NCBI GenBank assembly: GCA_022059125.1
Contig: JAEUWY010000001.1
Span: 2,418,001-2,482,000 of the forward strand
Reading direction: 5' to 3'
From: Corynespora cassiicola
Lineage: Eukaryota; Ascomycota; Dothideomycetes; Pleosporales; Corynesporascaceae
DNA length: 64,000 bases
Shown here: piece after piece, positions 1 through 64,000 of the stretch
How positions within the stretch are numbered: the first letter of the stretch is position 1
How the letters are laid out: the number at the start of each line of letters is the position of its first letter
Notes under the pieces: generated by a model
The model's database searches: none
Told to the model about the DNA's origin: nothing
The model's input: only the letters and a program-made list of their open reading frames with translations
Made by a program: the position numbers and the translations under genes

Positions 1-13
1 TGTGACCCATGGC

Positions 14-1076
14 TCATAAGCACCTCAATATTTTTCTTCTTTGTATATGATTGTTCACAGAGATGACAATATAAATACCAGCTGCTTGGGTCAACTCACC
101 TGGTGTCGTATGCCCTAACACTATTGTGCGCCTTTGAACTACTAATGAATGTGTCTTCAGGATGATCAACTCCTTCTATACCCCAGTTCCCGTAGCGGTA
201 GCCAATTCCCTCGTCATCTGAGATCGCTGAGCTGACTCTATTGCCCCAGTAAGACATCTTCCGATTGATGTAATGGCCCTCAAGAGGTAAGATATTACAT
301 GTGGTTCGTCTACGAAATTTCACACCCTCTTTCCTCGGAATGTTGAAACCCAAATCAGCAGATGCATCTAATAGCCCTGAGTCCATGGTGATAGCGGGCT
401 TGGGGACTTCCGGACACATAGATGCTTCCCAAGGACAAGGATCTTGACTAGTGGAGAACGAAATGTTAGGGCGAGTGAATGTAGTGCGACATAGCATAGG
501 CAGAAACCCCTCGTTCTCATAGCAATTTAGGGAATATGGTTCTACCATTGTGGCTATTCTCCTGGCAATCTGGAGCAAATCGGAATCATTTATATCGTTG
601 AAAGCTGTAAAGTTGATATAACTGCATGACGGACTGCTCACAAGTACAACCAGGTCTGATGTGGAAACAATCCAGGAGGTTGAAATGCTGGCGGCCAGTG
701 TTGCGATGATGAACCCCAAGGATAGAAATAACGGAATCAGTGTGCGAATAAGTGGCCGGTCCGTTTTTTCCCTCCATGTCCACCAAATTCTAATCATTCC
801 GTTGAACATTGAAGCGGGAGTCGGAAGTGATCTCATGAGTACTTGCTGTTGCCAGAAGAAGCCGTCTGAGGGATTTTTATCGGCGCGGTGTTGATAATGA
901 AGAAATGTCACAAGTTCCCAGAGTTGTATAGTAGATAGTGCAGACATTATGGTAAGCAAGACGATTATCACGTTGCCTGTCCTGGCATTGACGGTTAGGG
1001 TATGGCCCAATATTGAGCCACGATCCCAGTCGGTCCAAAACCCTAGCTTTACGTATTGACTGTCGAGCTCCGTCAT
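14..1076 (-). CDS. Fungal membrane protein of unknown function, 3' end uncertain
   Basis: I do not recognise a named family. The first exon (1076..100) starts at ATG 1076 and encodes about 325 residues with two clear hydrophobic segments, near residues 36-60 and 110-131. The loop after the second is rich in Cys and Asn-X-Ser/Thr sites (for example NFT, NIS), which suggests an extracellular or lumenal domain after residue 131. The reading frame meets TGA right after a good donor, CAG|GTGAGT, at 99, so the gene is spliced there. A possible acceptor (ACAAAG) at 40-39 would add eight residues and a stop at 16..14. If a different acceptor is used, the gene runs off the left edge. This layout of two TM helices followed by a secreted domain is common among Pezizomycotina hypothetical proteins. 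Confidence 0.55.
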
Positions 1077-1740
1077 TGTATTTGGAGTGCAAATGGCCCG
1101 TTGAAGATGGAAGGTTTATAAAGCTTGGAAATAAAGAAGAGGCTAGCTAAATAGCAGAAATTTGGGTGTCAATGAAAATTTAAAAAACAATCAGGTTCTT
1201 TTCTATGAGGCTAAGCGCTGCTCAAAAGCCGACATATATTGCATCCTGACGTAGGTCGGTGCCCGAATCTCATTGCTAGCCAATCGCATAGTTATCGTCA
1301 TCATCTCTGTTGTGCTACCAACATATATAGTTTGGGGGCTATATATCTTTGCCCGAGTACTCAGAGAGGACATGGCCTCGAAGATAGAATTCTGCTGCGC
1401 GAGGCACATCTCGCGAGCGAAGAGGTGCGAAGCGTAGCAAGGAATTTCTGGCGTTTGAGAAAGACGGGTCAGTCCCAGCAGAAGAGGGCTTAAGGATAGA
1501 AGCAGTCCACAAACACGATGCGAAATCCAACTGTATAAGCGATGCGAGGCGTCCAGGTGGTTGATCCGTCGATGGGCCGTTATCGTTATCCGCTTACCCG
1601 CTCCCATTAGCCCCACTATTCCTGAGAGACTGACGAAACTTGCATGGTGCCAACGTGCCAGATATCTAATACTATATATATTACCACGATGGACAAAATT
1701 CCATATTCGACCAATTCAAGCAACGACAGCGTCGTTATCA
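1077..1740. other. Intergenic, no supported gene
   Basis: The region between the membrane-protein gene and the tRNA holds only overlapping short frames on both strands. One minus-strand stretch near 1590-1625 reads like a P-loop start (GLMGAGK) followed by Arg rather than Ser/Thr, and nothing that follows looks like a GTPase. I see no supportable gene. Confidence 0.5.
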
Positions 1741-1826
1741 CTCCGCTTGGTGTAGTTGGTTTATCACGTTCGACTGTAATATCTGTTGTAATCGAAAGGT
1801 CCCTAGTTCGATTCTGGGAGCGGAGA
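1741..1826 (+). tRNA. tRNA-Tyr(GUA) with an 11-nt intron
   Basis: A full cloverleaf folds by eye. The acceptor stem CTCCGCT (1741-1747) pairs perfectly with AGCGGAG (1819-1825), and the discriminator is A1826. The C1-G72 first pair is the eukaryotic tRNA-Tyr identity pair. The anticodon stem TTCGA (1769-1773) pairs perfectly with TCGAA (1792-1796). The anticodon GTA is at 1776-1778 and is followed one base later by an 11-nt intron (1780-1790), at the canonical position after nucleotide 37; intron-bearing tRNA-Tyr is usual in fungi. The T-arm CCTAG/CTGGG encloses TTCGATT (1807-1813), and GTTCGATTC (1806-1814) doubles as the B box. A run of seven T (1831-1837) follows as the Pol III terminator. 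Confidence 0.93.
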
Positions 1827-1830
1827 GTTC

Positions 1831-1837
1831 TTTTTTT
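1831..1837 (+). terminator. Pol III oligo-T terminator of tRNA-Tyr
   Basis: Seven consecutive T residues begin five bases after the tRNA discriminator. This is the expected RNA polymerase III stop signal on the non-template strand. Confidence 0.8.
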
Positions 1838-2243
1838 GCTCATCTTTTTTTTTGCACTTGGCGCATCAGCGATATCGCACTGCATCTCGCAATGCAATGT
1901 TCTTTTTTTTTTAACTCTTCGTTGCATACCCCACCCATACTTAGATCCTACCAAAATTGAGCATTCCGCATCATGGCCTGTCTTCATTCCGAACAAATTG
2001 AGAACTCGTTGTCCCTTGGAGCCTAAGTGTATACCCAAAGAGCACGAATAGCATGGACGCGGATTACAACCGCCACTTGCCGTATCTGGGCGGTGGCGCT
2101 GCGGGGCGGAGCGATGACGGAGCCCTGAGCGGAATGAAACAAACCCCGCCAAAATTTGAGCACTCCGAGCCGGAGTCAACAACCAAACTCATACTTAAAC
2201 CACTACACCTTACTTTCGAAATTTACACATCCCAATATTCGCC
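1838..2243. other. Intergenic, LYS9 upstream region
   Basis: The stretch contains two further T runs (near 1848-1855 and 1903-1912) and then GC-rich sequence leading to LYS9. I see no TGACTCA element that would indicate Gcn4/CpcA-type control, and no gene. Confidence 0.4.
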
Positions 2244-3883
2244 ATGGAGTCAGTTATCAGTGAGTTTGCACGTTGTAGTGTCGTCGGATAGCGCATTGAC
2301 GCCAGGCAGACAAGTTTGAATCAGTCCTTGGAGGCGGCAGCGGCAGCGGAAAGTACGTGCAGAATGCTTCATCTTGCAGGAAAACTTTCTCTAACCATGG
2401 ACCAGGTCCGTTCTCCTGCTTGGTGCGGGTTTTGTGTAAGTTTGGCTCGTTGCTGTTGCATCGCTTTCGACTAATGGTGGAAGCACCCGTCCCACTGCTG
2501 AGATTCTCGGAAACTCTGGCGTCAAGGTCACCGTCGGTAGGTTCACATCTCAATGGCTTTGCGACACCCATAGTAACGAATACAAGCTTGCAGGACCTTG
2601 GAGAAGGCACAGGCTCTGGCCAAGGGCATCAAGAACGCCACGGCCATCAGCGTACGTACTAAATTCCCAACCCCGCATGCGTCATCTGAGATTTCTAGCT
2701 CGACGTCAACGATGATGCCGCTCTCGATGCCGAGGTCGCCAAAGTCGATGTTGCCATCAGCTTGATTCCCTACACCCACCACGCTACCGTCATCAAGTCT
2801 GCCATCCGCCAGAAGAAGCATGTCGTTACCACCTCATATGTCTCGCCCGCCATGATGGAGCTTGATGCTGCCGCCAAGGAGGCCGGCATCACCGTGATGA
2901 ACGAGATTGGTCTTGACCCCGGAATCGACCACTTGTCGGCCGTTCTCACCATCGACGAGGTGCACAAGGCAGGAGGCAAGATCCTGTCCTTCAAGTCGTA
3001 CTGCGGTGGCCTGCCCGCTCCCGAGGCCTCAGACAACCCTCTCGGGTACAAGTTCTCGTGGAGCTCGCGAGGTGTGCTTCTGGCTCTGCGCAACGCTGCC
3101 AAGTTCTACAAGGATGGCAAGATTGTCGAGGTCGAGGGCCCCGAGCTCATGGCCGAGGCTAAGCCCTACTTCATCTACCCCGGCTACGCTTTTGTTGCGT
3201 ACCCCAACCGCGACTCCGCTCCCTACAAGGAGCGCTACAACATCCCCGAGGCCCAGACCATCATCCGCGGCACTCTCCGTTACCAGGGCTTCCCCGAGTA
3301 CATCAAGTGCCTCGTCGACATTGGCTTCCTGTCTGAGGAGCCCCAGGATCACCTCCAGGCGTCCACTAGCTGGAAGGATGCCACCGCTAAGATTGTCGGC
3401 GCCAACAGCAACAAGGAGGAGGACATTGTCTGGGCCATCAGCTCGAGGACCAAGTTCAGGGACACCGAAGAGAAGGACCGCATTCTTGACGGTCTCCGCT
3501 GGATCGGTCTCTTCTCTGACGAGAAGACCATTGCCCGCGGAAACCCTCTCGACACCCTCTGCGCTACTTTGGAGCAGAAGATGCAGTACGAGGAGGGCGA
3601 GCGCGACATGGTTATGCTGCAGCACAGGTTCGAGATTGAGAACAAGGACGGCAGCAAGGTGACCCGCACCTCGACCCTTGCCGACTACGGTGACCCCAAG
3701 GGCTACTCCGCCATGGCCAAGTTGGTCGGTGTCCCCTGTGCCGTTGCTGTGCAGCAGGTTCTGGACGGCACCATCAAGGAGAAGGGTGTCCTCGCCCCCA
3801 TGAGCCCCGAGATTTGCGCGCCTCTCATGAAGACTTTGGAGGAGAAGTACGGCATTGCTTTCAAGGAGAAGACCATCTCGTAA
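2244..3883 (+). CDS. lys9: Saccharopine reductase (saccharopine dehydrogenase, NADP+, L-glutamate forming)
   Basis: It condenses alpha-aminoadipate semialdehyde with glutamate to saccharopine, the penultimate step of fungal lysine synthesis (aminoadipate pathway). Model: six exons, 2244-2259, 2310-2352, 2406-2435, 2484-2540, 2594-2651 and 2699-3883, giving 462 aa; all phases close. The Rossmann glycine motif LLLGAGFV lies at residues 23-30 and is split across microexons. Hallmark family stretches follow: DVAISLIPY, HVVTTSYVSPAMMELD, NEIGLDPGIDHL, SYCGGLPAPEA and NPLGYKFSWSSRGVL. Length is close to the usual 445-460 aa. One donor (AG|GTTCAC at 2541) is non-consensus but is required to keep the VGRTLEKA reading. 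The gene converges on GET4 with 218 bp between stop codons. Confidence 0.96.
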
Positions 3884-4101
3884 GTGCATTTGGGTTAAAT
3901 AAGGTTAGAATGGGAGGAATTCCACGGTTCGGAACAGATTATCTGGCTGTGTAGACAAAAGGATCACAACAAATGAATGCCTAACGACTCTTTCGTTTTC
4001 ACACATTTTTTTCAGTATTGCAATTGTACACTGCGACTAGCATCCCTTCCATGGCCACGCATATCGTCCCATCGTGATTCATCCCTTACTCCCTCACTCC
4101 C

Positions 4102-5186
4102 TCAATCTAAGCCCAGCGCAGCTGGGGCATCCTTCTTCTTTCCCCCACCTCCACCACCACCCATGAACATGTTGCCGAGCATGTCCATCATTGGGTTGCC
4201 TTGCCTGGGTATCTTGATATTGAAGTACATCTCGCCTATCTGATCCAACGCCTCACTCCAGTTGACATCCTTCAAATGCGACGAGTAGTGGCTCTTGAGC
4301 TGCCTATACAGCGCCGCCTCTCCCCTCTCGACCGCCAGCAGCAGCAAGCCCAAAAAGTTCAGCAGCGGTAAGCTAGGGTATACGCGCAGATCAGACGATG
4401 ATGTCGACACCTCCTGTACGCTCAGGTTCGACTTTTGGCCCAGTTTCGACGTGAATATCAAAAAGAACTTGTTCGCCGCGCGCAGGTTGCCGGTCAGGAG
4501 GTAGGGTAGCACGCCTCGGGCAGCGTACAGGGGCGCAGTGTGCGAGTCGTCGGCCTCGTACCACGCGTATTCGAGCTGGGCGAGCGTCTCGGGGGAGTCC
4601 TTGGTGCCGAGCACGAGATGGCGTTCCGCATCGTAAGGCTCAAGATCTGGCATCGAACGTCAGCCATCATTTTGTTTCCCTCCACCCTTCCGGCACAATA
4701 TTCGGGCTGCACACTCACCTTCGGCATACAAGCTCCCGGCCACATGGTGGATCTCCGGATCGCCCGCGGGGTATTCGCCATACTTTGAGCTCCAGGCCAC
4801 CATCTCGTTGACGAACTTTTTGCGTGTGGGCTCGTCCTTAGGGAAGGCGCGGAGGAGGCTTAGAAGCTTGCCCTTGGACCCCGCATCGGGCTTTACCTCG
4901 CCCTTGTTGTACACGTCGAGCAGGAGTATGCATAGGTCGCCTCCGGAGCCGCCCTGCCCGGCTTGTAGCAGCGACTGCGCGCCAGAGTAGAGGATATCGG
5001 TCGCGGCGTCCCAGTTCGACTGCTTGGTGTAGCGCGAGGCGATTACGCGGAGTTGCTGGTGCGCCTCGTAGTATTGGCCTTCGGCGATTCTGCGCGCGGG
5101 TTAGTAGCAAGGGGGAGAGTTGGGGGAGGGCAGGCGGTCTACCTTTCCCGTTGGCGCTGGATCGTCTTCTCGATTTTGTTGGACAT
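4102..5186 (-). CDS. get4: GET4: cytosolic GET-pathway adaptor
   Basis: Get4 pairs with Get5 and bridges Sgt2 to the Get3 ATPase, so that tail-anchored proteins are handed to the ER membrane. Three exons, 5186..5143, 5089..4719 and 4646..4102, give 319 aa (family about 310-330), all helical-repeat sequence. Recognisable blocks are IAEGQYYEAHQQLR near the start, DLCILLLDVYNK, and FPKDEPTRKKFVNEMVAWS, then HHVAGSLYAEG running across the second splice into DLEPYDAERHLVLG. The C-terminus ends in a Gly/Lys-rich tail (GGGGGGGKKKDAP) after the conserved IGEMYFNIKIP block. It is divergent from SEC15 across about 800 bp and convergent with LYS9. Confidence 0.95.
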
Positions 5187-5986
5187 GGTGGGCGAGGGGT
5201 GCGGGAGGGGCTGGGCGGAATTGGGGCGTGGGATTTGGAGGCAAGCTGGGTGTTGGAAGTTGACGATGACGCACAGACGATCTGGGACCCCGCTATGCTG
5301 AGGGCTGGCTACACTGGCTCTCTCGGGGCAGTGAACCAGATTCTGGTCATCTTCATGCTCACTACCTTGACTTGAAGGCAAATCGTTTTACAGTGACCCG
5401 TTATCATGAGATATTAATGTCGGGCTTGTCAGATCTGGACCATCTGGCCCCGGTGGAGGCCGAAGAGCCGTGCTAACCCTTTTGGAAATATACAAACACT
5501 CACCCAAACTTATTTAGATCCTTTTTTTCTGGAATTTTGTTTTCATCTCGGAAGGCTATAGTCAGGATTATATATGAATTTAATTTATTGTCTATTCGAC
5601 CGGAGAGTAACTATGTCTAACTAAATAAAGTCGAAGGCTTGCAACGGAACATTTCAAGTAAAGAGACTCTTTCCCTTCCGACAACCTGATTTTACACATC
5701 CTCACTCAAAGTGGAGACATGGCCCTTCACGTTGCGGCCACCCAAGAGAATCGCCGTTTACGCTATCACGTGCTAGCGCATTGACCGACATTCTCCCGAA
5801 ACGTTGCACCTCACCTCGACATCTCGGGCATAGCTGAGAGGTCACGTTTCATCTCCCTTCCAATAGTTACTCTTTCGATTCAACTTTCTAGGCCGTCTTG
5901 ATACCGTGGGTCAGGTGAGAGCGCGCGCGCAGGCCAAAGTGTGTTTTAAGAGCGCTTCGGCCGCGTAGGCTGCAGCAGCTGTCAAA
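5187..5986. promoter_or_regulatory. Divergent promoter region between GET4 and SEC15
   Basis: About 800 bp separate the two start codons. The middle (about 5500-5650) is AT-rich and the flanks are GC-richer, with a CG repeat (GCGCGCGC near 5920) upstream of SEC15. I find no convincing ORF or RNA gene here. Confidence 0.5.
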
Positions 5987-8569
5987 ATGCCTTCCGCAGT
6001 TGATCCGGGAGACGACCTCTGGGTCTCGATCAAACAAGTAAATTAGATTTAGACGCAAAATTAAATAATATGTGTTGCTGACGATTCACAGATATCCCAA
6101 TCTTCCTCAGATTCGGATTATATCGACCAACTGGTCCCTGTCATGAAAGATGGGCGCTACTCAAACCAGCTCATGTCCGTCTTCAAGCAGTTCTCGGATG
6201 ACCGTGAAAGGGAAATCGAGCGAATGTGCAATGCGAACCACCAGGAATTTGTTAGCTCTGTCAACTCGCTTCTGTCCGTCAGAGAGGGGACAGTACAGAT
6301 GACGCAACAGATTCTTGAGCTGAATGAAGGCATGCAAGAATCCGTCAATCGACTTGCGGAGCATAAGAAAGCACTAGTCGATTCTCATGGTGTCCGACAA
6401 AATATTGACGAAGCAAACCAAGCTCTCAATGCCTGTTTGGACGTTCTCCGGCTCGCGAACCAGGTCCAGGATCTTCTTAGGGACAAAAACTACTATGCTG
6501 CACTGCGCTCGCTGGACGAATTACAGACTATTCATTTGAAAGAAGTGAGCCGATTTAAGATCGCAGATCTCATCGAAAAGTCTGTTCCCGCAACGCAGAA
6601 CCAGATCCGAGAGGCCGTCAAGACGGACCTGAATACATGGCTCTATCGGATTCGAGAGTCTTCACAGTTTCTGGGTGAAGTGGCATTTTTCTACACAGAC
6701 ACCCGACGGACGCGAAATCAAGAACGTGCTGAAGCAGACCCCCGCTTTTCCAAATTCAAGTTGAACTCGGCTATTGAACTTGTTGCCGATGAGATTGACG
6801 AATTCGACGTTTTGAATAACGAGGAAGCTGGTGTCCAAACCGATTTTACTCCGCTGTTCGAGGCCATGCACATCTATGATACCCTCGGCAAACTCGACAC
6901 ATTCCGGCTGGAATATGCCGCTGAGCGAAGGCAACAAAAAGAGCTGATCATACCCGCGAAGCTCGATCTTCTTGACGAAGAATGCAGTGATCTCAGCAGT
7001 ATGTTGGAGAGTATCGCGGGATTCTCCATTATTGAAAAGGCAACCCTAGCCAAAACAACCAATATCCGTCAGCTGTCAGATGTAAGATCATGAACGTCCT
7101 ATTAAATTATACACGGAATACTAATACTGCAAAGATTGACGAGCTATGGGATTCCATGTGCTCGAGCGCCATCAACCTTATCACGAAATCGATCCCTATG
7201 GTGGCGAACGATGAGCTACTTTTGAATATCAAGGGCAGAATAGCTTTATTCATGTTGACTATGGAGGTCAGTACTCGTTTGCATTTGGAGTTGGTCATTC
7301 TAATTTTTTTTTCATAGAAATGGGGATATTCAGTTTCATCACTGAACGATCTCCTGCTGACCCTCTTCTCGAAATATTCCGAGCTTCTCAAAGCGCGGTT
7401 TGCCGAAGATTTCTTAGAGATTGTCACTACGGACGATTACATGCCGATGCCGATCAACAGCGTAGAAGAGTACGATAAGGTCGTGACGGTCAGCTGGTAC
7501 ACCCCAGAGAAGCCGCGTGAAGAACTCACGTTAGTCTCCGTTTTTTTTTTTGGTCCTTCGTCTTTATGCACCTCACTTACTAACATCTTGGTAGCTTCCC
7601 ATGTGTGCTCCCGTTTTCACAGATGTACCCGCTTTGCTGCATCGATATCAGGAACTTCCTGAATCAGATTTACCTTTTCTCTGATGATTACTTCCAAAAG
7701 TCGACTATCATCGACGAGACTTTGAGAACAGTAAGGACGAATGCTCTGGTTTTGACACGCGTACTAACATGTCCGAGTCTCTTGACGACCTCCTTTGCTC
7801 CAGAGTGTGCCAGACGCTTGTCGACCGCCTCTCCTCCCAATATCCTGGCCAAATCGTCCAAATTCTGACTAACCTCGAACATTTCGAAACCGCCTGCATA
7901 GAGCTGCAAGAGCTCCTGTTCGAAGCCCGCTCCTCTCCTGCAGCCACCGGCCCCATCGTCCTCGAAGCAACCGAGAAGTTTAAAGCCGCCAAGAAGACAG
8001 CCTCAGACCGCATCTTCGAGCTCGTAAACTCCAAGATCGACGATCTCATCGAGACGGCAGAATACGATTGGATGGCCACGAAGCCCGTGTCCGAGCCCAG
8101 CGAGTACATGCTCGAGCTCACGCGCTACTTGAGCAACATCATGAACTCAGTGCTCCTTGCGCTCCCTACCGAGATCAAAGAGTTCATCTACTTCGACGCG
8201 CTGTCGCATGCTAGCACCGCCATCCTGGACCTCACTCTCGATGAGAACGTGCGGCGCATCACGCCCCCGGCCGTCCAGTCGCTCGCTACGGATACCGCCT
8301 TTTTGGTGGAGTTTGTCGAGAGCTTGAACAACCCCATCTTGATGGAGAACTTGGATGAGCTTACGCAGACGGTTGCACTCATGCAGACGGATAACAGCGA
8401 GGAGTTCTTCGATATCGCGCAGAGGAACAGGAAGTATGGAAAGGTGGACAGCATGAAGGGCGCCATTCTGATCGAGAAGGTACAGGAGGGTGCGCAGGTT
8501 GCGGCGCAGAGCCCCACGAAGCCGACAGAGAGGTTCGGTACGCTCGGAAGTCGGTTTGGAATTCGTTAA
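5987..8569 (+). CDS. sec15: Exocyst subunit Sec15
   Basis: Sec15 is the exocyst subunit that binds the Rab GTPase Sec4 on secretory vesicles, for tethering at growing hyphal tips. Six exons, 5987-6037, 6092-7081, 7135-7266, 7318-7529, 7595-7730 and 7778-8569, give 770 aa, close to the usual Sec15 length. The N-terminal half is the coiled helical Sec15 domain (QILELNEGMQESVNRL, LNACLDVLRLANQVQDLL). The C-terminal half carries the conserved MYPLCCIDIRNFLNQIYLF and YMLELTRYLSNIMNSVL blocks. Every splice restores frame: the fourth intron splits a Thr codon (AC|C), and the fifth leaves ETLRT joined to SLDDLL. A second exocyst subunit, SEC8, lies 40 kb downstream. The gene converges on the next gene with 214 bp between stops. 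Confidence 0.96.
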
Positions 8570-8783
8570 TGCGGATATGTGGTTTTGAGGAGCTTGCATG
8601 CTGGACGTCGGAAGGGTTGTTGGTTTGTTAGCATTGGCGTTCATGGCGTGAGAGCAATTAGCGCAACGGGAAAGGTAGAAGACAGGGTGGCTAGTATTGG
8701 CATTGCGGGCTGAATGCATCATTACCATTCCATTTGTGCATCGTATGTACTCTCACTCTTACAACACACACACGCCAAGGTAA

Positions 8784-10997
8784 TCAATTCACGCCCAGCA
8801 GATCTGGCAACTCCAGCATCTTCCTCTGCACGCTCTTCACCAAGTCTAAAAAGCCTCTCTTCTCTACTTCGCTTGCGAACTCAATACGCGCCCCGCTAAT
8901 CACCTTCTTCTTGTCCTCCTTGATTGCAGCGCTACCCACTGCACTATCCTTTCTCAGCGCACCCTTCTCGAGTGGAACTCGTAGTCCTTTGATCTTGACC
9001 TCTCTTCCACCCTCGTCTTTGACGCGAATTGGCGTCCCTGATGAGTTAAGATAGAAGGCAAGATACCCGTTACGAAAGTGCGCAGAGAAGTGAATTAGGG
9101 CGATTACGGCAGCGGTGTCGTTGTCTTCCCAGATGCGCAGATTCTCCATGCCACACATTTGCTCGGCGTAGGTGAACGCCCCCGAGAGGCCTTCGTGGAT
9201 GCGCATCGTCTTCTCGGTGCGATAAGTAGCGAGGAGGGTGCGGCCCATAAGTTCGTTTTGGAAGAGGGCAGCCGCTATGAGATTGGTTTAGCATGCGTTC
9301 CCGCCTATCCATGATATGCCACATACGCTGCACTAGGAATGCGAAATTAGAGATACTCACCTTGCCCGTCCTCAAAGACGTAATTGATCCAGCCTGTCTT
9401 TGCGGTCTTCTCTAGCCGTCGTCCATATTCGATGCCGTGGAAGCGTAGATCACAAGCCACTGTGACGCTAATCTTCTCAGGGTTGAAGTAGCTCGAGTAT
9501 GGTACATATACGTCTCCTTCCGCCATCTCCAATTGCATTCGGATAGTATTGTCATCCGCGAAGACCCATATAGAAGTCATCATACGGACGCTCTTGCGGT
9601 CTTCGGTGGGTTCCCTTTTCCTCACGACAGCGATGCGACACGAGCCACAAGCTTCTACCATTTCAACATCATGAGGATCGTCTGGTGAAGTTTTCTGGGT
9701 GTACTCTACGAGAGAGCCCCGACTGCTTAGGAGTTAGGAAAGGCACGTGTGATGTTCCAGGAATACTTACACATCACAGAGAATGGCTGCATTCCGGAAT
9801 GCCTGCTTCTCAAAGACCGCACGCTGGCTTCCTGTTGTTGAGCTACGGTGCAACCTTATAATCTCATCTCGCCCTCGTGAACGCAAGCTTGACCTTGAAT
9901 TTTCAACAGGCCTGAGTGGCAAATCAATAGCGGGAGGTGGTAATAGAGGTAACACCGCAGAATCAGGTCTCGAAAAAGAAACCTCCTTCTGAGAAGGCTG
10001 GCGGCTGACGTGCGGTGTACGATCTTGTGTTGGGCTTGGCCAGTCCGAGCTTGTTGTCGTATCTGATGAAGCACAACTACTCGAGTACCGAGAAGAGCCC
10101 CCATAACTGAATTCTGATATGCGTTTCCGAGCAACGCTTGTAGGCGATATTGGTCTATGCGTCGTCGTGTCTGAAGGAGACGATGGAACTGCCGTCGTGC
10201 TTGGACTCAGCGACTGGAGTTGCGGAGACGGTAGCACAGTTGGCTTTGAGCTTTGGTGCGGCGGAGAGATGTCTTTTGCTGGCTGCCCCTTCAGGGCTGA
10301 GCTTAATGGCGCGCTCTCCGGAAGACTGGGGGCAGGAAGTTGTGGAGTGCGCGAAGCAATTTCTCTGACGATACGGTGAGTTTCTTTCAAATTCTCGTCC
10401 AGACTTCCAGCCCTATCGTGAATGGTATCGACTTTCCCAGCAATTGGAACGATGACACTTTCAAGGCGTGACAAGGATTTGCTGTATCGGTTTTAGCAAA
10501 CGCCCAGTCTGTGCACTGAAGACTGACCTCTGAAGGGCCTGCATGATGAGATGAACAGTGCTGGTATGTATCTGGAGCATGCTGTGCAGGTTTTGGATAT
10601 TGCCGCCCTCTGTTGTCCACATCACGGACTTGTATTGTGCCAAAACTAAATCACTCCACGATCTTTCAATCGCAAAACCGTCGGCTGTGCGATGTTTCTT
10701 GATGACTTGATATTGATCTGTCAAAGAGTCGAGGTCGTTCACTGTACGCTGACACGAATTCAATATGATTGCTGTGCCATCTTGGGTCCCTTTGTCTGCC
10801 TGACTGATCAAGCTATCATCAGAATCCGCGAACAAAGTTTCGGCGAGAAGTTTCAGCGCTTTTGCAAGGTTGTAGATTTCTGTTTCAACTTCGGTGAATT
10901 CAGCGGGCACACTGGTTCGTCCAGCTGAGAATGCGCGACCAATCCTCCAGGCTAGTTGGGACAGCATTAGAATGTCCCCGACACTGGGAACCGCCAT
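8784..10997 (-). CDS. Conserved fungal protein with helical STAND-like N-terminal domain, 677 aa
   Basis: Four exons, 10997..10528, 10481..9771, 9722..9361 and 9274..8784, give 677 aa with all phases closing. Residues 1-150 form a helical domain starting MAVPSVGDILMLSQLAWRIG. It resembles the N-terminal domains of fungal STAND/NLR-like proteins, but no nucleotide-binding domain follows. Residues about 190-390 are Ser/Pro-rich and probably disordered. The remaining 270 residues hold a folded region with a block around TEKTMRIHEGLSGAFTYAEQMCGMENLRIWED that I know only as a conserved feature of unnamed Pezizomycotina proteins. No enzyme motif is visible. An in-frame ATG eight codons upstream (11021) could extend the protein, but MAVPSV fits the family start better. 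Confidence 0.75.
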
Positions 10998-12498
10998 CGC
11001 GATAAAGTACAGGACATGCACAACATGTGAAAAATATATCTTGAATTAAGCCGAAGACAGCATGCGCCTGCACGAGAGTGATGTGTTGGAGAAGCTTCGA
11101 AGAGCTCGCAGGAGCAGGCCATCGGGATATGTCGCGATTCACTTGGGTCGCGGAGAGTGTGGGGGCACCGAGTTAGACGGGAGCTGCCTGCCCTTGCGGC
11201 CTAGCTGGGGAAGGATCAAGCCCAAGGCCATGGGGCCGGGGCAAACCGTGGTGCTCACTGGTTGATATATGATGCGGTGAGGGCTTCTTTGCGAAGACGG
11301 AGGGGAGAGAGTGCTAGTGGCACGCTGCGGGCCAGCAACGTGTGCACGTGGGGCGAGGCGCGGAACGCCATTGGCGTCGGTAGTGCGGCTACACCAACTG
11401 CCACCAAGCCTTGACCTTTGGTATGGAGCAGGCGGATGTGGTGGGAAAGGGCGCAAATGCGGAGTCCTGGGGCGTCAGATCAGTAGCAATCAATAGCTGG
11501 GCGCACACATGTGCCCATCGTGCGGTGGATCCAGATATTGAGCCAACGCGCGACGTGCCGCGCGCCATGATGCATTATCTTAACTATGACCGTCTGTTAT
11601 ACATGCTGCCTTGCCGAACCGATTCCGCCCCTAAGGCTGCCGAATGCCGAATGAAATTGCTCAAGAGGAGATGCTTCCCAGATACCACGGGAGTTCTATG
11701 GTGACCCCCAGACCGGCCGGGTACCTGCTTTTTCCGACGGGGTGCCATTCAAACCAATTACGCCATACTAATTCTGTGTTGTACAATGCCGCCGGGAGCA
11801 GTCGAAGAACTCGTCAAGGTCGTGTTTATGCGATAGGGGAGAAGAGTCTGCAGACGTCAGAAAGGAACGATGCCTGGCAGGCGACGGAGAGGGCTGACCG
11901 GATGAGAGAGGGCTTGGGATTGCTGTGAGTGTATCCGAGGTAGAGAATCAGAGGCAGGTAGCCATAGTGGATGGCAACGCGGGAGACGTCGATGATGCGC
12001 GAGATACGCTCCTATACAGTGTTAGGGAATTGAGTCGCAATAGGCGACACTGGCTGAACCATACCTTGGACTCTTCGGAAAGGGAGAACATCGTGATAAG
12101 TGATACGTAAGCAAAGGACGGGTCGGGTGGATATCGACGTGATGGATTGAGCGCGTTGAAGGTATAAAGCTGATTGATGGAGCTGCCCAAATTTCTGATG
12201 CTCGATACCAAGCCTCCGGACGCCTTTCCTAATAAAGCTTAATGGATATTCCACGTGATCAAAATCCACCACCCGACCCAGACGGCATCGAAAGTTTATC
12301 AAGGATGTCAAGATTGAAGCTCAATTAGTGCATATAAAAATCGAGCTTTGGGGGCTTTACGTATTAATAGATCCGGTGAATGTAGTCTCCACTTCGGCAT
12401 CCAAAGATATTCGTTCAAACCAAAACCTCTCGAATGACATCATTTCTCAAGTCAAAACTTCTGACACAAAGTGACAATTTTAATTCTCAGCTAGCCCT
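10998..12498. other. Intergenic, no supported gene
   Basis: About 1.5 kb upstream of the 677-aa gene and downstream of the NmrA-like gene. Short frames occur on both strands (for example 11139-11456), but they have skewed composition, no splice logic and no family resemblance. I see no RNA gene or repeat array. Confidence 0.5.
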
Positions 12499-13697
12499 CT
12501 ATTTACCCTTCCAGCATTTTTCCAGCATCGATTCCACAGTCAAAGTCTCAATATCGGGGAACATCTTATTGAGAGTATCTTCATCAGGCAGATCAAAGGC
12601 ACCGGATACCATCCACTGGCCTGTTACAGCAAAGATACGTTGGATGGATTCTTTCGAAATGAACCCATATAGTTCATGGTGAGAGGGTAGCTCAGTGACC
12701 TGGTGTATCTTTAGTTTTTCAACTGTATCGTAATGAACTTCGAATTTCCCCCCTATCATTTCGTTAGTCACACGACGAAATTCAAATTTGGCAATGCTGG
12801 TACCTCGGGCTTCCTCCGCCTTCTTCACAAACTCATTCCAGGTGATCTTGTTGCCTATCACAGTGGATGTCTCTGGCCACTCTGGTTCATCGAGGAGAGC
12901 TCTCAAAAACCGTGCAACGTCGTAGGAGTACGTAAAGACAACAGGCTGGTTTCCATCCCCAGGGATGCCAGCCATACGGTTGGCAATATCAAGCGCGTAG
13001 GCCGGTTCTTTCATATAGCTCTTCAGTGACGGCGAAGCATAGTAATCGAGCCACAGCCCATTCCAGAAACGGGTGACCTGGAGATTGGTTTTCTTAGCTT
13101 CCTCGAATCCTCGCTGCCTCCAGATAGTGTACGGAACATCTTTTTTTGTCCTTGTGTACATATGTCAGTTTTGCTTCCAACCTGCGTTAAGACTTTCGTA
13201 CTCATCTGGATACGGGAAAGAGTAGTCGCTAACAATGATACGATTTGTTGCAGAGGATGCGGCCGCCGCTTCGATAAGATTCACCTGGGCCTTTCCCGAA
13301 TCATCGTCGAGAATCATGAGACAAGATACAACTGTGTCAATATTGTATTTTTCAAGAGTCTCTTGAATGGCAGCGACGTTTTTGTAGTCAACTGCGATGA
13401 TCTCGGCTCCATCGTCCAATCTTCCATTCTCCTGAGTGCAGTGTCAATCATTTCAACACTGTTTAAAGTAAATCAACCATAGATGCAGAACTTACTTTAC
13501 GTGAGAGCATAATGACTTTGTGCCCTGGATCTTCACCCAGGACATCGACAATAGTCCGCCCGATATGGCCGGTCCCTCCAGCAATGGCAACGTTTACTAT
13601 ATTGGAAAACAAGGCAGATAGCGTAACTAAATTTTCCGTCTAGCGAAAAGAGAAAATAAGGCTCTGATATAATGGAAGCTGCAGTTAGACTGTGCAT
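12499..13697 (-). CDS. NmrA-like / isoflavone-reductase-like NAD(P)-binding protein
   Basis: Atypical short-chain dehydrogenase fold: VNVAIAGGTGHIGRTIV near the N-terminus is the dinucleotide-binding glycine motif, followed by DTVVSCLMI, NRIIVSDYSFP and TRFWNGLWLDYY. Family members act as redox-sensing regulators (NmrA) or as aromatic-compound reductases; which applies here cannot be told. Model: 13697..13691, 13596..13496, 13431..13202 and 13150..12499, 329 aa. The 51-nt intron 13201..13151 removes an in-frame TGA; its donor is GTACGA, with a CTGAC branch point and an AAG acceptor. The first seven-base exon is the weakest part: the long frame has no ATG of its own, so a short upstream coding exon is needed. 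Wobble bases are more AT-rich than in SAP49 or LYS9. Confidence 0.8.
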
Positions 13698-13859
13698 TTT
13701 CACTTTAGTCCGTTGCCTGGTATGTGCAGATTCGGGCGAAAAGACAAAGTTGGAGAGATTTGGAGAACAATTAAGAAGACTAAACAGAGTGCTCTGCATA
13801 ATATTCAATTATTCTCGCCATTACCATTATTAATTCATAGAATCTTCACTCCAGAATCT

Positions 13860-14395
13860 GTTAACGTAGTGACTATTAAACTTTAAAAGGTTGCTGATGT
13901 GATACTTCTCAAAAGCTAGGTCGCAAAATCTTAAGCAGAATAACAACCAAATAACTCGGCGTAGTTACCTTAAACAGCTGTAGATAGAGCTGCAAATACA
14001 TAAACAAGGTCAGAATACGCTACAACTTGTTTATTCTTCCTGCTAATTAAAGAGAAAAACGGATCGTAGTAAATACTCAGGATATTACTACGAAAAACTT
14101 CAAAACAGTAATTGTAGTTAGTAGTACTTAGAAAGCAGTTTATATAATGTTCAATAATACAGTATATGTAGTTTAAATGCTTAAATTAAGTAAATTGCTA
14201 AGCACCTTACTTATAGTTCTAAAGTAATAATTTATAAGAAGCGTCAAATAAAAAAAAGTAGAAGTAGGTAGCTAGAAAACTAGGCGCTAAAGTGCCTGAA
14301 AAATAGATAGATACCTGTACTGGCTTAGATTATAGCCAAATTAAATCCGAAACGTTGATCTAGATAGGCATGAAATAAACTAGTTAGACACCTAC
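13860..14395. repeat. AT-rich, TpA-rich block, probably RIP-degraded repeat
   Basis: The sequence changes sharply here to A/T-rich DNA dense in TA dinucleotides (TAGTAGTACTTAG, TATATAATG, AAATTAAGTAAATT). It has no ORF of note on either strand and few CpG or CpA. This is how a repeat looks after repeat-induced point mutation (C to T) in a Pezizomycotina genome. No transposon ends or coding remnants can be recognised by eye, so the original element is unknown. Confidence 0.5.
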
Positions 14396-14908
14396 CTAGG
14401 TAGCCTTATCAGGGGAGGTGGGGGGCACCAAAGGCAGTAGCAGTGCTTCCTTGGACGAGGCTTAGGAGAGCAAAGCCTCTTCGGACTGTGTCCAACAAAT
14501 GTTCTCCAGAAGTCATGACGCGTGCATTGCTCCAATATAACAGACCACGGCTCGAGTACCATCTTCGCACCATGCAAATTTTCGACTCGATTTTTAATCG
14601 GCAAATATCAAATCACTTGGCACGTTTTATGAGCCTGAGTCTACGAATTTGCGTCTAGATACGGAATGAAGGATGGTGCAGGTGATGACGCGCCGAGCCA
14701 AGACCTCTAGTGGCCCGAGCTTGAAGATTTGAGCTTCGTCCCTCAAGCTCCGCTCCCGCTGCTACACCCCACGACACGTTGCGCGCCGACACGTCCTGCG
14801 CACCTGCCTTCTCCTCCCCTACGGCACTTCAGCGCCAAACCACCACTTGGAGGTTTTCCAGCCAGCTATATAACTTGACTTAGGTCAATCCGATCGTATC
14901 CATCTAAC
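14396..14908 (+). promoter_or_regulatory. SAP49 upstream region with TATA-like element
   Basis: Normal-GC DNA between the AT-rich block and the SAP49 start. A TATATAA element lies at 14867-14873, about 36 bp before the ATG and preceded by pyrimidine-rich sequence. Transcription would then start very close to the start codon. No gene is visible here. Confidence 0.4.
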
Positions 14909-15850
14909 ATGGCTGCCAATAGACATTGGTACTACTTTCCCTCACTGTCTGAGATGGCCTCAATAATAACCAACCATAGGGAACAAAACAAGGAGGCCAC
15001 GGTCTACGTCGGCAACCTCCACGAGAACATGCGCCCGGACCTTCTCGCTGCCATCTTCAACCAACATGGAGTGGTCCGCAACGTCAACATGCCCATCGAC
15101 CGCGTCAACGGCAAGCACCAAGGTTTCGGCTTCGTCGAATTCAGCGACGAGGCGGAAGCCGCATACGCCGAGAAGATCATGAATCAGATTCCGCTCTTCG
15201 GTTCGCGTATTCGCGTTAACCGCGCGTCTGCGGACAAGCAGAAAGCGACAAGTGTTGGTGCCGAACTCTTCATTGGTCAGCTCGATCAGATGGTCACCGA
15301 GAAGGATCTCTACGAGGTTTTTGTGAACTTTGGACAGCTCATCGGACCCCCGAAAATTGCACGCGATGACGTTGGCATCTCCAAGGGCTATGGATTCGTC
15401 TCCTACGCCGACTTCGAATCGTCCGACGCTGCTATTGCTAAGATGAACGGCGTGGAGATGATGGGGAAGCCTATTTCTGTCCAGTACGCCTTCAAGCGTG
15501 ACGGCAAGGGCGAGCGCCACGGAGACGAGGCCGAGCGAATGCTCGCTGCCCAGGGCAAAGCACACGGCATCCTACCAGAGGCCAACCCATTGAACCCGGC
15601 CCTCTTCCAGCCCGTCCCCGTTATCGCTCCTCCCGGCGTCCCCATGGGTGTCGATGGCCGTGGGGTTCCTGGAGCGCCTCATGCACCAGCTGGATTTGGT
15701 CGTGCCCCGAGCACGACCCCTCTCCCTCCGCCTCCTCATGGTCTGCCTGCTCGACCCCCGAGTGGTGCCCCTTCGAACATGTACCCGCCTCCTACCGGCT
15801 TCCCTCCCGGGCCTCCTGGGCCCCCTGGTGGTTTTGCTCCACGATACTAA
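14909..15850 (+). CDS. sap49: Splicing factor 3b subunit 4 (SAP49/Hsh49 type)
   Basis: Component of the SF3b part of the U2 snRNP, which helps anchor U2 at the branch point. Two RRMs are present. RRM1 has RNP2 VYVGNL and RNP1 GFGFVEF; RRM2 has LFIGQL and GYGFVSY. The conserved linker KRDGKGERHGDEAERMLAAQ and a Pro/Gly-rich C-terminal tail follow. The real structure is two exons, 14909-14928 and 14980-15850 (296 aa). The 51-nt intron between them (donor TG|GTACTA, acceptor CATAG) is a multiple of three and has no stop codon, so the unspliced frame reads straight through as a misleading 313-aa protein. Splicing gives the family N-terminus RHWEQNKEATVYVGNL, with the Trp codon split TG|G. RRM1 is rather divergent after RNP2 (HENMRPDLL). 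Confidence 0.94.
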   Translation: MAANRHWYYFPSLSEMASIITNHREQNKEATVYVGNLHENMRPDLLAAIFNQHGVVRNVNMPIDRVNGKHQGFGFVEFSDEAEAAYAEKIMNQIPLFGSRIRVNRASADKQKATSVGAELFIGQLDQMVTEKDLYEVFVNFGQLIGPPKIARDDVGISKGYGFVSYADFESSDAAIAKMNGVEMMGKPISVQYAFKRDGKGERHGDEAERMLAAQGKAHGILPEANPLNPALFQPVPVIAPPGVPMGVDGRGVPGAPHAPAGFGRAPSTTPLPPPPHGLPARPPSGAPSNMYPPPTGFPPGPPGPPGGFAPRY

Positions 15851-16526
15851 GGATTTGCATCAAGGATATGGCGTTGATGGACGGGAGTCAAAAAATTATG
15901 ATACCCCTTTTTTTGTCAGGCAATGACACCAGTTTTTCTACGAATGGCCTGACTTCGCAGCAGAGGTGGTGCAGGTGATTGTGTGCTTGGTACATGGCGT
16001 AAAGCGCCGACGCTGTACATAACCTATCATTACCGATGCTCCAAGTCTGGTGTGTTTAAAAAAAAATGAACAATGAAACTTTAACTTTGTTTCTTCTGAT
16101 TACAGTCTGGGGTCTATTTGAACTGTGGCTCGCCGTTTCAGAACTGCCAGTACAAAATGTCCACTGTGCAGGCATAGCTTTGCTATTTTCGTGGGTCGTC
16201 GGCGTTGACGCTAGAGGTATATCTTCAGGCCGTATGGATGTTTCATTTCCAATTATAGAGGAGAGAATGCCTTGCATTTTGAGGTAATCTGAAATTCTGA
16301 CATAGGAGAATTAAGGGATCAACATAGGAGATATATAACGACAAAAGTCAAAGGCCCTCAAATCACACTGAAGACACTGAAGACTGGGGTTTCAGCCAAC
16401 GCTCTTCTTGCAAGTCCCAACTCCCGCGCTTGAAACAAATGAATAACCCTTCCGGACCCAGCACAAAAGAAAACAACGTAGTATCCATCTTTCTCAGCCT
16501 ATCCCCATGCACACACACCCATCCAT
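15851..16526. other. Intergenic, 3' ends of SAP49 and the DUF2015 gene
   Basis: Convergent 3' flanks with T-rich and A-rich stretches suited to polyadenylation. There is no ORF with family resemblance and no RNA gene. Confidence 0.5.
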
Positions 16527-16951
16527 CTACGAGAAGCTCACGAACTTGGGATCCCTAGGCCTGCCATCCGGACCGATATTGTTCTTCTTGAAGCGATCCT
16601 GCATGAAGATCCTCCTCGCCTCGTCAAAGTTCACACCGCGCCTCTTCATGATGGCCTGCACCTCCTTCTTGCCTGCGTCATCGAGGCCCTGCCGGGAATC
16701 GCCAGCCTCGACATTAGCCGAGAGATCGAACGCCGAGGACGAAAGTCCGGCCTCGATGTCGTCGCGGAAGGAAGTTGGAAGGCGCGTGTAGAGAGGCTCT
16801 GGGATGGGCAGGCGGTGCAGCCAGTGGTGTCTGGTGAAGTATGCGACTGTGGTATTGTTAGCTTAGGCATGCATGTGGGGGTGGAGGGGTGGGTCGGACC
16901 TGTTGCGAGGACCAGAACGGCGAAGGAGAGGGAATAGAGGACGTAGCCCAT
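16527..16951 (-). CDS. DUF2015 family small membrane-anchored protein
   Basis: A short fungal family of unknown function. Two exons, 16951..16900 and 16846..16527, encode 123 aa. Residues 4-22 are one hydrophobic helix (GYVLYSLSFAVLVLA) that reads as an N-terminal membrane anchor. The conserved core follows: YTRLPTSFRDDIEAGLSSSA, FDLSANVEAGDSRQGLD, EVQAIMKRRGVNFDEARRIF, ending in NNIGPDGRPRDPKFVSFS, the family signature end. The donor is GTCCGA (16899), with acceptor CACAG. It is divergent from eL28 across about 530 bp. Confidence 0.88.
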
Positions 16952-17479
16952 GACTGCTGCTTTGTATGGAGTGTGTGAGTGGTGAGAGGGCGTTGCGCGA
17001 GGGGTAAGAGCTGTACTCTTCTTGCTCGGGCTCGTCCGGAGTTGGCGATGCGCTCGAGGCGTCGAGCGCGGAAGGAACGGCAGGGATGGAATCACAAGGA
17101 ATACAAGGAAAACAGGAAGTTGTCGAAACGCTAGGGAATGAATAAAGGCCACAAGATGCGGCCGGTAGAATTAGTTGGTGTGAATATATAGTTGTTTTGT
17201 TTGCTTTTGGAGAAGGGGATGGATGGAGAGAGCCAGGCACGCTCGGCACCGCCTCACCTGAAAGCCGCCATGGCGTGGCGCCGCGCGCTCGTGTTCTTGA
17301 TGCGTCGTCGTCAGACCTGCGGCCCGAGCGTCGCCGGATCATTGTTGATACACCGCCGTTCAGAAGCTAACCTGTATTAGGAAGTGTTGGCGAATTTCGA
17401 CACCTCCCACTTACACCTGGGCGACTTGCAACTGCGCGACCAAGCATACCGGCAATTCATATACCTGGGAATCAGCACA
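16952..17479. promoter_or_regulatory. Divergent promoter region between the DUF2015 gene and eL28
   Basis: 528 bp separate the two start codons. It serves a ribosomal protein gene on the plus strand. ORFs in it are antisense shadows with no family match. No specific regulatory site is identified with confidence. Confidence 0.4.
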
Positions 17480-18207
17480 ATGGCCAACATCTCGCAAGAC
17501 CTTGTTTGGGAAATCGTCCGTGAGTGCATCCGATTCGACACTCGGAAACTGAAATATTGACTCTTTGGAATAGGCCCCTACAGCTCGACCCTCGTTAAGA
17601 GGACTCAGGCCGGCGGCGTCCAGTTCTCCTCTTGCCCCCTTAACTTGAGGAACACTTACTCCCGCAAGGTATGTGCATTCATGCGCTCTAACGGAAGGCG
17701 ATGGCTAATAATTGCGCAGTATGAGGGTCTCGTCTCCGACAAGGTACGCACACCGGCCGTCGAATCCTAGACAGGCGAACACCACCGACGAATAACAAAA
17801 TGCGACGCAAAGGGAAAATGCTGATTATATCGGAATAGGCCATCGGTGTCCAGGAGGGCGAGAACGGCTCCATCCAGTTGATCACCAAGAAGAACGACAA
17901 GTCGCACCAGCCCGCGACCAAGAACCAGGTCTCGACCTTCTCCAAGAGCCGCTCGAACCGCAAGTACGTACCTATACCCGCGTCGACTACCTCAGAGGCA
18001 AGAAAGGAACATTGAGGGGAATGGAAACTAAATGATGATTTTCGCAGGGTCTACTCCGCCATCGTCAACTCGACCACCAAGCGCAACTACCGCCCCGACC
18101 TCCGCAAGGACGCCGTCGCCCGCGCCTCCGCCATCCGCAAGTCCCAGAAGCCCGTCAAGGAGAGCAAGCCCCAGAAGCCCAGGGGCGCCAAGGCCCGTGC
18201 CGAGTAG
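17480..18207 (+). CDS. eL28: 60S ribosomal protein eL28
   Basis: Large-subunit ribosomal protein of the eL28 family, present in Pezizomycotina, fission yeast and animals but absent from Saccharomyces cerevisiae. Five exons, 17480-17519, 17574-17668, 17720-17743, 17839-17963 and 18048-18207, give 147 aa; phases all close. Diagnostic sequence: VWEIVRPYSSTLVKR, QFSSCPLNLRN, SIQLITKKND and a very basic C-terminus rich in Lys, Arg and Ala, typical of rRNA-binding tails. Exon 3 is only 24 nt (YEGLVSDK). Many short introns in a highly expressed ribosomal protein gene is the usual fungal pattern. Confidence 0.95.
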
Positions 18208-20031
18208 ACGTTTTTTGGACGGAAAAAGTGTGATGCGCGTCGAATGAGGGTGGGCAATACGGAAAGGTGTTCACGGTTCATTACAGTTCATCTAAATGAA
18301 TGGATGGAATGCTTGCATCATGGCTAGGTCTCCGTAGAGGAATGACTATTGGCTGAACGATCCCAAACTTCGTCTGTTGCACTGGTGATGCTCTAGTGGC
18401 TGCTGGGTGTGTGCGGAGAGAACTTCTGCGTATGGAGTCAGGGTATGACACATCTGCGATTGCAGCAATTTGTCATGCGAATTCATGACGCGCTTAGCAT
18501 GCCCAAGTTGAGACTTACATTCTAGTTCCCACATAATGCGGATAAATAAGACACAGACAGGAAACTCATTATGGAAAAGGAGCAGGACAATACAATCCAA
18601 CTATCCTCCAATGACCGAAGAAATTCACCCCAAAAAGTAGGCTCAGGACCAACAGTACCTCCCTATAAGTTGCTCTCTTGTCTGCTCCTTGATCCTGCAC
18701 CTATGGTGTACTGAACACTTCCCCTGATCTTTCACCCTCTCCTCTCCGAAAGCCAAACGGCCAGCTTTTATTGCCCTCATCTGATACAAAATACGTGCAT
18801 GTGCTCAGACTATATGTTGGAGTTGATATCAGCGGGGGTGCCATCGGTGCCTGAGGCTTGTGTGAAATCATACATTTCTTTTCTGCAGCGGGGAACAGTT
18901 CCTTCTTTACGGTCAAAAACATGCGCCATGTTGGTGTCTTAATAGACATAGGATCCTGGGTATATACAAGAGACGGAGGCGGGGAAGACAACATGCTGGC
19001 TTTGTTTGTGATCGCTGGGCAGAGGTAGGACTAGCGATATAGCGACTACTATGGAGATGAATGGTGCGTGTGAAGGCACAGGCAGCGCACCGAGGACAAA
19101 ACTCTTTATATACATCTTCCACACCACAGTCATATGAGAATATGAATCACGCATAGATCACTATGAAAGCAGTGATAAAGTCATATACTGCCAGTCATTC
19201 TAACCCCCAGACCAGTCGGAGAAAAGAATATACAACAATGTCCAGATTGTGAGTCATAAAACAACCATATATGGTTCAAAAGAGTGTGTTTGCCTTCAAG
19301 AGGCCTCGTGGATCCATTCGCCATCGTCGTGGGTTGTTCTTGTTCTCGCCACCCTCAGCAGAAAGAATTGCCATGATCGCTGAGCAGCGTTCATGGACGA
19401 TTTGGATCGCCACACCACGTCCGCTGTCCCCTGGGTGTGGTTATCATATGATAGATGCGCTTAGGAAGTGACACACCCAGGGTATGCATGCTCAAAATTA
19501 AGCTCTAGAGCTGCCATGCTGATGGTGGTGAGTTGGTGAGTGGTAGAAGATATATTGAAAATGTTAAGAGGAGTGTGGTTGATCTGGATGCAGTTTTGAG
19601 GGATGATGTTGGTTGTTAGATAAAGGTCAAATGTGATGGAGAAGAGCAGTCAACCCAGTTTATGTAAAGATTAGCAGTCATGGTGATTGTGTCAGTGTGG
19701 GGAGAAGAGTCAGTGCTGGGTGTTGGTGTTACACTGTTGGTTGGAGTCATGCGTGGGGAGCAACATCATGGTACTGAGGCACGGCGAAATACCCCGGCAA
19801 ATAGCAGGTTAATAGATTCAAACTACTTTATCCCCACTCGTTAATGACTATTAATGGCTAATAAGAGTATTGAGATGAAGACTGTGAAACTATATACATT
19901 AAGGAAAGGTGTCCTATGGGCATGTGTCATACATAAGAAATCGTCTTATCCACCAGCGCCATCGCTAAAAAGAAATCCAATAATAAATTCGACACCTCAT
20001 CTCTGCCGTCCAATTTCCTTGTATCCCCCAA
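18208..20031. other. 1.8-kb intergenic, no supported gene
   Basis: The longest empty stretch of the left half. Short frames (for example minus strand 18701-18994) lack any family resemblance or splice logic. From about 19500 the plus strand is G/T-rich (GTTGGTG, GTGTGG repeats). No tRNA, snRNA or terminal repeats were recognised; a lncRNA or long UTR is possible but not shown. Confidence 0.45.
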
Positions 20032-20391
20032 TCAAGTAGATTCTTCTGCAGCATTGTTCTCGGAAGTTGTAGGTGTCTCCTTAGCAGCTTTGCTGGCTAC
20101 TCCTGCTTTGGGTTCCCGCTTTTGCTTCCAAGATCTCTTGAAATCATCAAATAACTTTATTAAATGTGGTTTATTTTCGTTCTCATTATTCGAAGAAGCT
20201 GTGGTGATATCATCCGGAGAGCTTGTACTGACTTGCATTTCAGGCATCGATCCTTTGTTGTCTCCAAGGGATGTAATTTCCATTTCTGTGGCTTTGCCGA
20301 CTTGCTCAGGTAATCTTTCAGCAGGTTTTATCGTAATATGGATGTCCGAGGTGTTGTTTGAAGCAGGTGATTCGTTAGCGTTGTCAGACAT
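20032..20391 (-). CDS. Small disordered hypothetical protein, 119 aa
   Basis: A single-exon frame from ATG 20391 (MSDNANESPASNN) to TGA at 20032. It is rich in Ser, Thr, Asn, Glu and Lys, with no hydrophobic core, so it is probably disordered. There is a short helix-prone stretch, HLIKLFDDFKRSWKQKR, near residue 80. I do not recognise it. It is the first of three minus-strand small disordered ORFs in a row (next at 20725 and 21793). No codon-bias or homology support is available, so it could be spurious. Confidence 0.4.
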   Translation of the reverse strand: MSDNANESPASNNTSDIHITIKPAERLPEQVGKATEMEITSLGDNKGSMPEMQVSTSSPDDITTASSNNENENKPHLIKLFDDFKRSWKQKREPKAGVASKAAKETPTTSENNAAEEST

Positions 20392-20724
20392 TTTGCCGTG
20401 TCTCACAATAAAAGATCAAGACAATGTGGGTAGTAGCTTATGGATTTTTACTTCGTGATACCCTTATGTTTTGTATACAGTACACCTTGCTAGTGTTAAC
20501 TAAGCTCAAAAAGACTCCTGTAAATTTAATACAGAAATAAATCAAGTTGCAGAAAATATGCTGTTTAGGTATATACATAAAATAAGAAAAACAATAGCAA
20601 AGCAAGATTTAAACGCCGTCCATCCCGTCCTTGAACTGCCCAAAATCCTTCAAGTAACTCCAGACCATTAAACTCCAAATCTAACGTATGGTATCAGCCA
20701 TTCCTTCCTCCTTTCCCTAATCCC

Positions 20725-21174
20725 TCAGCTTCTTGAGTATCTGCGTCCCCGAACATCTTGCAAAATATCAATATTCATTTCCGCTGCGACAGTTTCAGAA
20801 ATGTCTCTCTTAAAGTTGGGTTTTAGGTCCAGACTCGACAATAAGATACCTGATGGAGCGTCTGTCTCTTCCTCGGATTCTGCTATACTCTGCAAAGTAG
20901 AACGACGGCTGAAATCCGATCTAGTATCAGAAGCCTGGCTAGAGAACGGATTGGTGAGCCTCCCAGGCACATTCGCCCTAGAAGATTTGGGCCGGCATAC
21001 AAAAGAGGGGTAAGAGGGAGCTCGAGACTGTACGTGTTGGAGAGGTTCTGCTTTCAAGACCATATTAGGACCATTGGATCTCTTGTGGGGCTCTTCAGAT
21101 GGTTTGATATTGGGGCGATGTGCAGCACAGGAAGGGTTGAACTTGTCGAGTCTCCTTTTTAGTATGTTGGGCAT
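20725..21174 (-). CDS. Small basic disordered hypothetical protein, 149 aa
   Basis: Open frame from ATG 21174 to a stop at 20725: MPNILKRRLDKFNPSC, then Pro/Ser/Arg-rich sequence and a moderately conserved-looking middle (SIAESEEETDAPSGILLSSL). It ends DVRGRRYSRS. No transmembrane segment, signal peptide or catalytic motif is present. Not recognised. It lies between two other small disordered frames on the same strand, with about 330 and 620 bp between them, so each likely has its own promoter. Expression evidence would be needed to call it real. Confidence 0.4.
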   Translation of the reverse strand: MPNILKRRLDKFNPSCAAHRPNIKPSEEPHKRSNGPNMVLKAEPLQHVQSRAPSYPSFVCRPKSSRANVPGRLTNPFSSQASDTRSDFSRRSTLQSIAESEEETDAPSGILLSSLDLKPNFKRDISETVAAEMNIDILQDVRGRRYSRS

Positions 21175-21792
21175 AGTGATGAGAGAGAAACAATCTTTTT
21201 TGAGATATGATCAATAGTATAATGGAGAGGATTTCTGTGAGTAGTGTAGGAGGGATGAATGCATGGGACTAAGAGACGGCTATATATGTAGTGATGGTGC
21301 GGGTCGAGTCACTCTACAGGTATGAGTGGAAAGAGCTCACAGTCATTTTATCATTGAGTCTCAGTGGAGTTGATTACTCGATGTTTGACTCAGGAACAAC
21401 CGCTCTTCCAACACTCAACGCCACCACTTTTACTGAGCATCAGAAATGCGATTACAACCAGGTATGCAGAACAACTTATTGGTTATGCCCCCTATAAAAT
21501 ATCGCTTCCATTAAACAAGGCTTATTTCAGTGGGTATTAGCGAACACAGTTAATCCTAATGCAAACTGCCATAATCTCCATTACACCGTATGCACACTAG
21601 AAGTATATTCAAATTGAATAGACAAATCGTACGCGGAATACAGGCCAAAAACCGCAGAACAGACACACAGGGGCTACCCCTCACAATGCCCGAAGACACA
21701 TTAGAAGTTAAACCTGCCCCACAAAACACCGACAAAAGAAAACATTAGAATTAACCCTCAATCCACATTGCCCCCTTCCCAAAGGATCTATT
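21175..21792. other. Intergenic between small ORFs
   Basis: Upstream of the 149-aa ORF and downstream of the 175-aa ORF. It contains three GAGTC/GACTC pentamers (21306, 21356, 21387), of which 21386-21392 reads TGACTCA, an exact AP-1/Gcn4-type palindrome. No gene is visible. Confidence 0.35.
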
Positions 21793-22320
21793 TTATTTCC
21801 GGAATGTGTTGGACTCCTCTTTACTGCTCTGTGTTGGGGTTAGGAGAAAATTTTGGACAGCCCTTTGTGCACCCATAACCTGCTCTGAAAATCTCTCTAA
21901 TTGCTTTCTAGATGCCCCCTCTTCGTTATCTGCTTTGCGCTTGCGGCTCTCCCCTCCGTCGCCTGCCTCCCCACCACCTTGACTCTGACCGCCAGCAGAG
22001 CTTCCACTCATAGGGAGATCCGAGCGCCACTCAGTATACTCAGGATTCTTCGCGTTATTGATCAAACCGTCGCGAGTGTCCTCGTCGATGTCCTTTCCAT
22101 CTATTTGAAATGTAATCGCCCTTTCCAAAACTGGTTTGGAGTCATCCTTCGAGGCTGGAGGAGGCATGCCGTGCGTTTGCGACTCGTTATGTGCTGGGCT
22201 CACAGATTCGGCTGCCGCTCCATGAGTCACCGGTTCTGGGCTTGCGGTCCCGGATCCTCTGGGTGGGCTCCGCTGTGGCGAGGCCGAAGGACTGGAGGAT
22301 TTCGATCGATCTGGTGGCAT
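21793..22320 (-). CDS. Ser/Pro-rich hypothetical protein with a Lys/Arg patch, 175 aa
   Basis: Starts at ATG 22320 (MPPDRSKSSSPSASPQ); upstream in-frame codons lack an ATG. The N-terminal half is Ser/Pro/Gly-rich. Around residues 80-105 there is a more ordered block (ERAITFQIDGKDIDEDTRDGL). A Gly-rich linker, a short basic patch (SRKRKADNEEGASRKQ) resembling a nuclear localisation signal, and an amphipathic C-terminal helix (MGAQRAVQNFLL) follow. Not recognised; possibly nuclear. A dense cluster of GAGTC/GACTC motifs lies 145-270 bp upstream of its start. Confidence 0.45.
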   Translation of the reverse strand: MPPDRSKSSSPSASPQRSPPRGSGTASPEPVTHGAAAESVSPAHNESQTHGMPPPASKDDSKPVLERAITFQIDGKDIDEDTRDGLINNAKNPEYTEWRSDLPMSGSSAGGQSQGGGEAGDGGESRKRKADNEEGASRKQLERFSEQVMGAQRAVQNFLLTPTQSSKEESNTFRK

Positions 22321-22464
22321 GAAGAAGTTGAAAATCAATGTCAAAAGATTTGGATAAATCTGGTTGTAGATAATGTTATAGGTTGTGATTTTGGTGATGA
22401 AAAAAATGTGATGTTGATGTACAAAGACAGAGCCGCAAGGAGACGTGCATTTATACCCAGTGTC

Positions 22465-22591
22465 GAGTCAGTAAAGCAACTCATTGTTTGGTGTTGAGTC
22501 TTTATTGCCCTAGCAGAGACTGACTCTACAAGCTAGGCGACGACTGACACATGTTTATACAAAGACTCGACCTATCGTCCTAGCGTGACTC
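22465..22591. promoter_or_regulatory. Cluster of five GAGTC/GACTC motifs
   Basis: Pentamers occur at 22465, 22496, 22522, 22564 and 22587, in both orientations. Three of them extend to TGACTC or its complement GAGTCA, the core bound by bZIP factors of the AP-1/Gcn4 type. The spacing is irregular. The cluster lies upstream of the minus-strand ORF starting at 22320 and could be its upstream activating region. Confidence 0.35.
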
Positions 22592-23352
22592 CATGAAACT
22601 TTACGAGTGTTAAGTCGCGCCACTTCATCAGTTTTGGTAGTTTCCGTACTGTTTAGGAGAGCGTGTCAATATACGTGGGTGTAAATATCCTGAAGACTAG
22701 CCAGATCCAGGATATACACCCTCACCGTTTGGCAGCGGCATCTCCTAAAATAGAAACCCTCGTACTCTTGGTATTAGAGTGGCGCCATACAGCTCTATCT
22801 CTTGCATGATCCAGAGGTTCTGACATTTCAGCGTTGGGTTGCTGAGCCTTTGTGATCGATTCGGCGCTTTTTTGTGACCAACAGTGCCCTTGACTGTGCC
22901 ATCACCAACAAGGTCCCAGAAATCGTGCTCTTGCCGCTGCCATTAAACGTAGCATGCCCTTCTCCAGGTACACGATACGCTCCGAGAAACTGTGGATATA
23001 GAAATGTCCGTTTCCTGCCTCAGCCTCGATTTGTTCTCCGAGAGTATTGGCAATTTCCTCTATTCTTAAGAGCTGCTCAACCAACAAGCGATCCTAAGCC
23101 GGACCTTCAGAAGAGCATGTTTTCTTGGCCATTATGCTTGGACCGGTGACTTTTTTGCCCCTTCTATGCGCAGAACTTTTGCCTCGCGTTGTTTTCATGT
23201 CCTCTTATAACATCCGAGTACATGTATTGCGCTTCGTGATCCTTGAGGCCTCTTCATCCCCTCAGACTTCCCGCGACAGGTGGAAAAAGGGTGGCCCAGT
23301 CTCTCTTGTCCAGTCCCAGTTTATACCCGTGACGAATCCGAAAAGATATGTA

Positions 23353-23400
23353 TCGCATCGTCGCATCGTCGCATCGTCGCATCGTCGCGTCGTCGCGTCA
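23353..23400. repeat. Octamer tandem repeat, six copies
   Basis: Unit TCGCATCG is repeated exactly four times (23353-23384), then TCGCGTCG and TCGCGTCA. It lies in non-coding DNA. Such perfect short arrays mutate by slippage and could be polymorphic between strains. Confidence 0.85.
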
Positions 23401-23568
23401 TCGAATGGAGTGTGATTCATAGCTCGCAGCCGTGCCCGCCCGTACCTGACACACCTGTTCGCCTCCACACCGGCGTAGCAGTCCTCAATCCTCAATCCAC
23501 CCTCCTAATATTCGACCCTCCACCCCCATCGATCCAAATAGAATCATCATCTCCAAAAAGCCTTTGTC

Positions 23569-23847
23569 TCACACCCTGATCTTAAACTCCTCCATCCCTT
23601 CCCCAGCCTCGCCCTCCCACCCGTCCTCCCAAAATCGATGTATCAGCCCAAAGTACTGCCACTGCACGCCCTCGGGAATCCGCCCAACCCGCTCCTCGTT
23701 CCACCTCCTCATCTCCCAGAACCTGTACGTCAGCACCCCGGCGTACGGCAGAGCGTACAGGCCCGTCAGGAGCTCGAAGCGCTCGCGCCGGGGCAGCGAG
23801 TTTAGGCTTCTCGTGCCGCGGAGGACGGCGAGGAGGTTGTGAATCAT
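23569..23847 (-). CDS. Small hypothetical protein with one hydrophobic segment, 92 aa
   Basis: The ATG at 23847 is preceded by an A-rich leader (GAGAAAAAAATGATTC), a good fungal start context. The in-frame extension further upstream is low-complexity and probably UTR. The protein begins MIHNLLAVLRGTRSLN, has a hydrophobic stretch LLTGLYALPYAGVLTYRFW around residues 28-46, and a Trp-rich C-terminal half (VQWQYFGLIHRFWEDGW). It may be a small membrane or mitochondrial protein, but I do not recognise the family and no targeting claim is secure. Confidence 0.5.
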   Translation of the reverse strand: MIHNLLAVLRGTRSLNSLPRRERFELLTGLYALPYAGVLTYRFWEMRRWNEERVGRIPEGVQWQYFGLIHRFWEDGWEGEAGEGMEEFKIRV

Positions 23848-24473
23848 TTTTTTCTCTTTTCGTTTCGCGGGCCGGATGGGGGGATCGGGATGGGATTGTC
23901 GGGGATGGTTTTTTTGGGAAAGGGAGCGATGGGAAAAATGTTGCGGTGCGGGATATGATTTTTCCGATGGGGCGTGCAGACGCGTCGCGCGCGCGTGTGG
24001 GAAGGGGCAGGGATAGGTAGACAGGCCTCGCCATATCATGCACTTCGAGTTCAGGTACACGGCTGCTGAGAATACCCTTCTCCATTCTACCCACACCCAT
24101 TAAACTACATGGGAAATCCCAGTCAAGAGAAGAAATCAAGGAATGGAAAAAAGAGCACAGAACAAGAAGGGGGAGAGCTCAACGAGTCGCACCATCTTCA
24201 TGAACCACTCGTGGAAACGAGTTATATGGACGCCGTATACACCCTGCTCGAACGAATGGCGTGTGTGAGGGGGGAAAGTAATCAAAGTGCAAAAACACGA
24301 AGGGGTCAGAAAAGCTAGGAAAACGCCTGATCCAAAAAAGCTCTCCCCTAACATTACCCATGCGATTTCCCATTCTTTCAAACGCCCACATCCATAGTTG
24401 CTGAATTTCACTTCGATGTCCTAGACTTCTCTACTCTGTGCATCGTATTCCACTGGTTTGGGTGCTGCATCGC
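23848..24473. other. Intergenic, no supported gene
   Basis: About 620 bp between the 92-aa gene's start and the 3' end of the MATH/RING gene. Contains only short frames and purine-rich sequence near 24110-24180. Confidence 0.5.
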
Positions 24474-27400
24474 TTACGCGACATAGTAGAGTTTCATTGC
24501 GCTGAGCACCCTCTTCCTGCACACGGGACAGTTGTCGACTCGGCGTGCACACGGTAGACATGCGACCACATGTCCGCAGTCGTAAAAGGCTGCGTCAGCG
24601 CTCTCTTCCCAGCAGATACGACAGAGCCTTTCGGTCTCCTGTGCGTTCTTCCAGTGGGTCACGCCCTCGCCAAACTTCTTGTCGTTCTTCCAACCACCGA
24701 CGTACGTATTTCCTGTGGCACTCTCAATAAATGTTCCCGACCCGTGCTGTTGATTTGCGACCCAATCACCATCGTAGGTATCGCCGTTCTGGAATGTGTA
24801 TAGTCCATGGCCATGGCGCTGCGATAGTCGGAAGCTACCCTCGTATGTGGCACCGCTGTGGTAGATGGTAAAACCATGGCCATGCATGTGACCATTCTTG
24901 TATTCACCCCTGAAGTATTGACCTGAGAAGTGACTGTAAGTAAAGTGGCCAGTGATCTTCGATGGAAAATTACGTTGAGAAGCTCGGAAGGCAAGGTAAG
25001 GTTGCGGAGTTGCGAAAGCTGCACGCGCTGCGAGGGCGTTTTGCTGTTCCTCGTTCTGCTCGATCGATACTATGAGAATTGTAGTATTGGGCAGGTCGTT
25101 CTGGGCAAACGAACGGCGGCTCCGCATTGCTCGCGTAGTAGCTACGTGATCCTCTTCACAGACATCGATCTTTGTGTTCTCAGGCAGTTCGAGTAGCGGC
25201 AAGATCGTTTGATCTAGTCGTGTAGCTCGCTGGGCGATGTAACTACCCCGGGCTTCGAGAGTTTGCTTTTCCGCATCGAAGAATTTGAGGAAAAAATAAA
25301 TCTCATCGGGAGGTGGCGCTGGAGGCGGGGTCTGTATGCGCTCGACAGGAGGCGGTGGCACTGACATCAGGTCTAGTTGAGCGGGTGGGGGAGGTGGCGG
25401 CGGTAAGTCTTCTTGCGTTCCTCCCATCTCCGTGTCGCTCGGAGCTTGGTTGTTTGGGATTACCACATCCACGGGTGGTGGGTCTTGGGCAGGGGTAGCA
25501 TCCACAGCTGCCTCGACTTCAACCTCGACCATGGCGGCGTCATTGCTTTGAGGATTACTCTGATTCGACCCAGGCTGAGCGTTGGTTGGTTGGTTTCTAG
25601 CAGAGGGCTCTTCGGGTTCATCTGGATCACTCATGGGAGTGTCCTCTGACTGTAGCGCTCCTGATGGAGGGACAATGCCTGGACCTTGGGCACTACCGGC
25701 CAGCACTTCGGAAGATGATGGCACACCAGGTGAAGGATCTATAGGGTCTGTAGGCTCTGGTGCTTTTGGCTTTTCTTTTGGAAGCTCTGGTAGGTCTGCG
25801 ACGTTGACGACGTGCACCCACACCCGGCGGGAGGCCCATGGATAGGTCTTGTCCTTGAGCACCCAAGCCTTGGACGTATCAGCATAAGGGTCTACCCAAC
25901 CACTGGAATATTCAACATGGCCAGTACCCAGAAGATCTGGTCGTGCGATCGACCCTCGTATCGGATCAAGAAACCAGAATTTGACTTGGCGAGGATCCTC
26001 AATGCCCTTGATCACAGTCGCAAGTCTCTCCCGAATTTCTTTCAAGCCATCGGTGGATAGAAGCTGTACAGAGTGCACGTGATCTGATTGGCCCCGTTGC
26101 CATTTCGGATTGTATGCGTCGAAAACCCCAGGGCCCTCGTGGTGAAGGAACACTCTGGAGTCAATCACCTGGAACTCTCTCGATTCGGAGACAACCTGCT
26201 CTTTGTTTTCGTCATTTACGGGCGGAGCCTCCACCGCGTGGCCTTCAAAGGTTGGCGGGGGTGGGATTGGTGGTGGGCTGTTCGAGGCTTGCTTCTCGGC
26301 CTCTGCCCGAAGCCATTCAGGAGCATCCCATGGCTCAGGATCATGTTGATACACCAGGGCAGACTTTGCAACGTCATCCCGAACATACATGGCAATGTAA
26401 GCAATTGGATCATTGCCAACAGCCTTCTCAGTCCCCGGCTTTCCTTCGTGATGATCGACTGCTTGTCGTTTTGTCAAGCACTTGACCATGTTTTCGTCCT
26501 TGCTGTCAGAATAGCTATACCATTTCGAGCCTGGTCCTTCTGGACGAAGGATTGGCTGGTAGAGACCTGACTGAAGGGTTTGTTTGTGCACTACAAAGCC
26601 GTACAGTGTATATGGGGTTCCACGTAGTGTGATGTGGTCATCGAGGGAGACTTTGTTCAGTAATTTTACATAAGAACGGGATGCTGTATCGAACTGCTGA
26701 CGGTCAAGCTCGATCGTCAGAAGCTGCGGTAGCCGGCCAGGTGCGGCAAGGTCGGCAGACTTATTGACAGCTTCTTGCATGCTGCTGACACCAAGGACAG
26801 GCGCCCTGTAGCTGGGCGCTCCTGTGGCATAGTTGCGACTGGGACCGAACATTTCTTGAACCAAGCTGGAGAAGGCAGTATCCCGCAGCTCATCTTCGAG
26901 CTTAAAGCGCAGAATCTCCCATGTCTCCATGACGTCGAGTTTGTCTAGTCGTTCGTGGACTTCGTACCATTCCAGTGCATCCAGTACATCGTCTAGTGTG
27001 ACTGAACCGGCTCCGGGTTGCACTTGTGTGCGAAGCATCAGAAGAACTCGCTGCAACGCAGTGATTAGTGGTTTCGGCTGCACAAAGGGCTCCGCATCTG
27101 GGTCAGCCACTTTGTATTTGTAAAGGAAATTCCTGAAGGGCTTGAAAAGCATCCAGGAAGCAATGGTGGAAATCATGTTGCCACCGGGAGCACTCGTGTT
27201 CTCGCCCAGCATCATGGACTGCAGGCCAGTCATGGAGAAGCTGTCCCATGGATTCTCGCGACTGGGGTGTTCCCAGAGGCAATTCGTCTCGTCGTTGACA
27301 ATCCGAATGTATCCAGTAAATGCGAGTTTGTCGTCGCGGAGCAATGCCTGGCGCTGGCCACGAATGCGATGCGGGATATCATAGTATGGGCCATGAAAAC

Positions 27401-28736
27401 GAGTCCAACCCCAGTCGGGAGACCCGCTACAGAATCGATGCAGACAAGTTCGCGAATAATTGACACGAGGCTCACCGGGATTGTATAGAACGACGGCAAC
27501 TTGTGCGGCCACACTCTTCCTCTTGGGCATCTTCTTCCCATCTAGTAGCGGGAGAGGGCAATGTTGAGTTTCGCGCAGCTCCGAACGACTGTTTTCTGCA
27601 GCAGCTCCGCTAGCCGACATATCTTCATCCTCCTTTGCAGGATTCTCGTTCGGCGAATCCACCTTCTTTTTCTTGGAATCTTTGTCTTCAACACTAAGGC
27701 ACTCTACGTAGACACTGAGATAATCGGAGTCGTTCCCTTTGGGATAGAATTTGATCTGCCATTCGTAGCCACCAATGTTGACGGGCGGCGACTTCATCAC
27801 GATTTCGCGGTTGGGCTTTTCCCGGGTACCATTGTAGTTTTCAATGGTCCAGTGGATGCGGCCGGTTGCGCTTGCAGTGTATTCTGGCTCATCTAGAGGC
27901 AAGAAAGCCCTGTTTTCCCAATGCTCGTGGTCTAGAGCACTGATTTCTGGGCATTCTTCAATCTCCTTGAGCTCGGCCTCGTCTGGAACCGATGTATCCT
28001 CCTGAATTGGGTGCCAAGGCTGGCTCCCGTCATCATCGTCATCGGATGAGTCCGAGTCGGAACGCACAGGTTCGACTGGCGGAGGCGGAGGGGGTGGCTG
28101 TAGGCCGTGGTCGACCGGAGGAGGCGGCTCGAGCGGAGGGGCATCCCCGGACGGCGGCTGCGGGTATGTTAGGAGGTAAAGGTAGGCGGACTCATGGCGG
28201 CTTACTGGAACATGACGAGGTGCTGCCCCAGGAGGTTGCTCGTTATCACCCAGCTCGGGCGGTTCAGCGTGATCAGGCGCCGGCGATGTCGGGGTGGTGC
28301 CGGCGGGACCATGTGTCTCTGCGGAGCCATTGGAGAGTACAAGGCCCTGGGCGCTGTCGGGGGTCGTGTCCATGGCGTCCTCATCCACGGCAGCGATCTC
28401 CACGGCGATGTTGTTGCCTGCGGAGGGCTCGTTCCCATTCGAGGCGGGATGGTCAGTCTCCATGTGTCCGTTAGCCAGGCCCTCGCCTTGGTGCATGGCG
28501 GCGTCTGGGTCGTGCCGGTCGTGCCTCTGGCCGGCCTGAGGCAGTGTGGCTGTGGAGGCGCTCATGTCGACGTCGTCGGCGGGCGGCGGCGGCGGCGGCG
28601 GCGGCGGAGGAGACGACACGGGCGACTGGGCGCGGTGCAGGTGGTTTGGCGACTGCGGCGGGCTTGAGAAGGATGGGGAGGGCGAGCGCTGGCCGAACAG
28701 CAGTGGCGGCGGCTGCTCGATGTTGGCGACACTCAT
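24474..28736 (-). CDS. MATH - degenerate USP-like - MORN - RING protein, 1420 aa
   Basis: One intronless frame. Residues 1-285 are Pro/Ser/acidic and disordered (runs of Pro). A MATH domain begins about residue 290 (GRIHWTIENYNG, GGYEWQIKFYPKG) and carries a Lys/Glu insert. From about 500 the sequence follows the USP7-type ubiquitin protease fold: TGLQSMM where active enzymes have the Cys box, LLTIELDRQQFD, YGFVVHKQTLQSGLYQPILR and CLTKRQAVDHHEG. The Cys-box Cys is missing, and the Gly-His-Tyr histidine is Gly-Leu-Tyr, so peptidase activity is very unlikely. Four or so MORN repeats lie at about 1262-1350 (GEYKNGHMHGHGF, YDGDWVANQQHGSGTF). A C-terminal C3HC4 RING (CRIC...YDCGH...CLPC...CPVC, about 1373-1410) suggests E3 ubiquitin ligase activity. 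Fungal relatives are usually called MATH and UCH domain proteins. Confidence 0.88.
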   Translation of the reverse strand: MSVANIEQPPPLLFGQRSPSPSFSSPPQSPNHLHRAQSPVSSPPPPPPPPPPADDVDMSASTATLPQAGQRHDRHDPDAAMHQGEGLANGHMETDHPASNGNEPSAGNNIAVEIAAVDEDAMDTTPDSAQGLVLSNGSAETHGPAGTTPTSPAPDHAEPPELGDNEQPPGAAPRHVPVSRHESAYLYLLTYPQPPSGDAPPLEPPPPVDHGLQPPPPPPPVEPVRSDSDSSDDDDDGSQPWHPIQEDTSVPDEAELKEIEECPEISALDHEHWENRAFLPLDEPEYTASATGRIHWTIENYNGTREKPNREIVMKSPPVNIGGYEWQIKFYPKGNDSDYLSVYVECLSVEDKDSKKKKVDSPNENPAKEDEDMSASGAAAENSRSELRETQHCPLPLLDGKKMPKRKSVAAQVAVVLYNPGEPRVNYSRTCLHRFCSGSPDWGWTRFHGPYYDIPHRIRGQRQALLRDDKLAFTGYIRIVNDETNCLWEHPSRENPWDSFSMTGLQSMMLGENTSAPGGNMISTIASWMLFKPFRNFLYKYKVADPDAEPFVQPKPLITALQRVLLMLRTQVQPGAGSVTLDDVLDALEWYEVHERLDKLDVMETWEILRFKLEDELRDTAFSSLVQEMFGPSRNYATGAPSYRAPVLGVSSMQEAVNKSADLAAPGRLPQLLTIELDRQQFDTASRSYVKLLNKVSLDDHITLRGTPYTLYGFVVHKQTLQSGLYQPILRPEGPGSKWYSYSDSKDENMVKCLTKRQAVDHHEGKPGTEKAVGNDPIAYIAMYVRDDVAKSALVYQHDPEPWDAPEWLRAEAEKQASNSPPPIPPPPTFEGHAVEAPPVNDENKEQVVSESREFQVIDSRVFLHHEGPGVFDAYNPKWQRGQSDHVHSVQLLSTDGLKEIRERLATVIKGIEDPRQVKFWFLDPIRGSIARPDLLGTGHVEYSSGWVDPYADTSKAWVLKDKTYPWASRRVWVHVVNVADLPELPKEKPKAPEPTDPIDPSPGVPSSSEVLAGSAQGPGIVPPSGALQSEDTPMSDPDEPEEPSARNQPTNAQPGSNQSNPQSNDAAMVEVEVEAAVDATPAQDPPPVDVVIPNNQAPSDTEMGGTQEDLPPPPPPPAQLDLMSVPPPPVERIQTPPPAPPPDEIYFFLKFFDAEKQTLEARGSYIAQRATRLDQTILPLLELPENTKIDVCEEDHVATTRAMRSRRSFAQNDLPNTTILIVSIEQNEEQQNALAARAAFATPQPYLAFRASQRNFPSKITGHFTYSHFSGQYFRGEYKNGHMHGHGFTIYHSGATYEGSFRLSQRHGHGLYTFQNGDTYDGDWVANQQHGSGTFIESATGNTYVGGWKNDKKFGEGVTHWKNAQETERLCRICWEESADAAFYDCGHVVACLPCARRVDNCPVCRKRVLSAMKLYYVA

Positions 28737-29976
28737 GATGGCGGGCGGTGGGAGCGATGGTGAAGGCGCATATGATGGATGCGGGCACGAGAGTGCCTGG
28801 CGGAGGAGGGTGCAATGGGGAAAAGATTCAAAGGGGCCCGGAAGAACAAAAGTGGCTCTGGGAGTGCAAAAGAAATGTGCAGTGAGTCGGTGAGTTGGTT
28901 ATGCAGGAGGCTGCAGCAGCACGACAGGGCTGGCGGATAGCCGCTCTTATCGTGAAGCTCGACTCCACGATCGACGAACTAGCAGCGGGGAGTATCGAGG
29001 GCAGGCAGCGACGGAGCACGAGAGGGGCAGAGGCGGGCGAGGCAGGAGAGGGCACAGGCAGGGCGAGGTGAAGGTCGCGGTCGCAGGGACGACGACTCGC
29101 GTGGCTGGTACTTAAGGCTTGACGGGCGCTGGTGCTGCAGCCTGCGAGATGTGCACAAGCACCGCGAGTAGTGAGGCGGCGCGCGGGGGACTTGCGGACG
29201 GGGCCCAGCCTGGAGCAGGGGCTGTTTAGCGATCACGCCGGGCCTGGGGGGGCTGCGGGCGGCGGGCTGCGGGCTGCCGCCTTCGACCTCAACATCATCC
29301 GCCCTTTTGCTCCACTCTCCGCCGCGGGCGCCTGGCCAAGGGCGGGCGCACCGCGACTCTGCCGCTGTGCTGCCGTGACTCAGCGCGCCGCCGGGCCCCG
29401 CTGCCGCCGGTGAAGGGCTCAGCGGTCCCCAGCTCCCAGCTCCCATCAGCTCAGCTCGCCCGCTCGCCCCTCGCCATGCCTGCCATGCTGATGACGGCAG
29501 AGCCGCAGCACAGCTAGCAGGCCAGCCGGGCCAGGCAGGCCAGCTAGGCTGCAGTTGCACTTGGTCCGCTTTGGGGCGGCCGTGTGGCTCCTGTGGGCCC
29601 GCCGTCCACGCCATCCCTGCTCCGTTGCCAACGTTCACACATCCACCGTCCGAACTTTGTTGGCAGCCCGGCGGCTTGCCCTCCGCCAGGGACCTTCCAG
29701 ACGCCTGAGCCTGCCGGGCCTCAGCCTGGTTTCAATCACGGCCGGAACATGGGTTATCTCTGCAAAAAACAAGACAGGAACCACGCGAAAAGAAACCACT
29801 CCCCTCCCCCAGCGTCACCTGCCGCCGTTGGCACGGTCCGTCGGCCATGGCCAGGGGCTGGCGCCGTGGGAGGAGCCCCGACAGCTTCAACACACACATA
29901 GCAACGTAGCTCCAGAGCATTGGTCAGTCAGCGCCAGGGCATCTCCAGGCACTATGTAGCTTGAGGCATGGCTCGT
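28737..29976. other. GC-rich intergenic, upstream of the MATH/RING gene
   Basis: 1.24 kb of strongly GC-rich DNA with repeated CAGGCCAGC/GCCGGG words near 29400-29560. A 219-aa minus-strand frame (29638..28979) is composed of Pro, Arg, Ala and Ser with no conserved feature, and I regard it as an effect of base composition. It probably includes a long 5' UTR and promoter for the MATH/RING gene. Confidence 0.45.
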
Positions 29977-31305
29977 CTATTTCTCTGCGTGCTGCTGCCC
30001 TCTGGCGAACGTCGCAGCCACTATGAGCGGGAACACGACCGTCGCCTCTGCATACACCTTGACGCTGTCGCCGTCCATCTTGATCTTGCCCCAGCTGATG
30101 GCCTCGTCCGGGCGGGCACCCGCATCACTCCCGTCAAACTCCTGCGCCGTGTTGATGTACACTGCACTCTCTGCCCCGTTCCTCATCAGATTCGCGTTCG
30201 CAATGTGATGCTTGACGACGCCGCCTCCGAGAATGATCATGCCGGTGCGCGGCGCTCGCACGGCGATGGTGTTGATCCGCCTAATGTCCTCTACAATGTC
30301 GATGCGCAGCTGCTCCGGCGACGACTTGAACGTGTGAAAGTACAGCATGTCCCCTAAGCTGCCGTCGGTTAGCGCAGGGCAGAACACAGGGATGTCGTTC
30401 TTCCACGCCCAGTAGTAGACAGATCTCTCGTCGTTGATCTCCTTGCCCAGGCGATGGATGACCTTGCTAGGGGTCCAGTGCAGCGGCTCGTCCGTCTTCT
30501 TGCTCGCCTCCTGCTCCTCGAGCATCTTGTCGAGGATGGGCACGACCCAGTCTTCGAAGGCGCAGTAGTTGCTATTGGGCACCACCAGATTGCCGATGCG
30601 GTTCATGCCCTTGGCACGCAGCCCTGCGCCAGGCGTGGAGAAGGAGCCCAGGTAGGTCGGGGCGAGGCACTTGATGAAGTCCTCCTCGACGCCGCCGGCC
30701 GTGGTCACGATGGCCGAGACGTGCCTGTGCTGGACCAGGTAGCGCAGCGTCTCGCGCAGGCCAGAGGAGATGAGGTTGGACGTGTACCCGAGGAAGACAG
30801 TTGTCCCCTCGCCAGTCTCGGGGTGCTTCCATGCGCGCTGTCAGTCTGTTAGTAGGAAACATCAGGCGCGCGAGCGAGGTCGAGGCGGCGGCATTGCGTT
30901 GCTATTTCCGGCTAAATTGTTTCGTCCCAATGGGGACAAGCGCAGGGATCTCCAGAACGTCTCCAGGGCTGGGCCAGCAGCCTCAGGGCGACTGTCTCCG
31001 CGCTCAACGCTGGCACTCAGTCAGGCGACGGGCCGGGGGATTCAACGTACCATACCGTTGATGATGCGCACCGCCTCGCCCACGGCCGTGGCCTGGAAGC
31101 CCATGCTCCCGTAGCCGCCGACGAGCTCGTCGACGGTGATGCTGCGGCCGGCATACTTGTCGAAGTCGATGCCCTGCACCTCTCTGGCGCCCTCGGGCAC
31201 AGGCTCGGATGGCTTGAGGACCGCATCGGTGGCGCCAGAGGGAGCCTGCGAGGCCGGGGCGTGATTGGCGCTCTGGGTGCCGGCCGGGTCTGCCATGTCG
31301 GCCAT
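29977..31305 (-). CDS. DYS1: Deoxyhypusine synthase
   Basis: Transfers the aminobutyl group of spermidine to a lysine of translation factor eIF5A (NAD-dependent), the first step of hypusine formation. Two exons, 31305..31051 and 30837..29977, give 371 aa, the usual eukaryotic length. The 213-nt intron (donor ATG|GTACGT, acceptor ACTGACAG) is long for this window. Diagnostic sequence: [71 protein letters not shown], then SWGKIK with the catalytic Lys at about residue 336 (equivalent to human Lys329). The N-terminal 45 residues are low-complexity and variable. Start ATG 31305 is chosen as the first Met; a second Met lies three codons on. Confidence 0.96.
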
Positions 31306-32916
31306 GAGGGAACGCACGCGGGCAGGATGCTGAGGTAAGAAGCGCAGGCGCAGGCGCAGGCGCAGGCACAGGCAAGAGGGACAGCGGCGGGCGGCGCTGG
31401 AGCAGCTCGCTTTTGTATCGTCTGCTGCCTGAGGGCGCTCGTGGACGCGGATGCCGATGCAGACGCAGAATTTTGACCCCCACAATGACGCTAGCCCGCA
31501 GACGGCTAGCGCGGGCCTCGTAGTCGCGCAGCCACGTCCGTCGATCTGGCAGCGCGAGGCAGAGCCAGGCCCCCCTCCCCCTCGGCGGCTTTGGCCACGA
31601 CCATGGGGCTTCACCCCCTCGCCCCTCGCCCGCCCCATCGCGTCTCAACGACGGCGGGCGTGCCGTTGGGACGAGTGCTGGCCGCTGGCCGCTGGGGCGC
31701 CCGTCTCGTCTGCCACGCGATGCCGTGCTGCCGGCGCTCGCTGGCCGTGGCCTGGAGTGCAGCCAGCCAACCCACACATCTGACACAGGTTTCAGCGGCG
31801 TGCGCACGTACCAGCCCCTGTTCGACAGGGCCATCATCTCGAAAAATGAAGCCAATCAGCGCCCGCCCAGCAGCGTTCGACCCAGAGCGGGCTATACCGC
31901 TTGCGTCTAACAGGGCAGCCGTTGCTGGAATTCCCGGCTCAAGAGGCGTGAAATTGGACCTTGCTTGTGCAGAACCGACTGGGGCCAGCCATGACGGGCT
32001 GGTGTGGTGTCAGTGCTGAGTTAGGGTCGCAGTGCGTTCTCGTGTCCTCCTCTTTTCGATTCTCCCTTCTCCATCATCATCACTCTCCGCGACGGCCACC
32101 AGACACGACAGCATGAGGCTCCCAGCACCCTCAGGCGAGCAGCCCGGCTAACCACATCTCTGCCTCTCGTCACCACCGCCTCTAGCACCCGGCCTCACGT
32201 GCCTGGCGCCCTTCACCCACAGAAACCCGGCGCCACGTCAACTGGGGTGGAAGCGACCCGTCTGCCGCCTCGGAGCTCCCTTTGTTGCCTTCACCGCGGT
32301 GCGAAGCCCACGCCAGCATTGCCATCATCTGCCATCGCCCTCTAGAATCACCATCGCGCCGCCTCGACGCCAACCGCACGCTGCAAGGCTGTCAGGGCTG
32401 TTGGGCTTCCAGGGCCGCAGCAGATCGAATCTCAGCTTCAGACGCCGAGCCTGGGTTCCACAGGCGGATCGTGGTCTAACATCCGTGGTCGGCTCTTCCC
32501 CAGCGCTTTGCTAAGCTAATTCGCCGCGCCCCGTGCACGCTAGTGCATATCACGTGCACGTCAACTGGGACCTCCCGAATTTCACAACGCCATATCCTCA
32601 CCAAACGTTGGCCGTTACTAGCCCGCACCACCAACGCCTGTCACTTGTGCCACCTCCCACACCGTCCCCGAGTCCGCTCGCATTATCCCATTCAACAGCC
32701 CCGAGGTTCAACTCTCCCGCCGCAAATTGGGCCAACCGCACCCTCGCAGCGGTACCGCTCTGCACCAGCACTGCGCGACCGCACCCTATACCAGCCTCTA
32801 CCGTGTCTCTACCTCTAGGCAACTCGAGCCCAGACGTCTATTGTCTCAACAACTTACAGCGCCATTCGTGCCCATGCGGAGTTTAGGAGAAATCTCCACC
32901 ATTGCAGCTAATCACG
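31306..32916. promoter_or_regulatory. GC-rich divergent region between DYS1 and SNT1
   Basis: 1.6 kb of GC-rich DNA between two divergent genes. It includes a hexamer repeat just upstream of DYS1 (31342-31371) and pyrimidine/C-rich sequence with CACC and CCAC words ahead of SNT1 (32550-32900), which look like a long untranslated leader. Frames here are compositional, and none resembles a known protein. Confidence 0.4.
31342..31371. repeat. GCGCAG hexamer repeat in the DYS1 leader
   Basis: Four perfect GCGCAG units followed by GCACAG, 37-66 bp upstream of the DYS1 ATG and therefore probably in its 5' UTR. As transcribed it reads CTGCGC repeats. Confidence 0.8.
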
Positions 32917-35900
32917 ATGTCCTCTTCCCGGTACCCCGACAACGGCAGGTACGGGCGCGACAGGTCGCCATACCGCGATCGACGATCCTCCACCTATGGT
33001 GGCGGATATCCCCCAAGGGATAGCGAGTCGAGCAGCAGGTCCAACACGGGCTCTGGAGGTTTCCCGCCGAGAGATACCCCCCGCGGGCCCAAGTCCCTCG
33101 TCGATGCGCCTCGCGGTCCCACTGCCGGACCGCCGTCTGGTACTCCTTCTGCTCCCCGCGATGGTCGTGGCAGAGGCTTCCCCGGCCGGGGAGATGCACC
33201 CTCACTGCGGGATGCACCCCCGCTGACGAGCGGATCCCACAATTCGTGGAGGGCAGACCGCGACCGAGACCGAGACTTCGACCGCGACCGGAGAGACAGG
33301 CGACCTTCACCCCCACCTAGACGCTCTCCAATTCGCGACTCGCGCGATAGAGGAGACTTCCCGCCTCGCGACCTTGATATCCCTCGCGCGCGGCGCAATT
33401 CGCGAGACGGCCCTCCTTCGGCTGGCTCCACATATTCAGATCCCCCCCTTGGTTCAGGGCCTTACCGCGGCAGTGGTATTGGTCGCGGCAGGGGCGGTCG
33501 TGACTTCGGTGGAGATATGCGTGGACGAGGTCGAAATTTCCATGATGACCGCGATCGACATCATGACCCTCGCGCATACCGACCACGCAGTCGTTCAAGG
33601 GACACGCTCCGGCGAGATAGAGACATTCGAGATGATCGTGAGTTTGACAGGCGCGACCGTGATGATCGGCGATTCATGAATCGAGAATACGATTCGTATA
33701 TAGGATCTGCCGGTGCATCCAAGTCAGGCCCACGGGCCTTGGACACTCATCGTGGCAGTTCAGTCTCCGACTCACGTCACATCCCAGGTACACCAACAGG
33801 GCCGTCTACTCCGCACTCTGCACACCATCCGTCTGCATCAGACCGTCTAGGGCCTCCAGTCGACTCATACTCCCGCCGTTCGTCAGTAGTGACGGACCCT
33901 TTGAGTGCCAAAGATGGCCGCCGAGATGTACCCAGGGATCCACCCCGAGACCCTGCCAGAGACCCCGTCCGAGACGACTCTTTACTCGCAAGTCGCGCTG
34001 AAGCATCTCGAGAAAGGTACGCTCCTCGTGCTTCGTCGCCTCCAGCTGCAGTTCCGGCATTCGGATTTTCATCTAATGTTTGGAGAAATCCGGCTCTCGA
34101 TACAAAGCCTTCGACCACTGCTGCCGCAACACCACAACCACCAAAACCTGTTCCGAGTACTCCGTCGACTCCTGCAGGGCCTGCTCCCGTACCGGCTTCG
34201 CCTATTCCGACGGCTTCCAAACCAGCTATACCTTCGGGCTTATCCACAGTCCCTCCGACTGGACCCAAGGCTGACAGGATCCCTGACCGCCCTTACGTAG
34301 AGAATCAGAGCCAAGAGACACGGGCAGGATCAGCCGAACAACCGCGAATTGAAGCCTCCCGCCCTCAAGCTGGCCCATCAACCCCAGCTGCAAAGATCGG
34401 AAGCTCAGTAAATGTTGAGCCAAAGCCACCCGCATTGGTTCCTACGCCAACTCACTCCCAGGCCAATTCACCTCCTCAAGGGCCAGCTCCCAGGCCCCGA
34501 GCACCTCCTACAGGACCTCAAGGTGCTCTCCGGCCCAACATGTCGCCTTCATTCCCCAGGCCACAGCAGTTGCCTTACACAGCTCGTGATTCCTCTCCTG
34601 GTGCCATCCCACCTGCCTCCGCTGCCCGCAGTAATAGTGGGGGCGCATTATCGACCAATACGTCTCCTAAGAGCCTACCCGCCAACATTCCCACAGGACC
34701 CAAAGCTGATAGGGCGAATCAAATGGCACCACGACCTCCTTCAATGTATCCGCCACCAGATCGCCCCGCTTTCTCGGGTCCGAGGATGTCTATGGCGGGC
34801 GGGTTGAAAAGCAACCAATGGGTCAACCCCAGGCTGAATCTGAACAATCGATCAACCGTCCCTACGAAGCGAGAGTTTCCTGGAGAAGATCGTGAACGGA
34901 CGTTCGGTACCACACCCAAGGCACCGAAATTGGAGAACAGCGCTACAGCTTCAGATGTAGCGCGTCCAGAGCAAGCGAAGCCAGAGCCGTTGCCACTGAG
35001 TGCACCAGCAGTTGATGCTGACGCTCCCAAGGAGCGACCTGCTTCCGAGGAACGGCCCCGAATCCCTTCCTCAAAGCCGGCTCCAATCGAGACGAGACGG
35101 TTTTCCGACGTCTCCATGGCCGATGTATCTCCCCGCCAGGAAAAGCCACCAGTCTCAGCAACTTCATCCGCTCCCGAAGTTCTTGAAGATTCAGACGATG
35201 GCCTGGATCTTGATGAAGATGACTTCGCTGAATCAGAAGCCAAATACAATCGAGAGAAGGCACGGCTAGAATCCAAGCGGATTAACCTGAGCGCACGTCA
35301 CCTTCGTGCTACCACTCCCTTGCAAGAGATTATGCTCTTGGCAAATTTGACTGTGGATCATTTGCCGCATCAAGATGTGAAGTCCGTGGATGAAGAGGTG
35401 GTGTCGCCTCCTGTCGCTCCCCCTGTCCAACCTCCAAATGAGGCGCAAGCAAATGAACTTCTCACCCCACAAGCCGAAGATGCTGAAGATATCGTCATGG
35501 ATGACAAAGAAGAGAAGCCCCTCGCTCCTGCAACGCGGGCACTCCGGTTACGGCGAGAAACGTCAGACGAGCAGGGATCGACAGAAGACCTCAGTTCTCT
35601 TCCCTACCTTGGGTCAGGGCCGCCAACACCTCTATCCGATCTCGAACAGGATCGCCCAGGCCTGACTGATTCGGTTATGCTTGCTATTCGCAACAGGCTT
35701 CGCAAGAACATTGAGCCTGAAGCGGACGTCGAGGATACGCTAGAGCAATATGCCGAACAATATAGGAAATGGCGACTTGCAATCAGGGAACTGGATGAGA
35801 CACGAGATCAAGATGACCCAGAAAGGCAGCCATCTGCTGAACCGGGCTTGAAAGTGACTACACCTGATGTTCAAAGTGCGACAGTAGCAAATCTTATGGA

Positions 35901-38900
35901 ACTTGGTGCGCCCACAACCAGCCGTCGGAACCATTCCAGTCGATGGGCAACTGAGTTGGACCTCGAGCAGGTGATTAAGGAGTCATTGAAAACCGCAGAG
36001 GAAGAGCGTATGGGGAAGAGAGAAAAGGAGCAACAGAACACAATGGCCGACCCAGAGAAGGAGGCAGACGTTCCTATGGTGTTGACGAATTATGAGGCTC
36101 AGCGACGCCGATTCATCGACACCAACTTCCAGCGAGAGCCAGGCCAGGGCGTATTCGTCTTCCACTACGAACCGCCCGAGGATGATTTCACCCCCGAGGA
36201 ACACAAGATCATGGTCCATCATTACAAAGACCAGTATGCGAAGAAGTGGGGCAAGCTGGCGGAGATACTGTATAAAGAAGCCGGGGCGAGTCGCACGTAC
36301 AAAGATTGTATAAACCACTACTATGCCACCAAGTGGGGAAAAGAGTACAAAGGTAAATTGAAGCGCGGCCGTGGCGGCGCGCGCAGAAGAGGAGGTGGTG
36401 CAGGCCGTGGTCGTGGAGCTATTGCTAACATGGAACGGTCCGAGAATGCAACAGAAGATGGCTTGCCGCCAGCACTCACTGAGACTGGACGTCCACGTCG
36501 TTCAGCAGCGCCTACATTTGGTGCTGAATCGGAACTTGATACCACAACATCCACGCCGACACCTGGAAGAATGCGGCGACAAACCGACGCTGACGGTACC
36601 CAAGAGAAAGCCGGAAAGCGCGGCAAAGGTACACGGGAAAAAGGTGGGCGGAAGGCGAAAAACCAGCTGCCGCTAGCCGCCGCCCCAGTCGAGTCTCCTG
36701 TCAAATTAGATCGCAAAGAGAGGTCACTAGGTGTAAAGGTAGAGGAGGAATTCGGTAAACGACCTTTGGGTGAGATGCCATTGCCCATGCCACCTGGCGC
36801 GCCGGTAGAGGAACAAATCATGATCCAGGCCGACTCGCACCTCCATCCTGCTCTCAGCGGCAATATGATAGATCGACCAAAAACGCAAGTCAGCAGTAGA
36901 GCCGGTCCATCAAGCTACTGGTCGGTGACAGAGCAGAACGATTTCCAAAAGAATGTAGCACATTTCGGTACAGACTGGCTCGCGATTGCAAACCACATGG
37001 GAACCAAAACGCAGACCATGGTCAAGAATCAATACCAGCGCCTGATTGAGGGCGGCCAAGTTCCAGGCCTGGAGCAAGTTGCCAACGAGGCTGACAAGAG
37101 GCGAGAGCGAGGGGAAGATTTAGGTCCGCCACCAACACCGACTCCTGCCGCGAAGAGGCGTATATATGACAACCCCCCGCCTAATGTTCCACGGCCACTT
37201 GCACCTACGCCAGAAGTCGCGGAACTGCTCAAATCTCCTGGTGGCCATCCTATAGCACTACCAAAAGCTTCTCCGCCTGCCCCTGCAGCCCCTGGAAGGT
37301 TTCCGGCTATTGTTCAAGCCCCTACGCAGTCCCAAACAGCGGCGCCTACTTCTTCATTCTCCATATCGGACCCGTCACTGACACCTATGCCTGCCCTGCC
37401 TCAGCAGCAATCACCTCCCGCACAGCCCACGCGGCCTCCTCCACAGCACCATCACCAACACGCCCTTTCTCAACAACACAAAGCAAACCATCCTGGGCCC
37501 CGCGCTGGTTTTTTCTCAGATCCCCCACGGATGGAGAACCGCCCCCCTTCCCAGTCACCGGCGACGCCACAACCAGCAAGGGGTCTCCCACCACAGGTAC
37601 CGCCACAGGTTCGAAACTCGGAACAGCCCCAGGCATCCATGTTCCGTCCCCCTGTTCATCAGGAGCCAGGTGCTACGAGGTCCGAATCCCAACAAGATCA
37701 CGATGCACAGCATCGATTCCAGCGAGAGCATGCGCGACGCATCTCACAAGAAGCAGGCTCGAGACAGTTCCAACAGACTGCGCCGGCAGCTACGTCAGCT
37801 GTGTCGCAGCTACGGTCTGCTTCGGTTGCTGGGTCACCCGAAACTCGTCCTTTGCCGTTGCAACATCCTCGGCACATGCCACCAGCGCAACCCAATGGTC
37901 AATCTCTAGGAGATATCACCAGCCAAGCGCCAAGCGCGATACCTGTAGCACCGCAACAGCTTCCGCCTCGCTCCGTCATGGGAACGCCACCTGTCAAAGA
38001 AGAAATGAGGCCTTACTCTCTACCCCAAGTTCCTCAAGCTCCTCAAGCTCCTCAAGCTCAGCAGCCATCACAGCTTCCATCTCAGCCGCAAATGTATACT
38101 CAACCTGGCCCGCCCCAACCTCAAGTTGTCCAGCCTCCGCCGGCTCCAAAGCCTGCTCCAGAACCTAGGAAATCGAATCTCATGTCGCTGTTGAATGAAC
38201 CTGAACCTGAGGAACCTCGACGCAAGAAACCCAGCGATCAGGGCATGCCTTCGCATACGCCAACGCCTCAACAGCAAACGCCGATCGCTCCTCCACCTCC
38301 AGCCAATCAAGCCTTGCCGCCTCGGCGTGACCCTTACGCCGAATCCAATGCCAGCCAAACGCCATTCTCTCGACAGACCTATGCACAGCAGTCTTCGTTA
38401 CCTCCAACGCCATCAGGCCGACAAATTGTTGATCTCACTAGCGAGCAGGGTCCCGGGTCAAGACAACAGCATCCACGCGAAGGCTGGCAGCAACAACAAC
38501 AGCAGCAGCAGCAGCAGCAGCAGCGGCAGTCATTCCATGGAGCCCAGAGCCAACCTCAGCAAGTACCGTCGCTGAATTCTCCCCGTAGCACGCTTGCTCA
38601 GCCAGCATTCAGCGACCGTATCTATGGAAACCATCGCGCTGTATTCGCCCAGCACAACGCTCCGCGTCACAACCCCTCACCCCCGCCTGTGGGCTACTCT
38701 AACTCGCCTCATTTGCATTCTCGGACTCCCAGCCTGAGCGGTCCTCCAGGCCAACCACCGCGACATGGCCTCACGAGTGCAACACCCGCTCCACACGGGA
38801 CCCCCGCACCTGGTACTACGCAGATATTGCAACCAAATCCATACGCTCAAGTAGATCCAACTCCGAGCAATGGCTCGCAGCCCCCTGTGCCTAGTGGCAT

Positions 38901-39693
38901 GCGACCGAGTCCACATCTCCACACTAGCCACATGGCGCAGCAGAGAGATTTGCAAAGTCGCAATGAGCAGTCCCAGGTCCACAATGCAGGCATGGCGTAC
39001 TCCACTGCGCCACCAAACGAGCACCATCCTGCACATCATCATATGCGAGGTCCAAGTATCTCGGAGCAGTATCGCGGTCGCGAAGTCCATCATGATTTCA
39101 ATGCTCAAAATGCTGAACGTGATGTTTCCCGAGAGCTATCGCACCGAACTGACATAATGCGGGAATCACTTGCACGTTCCAGCGGGCAACAACCCCTTCA
39201 TCAAGACATACGGTATGCACCTCAGCAGCAGGATCGCGGATACGCCCCCCCTCGCTCACATACACCACTATCGCGAAACGAGCACGGCCAACCACCACCT
39301 CTCCAGCACCCTCCACACTCTGCCCTTGGCGACGGGGCTCATTCTGTCTACAGACAACGTGCAGCAGAGGAATCGCTTAGATATCGAGAGTTTCCTCCGC
39401 GAGAGTCCCAATATGCGGAGCGCATACGAGAGGAACAGCATATGGCAGCAACCAGGGCTATGGACGATCAAATGCGCAGGGAACATACCGAGCGTGAAAT
39501 GCGAGAGCGCGACATCCGGGAAAGCCATATGCGGGAAAATCACATGCGTGATGTACAATATCGCGATAGTTTGATGAGGCGTGGCCACCAGCTTGGACAT
39601 GGACAGGATCAGCGACCGCCTCCTAGCGGCCCAGGAGGACCCATGGACTGGACAAATGCAATTAGGCACCCAGATCAAAGATGGCAGAGATGA
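32917..39693 (+). CDS. snt1: SANT/Myb-domain corepressor-like protein (Snt1 type), 2258 aa
   Basis: A single 6.8-kb exon. Start ATG 32917 (MSSSRYPDNGRYGRDRSP) is preferred over an in-frame ATG five codons earlier. The first 230 residues are Arg/Asp/Gly-rich (RDRDRDFDRDR), then comes Pro/Ser-rich disorder. A SANT domain lies at about 1080-1145 (FTPEEHKIMVHHYKDQYAKKW, TYKDCINHYYATKWG) followed by a basic GRGGARRRGGGAGRGRG stretch. A second SANT domain is at about 1334-1380 (SYWSVTEQNDFQKNVAHFG). The C-terminal 850 residues are Pro/Gln-rich with a poly-Gln run and end in an Arg/Glu-rich helix. Paired SANT domains in a huge disordered protein match fungal Snt1, the NCoR/SMRT-like subunit of the Set3 histone deacetylase complex. 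The family assignment is firm for SANT and good for Snt1. Confidence 0.85.
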   Translation: MSSSRYPDNGRYGRDRSPYRDRRSSTYGGGYPPRDSESSSRSNTGSGGFPPRDTPRGPKSLVDAPRGPTAGPPSGTPSAPRDGRGRGFPGRGDAPSLRDAPPLTSGSHNSWRADRDRDRDFDRDRRDRRPSPPPRRSPIRDSRDRGDFPPRDLDIPRARRNSRDGPPSAGSTYSDPPLGSGPYRGSGIGRGRGGRDFGGDMRGRGRNFHDDRDRHHDPRAYRPRSRSRDTLRRDRDIRDDREFDRRDRDDRRFMNREYDSYIGSAGASKSGPRALDTHRGSSVSDSRHIPGTPTGPSTPHSAHHPSASDRLGPPVDSYSRRSSVVTDPLSAKDGRRDVPRDPPRDPARDPVRDDSLLASRAEASRERYAPRASSPPAAVPAFGFSSNVWRNPALDTKPSTTAAATPQPPKPVPSTPSTPAGPAPVPASPIPTASKPAIPSGLSTVPPTGPKADRIPDRPYVENQSQETRAGSAEQPRIEASRPQAGPSTPAAKIGSSVNVEPKPPALVPTPTHSQANSPPQGPAPRPRAPPTGPQGALRPNMSPSFPRPQQLPYTARDSSPGAIPPASAARSNSGGALSTNTSPKSLPANIPTGPKADRANQMAPRPPSMYPPPDRPAFSGPRMSMAGGLKSNQWVNPRLNLNNRSTVPTKREFPGEDRERTFGTTPKAPKLENSATASDVARPEQAKPEPLPLSAPAVDADAPKERPASEERPRIPSSKPAPIETRRFSDVSMADVSPRQEKPPVSATSSAPEVLEDSDDGLDLDEDDFAESEAKYNREKARLESKRINLSARHLRATTPLQEIMLLANLTVDHLPHQDVKSVDEEVVSPPVAPPVQPPNEAQANELLTPQAEDAEDIVMDDKEEKPLAPATRALRLRRETSDEQGSTEDLSSLPYLGSGPPTPLSDLEQDRPGLTDSVMLAIRNRLRKNIEPEADVEDTLEQYAEQYRKWRLAIRELDETRDQDDPERQPSAEPGLKVTTPDVQSATVANLMELGAPTTSRRNHSSRWATELDLEQVIKESLKTAEEERMGKREKEQQNTMADPEKEADVPMVLTNYEAQRRRFIDTNFQREPGQGVFVFHYEPPEDDFTPEEHKIMVHHYKDQYAKKWGKLAEILYKEAGASRTYKDCINHYYATKWGKEYKGKLKRGRGGARRRGGGAGRGRGAIANMERSENATEDGLPPALTETGRPRRSAAPTFGAESELDTTTSTPTPGRMRRQTDADGTQEKAGKRGKGTREKGGRKAKNQLPLAAAPVESPVKLDRKERSLGVKVEEEFGKRPLGEMPLPMPPGAPVEEQIMIQADSHLHPALSGNMIDRPKTQVSSRAGPSSYWSVTEQNDFQKNVAHFGTDWLAIANHMGTKTQTMVKNQYQRLIEGGQVPGLEQVANEADKRRERGEDLGPPPTPTPAAKRRIYDNPPPNVPRPLAPTPEVAELLKSPGGHPIALPKASPPAPAAPGRFPAIVQAPTQSQTAAPTSSFSISDPSLTPMPALPQQQSPPAQPTRPPPQHHHQHALSQQHKANHPGPRAGFFSDPPRMENRPPSQSPATPQPARGLPPQVPPQVRNSEQPQASMFRPPVHQEPGATRSESQQDHDAQHRFQREHARRISQEAGSRQFQQTAPAATSAVSQLRSASVAGSPETRPLPLQHPRHMPPAQPNGQSLGDITSQAPSAIPVAPQQLPPRSVMGTPPVKEEMRPYSLPQVPQAPQAPQAQQPSQLPSQPQMYTQPGPPQPQVVQPPPAPKPAPEPRKSNLMSLLNEPEPEEPRRKKPSDQGMPSHTPTPQQQTPIAPPPPANQALPPRRDPYAESNASQTPFSRQTYAQQSSLPPTPSGRQIVDLTSEQGPGSRQQHPREGWQQQQQQQQQQQQRQSFHGAQSQPQQVPSLNSPRSTLAQPAFSDRIYGNHRAVFAQHNAPRHNPSPPPVGYSNSPHLHSRTPSLSGPPGQPPRHGLTSATPAPHGTPAPGTTQILQPNPYAQVDPTPSNGSQPPVPSGMRPSPHLHTSHMAQQRDLQSRNEQSQVHNAGMAYSTAPPNEHHPAHHHMRGPSISEQYRGREVHHDFNAQNAERDVSRELSHRTDIMRESLARSSGQQPLHQDIRYAPQQQDRGYAPPRSHTPLSRNEHGQPPPLQHPPHSALGDGAHSVYRQRAAEESLRYREFPPRESQYAERIREEQHMAATRAMDDQMRREHTEREMRERDIRESHMRENHMRDVQYRDSLMRRGHQLGHGQDQRPPPSGPGGPMDWTNAIRHPDQRWQR
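38491..38529 (+). repeat. CAA/CAG repeat coding for poly-Gln in SNT1
   Basis: A run of CAA then CAG codons encodes about twelve Gln, ending in CAG CGG CAG. The pure CAG part is a slippage-prone microsatellite inside a coding region; length may vary between strains without breaking the frame. Confidence 0.85.
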
Positions 39694-40864
39694 TGTGCAC
39701 ATACACAACATCATTATCTATCGTTTCCTTTGCTTCCGCAACCACACCAGCAACCGACAAAGACTCTTCGCCTTGGAACGATTTCGCGCTCCTAGTATCA
39801 CCACCACTATCAAGCCAATAATCTTTTAAGCAATCCATATCTCAGCGCAGCAATGCAGGGCGCGTTTGGTGTACATGAAGTTTTTCAGACCGGGCATGGA
39901 AGGGAAAATTCTACCCAATATACATACTGTTTTTTTTCTCATTGCTCTTCTTCAACGCACACCCATATACCACAGTTCTGCCTTTTATGGGTTGTCATTT
40001 GAGGGGGTTCTATGGTGTTGGGGAAACGGAAATGGCGGGCGATCAAACCGGAACAAGGGCATGATATCCGTGGCGTTTCTCCCTTTTTTATTCTCTCTAT
40101 TCGAGATGTGTATGTGTTCTTCGCTGTTCCTTTTCTTTTTCCTGATATGGGCGAAGAGATGGCGGGAGGGGAGGGGAGGGGATGGGATGGGATGCATGTA
40201 CTCTGGATGTTGGTGGTGTTTATGTTTGGAAATATGAAGAGGAAAGGTGTATGGGTGTGGTCTCATTCATCTGCTTCTCAAGTGTCGTTTTTTTCGTCTT
40301 TGATTTCATTTTGCAGGCGGGTCCAGCTTTTTTTTTTGGGAGGGGAGGGGGGGGGGGGGTGAATGGTTTTTGGTGCTGTTGTGGGATGTGGAGGATTGAG
40401 ATTTGAGGGTGTGCGGTGTGCGGTGTGGTAGGGAGCGGGAGAGTCTGTGCTTCGTCCTAATTGTTTTCTTGCATGGAAGGAGTATAGAGGGAGGCTCCGT
40501 TGCGGTTCGTTGATGATGATGTCTCCGATTTCTAGGGGAGGTTGGAGGGTGAGTTATAGCGTGCGAGCAGGCGTGTATGTATTATAGCCACTCTTATGGT
40601 GGACAAGTGGAAAAAAATATTTTTTACATGAAAGATTTTACTATAGGCCTGGAAGTGATGTAGTTTGGGCATTGTTATTGGGGCGAGTAGTGGGCTAGAT
40701 GGAGACATTTGTTGCTACACAGGTTGCCTTTGATAGTTTACAGGTACATAATGAATTTCCAAATTTGCACTTGTATCCTAATATATTTTTGAGATAGAGA
40801 CTATACACTATGTGTCTGTGGTGGAACTCCTGAGGTGGATAGCTTCAGATTTGGTTATTGACCT
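39694..40864. other. Intergenic with poly-T/poly-G tract
   Basis: 3' flank of SNT1 and of the TPR gene (convergent). The plus strand is T- and G-rich from 40020 to 40640. A T run (40328-40337) leads into GGGAGGGGA and then thirteen G (40347-40359), which could form a G-quadruplex. A 123-aa plus-strand frame at 39866 is hydrophobic low-complexity sequence and is not supported as a gene. Confidence 0.5.
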
Positions 40865-43800
40865 CTACGAACCATGTAAGAGCATTCCACGTGTGTAATC
40901 GAGATTTTCTTCCGCGATCCTGGTATCCGGGTGTTCTTCTCCTAACACACGCCGTCTGCATATTAACACATTCTCTTCCAGTAGCGCCGCGTCGTGCCAT
41001 CTGCCTGTAAGACTCAGGGTTGCTGCATAGTTTCCGATACTTGTCAGCGTATCTGGATGATCTCTGCCAAGCTCTTCTATGCTCCTTTCCATGACATCTC
41101 CTTCAAGTTTTTCGGCCTCGATCATCTTCCCCTGGGCTTTCCGGATCAAAGCTAGATTTGCTGTGCTCGCCAGGACATCCGGGTGATTTACTCTCAAAAC
41201 CATCAAGCTCTTTTCCAGTACCTGGGCAGAGAGGTCTGCAGCTTCTTCAAGCCTACCCAAGTTCCGATACGTTGCTGCCAGGTTATCCATAGTCGTCAAA
41301 GTCTCAGGATGACCACTCCCTAAGATCACTGAGCTAGCTTGGATGACTCTGATATTCATAGTCAAAGCCTGCTCGAACTGTCCCAGATTGCGTAATATTT
41401 CTGCATAGTTGCTCATCATCGTCAAAGTGTATGGGTCGTTTCTTTCATATATCGGTTCGCTTAGCCTTAATGCCTTCGTTATCTTAGCTTCTGCTATAAG
41501 ATAACTCCCTCGACTTCGCAGGATGTTAGCCGATAGAGCCTGACTTTCCACAATAAACCCCGTGAACCAGCTTTTAACAGGAGCAACACTCTCTTCATAG
41601 TACTTCTGTGCTTCTTCATATCTTCCAACTGCTAGTAAACACTCCGTATACATGATCATTTCATTTAGCGTAGGATATGGCTCTTGTCCTAGGCCAAGAA
41701 CAGGACATGGTGGGCCCATGTGATTCAACGCAGCTAGATACTTTCCATCAAAGTAGAGAATTGATGCCACGCAAGTAGCTACTGAGATTATGCTCGCTTC
41801 CTCGGTAGCTGATCCAAAATCCACATTCTGGAGTTGAAGAGTGGCTTCTGTCGCTTCAGAATACTTTCCTCGAAACTGCAAGGTCATAGCAAGATAATAC
41901 AAAAGATTTGTATCTTGTGTTTCAGATCTTGGTCGAGTATATTTGGTAGGCAACAAATCTATTGCCGCCCGAATCCTAGATTCTGTAGCTTCATGGGCGG
42001 CTGGATTCCTTCTAACCGCTTCAAGGTCAATGTCGAAAATCTCGGTATTCCATTCCGTCTTTTTATGTTCAAGATCATCTTCTGAATGTCAGTTTTCATT
42101 TAGAAAGCAGGGTTTACAGATGTTTACCTAAATCATTCTCGGTTGAACGATCGTCGTACTTGAGAGAACCTTCATTTCTTAGGTTTTCCAGCTCATGTGC
42201 AATGGATTCATTTGAATGAATTGAAGACTCATCACCGGTCTCATTTTCTTCGGCGAAATAATCGTTGAAGTCAAAGTAATGATTCCTGGGAGTTATTTCA
42301 GCTTTAGCAGGGGGCGGTGCATCCTTCTGCTCCTCAGATGATAACTCATATCTTGTCAGCCATTCTTGTGTTTTTGCTGTGGCAATCCTCGTACGCTCAT
42401 TGTCGTTGTTTGTGTCATCTGGAGCCCATGGCAAAGATCTGAGTGAAAATTCATGGACTTCTTCAGCTATGTGGTCAATCAATGCTTCGCGATGGTCTCT
42501 TCCTTGCTCAGGGCTCCATTCATTACATAATGGACATGTAGTTACTTCGTTCGGTATTTTTCGCATGCAAGCAGCTTTCAGAATTGGAATCTGACTCGCT
42601 GAAATGGCATTAGAATGCTGGCTTTGCATGTGTACGACAAAATCTTCTTCTTCCACGAAATTTATGGTGCTGTCGCATGCAAAACATACCCAAGATTCGG
42701 AGATTGGGTGGTCTTCTAGAAGATGCGACTTCCATGATTCTTTTGTAACGTAGAGGGTGTTTGGAACAGGGCAGTTGGGCAGAATACAAGTGTATGGTGA
42801 GACATCTTCTGCAATGTGCTTTCTATTTATAAGTAAGCGAGGATACTCAAAGCCAGTGCTAAAGTGCGGGATTAGACGTCACCAGACCCTATCTACGCAC
42901 TGCATACATGTAAGGGAATATCCTACCTCCATCTGTTTTTCTGAGCATAAGCGGTTGCAATGACTTGACAACAGCATGGACATCTGAATCCAACTCTATC
43001 TGAATTTATCTTGGGGGGGCATGGATAATTAAGCCGTACAGCTGTCGCGGATATTTGTGTGGTTGCAGCCTGTGATGGAGCCACCGCATTCGATAGCTGG
43101 ATATCTTCCACTAATATCGTTGCGCTACTTTGTGTACTTGCTTGTTTCGTAGCTCTCTTCTCTCCAGTTACTAAGATTGGTGTTGAAGACACATGGTTTC
43201 TTAGTGCTGTGCCCTTTTGAATAGGAACAGCTTGGGAACTCCGCTCTTCTGTGAAGAAGTCTGTACAATCTCCCAGTGTGCCCAGCTTCTTCTCATGTGT
43301 TTGTGCGTAAATGAATCGATTTCGGCGCCTCAGATTACAGTTGATCAGGCGAATCTGGATATCGTTGAGTTTGTGCGAATTGATCTCGGCTGGATCAAAT
43401 GAGGTCTGGGAGCTAAATTGACCTTTACACAGCAATATCGTGGTAAGATGATCTCGGAGGTCGACATGATCATCTAACTTGAATCGCTGATCAGCCTTCC
43501 AGAGCCTTCGGCTTATTCCAGATCGGCGTATCGCGAATGATATCCGTGACAACTGTTCTAGCAATGCCTGAACTTTCCTCATGCTAGCTGATACTGATTC
43601 ACTTAATTCTTCTACTGAGAAATCTTCAAGTTCAGACTCGGAACTCGATGCATCTGACCAAGGAGAGACGGGGCGTTGTTCATGTTCCCTTTCTTCGTCT
43701 TTTGACTGACTGAACGCCATGGCTTGCCCATTAGATGATAGACCGAATAGATCTGACTCCATAGAGCTTGCTATAATCAGGATCAGTCATGTTCCACTGT

Positions 43801-44088
43801 TGGGCCAGCTTCATAGATCATACCAAGGCTAATGCATTTATCAACCATGAATCTCAACACCTGTAGTAGATTCACTACTGTATCTCTGATCTCCGGTTTT
43901 AGTGCCAACCGCGCATCTAGCGATAATTTGTTATTTGTTCGAGCACCGATTCCAGCTGCCCACATATTGAAATCAGCCAAGCGATTCTCAGCCCATTCAT
44001 TCTTCGCTAGCTCTTCGGTCCTCCGAGCTTCTTCAAAACTGTATTGACATGCAGAAGCGGCATAAAAAATCGATTGTCTCTGGTCCAT
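40865..44088 (-). CDS. AcuF-like zinc-finger protein with C-terminal TPR repeats, 1006 aa
   Basis: Four exons, 44088..43824, 43770..42927, 42822..42128 and 42081..40865; all phases close. Residues 1-90 form the fungal helical domain with the signature WAENRLADFNMWAAGIGA. Residues about 90-340 are linker. About 345-470 is a Cys/His-rich region (FRCPCCCQV, RWRKHIAEDVSPYTC, SWVCFAC, TTCPLCNEW, HREALIDHIAEEVHEFSL) that matches what I know as the AcuF-like C2H2 zinc-finger domain. A Glu-rich linker follows, then from about 640 to the end tetratricopeptide-type repeats of the kinesin-light-chain/NLR class (HPETLTTMDNLAATYRNLGR, HPDVLASTANLALIRKAQGK, HPDTLTSIGNYAATLSLTGR). There is no nucleotide-binding domain. 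The start codon is 209 bp from that of the divergent protease gene, and codon use is AT-richer than in SNT1. Inferred role: sensor or scaffold in the adjacent cell-death module. Confidence 0.85.
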
Positions 44089-44297
44089 GATGAATACGTG
44101 TTAGGGAATGGGCAGTTGTAGAAAAGTCATCCTGATTGCAGTCAAAGGATCGGCTGATTCTTTGTCAGCGCAAATGTGCGGGGCTAATCCATATCACGTG
44201 AGCCCAATTAGAGTTTGTGATTAAGCGCCGTATAGAGATCATCACGAGCACTGGGAGGCTGCCTTACACCTATTGTACTGTGATCCAACTGATTGAG
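44089..44297. promoter_or_regulatory. Shared divergent promoter of the TPR and protease genes
   Basis: Only 209 bp separate the two start codons, so promoter elements must be shared or interleaved. This suggests coordinated expression of the two proteins. No individual factor site can be named; a CACGTGA element (about 44196-44202) contains an E-box core. Confidence 0.5.
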
Positions 44298-47187
44298 ATG
44301 GACAATGAGGAGGTGCTTGAGCTTGCCCCGGTGGCTATAGAAAGAGTTGCCCATATTGCGACACATATAGGAGCGACGAGGCTGAACGAAGTATGTGGGC
44401 GACTAGGCGGAGAATTGTTGATCGCAGCAAGCTTCTTGGGCAGTCCAGAGCAAGAAGTCCACGAACAACATGATCGATTCCTTCAAACAACTCGGAAGCT
44501 ATTAAGGGATGTTGAGAAGATATGCAACGTAAGTGATATCTGTTTTTTACCCCCTCTCGATAGTACAAATCTGAACTACTATTTCATTTCTGCGAGGCAA
44601 CGCCGAAAAAACTATAATTTATACGACCGCACATTTTCTAATAGAAACAGTGGCCAAAAAATCCAAACAGCAGTCTGCCATTATTAAAATGTATTGGCTG
44701 GGGACATCCTGAAGAGCCTTTATACTTGGAGGCTGTTCAAGATATAAAGTCCGGCCTAGTTTCACTTACTGCGGGAAGCCCAAGGAATGCCGAAGAGTTT
44801 ATTTTGCATTTCAAGAGATACAACAAACGTTTTGGAAAACAGAATCTCGTCAACAATGAACCTAGTGGAGCTTCCAAAGTAATACCAGACGATCACGGCC
44901 ACGAGCTGACCATGGTTGCATACAACGTACTGCAAAAGCATATGTGTTGCGAATGCATGCGTTCGGATAATTTTAACCTTCAGAGACATGGTGCAAAGCT
45001 TCTCTTAAGGCCATCCCTATCTTTGAACACCAACGATGCCACCCAACTAGACCTTCTATTTTCTTCCAAAGCTTATAAGAGGATTGTGCCCACCGAACGT
45101 TGGCAAGACATTAAATTGGTCGTCCCACGGTAAGTTCTAAAATTGAAAAGACTCAAATTCATGCATGCCATAACTTCTCTTGTTTATCTTTTGTAACGTC
45201 ATACTGACTGTCTGACACTCTACAGGGAGGAAAAAACCTTAAAGAAGCAGAGAAAGAGAGTCAAATTCTGCGGTCATGATGATGCTACTATTGAGTTACA
45301 CCATCTCCAGATCACAGAGGAAGTGAAATATGGGCAGTTATGCAAGCTTATTTCCAATGACATCAACTCGCGAGTCTGCCTTACTATCCAGGATGAGAAG
45401 CTGCGGTTAATGGATCCTGAGCCATTGAAACAGATCATAGCAGACACGCCAAGCTTATCCCTAGCTACGTTGCTCCGGACATACCGTTTGTCTCAAAAGA
45501 TGAAAGCTGCACTCGCCTATACCATTGCTCACTCAGTCTGGAAGTTTTATGACTCAGATTGGATGAAAACTCGTTGGACGAGCGAAACAATACATTTCAT
45601 GAGAGAATCTACACCTCCATTGAATATGAATGAGCTAGGAATCTTTACTTCAAAGCCTTACTTCTCCGTTGATTTTGGAGCCGATGATGCCAACGCCTAC
45701 GAACACAGCACAATACGGGACGACTTACATAAATATCCTCGTGTGCGAGCTCTAGGAATCTTGCTAGTCGAAATTGGTGTAGGTTCAGTTCTACCGCGGG
45801 TCGAAGGGAGCCTCGATGACTTGTCGCAAATGGCCCAAACAAACAACTCGGAATGGATATGGGCGAACAAGTATTCTGAAAGTAACTGTCCGTGGCCAAA
45901 TTTCGATCTGGGAAGTTACAGGAAGGCAGTCAAAAATTGTCTAGATCCTCAGCGATTCCGACTTCCTCCCATATCTGGCGAGGATATGCCAGGTAGAGTT
46001 CAGCAACGTCGAAAGCTTCTTTATGAGAATGTTGTAGCTCCTTTGGATGAACTCATGAAAGGAACTGGATGGATGGAAGAGCTACAAACAATCGAACCTT
46101 TGAAAGAGACATCAAAATTGCAAATACCTGTACGGAATACGACACTTGACTCTCAGAGAACCTCAGACTCACAGGGCAGCACGAAGAGATCTTCTCGGCG
46201 CTGGTTGCAGAGAGTTAAGAATTTAACTAGAAATATTTACCAAAGCGTGGACATTGATTCTCGGCGACGCGTTCGTATCGCGATTTTAGATACCGGATAC
46301 GACCCTGGTGCTGAATTTTTCTATTCACCAATACGGTACGACCGCCTTGTGAAATGGAAAGACTGGGTTTCAGATAGCGTGGAACCTATCGATACTCATG
46401 GACATGGTACTCATCTCATCTCACTAATCATGAAAATTTCACCTGATGCTGAAATATGCGTTGCCCGAGTGGCAAAGGATCCTGCAGATCTTGACAATGC
46501 AAGCCAAAACGTTGCAGATGTAAGTTGCAATCCAGATCCCATTAGAGAAGGTATAAAGAACTTTTTTTTTCTCACATGTTCCAGGCAATCAATTGGGCCC
46601 AGGCCGAATGTAAGGCCGACATCATATCGATGTCGTTTGGATACGTGCATGACCAAGGCGTAATTAGCAAAGCTATCCGCACTGCCGTAAATGACCGAGA
46701 AGAATCCATTTTATTTTTCGCATCTGCAGCAAATTCTGGATCAAATGAGGAAGAGATGTTCCCAGCCTGTCACGAATGTGTGATATCCATACGTGGGACC
46801 AACAGCAATGGATCTTTCCAAGATTTCAACCCTCCTAAAGGTCCTCAGGAGCATTCAGTGTATGGGACTCTTGGACTGGAAGTTCCCTCATCGGCCTTGG
46901 CTCCCGAGTCAGGAGAGGTATATAAGAGCGGCACCTCGGTAGCCACAGCTATAACTGCTGGATTAGCGGGACTTTTTCTTGGCTACGTAAGCCAAAAACT
47001 CCGACAAGAAACATCCATCAGTGTGAACAGAAAGCTGCGCACCCGCAAAGGGATGCTGGCAATGTTTGACTACATTGCAAAGGATTCTCTGAGCACTGGT
47101 TACAAATATGTTGCACCATGGTTCCTGGAGGGAGATGAAAGGTACATATGCTCCATCTTCGAGGGAGCACTAGCTAGATTGCCCTAA
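44298..47187 (+). CDS. DUF7580-type N-terminus fused to a subtilisin-like (S8) serine protease, 868 aa
   Basis: Four exons, 44298-44528, 44651-45129, 45226-46519 and 46585-47187; phases close. Residues 1-110 form a helical N-terminal domain (MDNEEVLELAPVAIERVAH). Residues about 180-480 resemble fungal DUF7580 (CKLISNDINSRVCLTI, ATLLRTYRLSQKMKAALAY, YPRVRALGILLVEIGVG), a domain seen at the front of fungal STAND-like proteins. The S8 peptidase domain begins about 580 with the full triad: Asp592 in IAILDTG, His630 in HGHGTHL, Ser786 in SGTSVAT, with the oxyanion Asn region near FFASAANSGS. No signal peptide, so it is intracellular, unlike secreted subtilisins. This layout parallels HET-Q2, the protease that cleaves the gasdermin HET-Q1 in Podospora. 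Its stop lies 27 bp from the stop of the gasdermin-like gene. Start ATG 44298 is preferred; an upstream in-frame ATG at 44217 overlaps the shared promoter. Confidence 0.88.
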
Positions 47188-47214
47188 GATAAATGTTTGA
47201 TAAATGGCGTCGTT

Positions 47215-48102
47215 CTACGATCTAGGGGCGAATGAAACTACAGAGATGTAAGAGCCATCAATATTTACTGTCTTTGTTTCCAAACCCTTATTAGCTTCTT
47301 CAGCACGAAAGTCGGCTGCATGTACCATACCAGACGCAACATCTATTTCATCGTTGTCTTCTTCTTCCCCACTTTCTGAATCGGAGATACCTTTTTCTAG
47401 GAAGGCTGATTTATGACGAAACTCATCCACCTTCAAGGATTTGTTCCTCCATCCTCTCAACTCAATTTTGAGTAGTTGGTAAGCAAGAACTATGTCCTCG
47501 TTTGTATTCCACTGGTCACTTTCCATCGTTTCGTTGGCTGTCATGATATCTGCTCCAACTCCCACTTCCCCCACTGGAATAGGTATTGGAATCCCAGATC
47601 CGACACCAACTCCCATACTCTTTGAGTTCTCGCGTCTTGCGGAGAGCCCCTTGGCTATCTTCAGCCCTGTAACCATATAAACTGGCTGCCTTATTGCGAA
47701 ACCATCCGGCTTCATTATTGCACGAACTCTAGGATGCACGATTCTCGCCTTAATCTCCTTCACCCCCGGGTCGTTCACGAAGTATTCCGTGACCAAGGAG
47801 CTCATAGAAAATTCTGTAGCAGCATGAGAGCCTCGTTTATTGAACGCCGAAGCACCAACTATCTGCAGAAACTCCGTCCATAGGGAAAATCCCGTCTCGT
47901 GTGTGGATTCTCGCGCTATGCTTTTTTGGTTCTCGGTCACAGTTTCTATGCGTGGATATCGTGAAACAGCGTCTTCGTCAACGGTCGTGAGTACGCGGTG
48001 GGGCCGAAACGGGTCAGCAATGAGGCTGCCTAGGGCGAGAGGACCAGTTCGAGGCTTAAAAGTGAAATTTGGAGCGAGTAGATAGGTTGGATGTTGTGCC
48101 AT
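47215..48102 (-). CDS. Gasdermin-like pore-forming protein, 295 aa
   Basis: Intronless. Residues 1-45 read MAQHPTYLLAPNFTFKP, then LGSLIADPFRPHRVL, the opening I associate with fungal gasdermin-like proteins. A QPVYMVTGLKIAKG strand (140-152), a Gly/Pro-rich hairpin-like segment (164-183) and IVLAYQLLKIELRGW (204-218) follow the order of the animal gasdermin N-domain (vYvVtevl ... lAfrv.ql). After that come a short tail, an acidic stretch at about 240-253, and 40 further residues. In the known fungal case (HET-Q1, about 280 aa) a partner subtilisin-like protease removes a short C-terminal piece to release membrane-permeabilising activity and cell death. Size, tail and neighbour protease all fit. 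Start: an in-frame ATG at 48159 would add a hydrophobic leader that looks like a signal peptide, but gasdermins are cytosolic, so 48102 is chosen. Confidence 0.78.
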   Translation of the reverse strand: MAQHPTYLLAPNFTFKPRTGPLALGSLIADPFRPHRVLTTVDEDAVSRYPRIETVTENQKSIARESTHETGFSLWTEFLQIVGASAFNKRGSHAATEFSMSSLVTEYFVNDPGVKEIKARIVHPRVRAIMKPDGFAIRQPVYMVTGLKIAKGLSARRENSKSMGVGVGSGIPIPIPVGEVGVGADIMTANETMESDQWNTNEDIVLAYQLLKIELRGWRNKSLKVDEFRHKSAFLEKGISDSESGEEEDNDEIDVASGMVHAADFRAEEANKGLETKTVNIDGSYISVVSFAPRS

Positions 48103-48757
48103 GATGTGAAGAAGCAATAAGACTACGACAAGTGATCTCTTTGCAAAAGGTAACTTCAAGTTTATATAGGTGGTTGGGTGTTGAATTAGCCGCCCAGGTA
48201 GATCAAGGCAAATTGTGGCTGTGTCACAACACCAGGCGGCAACAGCGCACCGTAACCGAGCCCCTCACTGATAGCTGCCTAAAAACATGCTAAATTCCCT
48301 AAAGCATAGTTTTTCATCGACAATTTTGGTTAAAGGATTTTCTTTGCAGGCGTTAACTATTTTCTTCTTCTTTTTGTTCAGATGAAACAGGCCATTATCA
48401 ATAGAAAACATAGGCAACAGGTAGGCTAGCTGGGGACGATACGGTAACTCTGCACGAAACATCAACATATTGTTCTTCGTTGATCTTGTCAGAGGATAGA
48501 GAAAGCCTATCACAAATCAATGATACATCTTGAAAAGTACTTGGCCCTATTTGACATCACTATTGCCCCGTTCCGATGACAACGACCTTAAGGGGAGCCA
48601 CCACATAATGCTATCATAACAAAAGACGTGTACTCACTAATTCAGGTGCAAGGATTTGCATTGCCAACTAAATTCACCAACGCACTAAAAATACACTCCA
48701 CATGCGCAAGTTCGGATATAATCAAAGACGCAAGCCAGCTATTCTCCTTCCTCACAC
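48103..48757. other. Intergenic, right edge of the cell-death module
   Basis: AT-richer DNA upstream of the gasdermin-like gene and downstream of SEC8. An 82-aa minus-strand frame (48513..48265) has no family resemblance. No gene called. Confidence 0.45.
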
Positions 48758-51700
48758 TTAGTACATAAACTCACTGAGCTCCAACAGATGCGCATCAAGC
48801 TGTCTCCTAGCCTGCACACCCACCTCTCTCCTCTCGTCCTTCAAGCGCTCCCCATACGTCAACTCGAGCAAGTTCCTCACAACAGGCTCGCCAAACAAGC
48901 CCTTGGGAACGCCAAACTCATTCCCAAGCTCTCTGGCGCGGGTCACAATGGCATCGGGGCCTTCGATGAAGAGATCAAAGAAAAGGGCCGAGTAGGGAAG
49001 CTCGGCGCCTTCTTCGATATTCTTGAGGTTCTGCTGGAGCACGAGGATGTTGAGTTGCATTAGGTTGCAACCATTGTTGTTCATGGAGGTGATGCGTGAT
49101 GAGAGGGCAAGGAGGTGTCGGTCCATTAGTGGTGCGAGGCCAGAGGCGACGTGCAAGTATTGCGACGGTGGAATATAAGTTGAAACTTCTGTGTCGAAGG
49201 AGACGAGGTGGGAGTTGAGAGTAAGAATCGTAGGGTCTGGTTCATCCAAGACAGAGTCGAGCGTGTAAGTCTGTTTCACACTGGCTGAAAGGGAAGATAT
49301 TATTGTAGTGCGAATAGCAAGGTGAAGAGTGCGTAAAACAGTCGCCGACAAGCCTTGGTAGGACATGACAACCTGGTCAAATTCGCTGAAATATCGTCAG
49401 TTTGTAGCACAGTGACAATGTGATATCAACTTACGCAGCAGTTTCGGTGTTCAGCGGTAAATATACCGGAACTCCCTCTGTCCTAGGCTCTGTGGATGTG
49501 AGTAATGTCCAGCGTCTGTTGTGGCGCTGATTGCCTGGCTCAATTCGCGTAGAATCAGTTGCTCGGTCGCTGATGTATCGTAGATTCGCCACCTTAGTAG
49601 CGAGCCACTTCATACTGGTATATAGTAGACATAAGCAGTTGATGGTCTTCTTGTCTTGGATAAGGTCAGACTGCTCTAGAGGGTCTTTCTCGATCTCCGA
49701 TAATAATAGAGATATTTCCTTCTCCACGAGTTCCGGTGCTGTCTCGGAATCTGCTTCGAAGAGAGCCAAGATGGTCTCACCAATCTCGCCAGAATCCGCC
49801 CATGCGGCGGGCGCCCTCATACAACGACCACTTTGGGTAGCTTGGTTGCGGCTTACCAGAGCCTTGTACCACCCACTGCATTTGCTTGCATATGTAGTCA
49901 TTTGTGTTATGATCAACTGACTGAATGCTTGGTCATGAGGCAGGTTGTCTAACATTTTACAGAATGCCGTTATGAGGGTAAAGAACTTTGCAGTCCCCTG
50001 AAAGTGTCAGTATTATGGTGCGATGTAATAGGAGTCAATCTCACCTTGAAAATGGGTCTCTTGGAATAATTGGACCATTGGGGTTCCTGCTGGAATGCGT
50101 CCAGTTCAATGAAAGTCTGCGCGCACATCTCGATAAGCGTCTCATCCAATTGGGGGTGAAACACATTGACGAGGAAGTCATCTAGAAACGAAGTTAAGGT
50201 GCTCATCACAATATCTGAGCCCGGTGGCACAACCTCCTTGAGCCGGTTCAAGAAGTCCAGAGATGGTGGCAACAGAGTGCCCATATTGAAAACGCTTGGT
50301 TCAACCAGCAATTTATGACCGGTTGCACTACCGTCCAATGTGGCATTGTTGTTTGCTGCCACATCATCGGGCCTCTTCGAGTCCGACACAAGGCCGGGCA
50401 CTGAGGACTTCAGAATGAATTCAAGGTCCTCTCGTTCTTGTATGAGTTCCGCTGATTTAGTGTCCATGTCCGTCAGCTTGAACATTCGCTTATTCTTGTC
50501 TCGTGGGGCTCGTGAGAACACGCTTCCAGTGTAAGTCTGGCCTTGACCGCCCCGGTATCCCAGGTCGCCATCAGTGGCAAGGTAATCATGCAGAAGAGAG
50601 CGCATCTACAATGTTGGTCAACATTAGATCTCATGATACGGGCTTAGAAAACACACCTCGCTCTGGTATAGCTTCCATAATTCTTTAAACCCCCGCATCA
50701 ACGCGGCGCTTGACGAATCACGGATCCCTTCGCGACGTACAATGCCTGACACAACATCGTGGACTACGCGGTGACTTTCCGCTATAGCTTCAAAGCGGGC
50801 ATAGAGTGTCCACAGAAGGTCGTTGAGGAGCGCAGTGCGAAGCTCGTCACTCTCGGAGCCAAGGTTAGCTTTGCCGCCTTTTTTAGCAGCGTATGCGGTG
50901 ATGATGCTAGGGTGCCTTTGGGCCACTTCGTTGTTGGACTTTTCAACAACCTTGAACAATTCTACGGGCAGTCGCTGCTCAATAGTATCAATGGCGATTT
51001 CCAGACGGTTCATCTTGTTCAAGGATTCCACCACGAGCTGAATGTATTGGAACGTATCCGCTTCAGGGTTCCGGGGCGAATCATCGGTCATCTAGCAGAG
51101 TTAAGAAACGAAACCTTTGCATGATTTGAGGTTGACATACCGGTTCTGAAGTGTCTAAACTGTCCAAGAAATGGTATAGCATTCTTCCCCTCACATCGGT
51201 CTGCGCGCGCCCCGAAAGATCGCCCTTGGACTGATTTTGGGCATACACTTTCCACCTGTCGACGCAATATGGCGACTTGAGATAAAGATGGTTGTGGAGC
51301 TCTTCGATCAAAATATCTGTAAGCGAATGCTCTTGATTGCTGAGGTAGACACGCAAGTCGCTCAGAGCACCAATCTTCTCCATCTCCGACTTTCGTATCA
51401 TCCTCAACGCATCTTGCAATATATCGACAGCCGTCAGGAACCGCTTCTCGGATATGCGAGCTTCCAGCTTATCAGGGACAAGCTGCAACTGCTCGATGGT
51501 ATTCAACATCTGGATCATCTCATCATAGTTTTGGGATTCCGTCGCGAATTCCTTCAACTCTGGTTTGGTCGTTGACAGGTGAGATTTGGCTTGAGTTAGG
51601 GAATCCTTTAGGGTCCGAACACGGTGTTGAGACTGCTGAAGACTGGTCTGGATCTTGTGAAAGGTACCAATGGAGCTGTTAAATCCTTGGTGGTGTTCTA

Positions 51701-52266
51701 TTCCTCTGGTCAGCACCTGAAGAGCGGGGCATCCAGTACAAGGGCAGTGCCTTACCGTTCACGATGGCTTTGAGAGCACGTTGTAGTTCCTGATGGGTTT
51801 GACGGAATCTATCATATTGATCTGCCAGGCCGAGCGAGCTCGAATCCATGAGTTTGAGGGCAACCTCGATTGGTACGCACTTGTCGTCGGTCATGAAGTC
51901 CCAATTTTGTTGAATGTACTGCAGAATTTCCTCCATCTGCTGACTTCCTGGGCCGAAGCGACCGGCGCCAGTGCGACTGCGACTCCTGCTTCCGCTGCCA
52001 TAATCCACCTCTCTGCTGCGCCTGCGGGCCTGAGTACGTTCAAGACTGGTGGGCCGAGTCACCTGTGGAACATCGTCCTCGCGATCGGAAATAAAGCCAC
52101 CGTAACCACCAGGCCTACGGCGTGGCTCGTCACTCGGTCGACGCTGATAGTCGTCGTCTGGAGCGTCATAGCCTCCGCCTCCATAACCACCATAGCCGCC
52201 GCCGTTATTATATCCGTTCGCATAGCCACCGTAGCCGTTGGGCCTGGAGCCTGGAGCGCGCGACAT
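48758..52266 (-). CDS. sec8: Exocyst subunit Sec8
   Basis: Core exocyst subunit for tethering secretory vesicles to the plasma membrane. Six exons, 52266..51756, 51697..51141, 51091..50657, 50605..50045, 49997..49435 and 49385..48758, give 1084 aa; all phases close. The first 115 residues are Gly/Tyr/Arg-rich (YGGYANGYNNGGGYGGYGGG), a feature of filamentous-fungal Sec8. The conserved Sec8 N-domain follows (ILQYIQQNWDFMTDDKCVPI, EHHQGFNSSIGTFHKIQTSL, and the coiled-coil LKDSLTQAKSHLS). Later blocks are ELKEFATESQNYDEMIQML and DRWKVYAQNQSKGDLSGRAQTDVRGRMLYHFLDSL. The C-terminal half is the helical bundle ending DAHLLELSEFMY. It is divergent from CTR9 across 578 bp. Confidence 0.95.
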
Positions 52267-52844
52267 GGCGCTATTAGAAGTCGCAGGAGAACAGAGTTGT
52301 GGTGTGGGCAAAATCCAAGCTCATTGTGTTCGATCTGGTGGGTTGCGTGTTACGGACGGCGTCGAGTGCTTCTGGGCTTGGGCGCTGTCGCGGGGAGCTC
52401 GGGGGTTACGTTGAAGCTGCACGGATCACCTTGGTAGAGGTACTGTAGGTATCGATAGCTGTGCCAAGCGCGTGCTTCGGGGAGCACCTACACAGCGTGG
52501 AGCACCTCCCTCGATCTATGCTGATTGCAAAGCTTTGCGTCCACAGGCTGTCAGACTGTTTGGTTCAGTGAATTAGGTTTGGTGTCAACAGTAGGGTTCG
52601 GGCTGTTGCTCGAAACCCCGCCAAGACACCGGCCCCTTGATTTTCCGGGCCGCGCCTGAAGCTCTCTCACCTACGCGATTCTTTGTCCCTTCACGTTCAC
52701 CGCAGGCGTCAAGCAGCCTTGCGCACTCTACTCCATCTCGCACCCCCTCCGTGATGGTCGCCTAACAACTCTTTTCAACCACCTACCCTACCACCCACCC
52801 ATCCCCACGCCAGCTGGCCGCAGCGACTCGAATCGACTCCCGGT
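52267..52844. promoter_or_regulatory. Divergent promoter region between SEC8 and CTR9
   Basis: 578 bp between start codons, with C/T-rich leader sequence (CACCC, CCACC) immediately before CTR9. Nothing else recognisable. Confidence 0.45.
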
Positions 52845-55800
52845 ATGGCGACTACCCTCGATCACGCGAATGGCGTGAACGGCGCGGGCCCGTCATTCCC
52901 CCCATCACGTTATTCTCGCGTACCGCCTGCCATCACTGTTGCTGTCGCCGAAGCTGACGGTCCCATTGATGTCGAAATCGCCCTCGACGACGAGATCCAG
53001 GATGATCCAACCGAACTATGCACCTTGTTGGAGAACGAGCAGAGCGCGAAGACAACCTGGGTCACCGTTGCAATTGCCTATGCAAAGCACAAGAAGGTGG
53101 ATGTTGCTATCGAAGTGCTGAACAAGGCCAAGATTGTCTTCGCTGGCCACCGCGCCGAAGACAGGCTCAGTATCTTGAACGGACTCTGTTGGCTTTACCT
53201 CCTCAAGTGCCGCGAAGCTCCACGTGTTAGTCAAGGTAAGACTCGATCAATTGATTGCATTGGTGCAGAAACTCACAGGACTAGGCGACCAGGCCCGGAC
53301 CAAGGAAGAGTGGCTCCAAGAAGCCACGGGCGTGCTGAACGATGCTTCTAGGATCAGCCCTTCGTATCCGCCCTTGTTCCTGGCACGTGGCGTTCTTTAC
53401 CTCTTGCGCGCATCGCTCCAGACGAGTCAGGTCAATTCCGAGCGCCTGGATACCCTCAAGCAGGCTGCGAAATGTTTCGAAGATGCTCTGCGAGCATCTG
53501 GCGGCAAGAATCTCATGGCCAAGATGGGCAAGGCTAGGGTCAGCTACACTATGGGGAATTGGGCTGAGGCATTGAGGGGCTACCAGACTGTTCTTGAGAG
53601 CTCACCAGGCCTCATTGACCCCGACCCTCGCATCGGAATTGGCTGTTGTTTCTGGCAAATGGGCCACAAGGACGATGCAGCGAGCGCTTGGCAGAGATCA
53701 TTGGACTTGAACAAAAACTCCAAGATTGCCCTGGATTTACTGGCCATGTACAATTTCTACTTGACCGCACAGCTCCCCACTTCCGATCCGAAGTTCCCCC
53801 GTTTGACCAAGACCGCCATGGATTACATTCAGCGTTCCATGGCCCAAGACAACAAGTATCCCATGACTTGTGCAGCAGTCGCCAGTTGGTATGTTGCCCG
53901 GAAGGCCTTTAAGGATCCGAAGCTTGAAATCGTGGCGAAGCGTGCCATAGAGTTGACCGACGTCAATGCAATTGCCAGCGATGGATGGTACCAACGTGCC
54001 CGAAAGGAGCACTACAATGAGGACAAAGAGAAGGCGCACAACTACTACAACAAGGCCGATCAGGCACGTGGTGCTGACGACAAAGGTTACATTCCCGCCA
54101 AGTTCGGAATGGCACAAATGGAGATCTGGATGGGCCGGGAAGATCAAGCCAAGTTTCGACTTGAAAAAATCCTTCAGCAACAGCCAAATGTCGAAGCACA
54201 GACTCTCCTTGGAACTCTCTATGCCCAGGAGGTTTTTGAGGCTCAGGCTAGGCAGACATCCGAGGATAAATCTGCAGAACAAAAGAAAGCTCTAAAGTAC
54301 CTCGAAGATGTTAGCAAGGCTTGGAGGGACCCCAAAAAGAATGTTACTCCCGACCCTTCTGTCCTGCTCAATCTCGCCAGACTCTATGAGGCCGATCATC
54401 CTGACAAAAGCCTAAAGTGTCTTGAAGAGGTAGAGCAGATAGAGTTGGATGGCATCCCGCAGGAGGACATTCCTGAAGATATTGAAGATGAGGCGGAACT
54501 CAAGACTGCGCTTAGAGAGCTTCTTCCACCGCAGCTTCTCAACAACATGGGCTGTTTCCATTACCAGGCTGAGCGCTTTGCCAGAGCACGAGAACTTTTC
54601 CAGATTGCGCTCAATGCTTGTGTCAAGGCTGCAGCCAAGGATGAGACAATCGACACCGACGCTCTCGTTACATCAATCAGCTACAACTTAGGCCGTACGT
54701 ATGAGTCTGAGGGCATGCACGAGGAAGCAAGGGGCGTATTCGACGGACTGCTCAAGCGACACCCCGACTACATTGATGCACGCATCCGACTAGCATATAT
54801 CGCGCTCCGTCAGAATCCTAGTGACGAGGGGCCAAAGGCTGTCACCAAACTATTCAAGGACAACGAGGATAGCCTTGAAGTGCGTGCCCTGTTCGGTTGG
54901 TACCTTAACAAGTCTAAGAAAAAGACGCTGGAGTTTGCTGCAGACCAAGAACAGCGCCATTACAAGCACACCCTTCAAAAGTCCGATAAGCACGACAAAT
55001 ACTCGCTTACAGGTATGGGAAACATCCACCTTACCATTGCTCGAGAGATGCGAAGGGACTCAGAGCAGGATAAAGAGAAGCGTCACAAGACTTATGAAAG
55101 GGCTGTTGAATTCTTCGACAAAGTGCTTCAGCTCGATCCAAAGAATGCGTACGCGGCACAGGGTATTGCTATTGCTTTGGTGGAGGACAAGAAGGATTAC
55201 TCTACAGCCCTTCAGATCTTTACCAAGGTCAAGGAAACCCTCAAGGATTACACAGTCTACATGAATCTAGGCCATACATATTGCGAGATCAAGCAGTATA
55301 CTCGAGCAATTGAGAACGTAAGTCATCCATCATTCAGTCTCATGTATACGTACTAATCCCACACAGTACGAGGCTGCCTTGGCCAAAGATAGATCCCACG
55401 ACCCAACCATACTTGCTTGCCTTGGACGCGTTTGGCTCATGCGAGGGAAGCATGAGAAGAATCTCTCGGCAATGAAGACTTCACTCGAGTATTCACGGAA
55501 AGCACTGGAAGTGGCGCCTGGGCAGATCCACATCGAGTTTAACGTCGCTTTTGTGCAGATCCAGATCGCCCAACTTATCCATGGACTTACTGAAACTCAT
55601 CGTACCCTCGCTGAGATTGAGGAGGCTAGCAGGGGTCTGGAGGAGGCTATTGAAACCCTTGAAAAGATTGCCAAGTCACCCAATCCTCCCTACCCCGGAA
55701 GGGATATCGAGCAGCGTGCAAACATGGCCAAAAACACAATGCGGAAACAATTGGAACGTGCGCGGCAAACCCAAGCCAAATATGAAGAGGAGAACGCAAG

Positions 55801-56452
55801 CAAGATCAAACAAGCCCGTGAGATTCGGGAAGCTGAGATACGGAAGCGTGAGGAAGAGAAGAAGAAAAAGGAAGAAGAGGCTGAAAAGCGCAGATTGGCC
55901 ATTCTCGAAAAGCAAAAGGAGCTGGAAGAGCGCGATCGAGAATACATGGAGAAACGTGCCGAAGAAGAGCGTAGACGTCAAGAGCTAATCGACGACAGCG
56001 ATATGCGCAAGGCCGAGCGGAAGTCCCGAGGCAAGGGTGCCAAGCGCAAGAAGAAGGGCGATATGGACGATTCTGAGACCGAAGGGGTCGATTCTGGTAG
56101 TGACACTCGCCCCAGGCGGCGCAGGGCTAGCACAGCGGGCACTGGAGTCGCCAGCGATGAAGAACGTCCTCGCCAACCAAAGAAGAGGAAGCTTGCACGA
56201 AAGAGCGAGCCCGTTGGCAAGTACAAGTCGGCCGAGATGATTGTCGATAGCGACAGTGATGGTGAGGCCGATGTCCCTGCAGACAATGGCGACGCATCTC
56301 CCAACCGCAGTGACAGCGGAGATGAAGGTATCTCAGCTCCCCGCCGCAAGACAGCCCGCGTCATTGATGAAGACGAGGACGATGAGGACGCAGGTGCTAC
56401 CCAGGGTGCTTCCAATGGTGACGTCGCTATGGACGACGATGAGGATGAGTAG
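52845..56452 (+). CDS. ctr9: Ctr9, TPR scaffold of the Paf1 transcription elongation complex
   Basis: Ctr9 organises the Paf1 complex on elongating RNA polymerase II and supports H2B ubiquitylation and H3K4/K36 methylation. Three exons, 52845-53235, 53279-55317 and 55367-56452, give 1171 aa. The first intron is only 43 nt (donor GTAAGA, acceptor CACAG). The unspliced frame runs through it and gives a false start. TPR repeats fill residues about 50-850, for example PPLFLARGVLYLLRASLQ, AKFGMAQMEIWMGRED, LLPPQLLNNMGCFHYQAERF and KHDKYSLTGMGNIHLTIAREM. A Glu/Lys/Arg coiled coil (about 930-1010) and an acidic, KRKK-containing tail with nuclear localisation signals complete the protein. Length agrees with fungal Ctr9 (1080-1210 aa). 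Confidence 0.96.
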
Positions 56453-57196
56453 TGAACATAGTTGGTAAATGAGCTGCCCGAAGCAGACTTCGAGACGGCG
56501 TTTCCGGTGTCTTTGCGAACGTTACTTTATGCATTAGCGCCATGGCGTACTTAGGCGGGCGGGCGGGTGGACTGGGAATTTGTATACCAGGAACAAAAGG
56601 ACTATTCTTAGCTACGGTCTGAGCTCCAATGTATAATTCTAGATTAGAAACCATGGAGAAATCATCGATTAGAGGCTTTACTGCAATTGTGACGTTGGTG
56701 CGTTTCCTCGTGGTTCAATGTAGGAAGTGACGCGGGTTTCCGTCTTAGAATGTGGGGTGGACATGTGTCTATGGGACCACATGGCTACGGCTTTTTAGCG
56801 TTATTAAAGGTCCAGGTAGTTTGTTTACTGCGCCCTTCGTCGTAAAGTGTCACACGAAAAGATGTGAGCTGGACAGTGTTAGAGATAGATGATACATGAC
56901 ATTGTAGTCTCAACAAAAGTGTAGCGGTGTAGAAATCCTGTAGATATAGCACAGACTTGCTGACCTATATGTATCGAACCACCCAGCCAGGTGAAATAGT
57001 TTTGTGTTGTAGTTCAACGTAAATTAATTTGCCCGACAGAAACTACTGAAACGCAGCCAAGCGACAACGGAGCCTATACCCTATGGCACCAAGGCGTAGC
57101 AACCATCACCTCTGACAGCCACGACAGCATTCCAGGCAACCTGGAAACCCGATTCAGTCTTTAATCCAGTAATCAGAGTTTCCTTCGAAGCCTCAT
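56453..57196. other. Intergenic, no supported gene
   Basis: 3' flank of CTR9 and of the BTB pseudogene. A GGCGGGCGGGCGGG tract near 56556-56569 is the only notable feature. Short frames are not supported. Confidence 0.5.
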
Positions 57197-58493
57197 TCAA
57201 GCCAAGTTCTCAGCCTCGCCCAAATAAGCCCGAAAGAAGCTTGCGAAGAAAGTGCTGTCAGTTGCCTCGTCCTTTATACATTGATCCCAAGCACCTTCTG
57301 GATCTATATTGTGCTCGTGGAAGAATCAGGAGTCAATAATCCGTGCTGCACACCAACTTCCCTCGATACTCGTCATGATTATTACTTGCTTCATTAGTTA
57401 GACTAACGCACCATGCGGCAAGCTTCGGAGGTTTTCCTGCATTGTATATAACGAGGTGCACGCGGCAACACTAAGTGCAATTTCGTTGATGAGGTATCGG
57501 AGGAAAGTAGAGTGTTCAGGCAGCACATCATATGCGCGTCCTAGGATCTTTAGATCTAGGTAGATAGTTTCTCTGGGGTAGCCACTGACAAAATTCCAGA
57601 TCTCGAGCCGCTGAAGACAATTCATTACATCCTGGCGAAGTTGAGACATGCCATACTGAAGGGAAAAGGCGAAAAGGTTAAGAAATATATCCCAATATTT
57701 TGTTGGCTTAGCGAGGAGAAATTCTAAACCAGTAAGTTTGTGATGGAATCCCTGGTGATGAAAAAGTACTTACCGGATTTTTGGACCCAGTGGAAATAAG
57801 GTGTATCACCAACTTGGCCATCTTCTTCCTGATCCGAGGCTCTATCTTATTCCTCATTTTTCCTTCTTCTGATACCTCTTCTTCTAGATCCTCATCGTCT
57901 TCTTCCTCGTTTGCCCCATCTTTTGATTCTTTTTCTCCTTGGCTCTCATCCTCTGACGCACTCCAACCAATTTCATCGTCTATATAGTTGGGATCATTCG
58001 CATAGTGATTGTCTGTTAAGATCTCGGAATCCGTGATATATTCATCGTCCGAGCGTCCTTAATTTCTTCTGCTTCATCAGAGACTTCACTCTTGATGTCC
58101 AGCGTCAGTTCTAACGGTCTTCTGACGTTTGTTCGCATGTTATTTATCGTATTCTTGAGCGCTCTTATCTGTAGTCTTTCGCATAGGCTGCCCATATAGC
58201 CAATGCTGAAACAGCCGAAAAGTGCTTTCAGCCACGCTTGGAAGTTCAATTCTGCTGCTTTCTACTTCCCCTAGGGTGGAAATAATCATTTCAGGTGGTT
58301 GTTTAGTTGCAAGCAAGTGAACACAGTGGCGATTCTGAGCGAAGCGGGAAGAGTGTGCAGGGGCATTATACTTACAGGACGGGCCATTGAAGACCGCTCA
58401 GAAGAACTTGGAGTGGTAGCCGAGAAGTTCTTTGTGAATCGTGAAGGATTTGCCTTCCTCACCAAGTTAGATATGAGCCAAGGTTTGCTCCAT
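57197..58493 (-). pseudogene. BTB/POZ-domain protein, degraded pseudogene
   Basis: The minus strand holds a recognisable fungal BTB protein in pieces. MEQTLAHI (ATG 58493) is followed by TAA (58469..58467), then GEEGKSFTIHKELLGYHSKFF, the BTB core, then TGA (58400..58398), then AVFNGP. In another frame come EMIISTLGEVESSRIELP and FRLFQHWLYGQP, the second half of the BTB fold. An acidic linker (DDEIGWSASEDE) is shifted in frame from its flanks and interrupted near DRASDQEEDGQVGDTPYFHW. The C-terminal region FAFSLQYGMSQLRQDVMNCL is intact as a frame. A terminal FFHEHNIDPEGAWDQC piece is preceded by TGA (57328..57326). The stops read as CGA or CAA changed to TGA or TAA. Several intron borders (GTAAGT...TAG) remain. 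At least three stops and two frameshifts argue against function. Confidence 0.8.
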
Positions 58494-59304
58494 TGAGCTG
58501 AGTCGGGCCTCCGTTAGTTTTGCGTGTTGTCAGGCTATTCTCCATTAGGAAACTTACAGGAAGGTGGGACGCTTCCGCTTTCTTCCAGCATTATTGTTCT
58601 ACTCCGAAGACATGATGTATGAGGCTTTGGAATTACGATTTTTGATCGAGGTTCGGTTAATTCGCCTAACCATTCAGCCATCATGCTGGAAAGGTGACAG
58701 CGATTATAAGGCTATAGCTCTAGAGGTGATGTTCGTGATGGTGTTTTTTTTTTTTTGCTGAATGCCAGAACCGTGGCTCGAAGACTCAATATCTCAACCG
58801 AATGGAGGACAAAATGACTTCCGCAATGCGTATTGATCTTCTCTTCTTAATCCAACCAGCATGGCAATCCTATAAGGCTATAGAGTGTGCAGCCAATCCT
58901 AGCAAAGGAAACTGGGAATGTGATGGCTAATGGTGGTTGAAGACCCAGTGTTGAAAAAAGCCCGTGCACGCGTGTTAGCCTACCAGGCACATAAGTAGGT
59001 AGGTAAGAGGAGGTATCGAGTGATGTGCTATCACGTGATTAGAATGAACGCCAACAGATAATCTTGGAAAGATACCCAAGTGGTATCTCCATAGTACGCA
59101 TAGATAGTTCACAGGTCGATATGCTCACAAAAAGGATCGTATATCATTCTTGAGAACTAGCATAGTTTCGTCTAGATATGGCTAGCTCAATGCATTAAAG
59201 GGTAACTAAGATAGGCGTTTTGAACGCGATCTTGAATCTATCCGCAGTTGGCATTTGAATGAGGTACGCCTGATGGAACTCAATCAAGTAAGCTTCTATC
59301 TGGT
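58494..59304. other. Intergenic with T run and short TAGG repeat
   Basis: Upstream of the BTB pseudogene and downstream of the next gene. It contains a run of about 15 T near 58743-58757 and GTAGGTAGGTAAG near 58995-59007. Wholly non-coding as far as I can see. Confidence 0.5.
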
Positions 59305-60717
59305 TTATCGCCCATAAGTCTGAAGCCTGAAGTTGTCCCAATCTTGCTCGAATTCACGAACCGTCCGCTCGCCCTCCCTCGAACCTGGCAAGCGTGTGCC
59401 CCAGAACTCCACAGTGCCCACATCCGGCACATTAAACAAAGATGCACTCAAAGAGCTATCACTGAAGCACGTCATATAACCAGTACACCCCTGTCCGAAC
59501 CTAATCTCTCCAGTATCATAATTCTGAAAACGCCAGCCTAGTGTGCAGGGTTGTCCTAGATTACCCATAGCTCCAGGCCCAGGTTGCATCTTTATGACGA
59601 CGTTCCATGCATCCCATGTGAAACCTGCCCACCATACATCGCTTCCCTCATCTTTCAGTAACTGAAGATCAAGGCCAGAGTGTATGTAGAGATTCTCCGT
59701 GGCAGAGGGACAAGTGATTTCGTAAGTTCTACTGAGGGTGAGGGGCACTGAGTTCTAATGTTCCTCATGCGTGGTTGTGTTCTTTTTGGCACGAGGCTCT
59801 TTACTAACAACAGATTCCCGTTTGATAGCATGTTCCTTTTTGACCGCGGGCTGCTTTGTAGTGGCGGTTTCTTTTTTCGTGGTTGTCTCTCTCTTTCTTG
59901 TAGTACCCTTTTTCATCCTAGCCTCTGACTTGACCCTCGATTTCTTTGCGAATGGAGTGTTGTTCGATGAAACATCATTTAAAGAATGTTCCTGGCTTTT
60001 CCTTGGAGTAGGTTTGGGAGTTTTGGAGGACCTCGTAGGTGCAGTCTTTGCATCAGGCTCATTTTGTCGCTTACGTTTCGTTGAGGGTGCTTTATGGGGC
60101 GGTAGTGTGTCTGTCTTGGTGACTAGAGTGTCCGACAGACTGCTGCGACTTGGCTGGGGCGTTGCCAAAAATCCTGGGGAGACAGACAAATTTACTAAGC
60201 ATTACTTGTTAGTCCTCACTGCTAGCTAAACGTGTGGAATATTTTACGCACCTGCGACATTGACATGGACCCCACTGTTATTGTTAGTCGCTGGTGCGGC
60301 TCTTGCTCCACTGCCATACTTTGCAGTCCCTTTAGACTCTTTCTTGAGTCTGCGGTTATCACTCTCCCATTCCTTCCTTAATTCGCCCTCCATCTTAGAG
60401 ATCCATGCAGGTACCTCAAGTTTGGATTGGTTCAATGCATTCAAAAGCCTCACTTTTGCCGCATTCTTGTCGTTTGTTCTGAGCAATCCATAGTGGACGA
60501 GCTGCGCGGTGTACCAATGACCAACTTGATCTTTGGCAGGCGTAAGTGGGACTTGAGTCTGAGCCGTTTTAGTTGGCTTAGGAGTATCAGGTCGCAGAAG
60601 CGCTGCCAGCTCCGGTACATTGGCCCGCGAGTGGTGGTTGCCATTGCCAACGTCTACGTACAAAACAGAGCTGTAAAAGAATTCGCCACGCCTGACTGGA
60701 GGAGCAAAGGCAGCCAT
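59305..60717 (-). CDS. Conserved fungal protein with basic linker and C-terminal beta-domain, 426 aa
   Basis: Model: 60717..60252, 60173..59809 and 59754..59305. Residues 1-150 (MAAFAPPVRRGEFFYSS, VGHWYTAQLVHYGLLRTND) form an unnamed folded domain. Residues about 155-290 are Lys/Arg/Thr/Ser-rich with possible nuclear localisation signals (KRKRQNEPD, KKSRVKSEARMKKG). The C-terminal 140 residues (YEITCPSATENLY, SDVWWAGFTWDAWNVVIKM, LGWRFQNYDTGEIRFGQGC, VEFWGTRLPG) resemble a beta-rich domain common in Pezizomycotina hypotheticals. A TAG (59757..59755) sits in frame between linker and beta-domain. It is removed if a 54-nt intron with donor GTTAGT and acceptor ATTAG is used, which I prefer. The alternative is two ORFs or a nonsense allele. 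Start MAAFAPP is chosen over an ATG 57 codons upstream. Function unknown. Confidence 0.65.
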
Positions 60718-61479
60718 GAGTCTCAAATTCGGGGTTGTTTGGGTGCTGAATGTGGAGGGGCTGATTCGAATTGATTTTGCGGGACATCTGAGCTGAGGAG
60801 TAGACTCCTTTTCATATGCAAGCGGCCCCTTTTTCACCGTTACAAGAAAATAATGGATGTGAAAACGATTATCAGTGCTAAAGCCCATAAATTATTTGAG
60901 AAGTAAATGAATACTCCGCTGTTTATCGATGCTCCTTTTCAACAATGATTCGAGACTTTGCAAAGAATTCTCAATAGCGTTCTTGAGGCGAAATAAAAGA
61001 CATCAAACCGAACACCATGGTCCTTGTTCTCCTAACTCAGAGATGTTGGGACATTTGAGCAGCCACAAAAAGGGCTTTGCGAGAGCAAAATGCCACATGG
61101 ATGGCGACAGGCGGGGACAAATCAAGAAGCTATCTAGTTATATGAGCTACATAGAGAGAACAACGACACATGGCACAAGGACGGTAATCGATGATCCCAA
61201 GGAGCTGGTAGCTGGTAAGTAGATGGCACCGTGCTTCCGGCCAATGGCTCTCTCCCCTTGCGCGCTAGCACGTGAGCGATGCCAAGACCAATGCATGTCC
61301 GCTCAATCTCCGGCCCAAGCTTGAGCTTAGGCGTCATGTCGCCCACCAGGCAACTCCACACTCCGCTATTACGGCCGCGCTGGGCCCTGTAGTCGTTGCG
61401 AAATTCGACGAAGCTGAACAAACTGCCGCTGGCCATGATAGCTGCCTCAAAATAGCTACGACGACCACCATAACCCTCT
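60718..61479. promoter_or_regulatory. Divergent region between the 426-aa gene and VPS18
   Basis: 762 bp between divergent start codons. A CACGTGA element lies at 61270-61276 upstream of VPS18. No ORF or RNA gene is supported. Confidence 0.4.
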
Positions 61480-64000
61480 ATGGCGTATGACGGCTCGACG
61501 GGCTATGCTGCGCCCAGCGCCAGCAACCTGCAGGATCTCGACGCATCGCTGCCCATGTTCAACATCGAGCGTGTGTCGCTGCAGTTCCAGATCTCGTCCG
61601 ATTTTGTCGCTGCAGCCGTAGCAAACAATGTCCTAATACTGGCACTTGCGACTGGTCGCCTCCTCCGAATAGACCTCGACAGCCCTGCAGATATAGATGG
61701 TTTGTAGCTGAATGAACCAAGGAAACAAAAGACATTTGCTCACCTCATAAAGACGTCGATCTGTCTACCAAAAAGCCTAGCGAAATCGGAATCATCAAGC
61801 GCCTGTTTCTCGATCCCTCCGCGTCGCACCTGATCATAACTACTACTCTGGCTGAGAATTTCTATCTTCACACACAGTCGCGGACACCAAAAGCATTGTC
61901 GCGACTCAAGGGAGTCGTCATCGAAAGCGTCTCCTGGAACCCATCACAACCAACGGCATCAACGCGAGAGATTCTTGTTGGAGCGGCTGACGGCAACATC
62001 TACGAGGTTTATATCGAACCTTCGGCCGAGTTTTACAGGAGAGAAGAGCGCTACCTCAAGAGCGTTTATAAAACAAATGATGGGCCAGTTGTTGGATTAT
62101 GGACGGACATTGTGCCCGGAAGAACAGACCTGCGCCGGGTCATAGTGACCACACCCTCCACTTTGTTACATTTTGCGGGGAAAGTCGGACGTCACGGGCA
62201 TGAAGGCAGCGGATCTATCTTCTCAAAGCTGTTTGAGAGCGAATCAGCTACTGTGCATGAGGTTTCAAACGTCTCCCCTGGAGCTACGTCCCTGTTATCT
62301 ATTTCGCCCGAACTCCAGGACACCCCCACCTTGGACCATACAAGCTCAGAAAAAATCTTTGGCTGGCTGACATCCCAAGGCGTGCTTCACGGAAAGCTTC
62401 ACCTATCGTCAGATACTTCTGAATTGGGGGGCAAAGTCTTGGGCGACTCGAAAATGCTTCCCAGGTCACAGATTCCGCCGTCACAAACGGCTAGTGGGCG
62501 CGCCAGAAGGACCCAAGACTCTGTGACTTCCATGATTCTTAGCCAATGGCATATCCTCCAACTGGTCGAAGGGCGCATAGTGGCCATCAATCGTCTGGAC
62601 GATACCGTGGTGCTTGATCAAGTAGTCTTGGAGCCTGGCCAAGACGCTGTCGGTCTAGTAGCAGACATCAAGAAGAACACCTACTGGCTGTTCACCACCC
62701 AGGAAGTTTTCGAGATAGTCATCACAGACGAGAGCCGAGATGTGTGGAAAATCATGTTGAAAGCCCAGCACTTCGAGTCTGCTTCCCAGTATGCCAAAAC
62801 ATCTGCCCAGAAGGATGCTGTAGCAACGGCATCAGGTGATTACTTGGTCGGCAAAGGCCAATACCTGGAGGCAGCTGCCGTATATGGACGGAGTACCAAG
62901 CCTTTCGAGCAAGTTGCGCTCACTTTTATTGATAAGGGAGAGCAAGATGCTTTGAGAAAGTATCTACTCACCAAACTCTCGACACTGAAGAAGTCATTAG
63001 TCATGCAGCGTATAATGGTTGCTACTTGGCTTGTAGAGCTCTTCATGGCCAAGTTGAACATACTTGACGATACGATAACGACCAAGGCGGAGCTCTCGGA
63101 GAGTATGAACACTGCCGAAACCCAAGACCAGCTGTCAGTAATTCGCAAAGAGTTCCAGGACTTTGTGACGAAATACAAGGGCGATCTTGACCGGAAAATC
63201 GTCTACGAGATCATAAGCAGTCACGGGAGAGAGGAGGAGTTGCTGCATTTTGCTACCGTGGTCAACGATTATAACTATGTGCTCTCATACTGGGTACAGA
63301 GGGAGCGGTGGCAGGAGTCTTTGGACGTTCTGAAGAAGCAGACCGACCCTGAGATATTTTACAAGTATAGCAGCGTTCTGATGGCGCATGTTCCCGTCGA
63401 CCTTGTTGAAATCATGATGAGGCAGGTCAACCTTGATGCACAGAAGCTCATCCCAGCTTTTCTCAACTATAACAATATTACCAAAACCCAGCTCAGCCAG
63501 AACCAAGCCGTCCGATACCTCCTGTTTGAGATCAACCAACACCAATCTACTGATGCCGCCATTCACAACACCCTCATTTCCATCTACGCCTCACATCCGA
63601 CCACCGATGAGTCTGCGCTACTCGCATATCTAGAAGGGCAATCATTTGCGCACGAGCAGAATTATGACGCCGACTTCGCTCTTCGTCTATGCATACAACA
63701 CAGGCGAGTCCAGTCATGCGTGCACATATACAACTCCATGGAGCAATATGTACAGGCTGTTGACCTCGCCCTCAAATACGACGAAATCGACCTTGCAAGC
63801 AACGTTGCGGATCGCTCAAATACCGAGCCAGCTCTGCGGAAAAAGTTATGGCTTGCAATTGCAAAGAAGGTCATATCACAATCTTCGGGAATCAAGACGG
63901 CTATCGAATTTCTACGGCGAGTTGACTTGTTGCGTATAGAAGACCTTATTCCATTCTTCCCAGACTTTGTTGTCATAGATGACTTCAAAGAGGAAATATG
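61480..64000 (+). CDS. vps18: Vps18/Pep3, HOPS/CORVET core subunit, 3' truncated by the window
   Basis: Core subunit of the HOPS and CORVET tethering complexes for vacuole and endosome fusion. Exon 1 is 61480-61699; exon 2 starts at 61753 and runs open to the window edge (822 codons in all). The 53-nt intron has donor GTTTGT and acceptor AAAG, with a Gly/Asp codon split G|AC. N-terminal beta-propeller region: MFNIERVSLQFQISSDFVAAAVANN, SHLIITTTLAENFYLHTQS, GVVIESVSWNPS and ILVGAADGNIYEVY. The clathrin-heavy-chain-like helical repeat region follows: VWKIMLKAQHFESASQYAK, DYLVGKGQYLEAAAVYG, REEELLHFATVVNDYNYVLSYW, PFFPDFVVIDDFKEEI. The expected C-terminal RING lies beyond the window. Confidence 0.95.

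Follow-up and report, generated by a model that had tools for sequence, protein, structure and literature searches.

In a 64,000-nucleotide stretch of the Corynespora cassiicola genome (the window), we find a gasdermin gene lying tail to tail with the gene of an S8 protease, and the two very probably form a two-gene, pyroptosis-like cell-death switch made of a gasdermin and of the multidomain protease that would trigger it. An earlier note on this DNA had placed a gasdermin-like ORF of 295 aa at 48102..47215 of the minus strand, 27 bp away from a protease gene, and both the position and the spacing are exact: the protease stop codon ends at 47187, a gap follows (47188..47214), and then comes the stop codon of the gasdermin. 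In the mechanism that we propose, the gasdermin (P0001) would be a pore-forming protein kept inactive by its short acidic C-terminal tail, and its 868-aa neighbour would be a multidomain trigger, the helical and DUF7580 parts of which, the latter possibly kinase-like, may sense a signal. Sensing would release the subtilisin-type S8 domain, which would in turn cut the gasdermin at an A-F-L motif just before an acidic linker and remove a piece of about 60 residues, or 6.4 kDa. Once released, the basic N-terminal domain (residues 1-235, pI 9.3) could oligomerise in the plasma membrane and lead to cell death.

P0001 is a single-exon coding sequence of 295 aa (47215..48102, minus strand). A longer ORF exists in the same frame, but its start is only a TTG, and in the relatives inspected as well as in their consensus the start lies at, or a few residues from, the methionine of P0001. 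A total of 76 gasdermin relatives were retrieved at E<=0.01, and the best protein match, 97% identical along 86% of the query, came from C. cassiicola Philippines. We built alignment A1 from P0001 and 70 of these 76 matches, leaving out P0019, P0029, P0042, P0063, P0076 and P0077 as short or long. A profile search of the PDB with A1 recovered RCD-1-2 (E 1.6e-10), RCD-1-1 (E 2.2e-10) and the HET-Q1 pore (E 0.0011), and P0001 searched as a single sequence also recovered RCD-1-2 (E 0.003), so that the homology to RCD-1/HET-Q1 by which a fungal gasdermin is recognised is found here. The predicted structure was checked for a fold foreign to the family; it has the gasdermin N-domain fold and is nearest to gasdermins, with RCD-1 on top, in line with the call made in the earlier note. 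Confidence in this model is modest (mean pLDDT 67.5), and its nine Foldseek matches have low query-normalised TM scores (0.29-0.40) with an rmsd of 6.7-12.2 Å. By sequence and by fold, P0001 belongs to the gasdermin family. Pfam gave weak matches alone on this protein, with no gasdermin model among the 25 families listed for the 71 members; one of these matches, to a potato-inhibitor family (E 0.14), occurs in a single member of the 71 and is noise. Two of the relatives, P0024 and P0155, carry the public name 'aldehyde dehydrogenase, conserved site', which is probably a mistaken, pattern-based name.

The protease gene spans 44298..47187 of the plus strand. Its structure was predicted from splice motifs and reading frame and comprises four exons (44298..44528, 44651..45129, 45226..46519 and 46585..47187) separated by three GT-AG introns (44529-44650, 45130-45225 and 46520-46584); the spliced sequence, of 868 aa, aligns with its relatives across the exon junctions. 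The protein begins with a helical region (about residues 1-165; 44298..44914, with one intron inside), delimited from the model of a relative, P0083, that has six helices between residues 6 and 132. This is followed by a possibly kinase-like DUF7580 domain (residues 166-512; 44915..46051, one intron inside; PF24476, E 1.7e-30) and by a Peptidase S8 domain (residues 585-801; 46268..46983, one intron inside; E 3.6e-19). The catalytic triad, described as intact in the earlier note, is indeed complete: alignment A2, made of 26 of the 52 protease matches (E<=0.001, the last four being weak matches to other subtilases) and of the window's protein, places it at Asp592 (codon 46289..46291), His630 (46403..46405) and Ser786 (46936..46938), and these positions, together with the oxyanion N718, do not vary in any of the 27 sequences, the window's own included. 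In the broader alignment A3 (46 of the 52 matches, without P0123 and P0125-P0129), which holds several fragments, the Asp is found in 46/46 and the His in 44/46, and the Ser in 36, with other letters in 2 and gaps in 8. Judged from these alignments, the neighbour of the gasdermin is an S8-family protease with an intact triad, and it has the catalytic residues expected of the protease in the Q2L gasdermin-protease clusters of fungi. The likeness to HET-Q2 of Podospora anserina that had been suggested thus holds for the S8 family; it does not hold for the picture of a small HET-Q2-like enzyme, HET-Q2 being given as 388 aa (PMC10989679) against the 868 aa, with DUF7580, of the protein described here.

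The site at which the protease might act on the gasdermin can be predicted precisely, which makes it open to testing. The predicted recognition or cleavage motif is A233-F234-L235 (codons 47398..47406, minus strand), proposed from its conservation in A1 and from the analogy with HET-Q1: A-[FYLM]-L is found at this position in 67 of the 71 sequences, the exceptions being ACL, NFL, GFL and EFR. An acidic linker follows (residues 236-252; 47347..47397, minus strand), defined by its D/E count and by low model confidence, the pLDDT being below 50 over residues 220-250. In 70 sequences (P0002 was omitted because it ends in the linker), the 20 residues after L235 contain a median of 10 D/E with a minimum of 3, and more than 5 in 66 of them, whereas random 20-mers from the same proteins average 2.2, with the 95th percentile at 5. 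Beyond the linker, residues 255-291 (47230..47340, minus strand) are modelled as a short strand-helix-strand-strand segment, a putative inhibitory tail, with a block pLDDT of 74-78 up to residue 290; the relatives shown also have this segment, in variable form. The pI is 9.3 for P0001 up to residue 235 and 4.1 for the 60-residue tail. HET-Q1 (278 aa) likewise has a short C-terminal tail, and HET-Q2 is reported to cut it at a proposed aromatic P1 residue, F238, with the loss of 40 residues (PMC10989679). Because of this parallel, a cut at A-F-L after F234 or L235 is our best guess; the profile match to HET-Q1, itself weak (E 0.0011), ends before F238.

The pairing recurs in other fungi, as relatives of both genes lie together in several of them. 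Linkage was judged by eye, from an exact match of the listed longest-contig size and from gene numbers, which in some projects need not follow gene order. Nine of the 48 proteases considered (P0078-P0125) share an exact contig size with a listed gasdermin: those of Ophiocordyceps (XA68_17164/17161), Glutinoglossum (FGG08_005307/005308), Purpureocillium (JDV02_006159/006161), Trichoderma camerunense (248013/248018), T. ceciliae (378462/378459) and T. arundinaceum (TARUN_8912/8913), that of Aspergillus affinis, by contig match alone, and those of two contigs of 5,745 and 12,374 bases. The association of a DUF7580-S8 protease with a gasdermin is thus found in Hypocreales (Ophiocordyceps, Purpureocillium, Trichoderma), in Glutinoglossum and on at least one Aspergillus contig. 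The remaining 39 proteases have no partner among the gasdermin matches listed (the best 120 of 252, the entries being 90% clusters), and this is not a count of unlinked cases, since candidate numbers were capped and the clusters hide members. One counter-example was found in Aspergillus melleus, where N8T08_009507 and N8T08_007438 are on different contigs. The distances of the nine matched pairs and of the window's pair are correlated (r 0.774, 0 of 10,000 permutations as high), a correlation that shared host ancestry alone could produce. Synteny was also scanned for in viral contigs, where none of the 71 pattern matches was a relative. With 76 gasdermin relatives, 52 protease matches and linked pairs in other genera, the observation is not a chance one.

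The pair belongs to a class that is already known. About 1,900 fungal gasdermins have been counted in 400 genomes; about 80% of them cluster with protease genes, S8 in 60-63% and CHAT or another cysteine protease in 17-19%, and the proteases are of 18 architectures (PMC10197012, PMC12881547, PMC10989679). In these Q2L two-gene clusters, an S8 or CHAT protease gene lies within 10 kb of the gasdermin gene, here 27 bp away, and the Corynespora pair is a member from which nothing basic sets it apart. A CHAT-protease het locus has also been reported in Aspergillus fumigatus (PMC11138114), and reviews describe bacterial operons in which a short-tailed gasdermin lies beside a protease gene; the sequence similarity of a bacterial gasdermin to the A1 profile is only marginal (7n50, E 0.38). 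The earlier note had spoken of an undescribed member of such a system: the member is new, and a literature search for Corynespora and gasdermin returned, by title, only a CARD9 review, but the novelty of its kind had been overrated. Because reviews already describe gasdermin-S8 clusters as common, the pair is an addition to a known class, and it provides a well-supported example in a Dothideomycete. The signals detected by such sensors are named as a major open question (PMC12881547), and a pair that is present in one copy and has one sensor protein lends itself to asking what they are.

As to the role of the pair, it may act in allorecognition or in general defence. That the locus is a heterokaryon-incompatibility locus, at which strains would differ and, once hyphae have fused, the protease of one strain would activate the gasdermin of the other, seems to us rather unlikely. 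The precedent is het-Q1/het-Q2 in Podospora (PMC12881547), and the Philippines strain, the one other strain seen, could be read in this way: its gasdermin, P0002, has the annotation 'partial' and stops within the acidic linker, and the protease matches listed include none from this species, as a presence/absence polymorphism would give. However, 'partial' may reflect an annotation or assembly edge rather than a real polymorphism, and an unlisted protease is not the same as a missing gene. Moreover, het-Q1 and het-Q2 are described as idiomorphs (PMC12881547), whereas the two Corynespora genes are not alternative alleles, being both apparently intact, adjacent and tail to tail in one genome.

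It is very unlikely that the gasdermin acts without a protease, through partner variants as RCD-1 of Neurospora crassa does, and that the neighbouring protease has another substrate. P0001 is nearer to RCD-1, its closest solved fold and sequence, than to HET-Q1, and RCD-1 is reported to be activated by co-expressed allelic variants (PMC12881547). But RCD-1 is shorter (244-257 aa; PMC12881547) than P0001, with its 295 aa and 60-aa tail, and we infer from this length that it has no such tail. The DUF7580-S8 genes linked to gasdermins in other genera and the conserved A-F-L/acidic-linker tail also favour a protease partner.

The gasdermin was found once in the source genome (44.35 Mb, 23 contigs). 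Searches with P0001, P0071 and P0056 each return this locus alone, and when the six-frame ORFs of 25 loci, among them 11 stretches of 9.9 kb around other S8 matches, were searched with a profile, no second gasdermin came up (next best E 0.63); such searches could miss distant subfamilies or split genes. A second S8 gene resembling this protease (profile E 8.6e-41) lies some 15 kb into its contig (G000:C16:15201-15919; loci L012, L014 and L024), and the 9.9-kb stretch around it yielded no gasdermin. In a tree of 41 hand-chosen sequences, mostly with a named host, the gasdermins of the window and of the Philippines strain group with those of Fusarium and Ophiocordyceps and with two Trichoderma genes (8 rows, 98/98), apart from those of the Dothideomycetes Melanomma and Plenodomus. 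For the four rows from Dothideomycetes, the starred branches imply at least three label changes, where shuffled labels need 3.9 on average and 42 of 500 shuffles need no more than the tree does. A scattered phylogeny of the death-and-birth type has been reported for the family (PMC10197012) and agrees with this tree; horizontal transfer is possible. Least likely of all is that the cluster is a decaying relict with its function lost in this lineage: death-and-birth evolution, the single copy and the partial Philippines gene would agree with it, but both genes have open frames, with canonical splice motifs, an intact triad and family-conserved residues.

Gasdermin-controlling proteases of Q2L clusters may be fused to other domains, predicted kinase-like ones included (PMC12881547), and the helix-rich second half of the DUF7580 alignment is suggestive of a kinase C-lobe. 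Reading this alignment by eye for kinase motifs revealed no obvious HRD or DFG, and the 11 Pfam families listed for 46 protease members at E<=5 include none of protein kinases. The protease model searched with Foldseek was that of a relative. Searched whole against viral models, it gave 13 matches passing E 0.001, 10 of them named proteases or peptidase-inhibitor I9 proteins. From rank 16 to rank 50, 9 of the 35 rows carry a protein-kinase name, amid many unrelated rows of equal E-value; the best is a serine/threonine kinase at rank 16 (E 0.026, probability 0.97), and these are matches of the whole model, in which DUF7580 is one part among others. The PDB rows shown are all subtilisins and other subtilases, so that the absence of kinases from them is uninformative. 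A literature search for DUF7580 found no mention of it. We tentatively suggest, while leaning somewhat against it, a conserved single-chain trigger in which an N-terminal helical bundle and a degenerate kinase-like DUF7580 would directly control the subtilase that cuts the gasdermin at a fixed A-F-L/acidic switch. The DUF7580-S8/gasdermin cassette would then be a distinct and widely distributed class of sensor, in which a kinase-like receptor replaces NLR or repeat domains.

The pair and two further genes to its left are flanked by a Sec8 exocyst gene (Pfam) and by a long gene that we read as SANT-like. On the minus strand, two to three ORFs (42114-44088) that face the protease gene head to head look to us like one fungal zinc-finger-like gene; Pfam gave no match in the two pieces of them that were scanned. 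A TPR_10/TPR_12 repeat protein is encoded at 40865-41956 (minus strand, E 1.1e-37), two genes from the protease, and TPR motifs are reported as frequent in fungal gasdermin-controlling proteases (PMC12881547). The GC content is 44-47% in the part of the window that holds the pair (40001-50000), 54-67% in the 2-kb rows to its left, back to 28 kb, and 46-57% to its right. This low GC is not unusual, since similar low-GC rows are found at 12-14 kb and 20-22 kb in the window.
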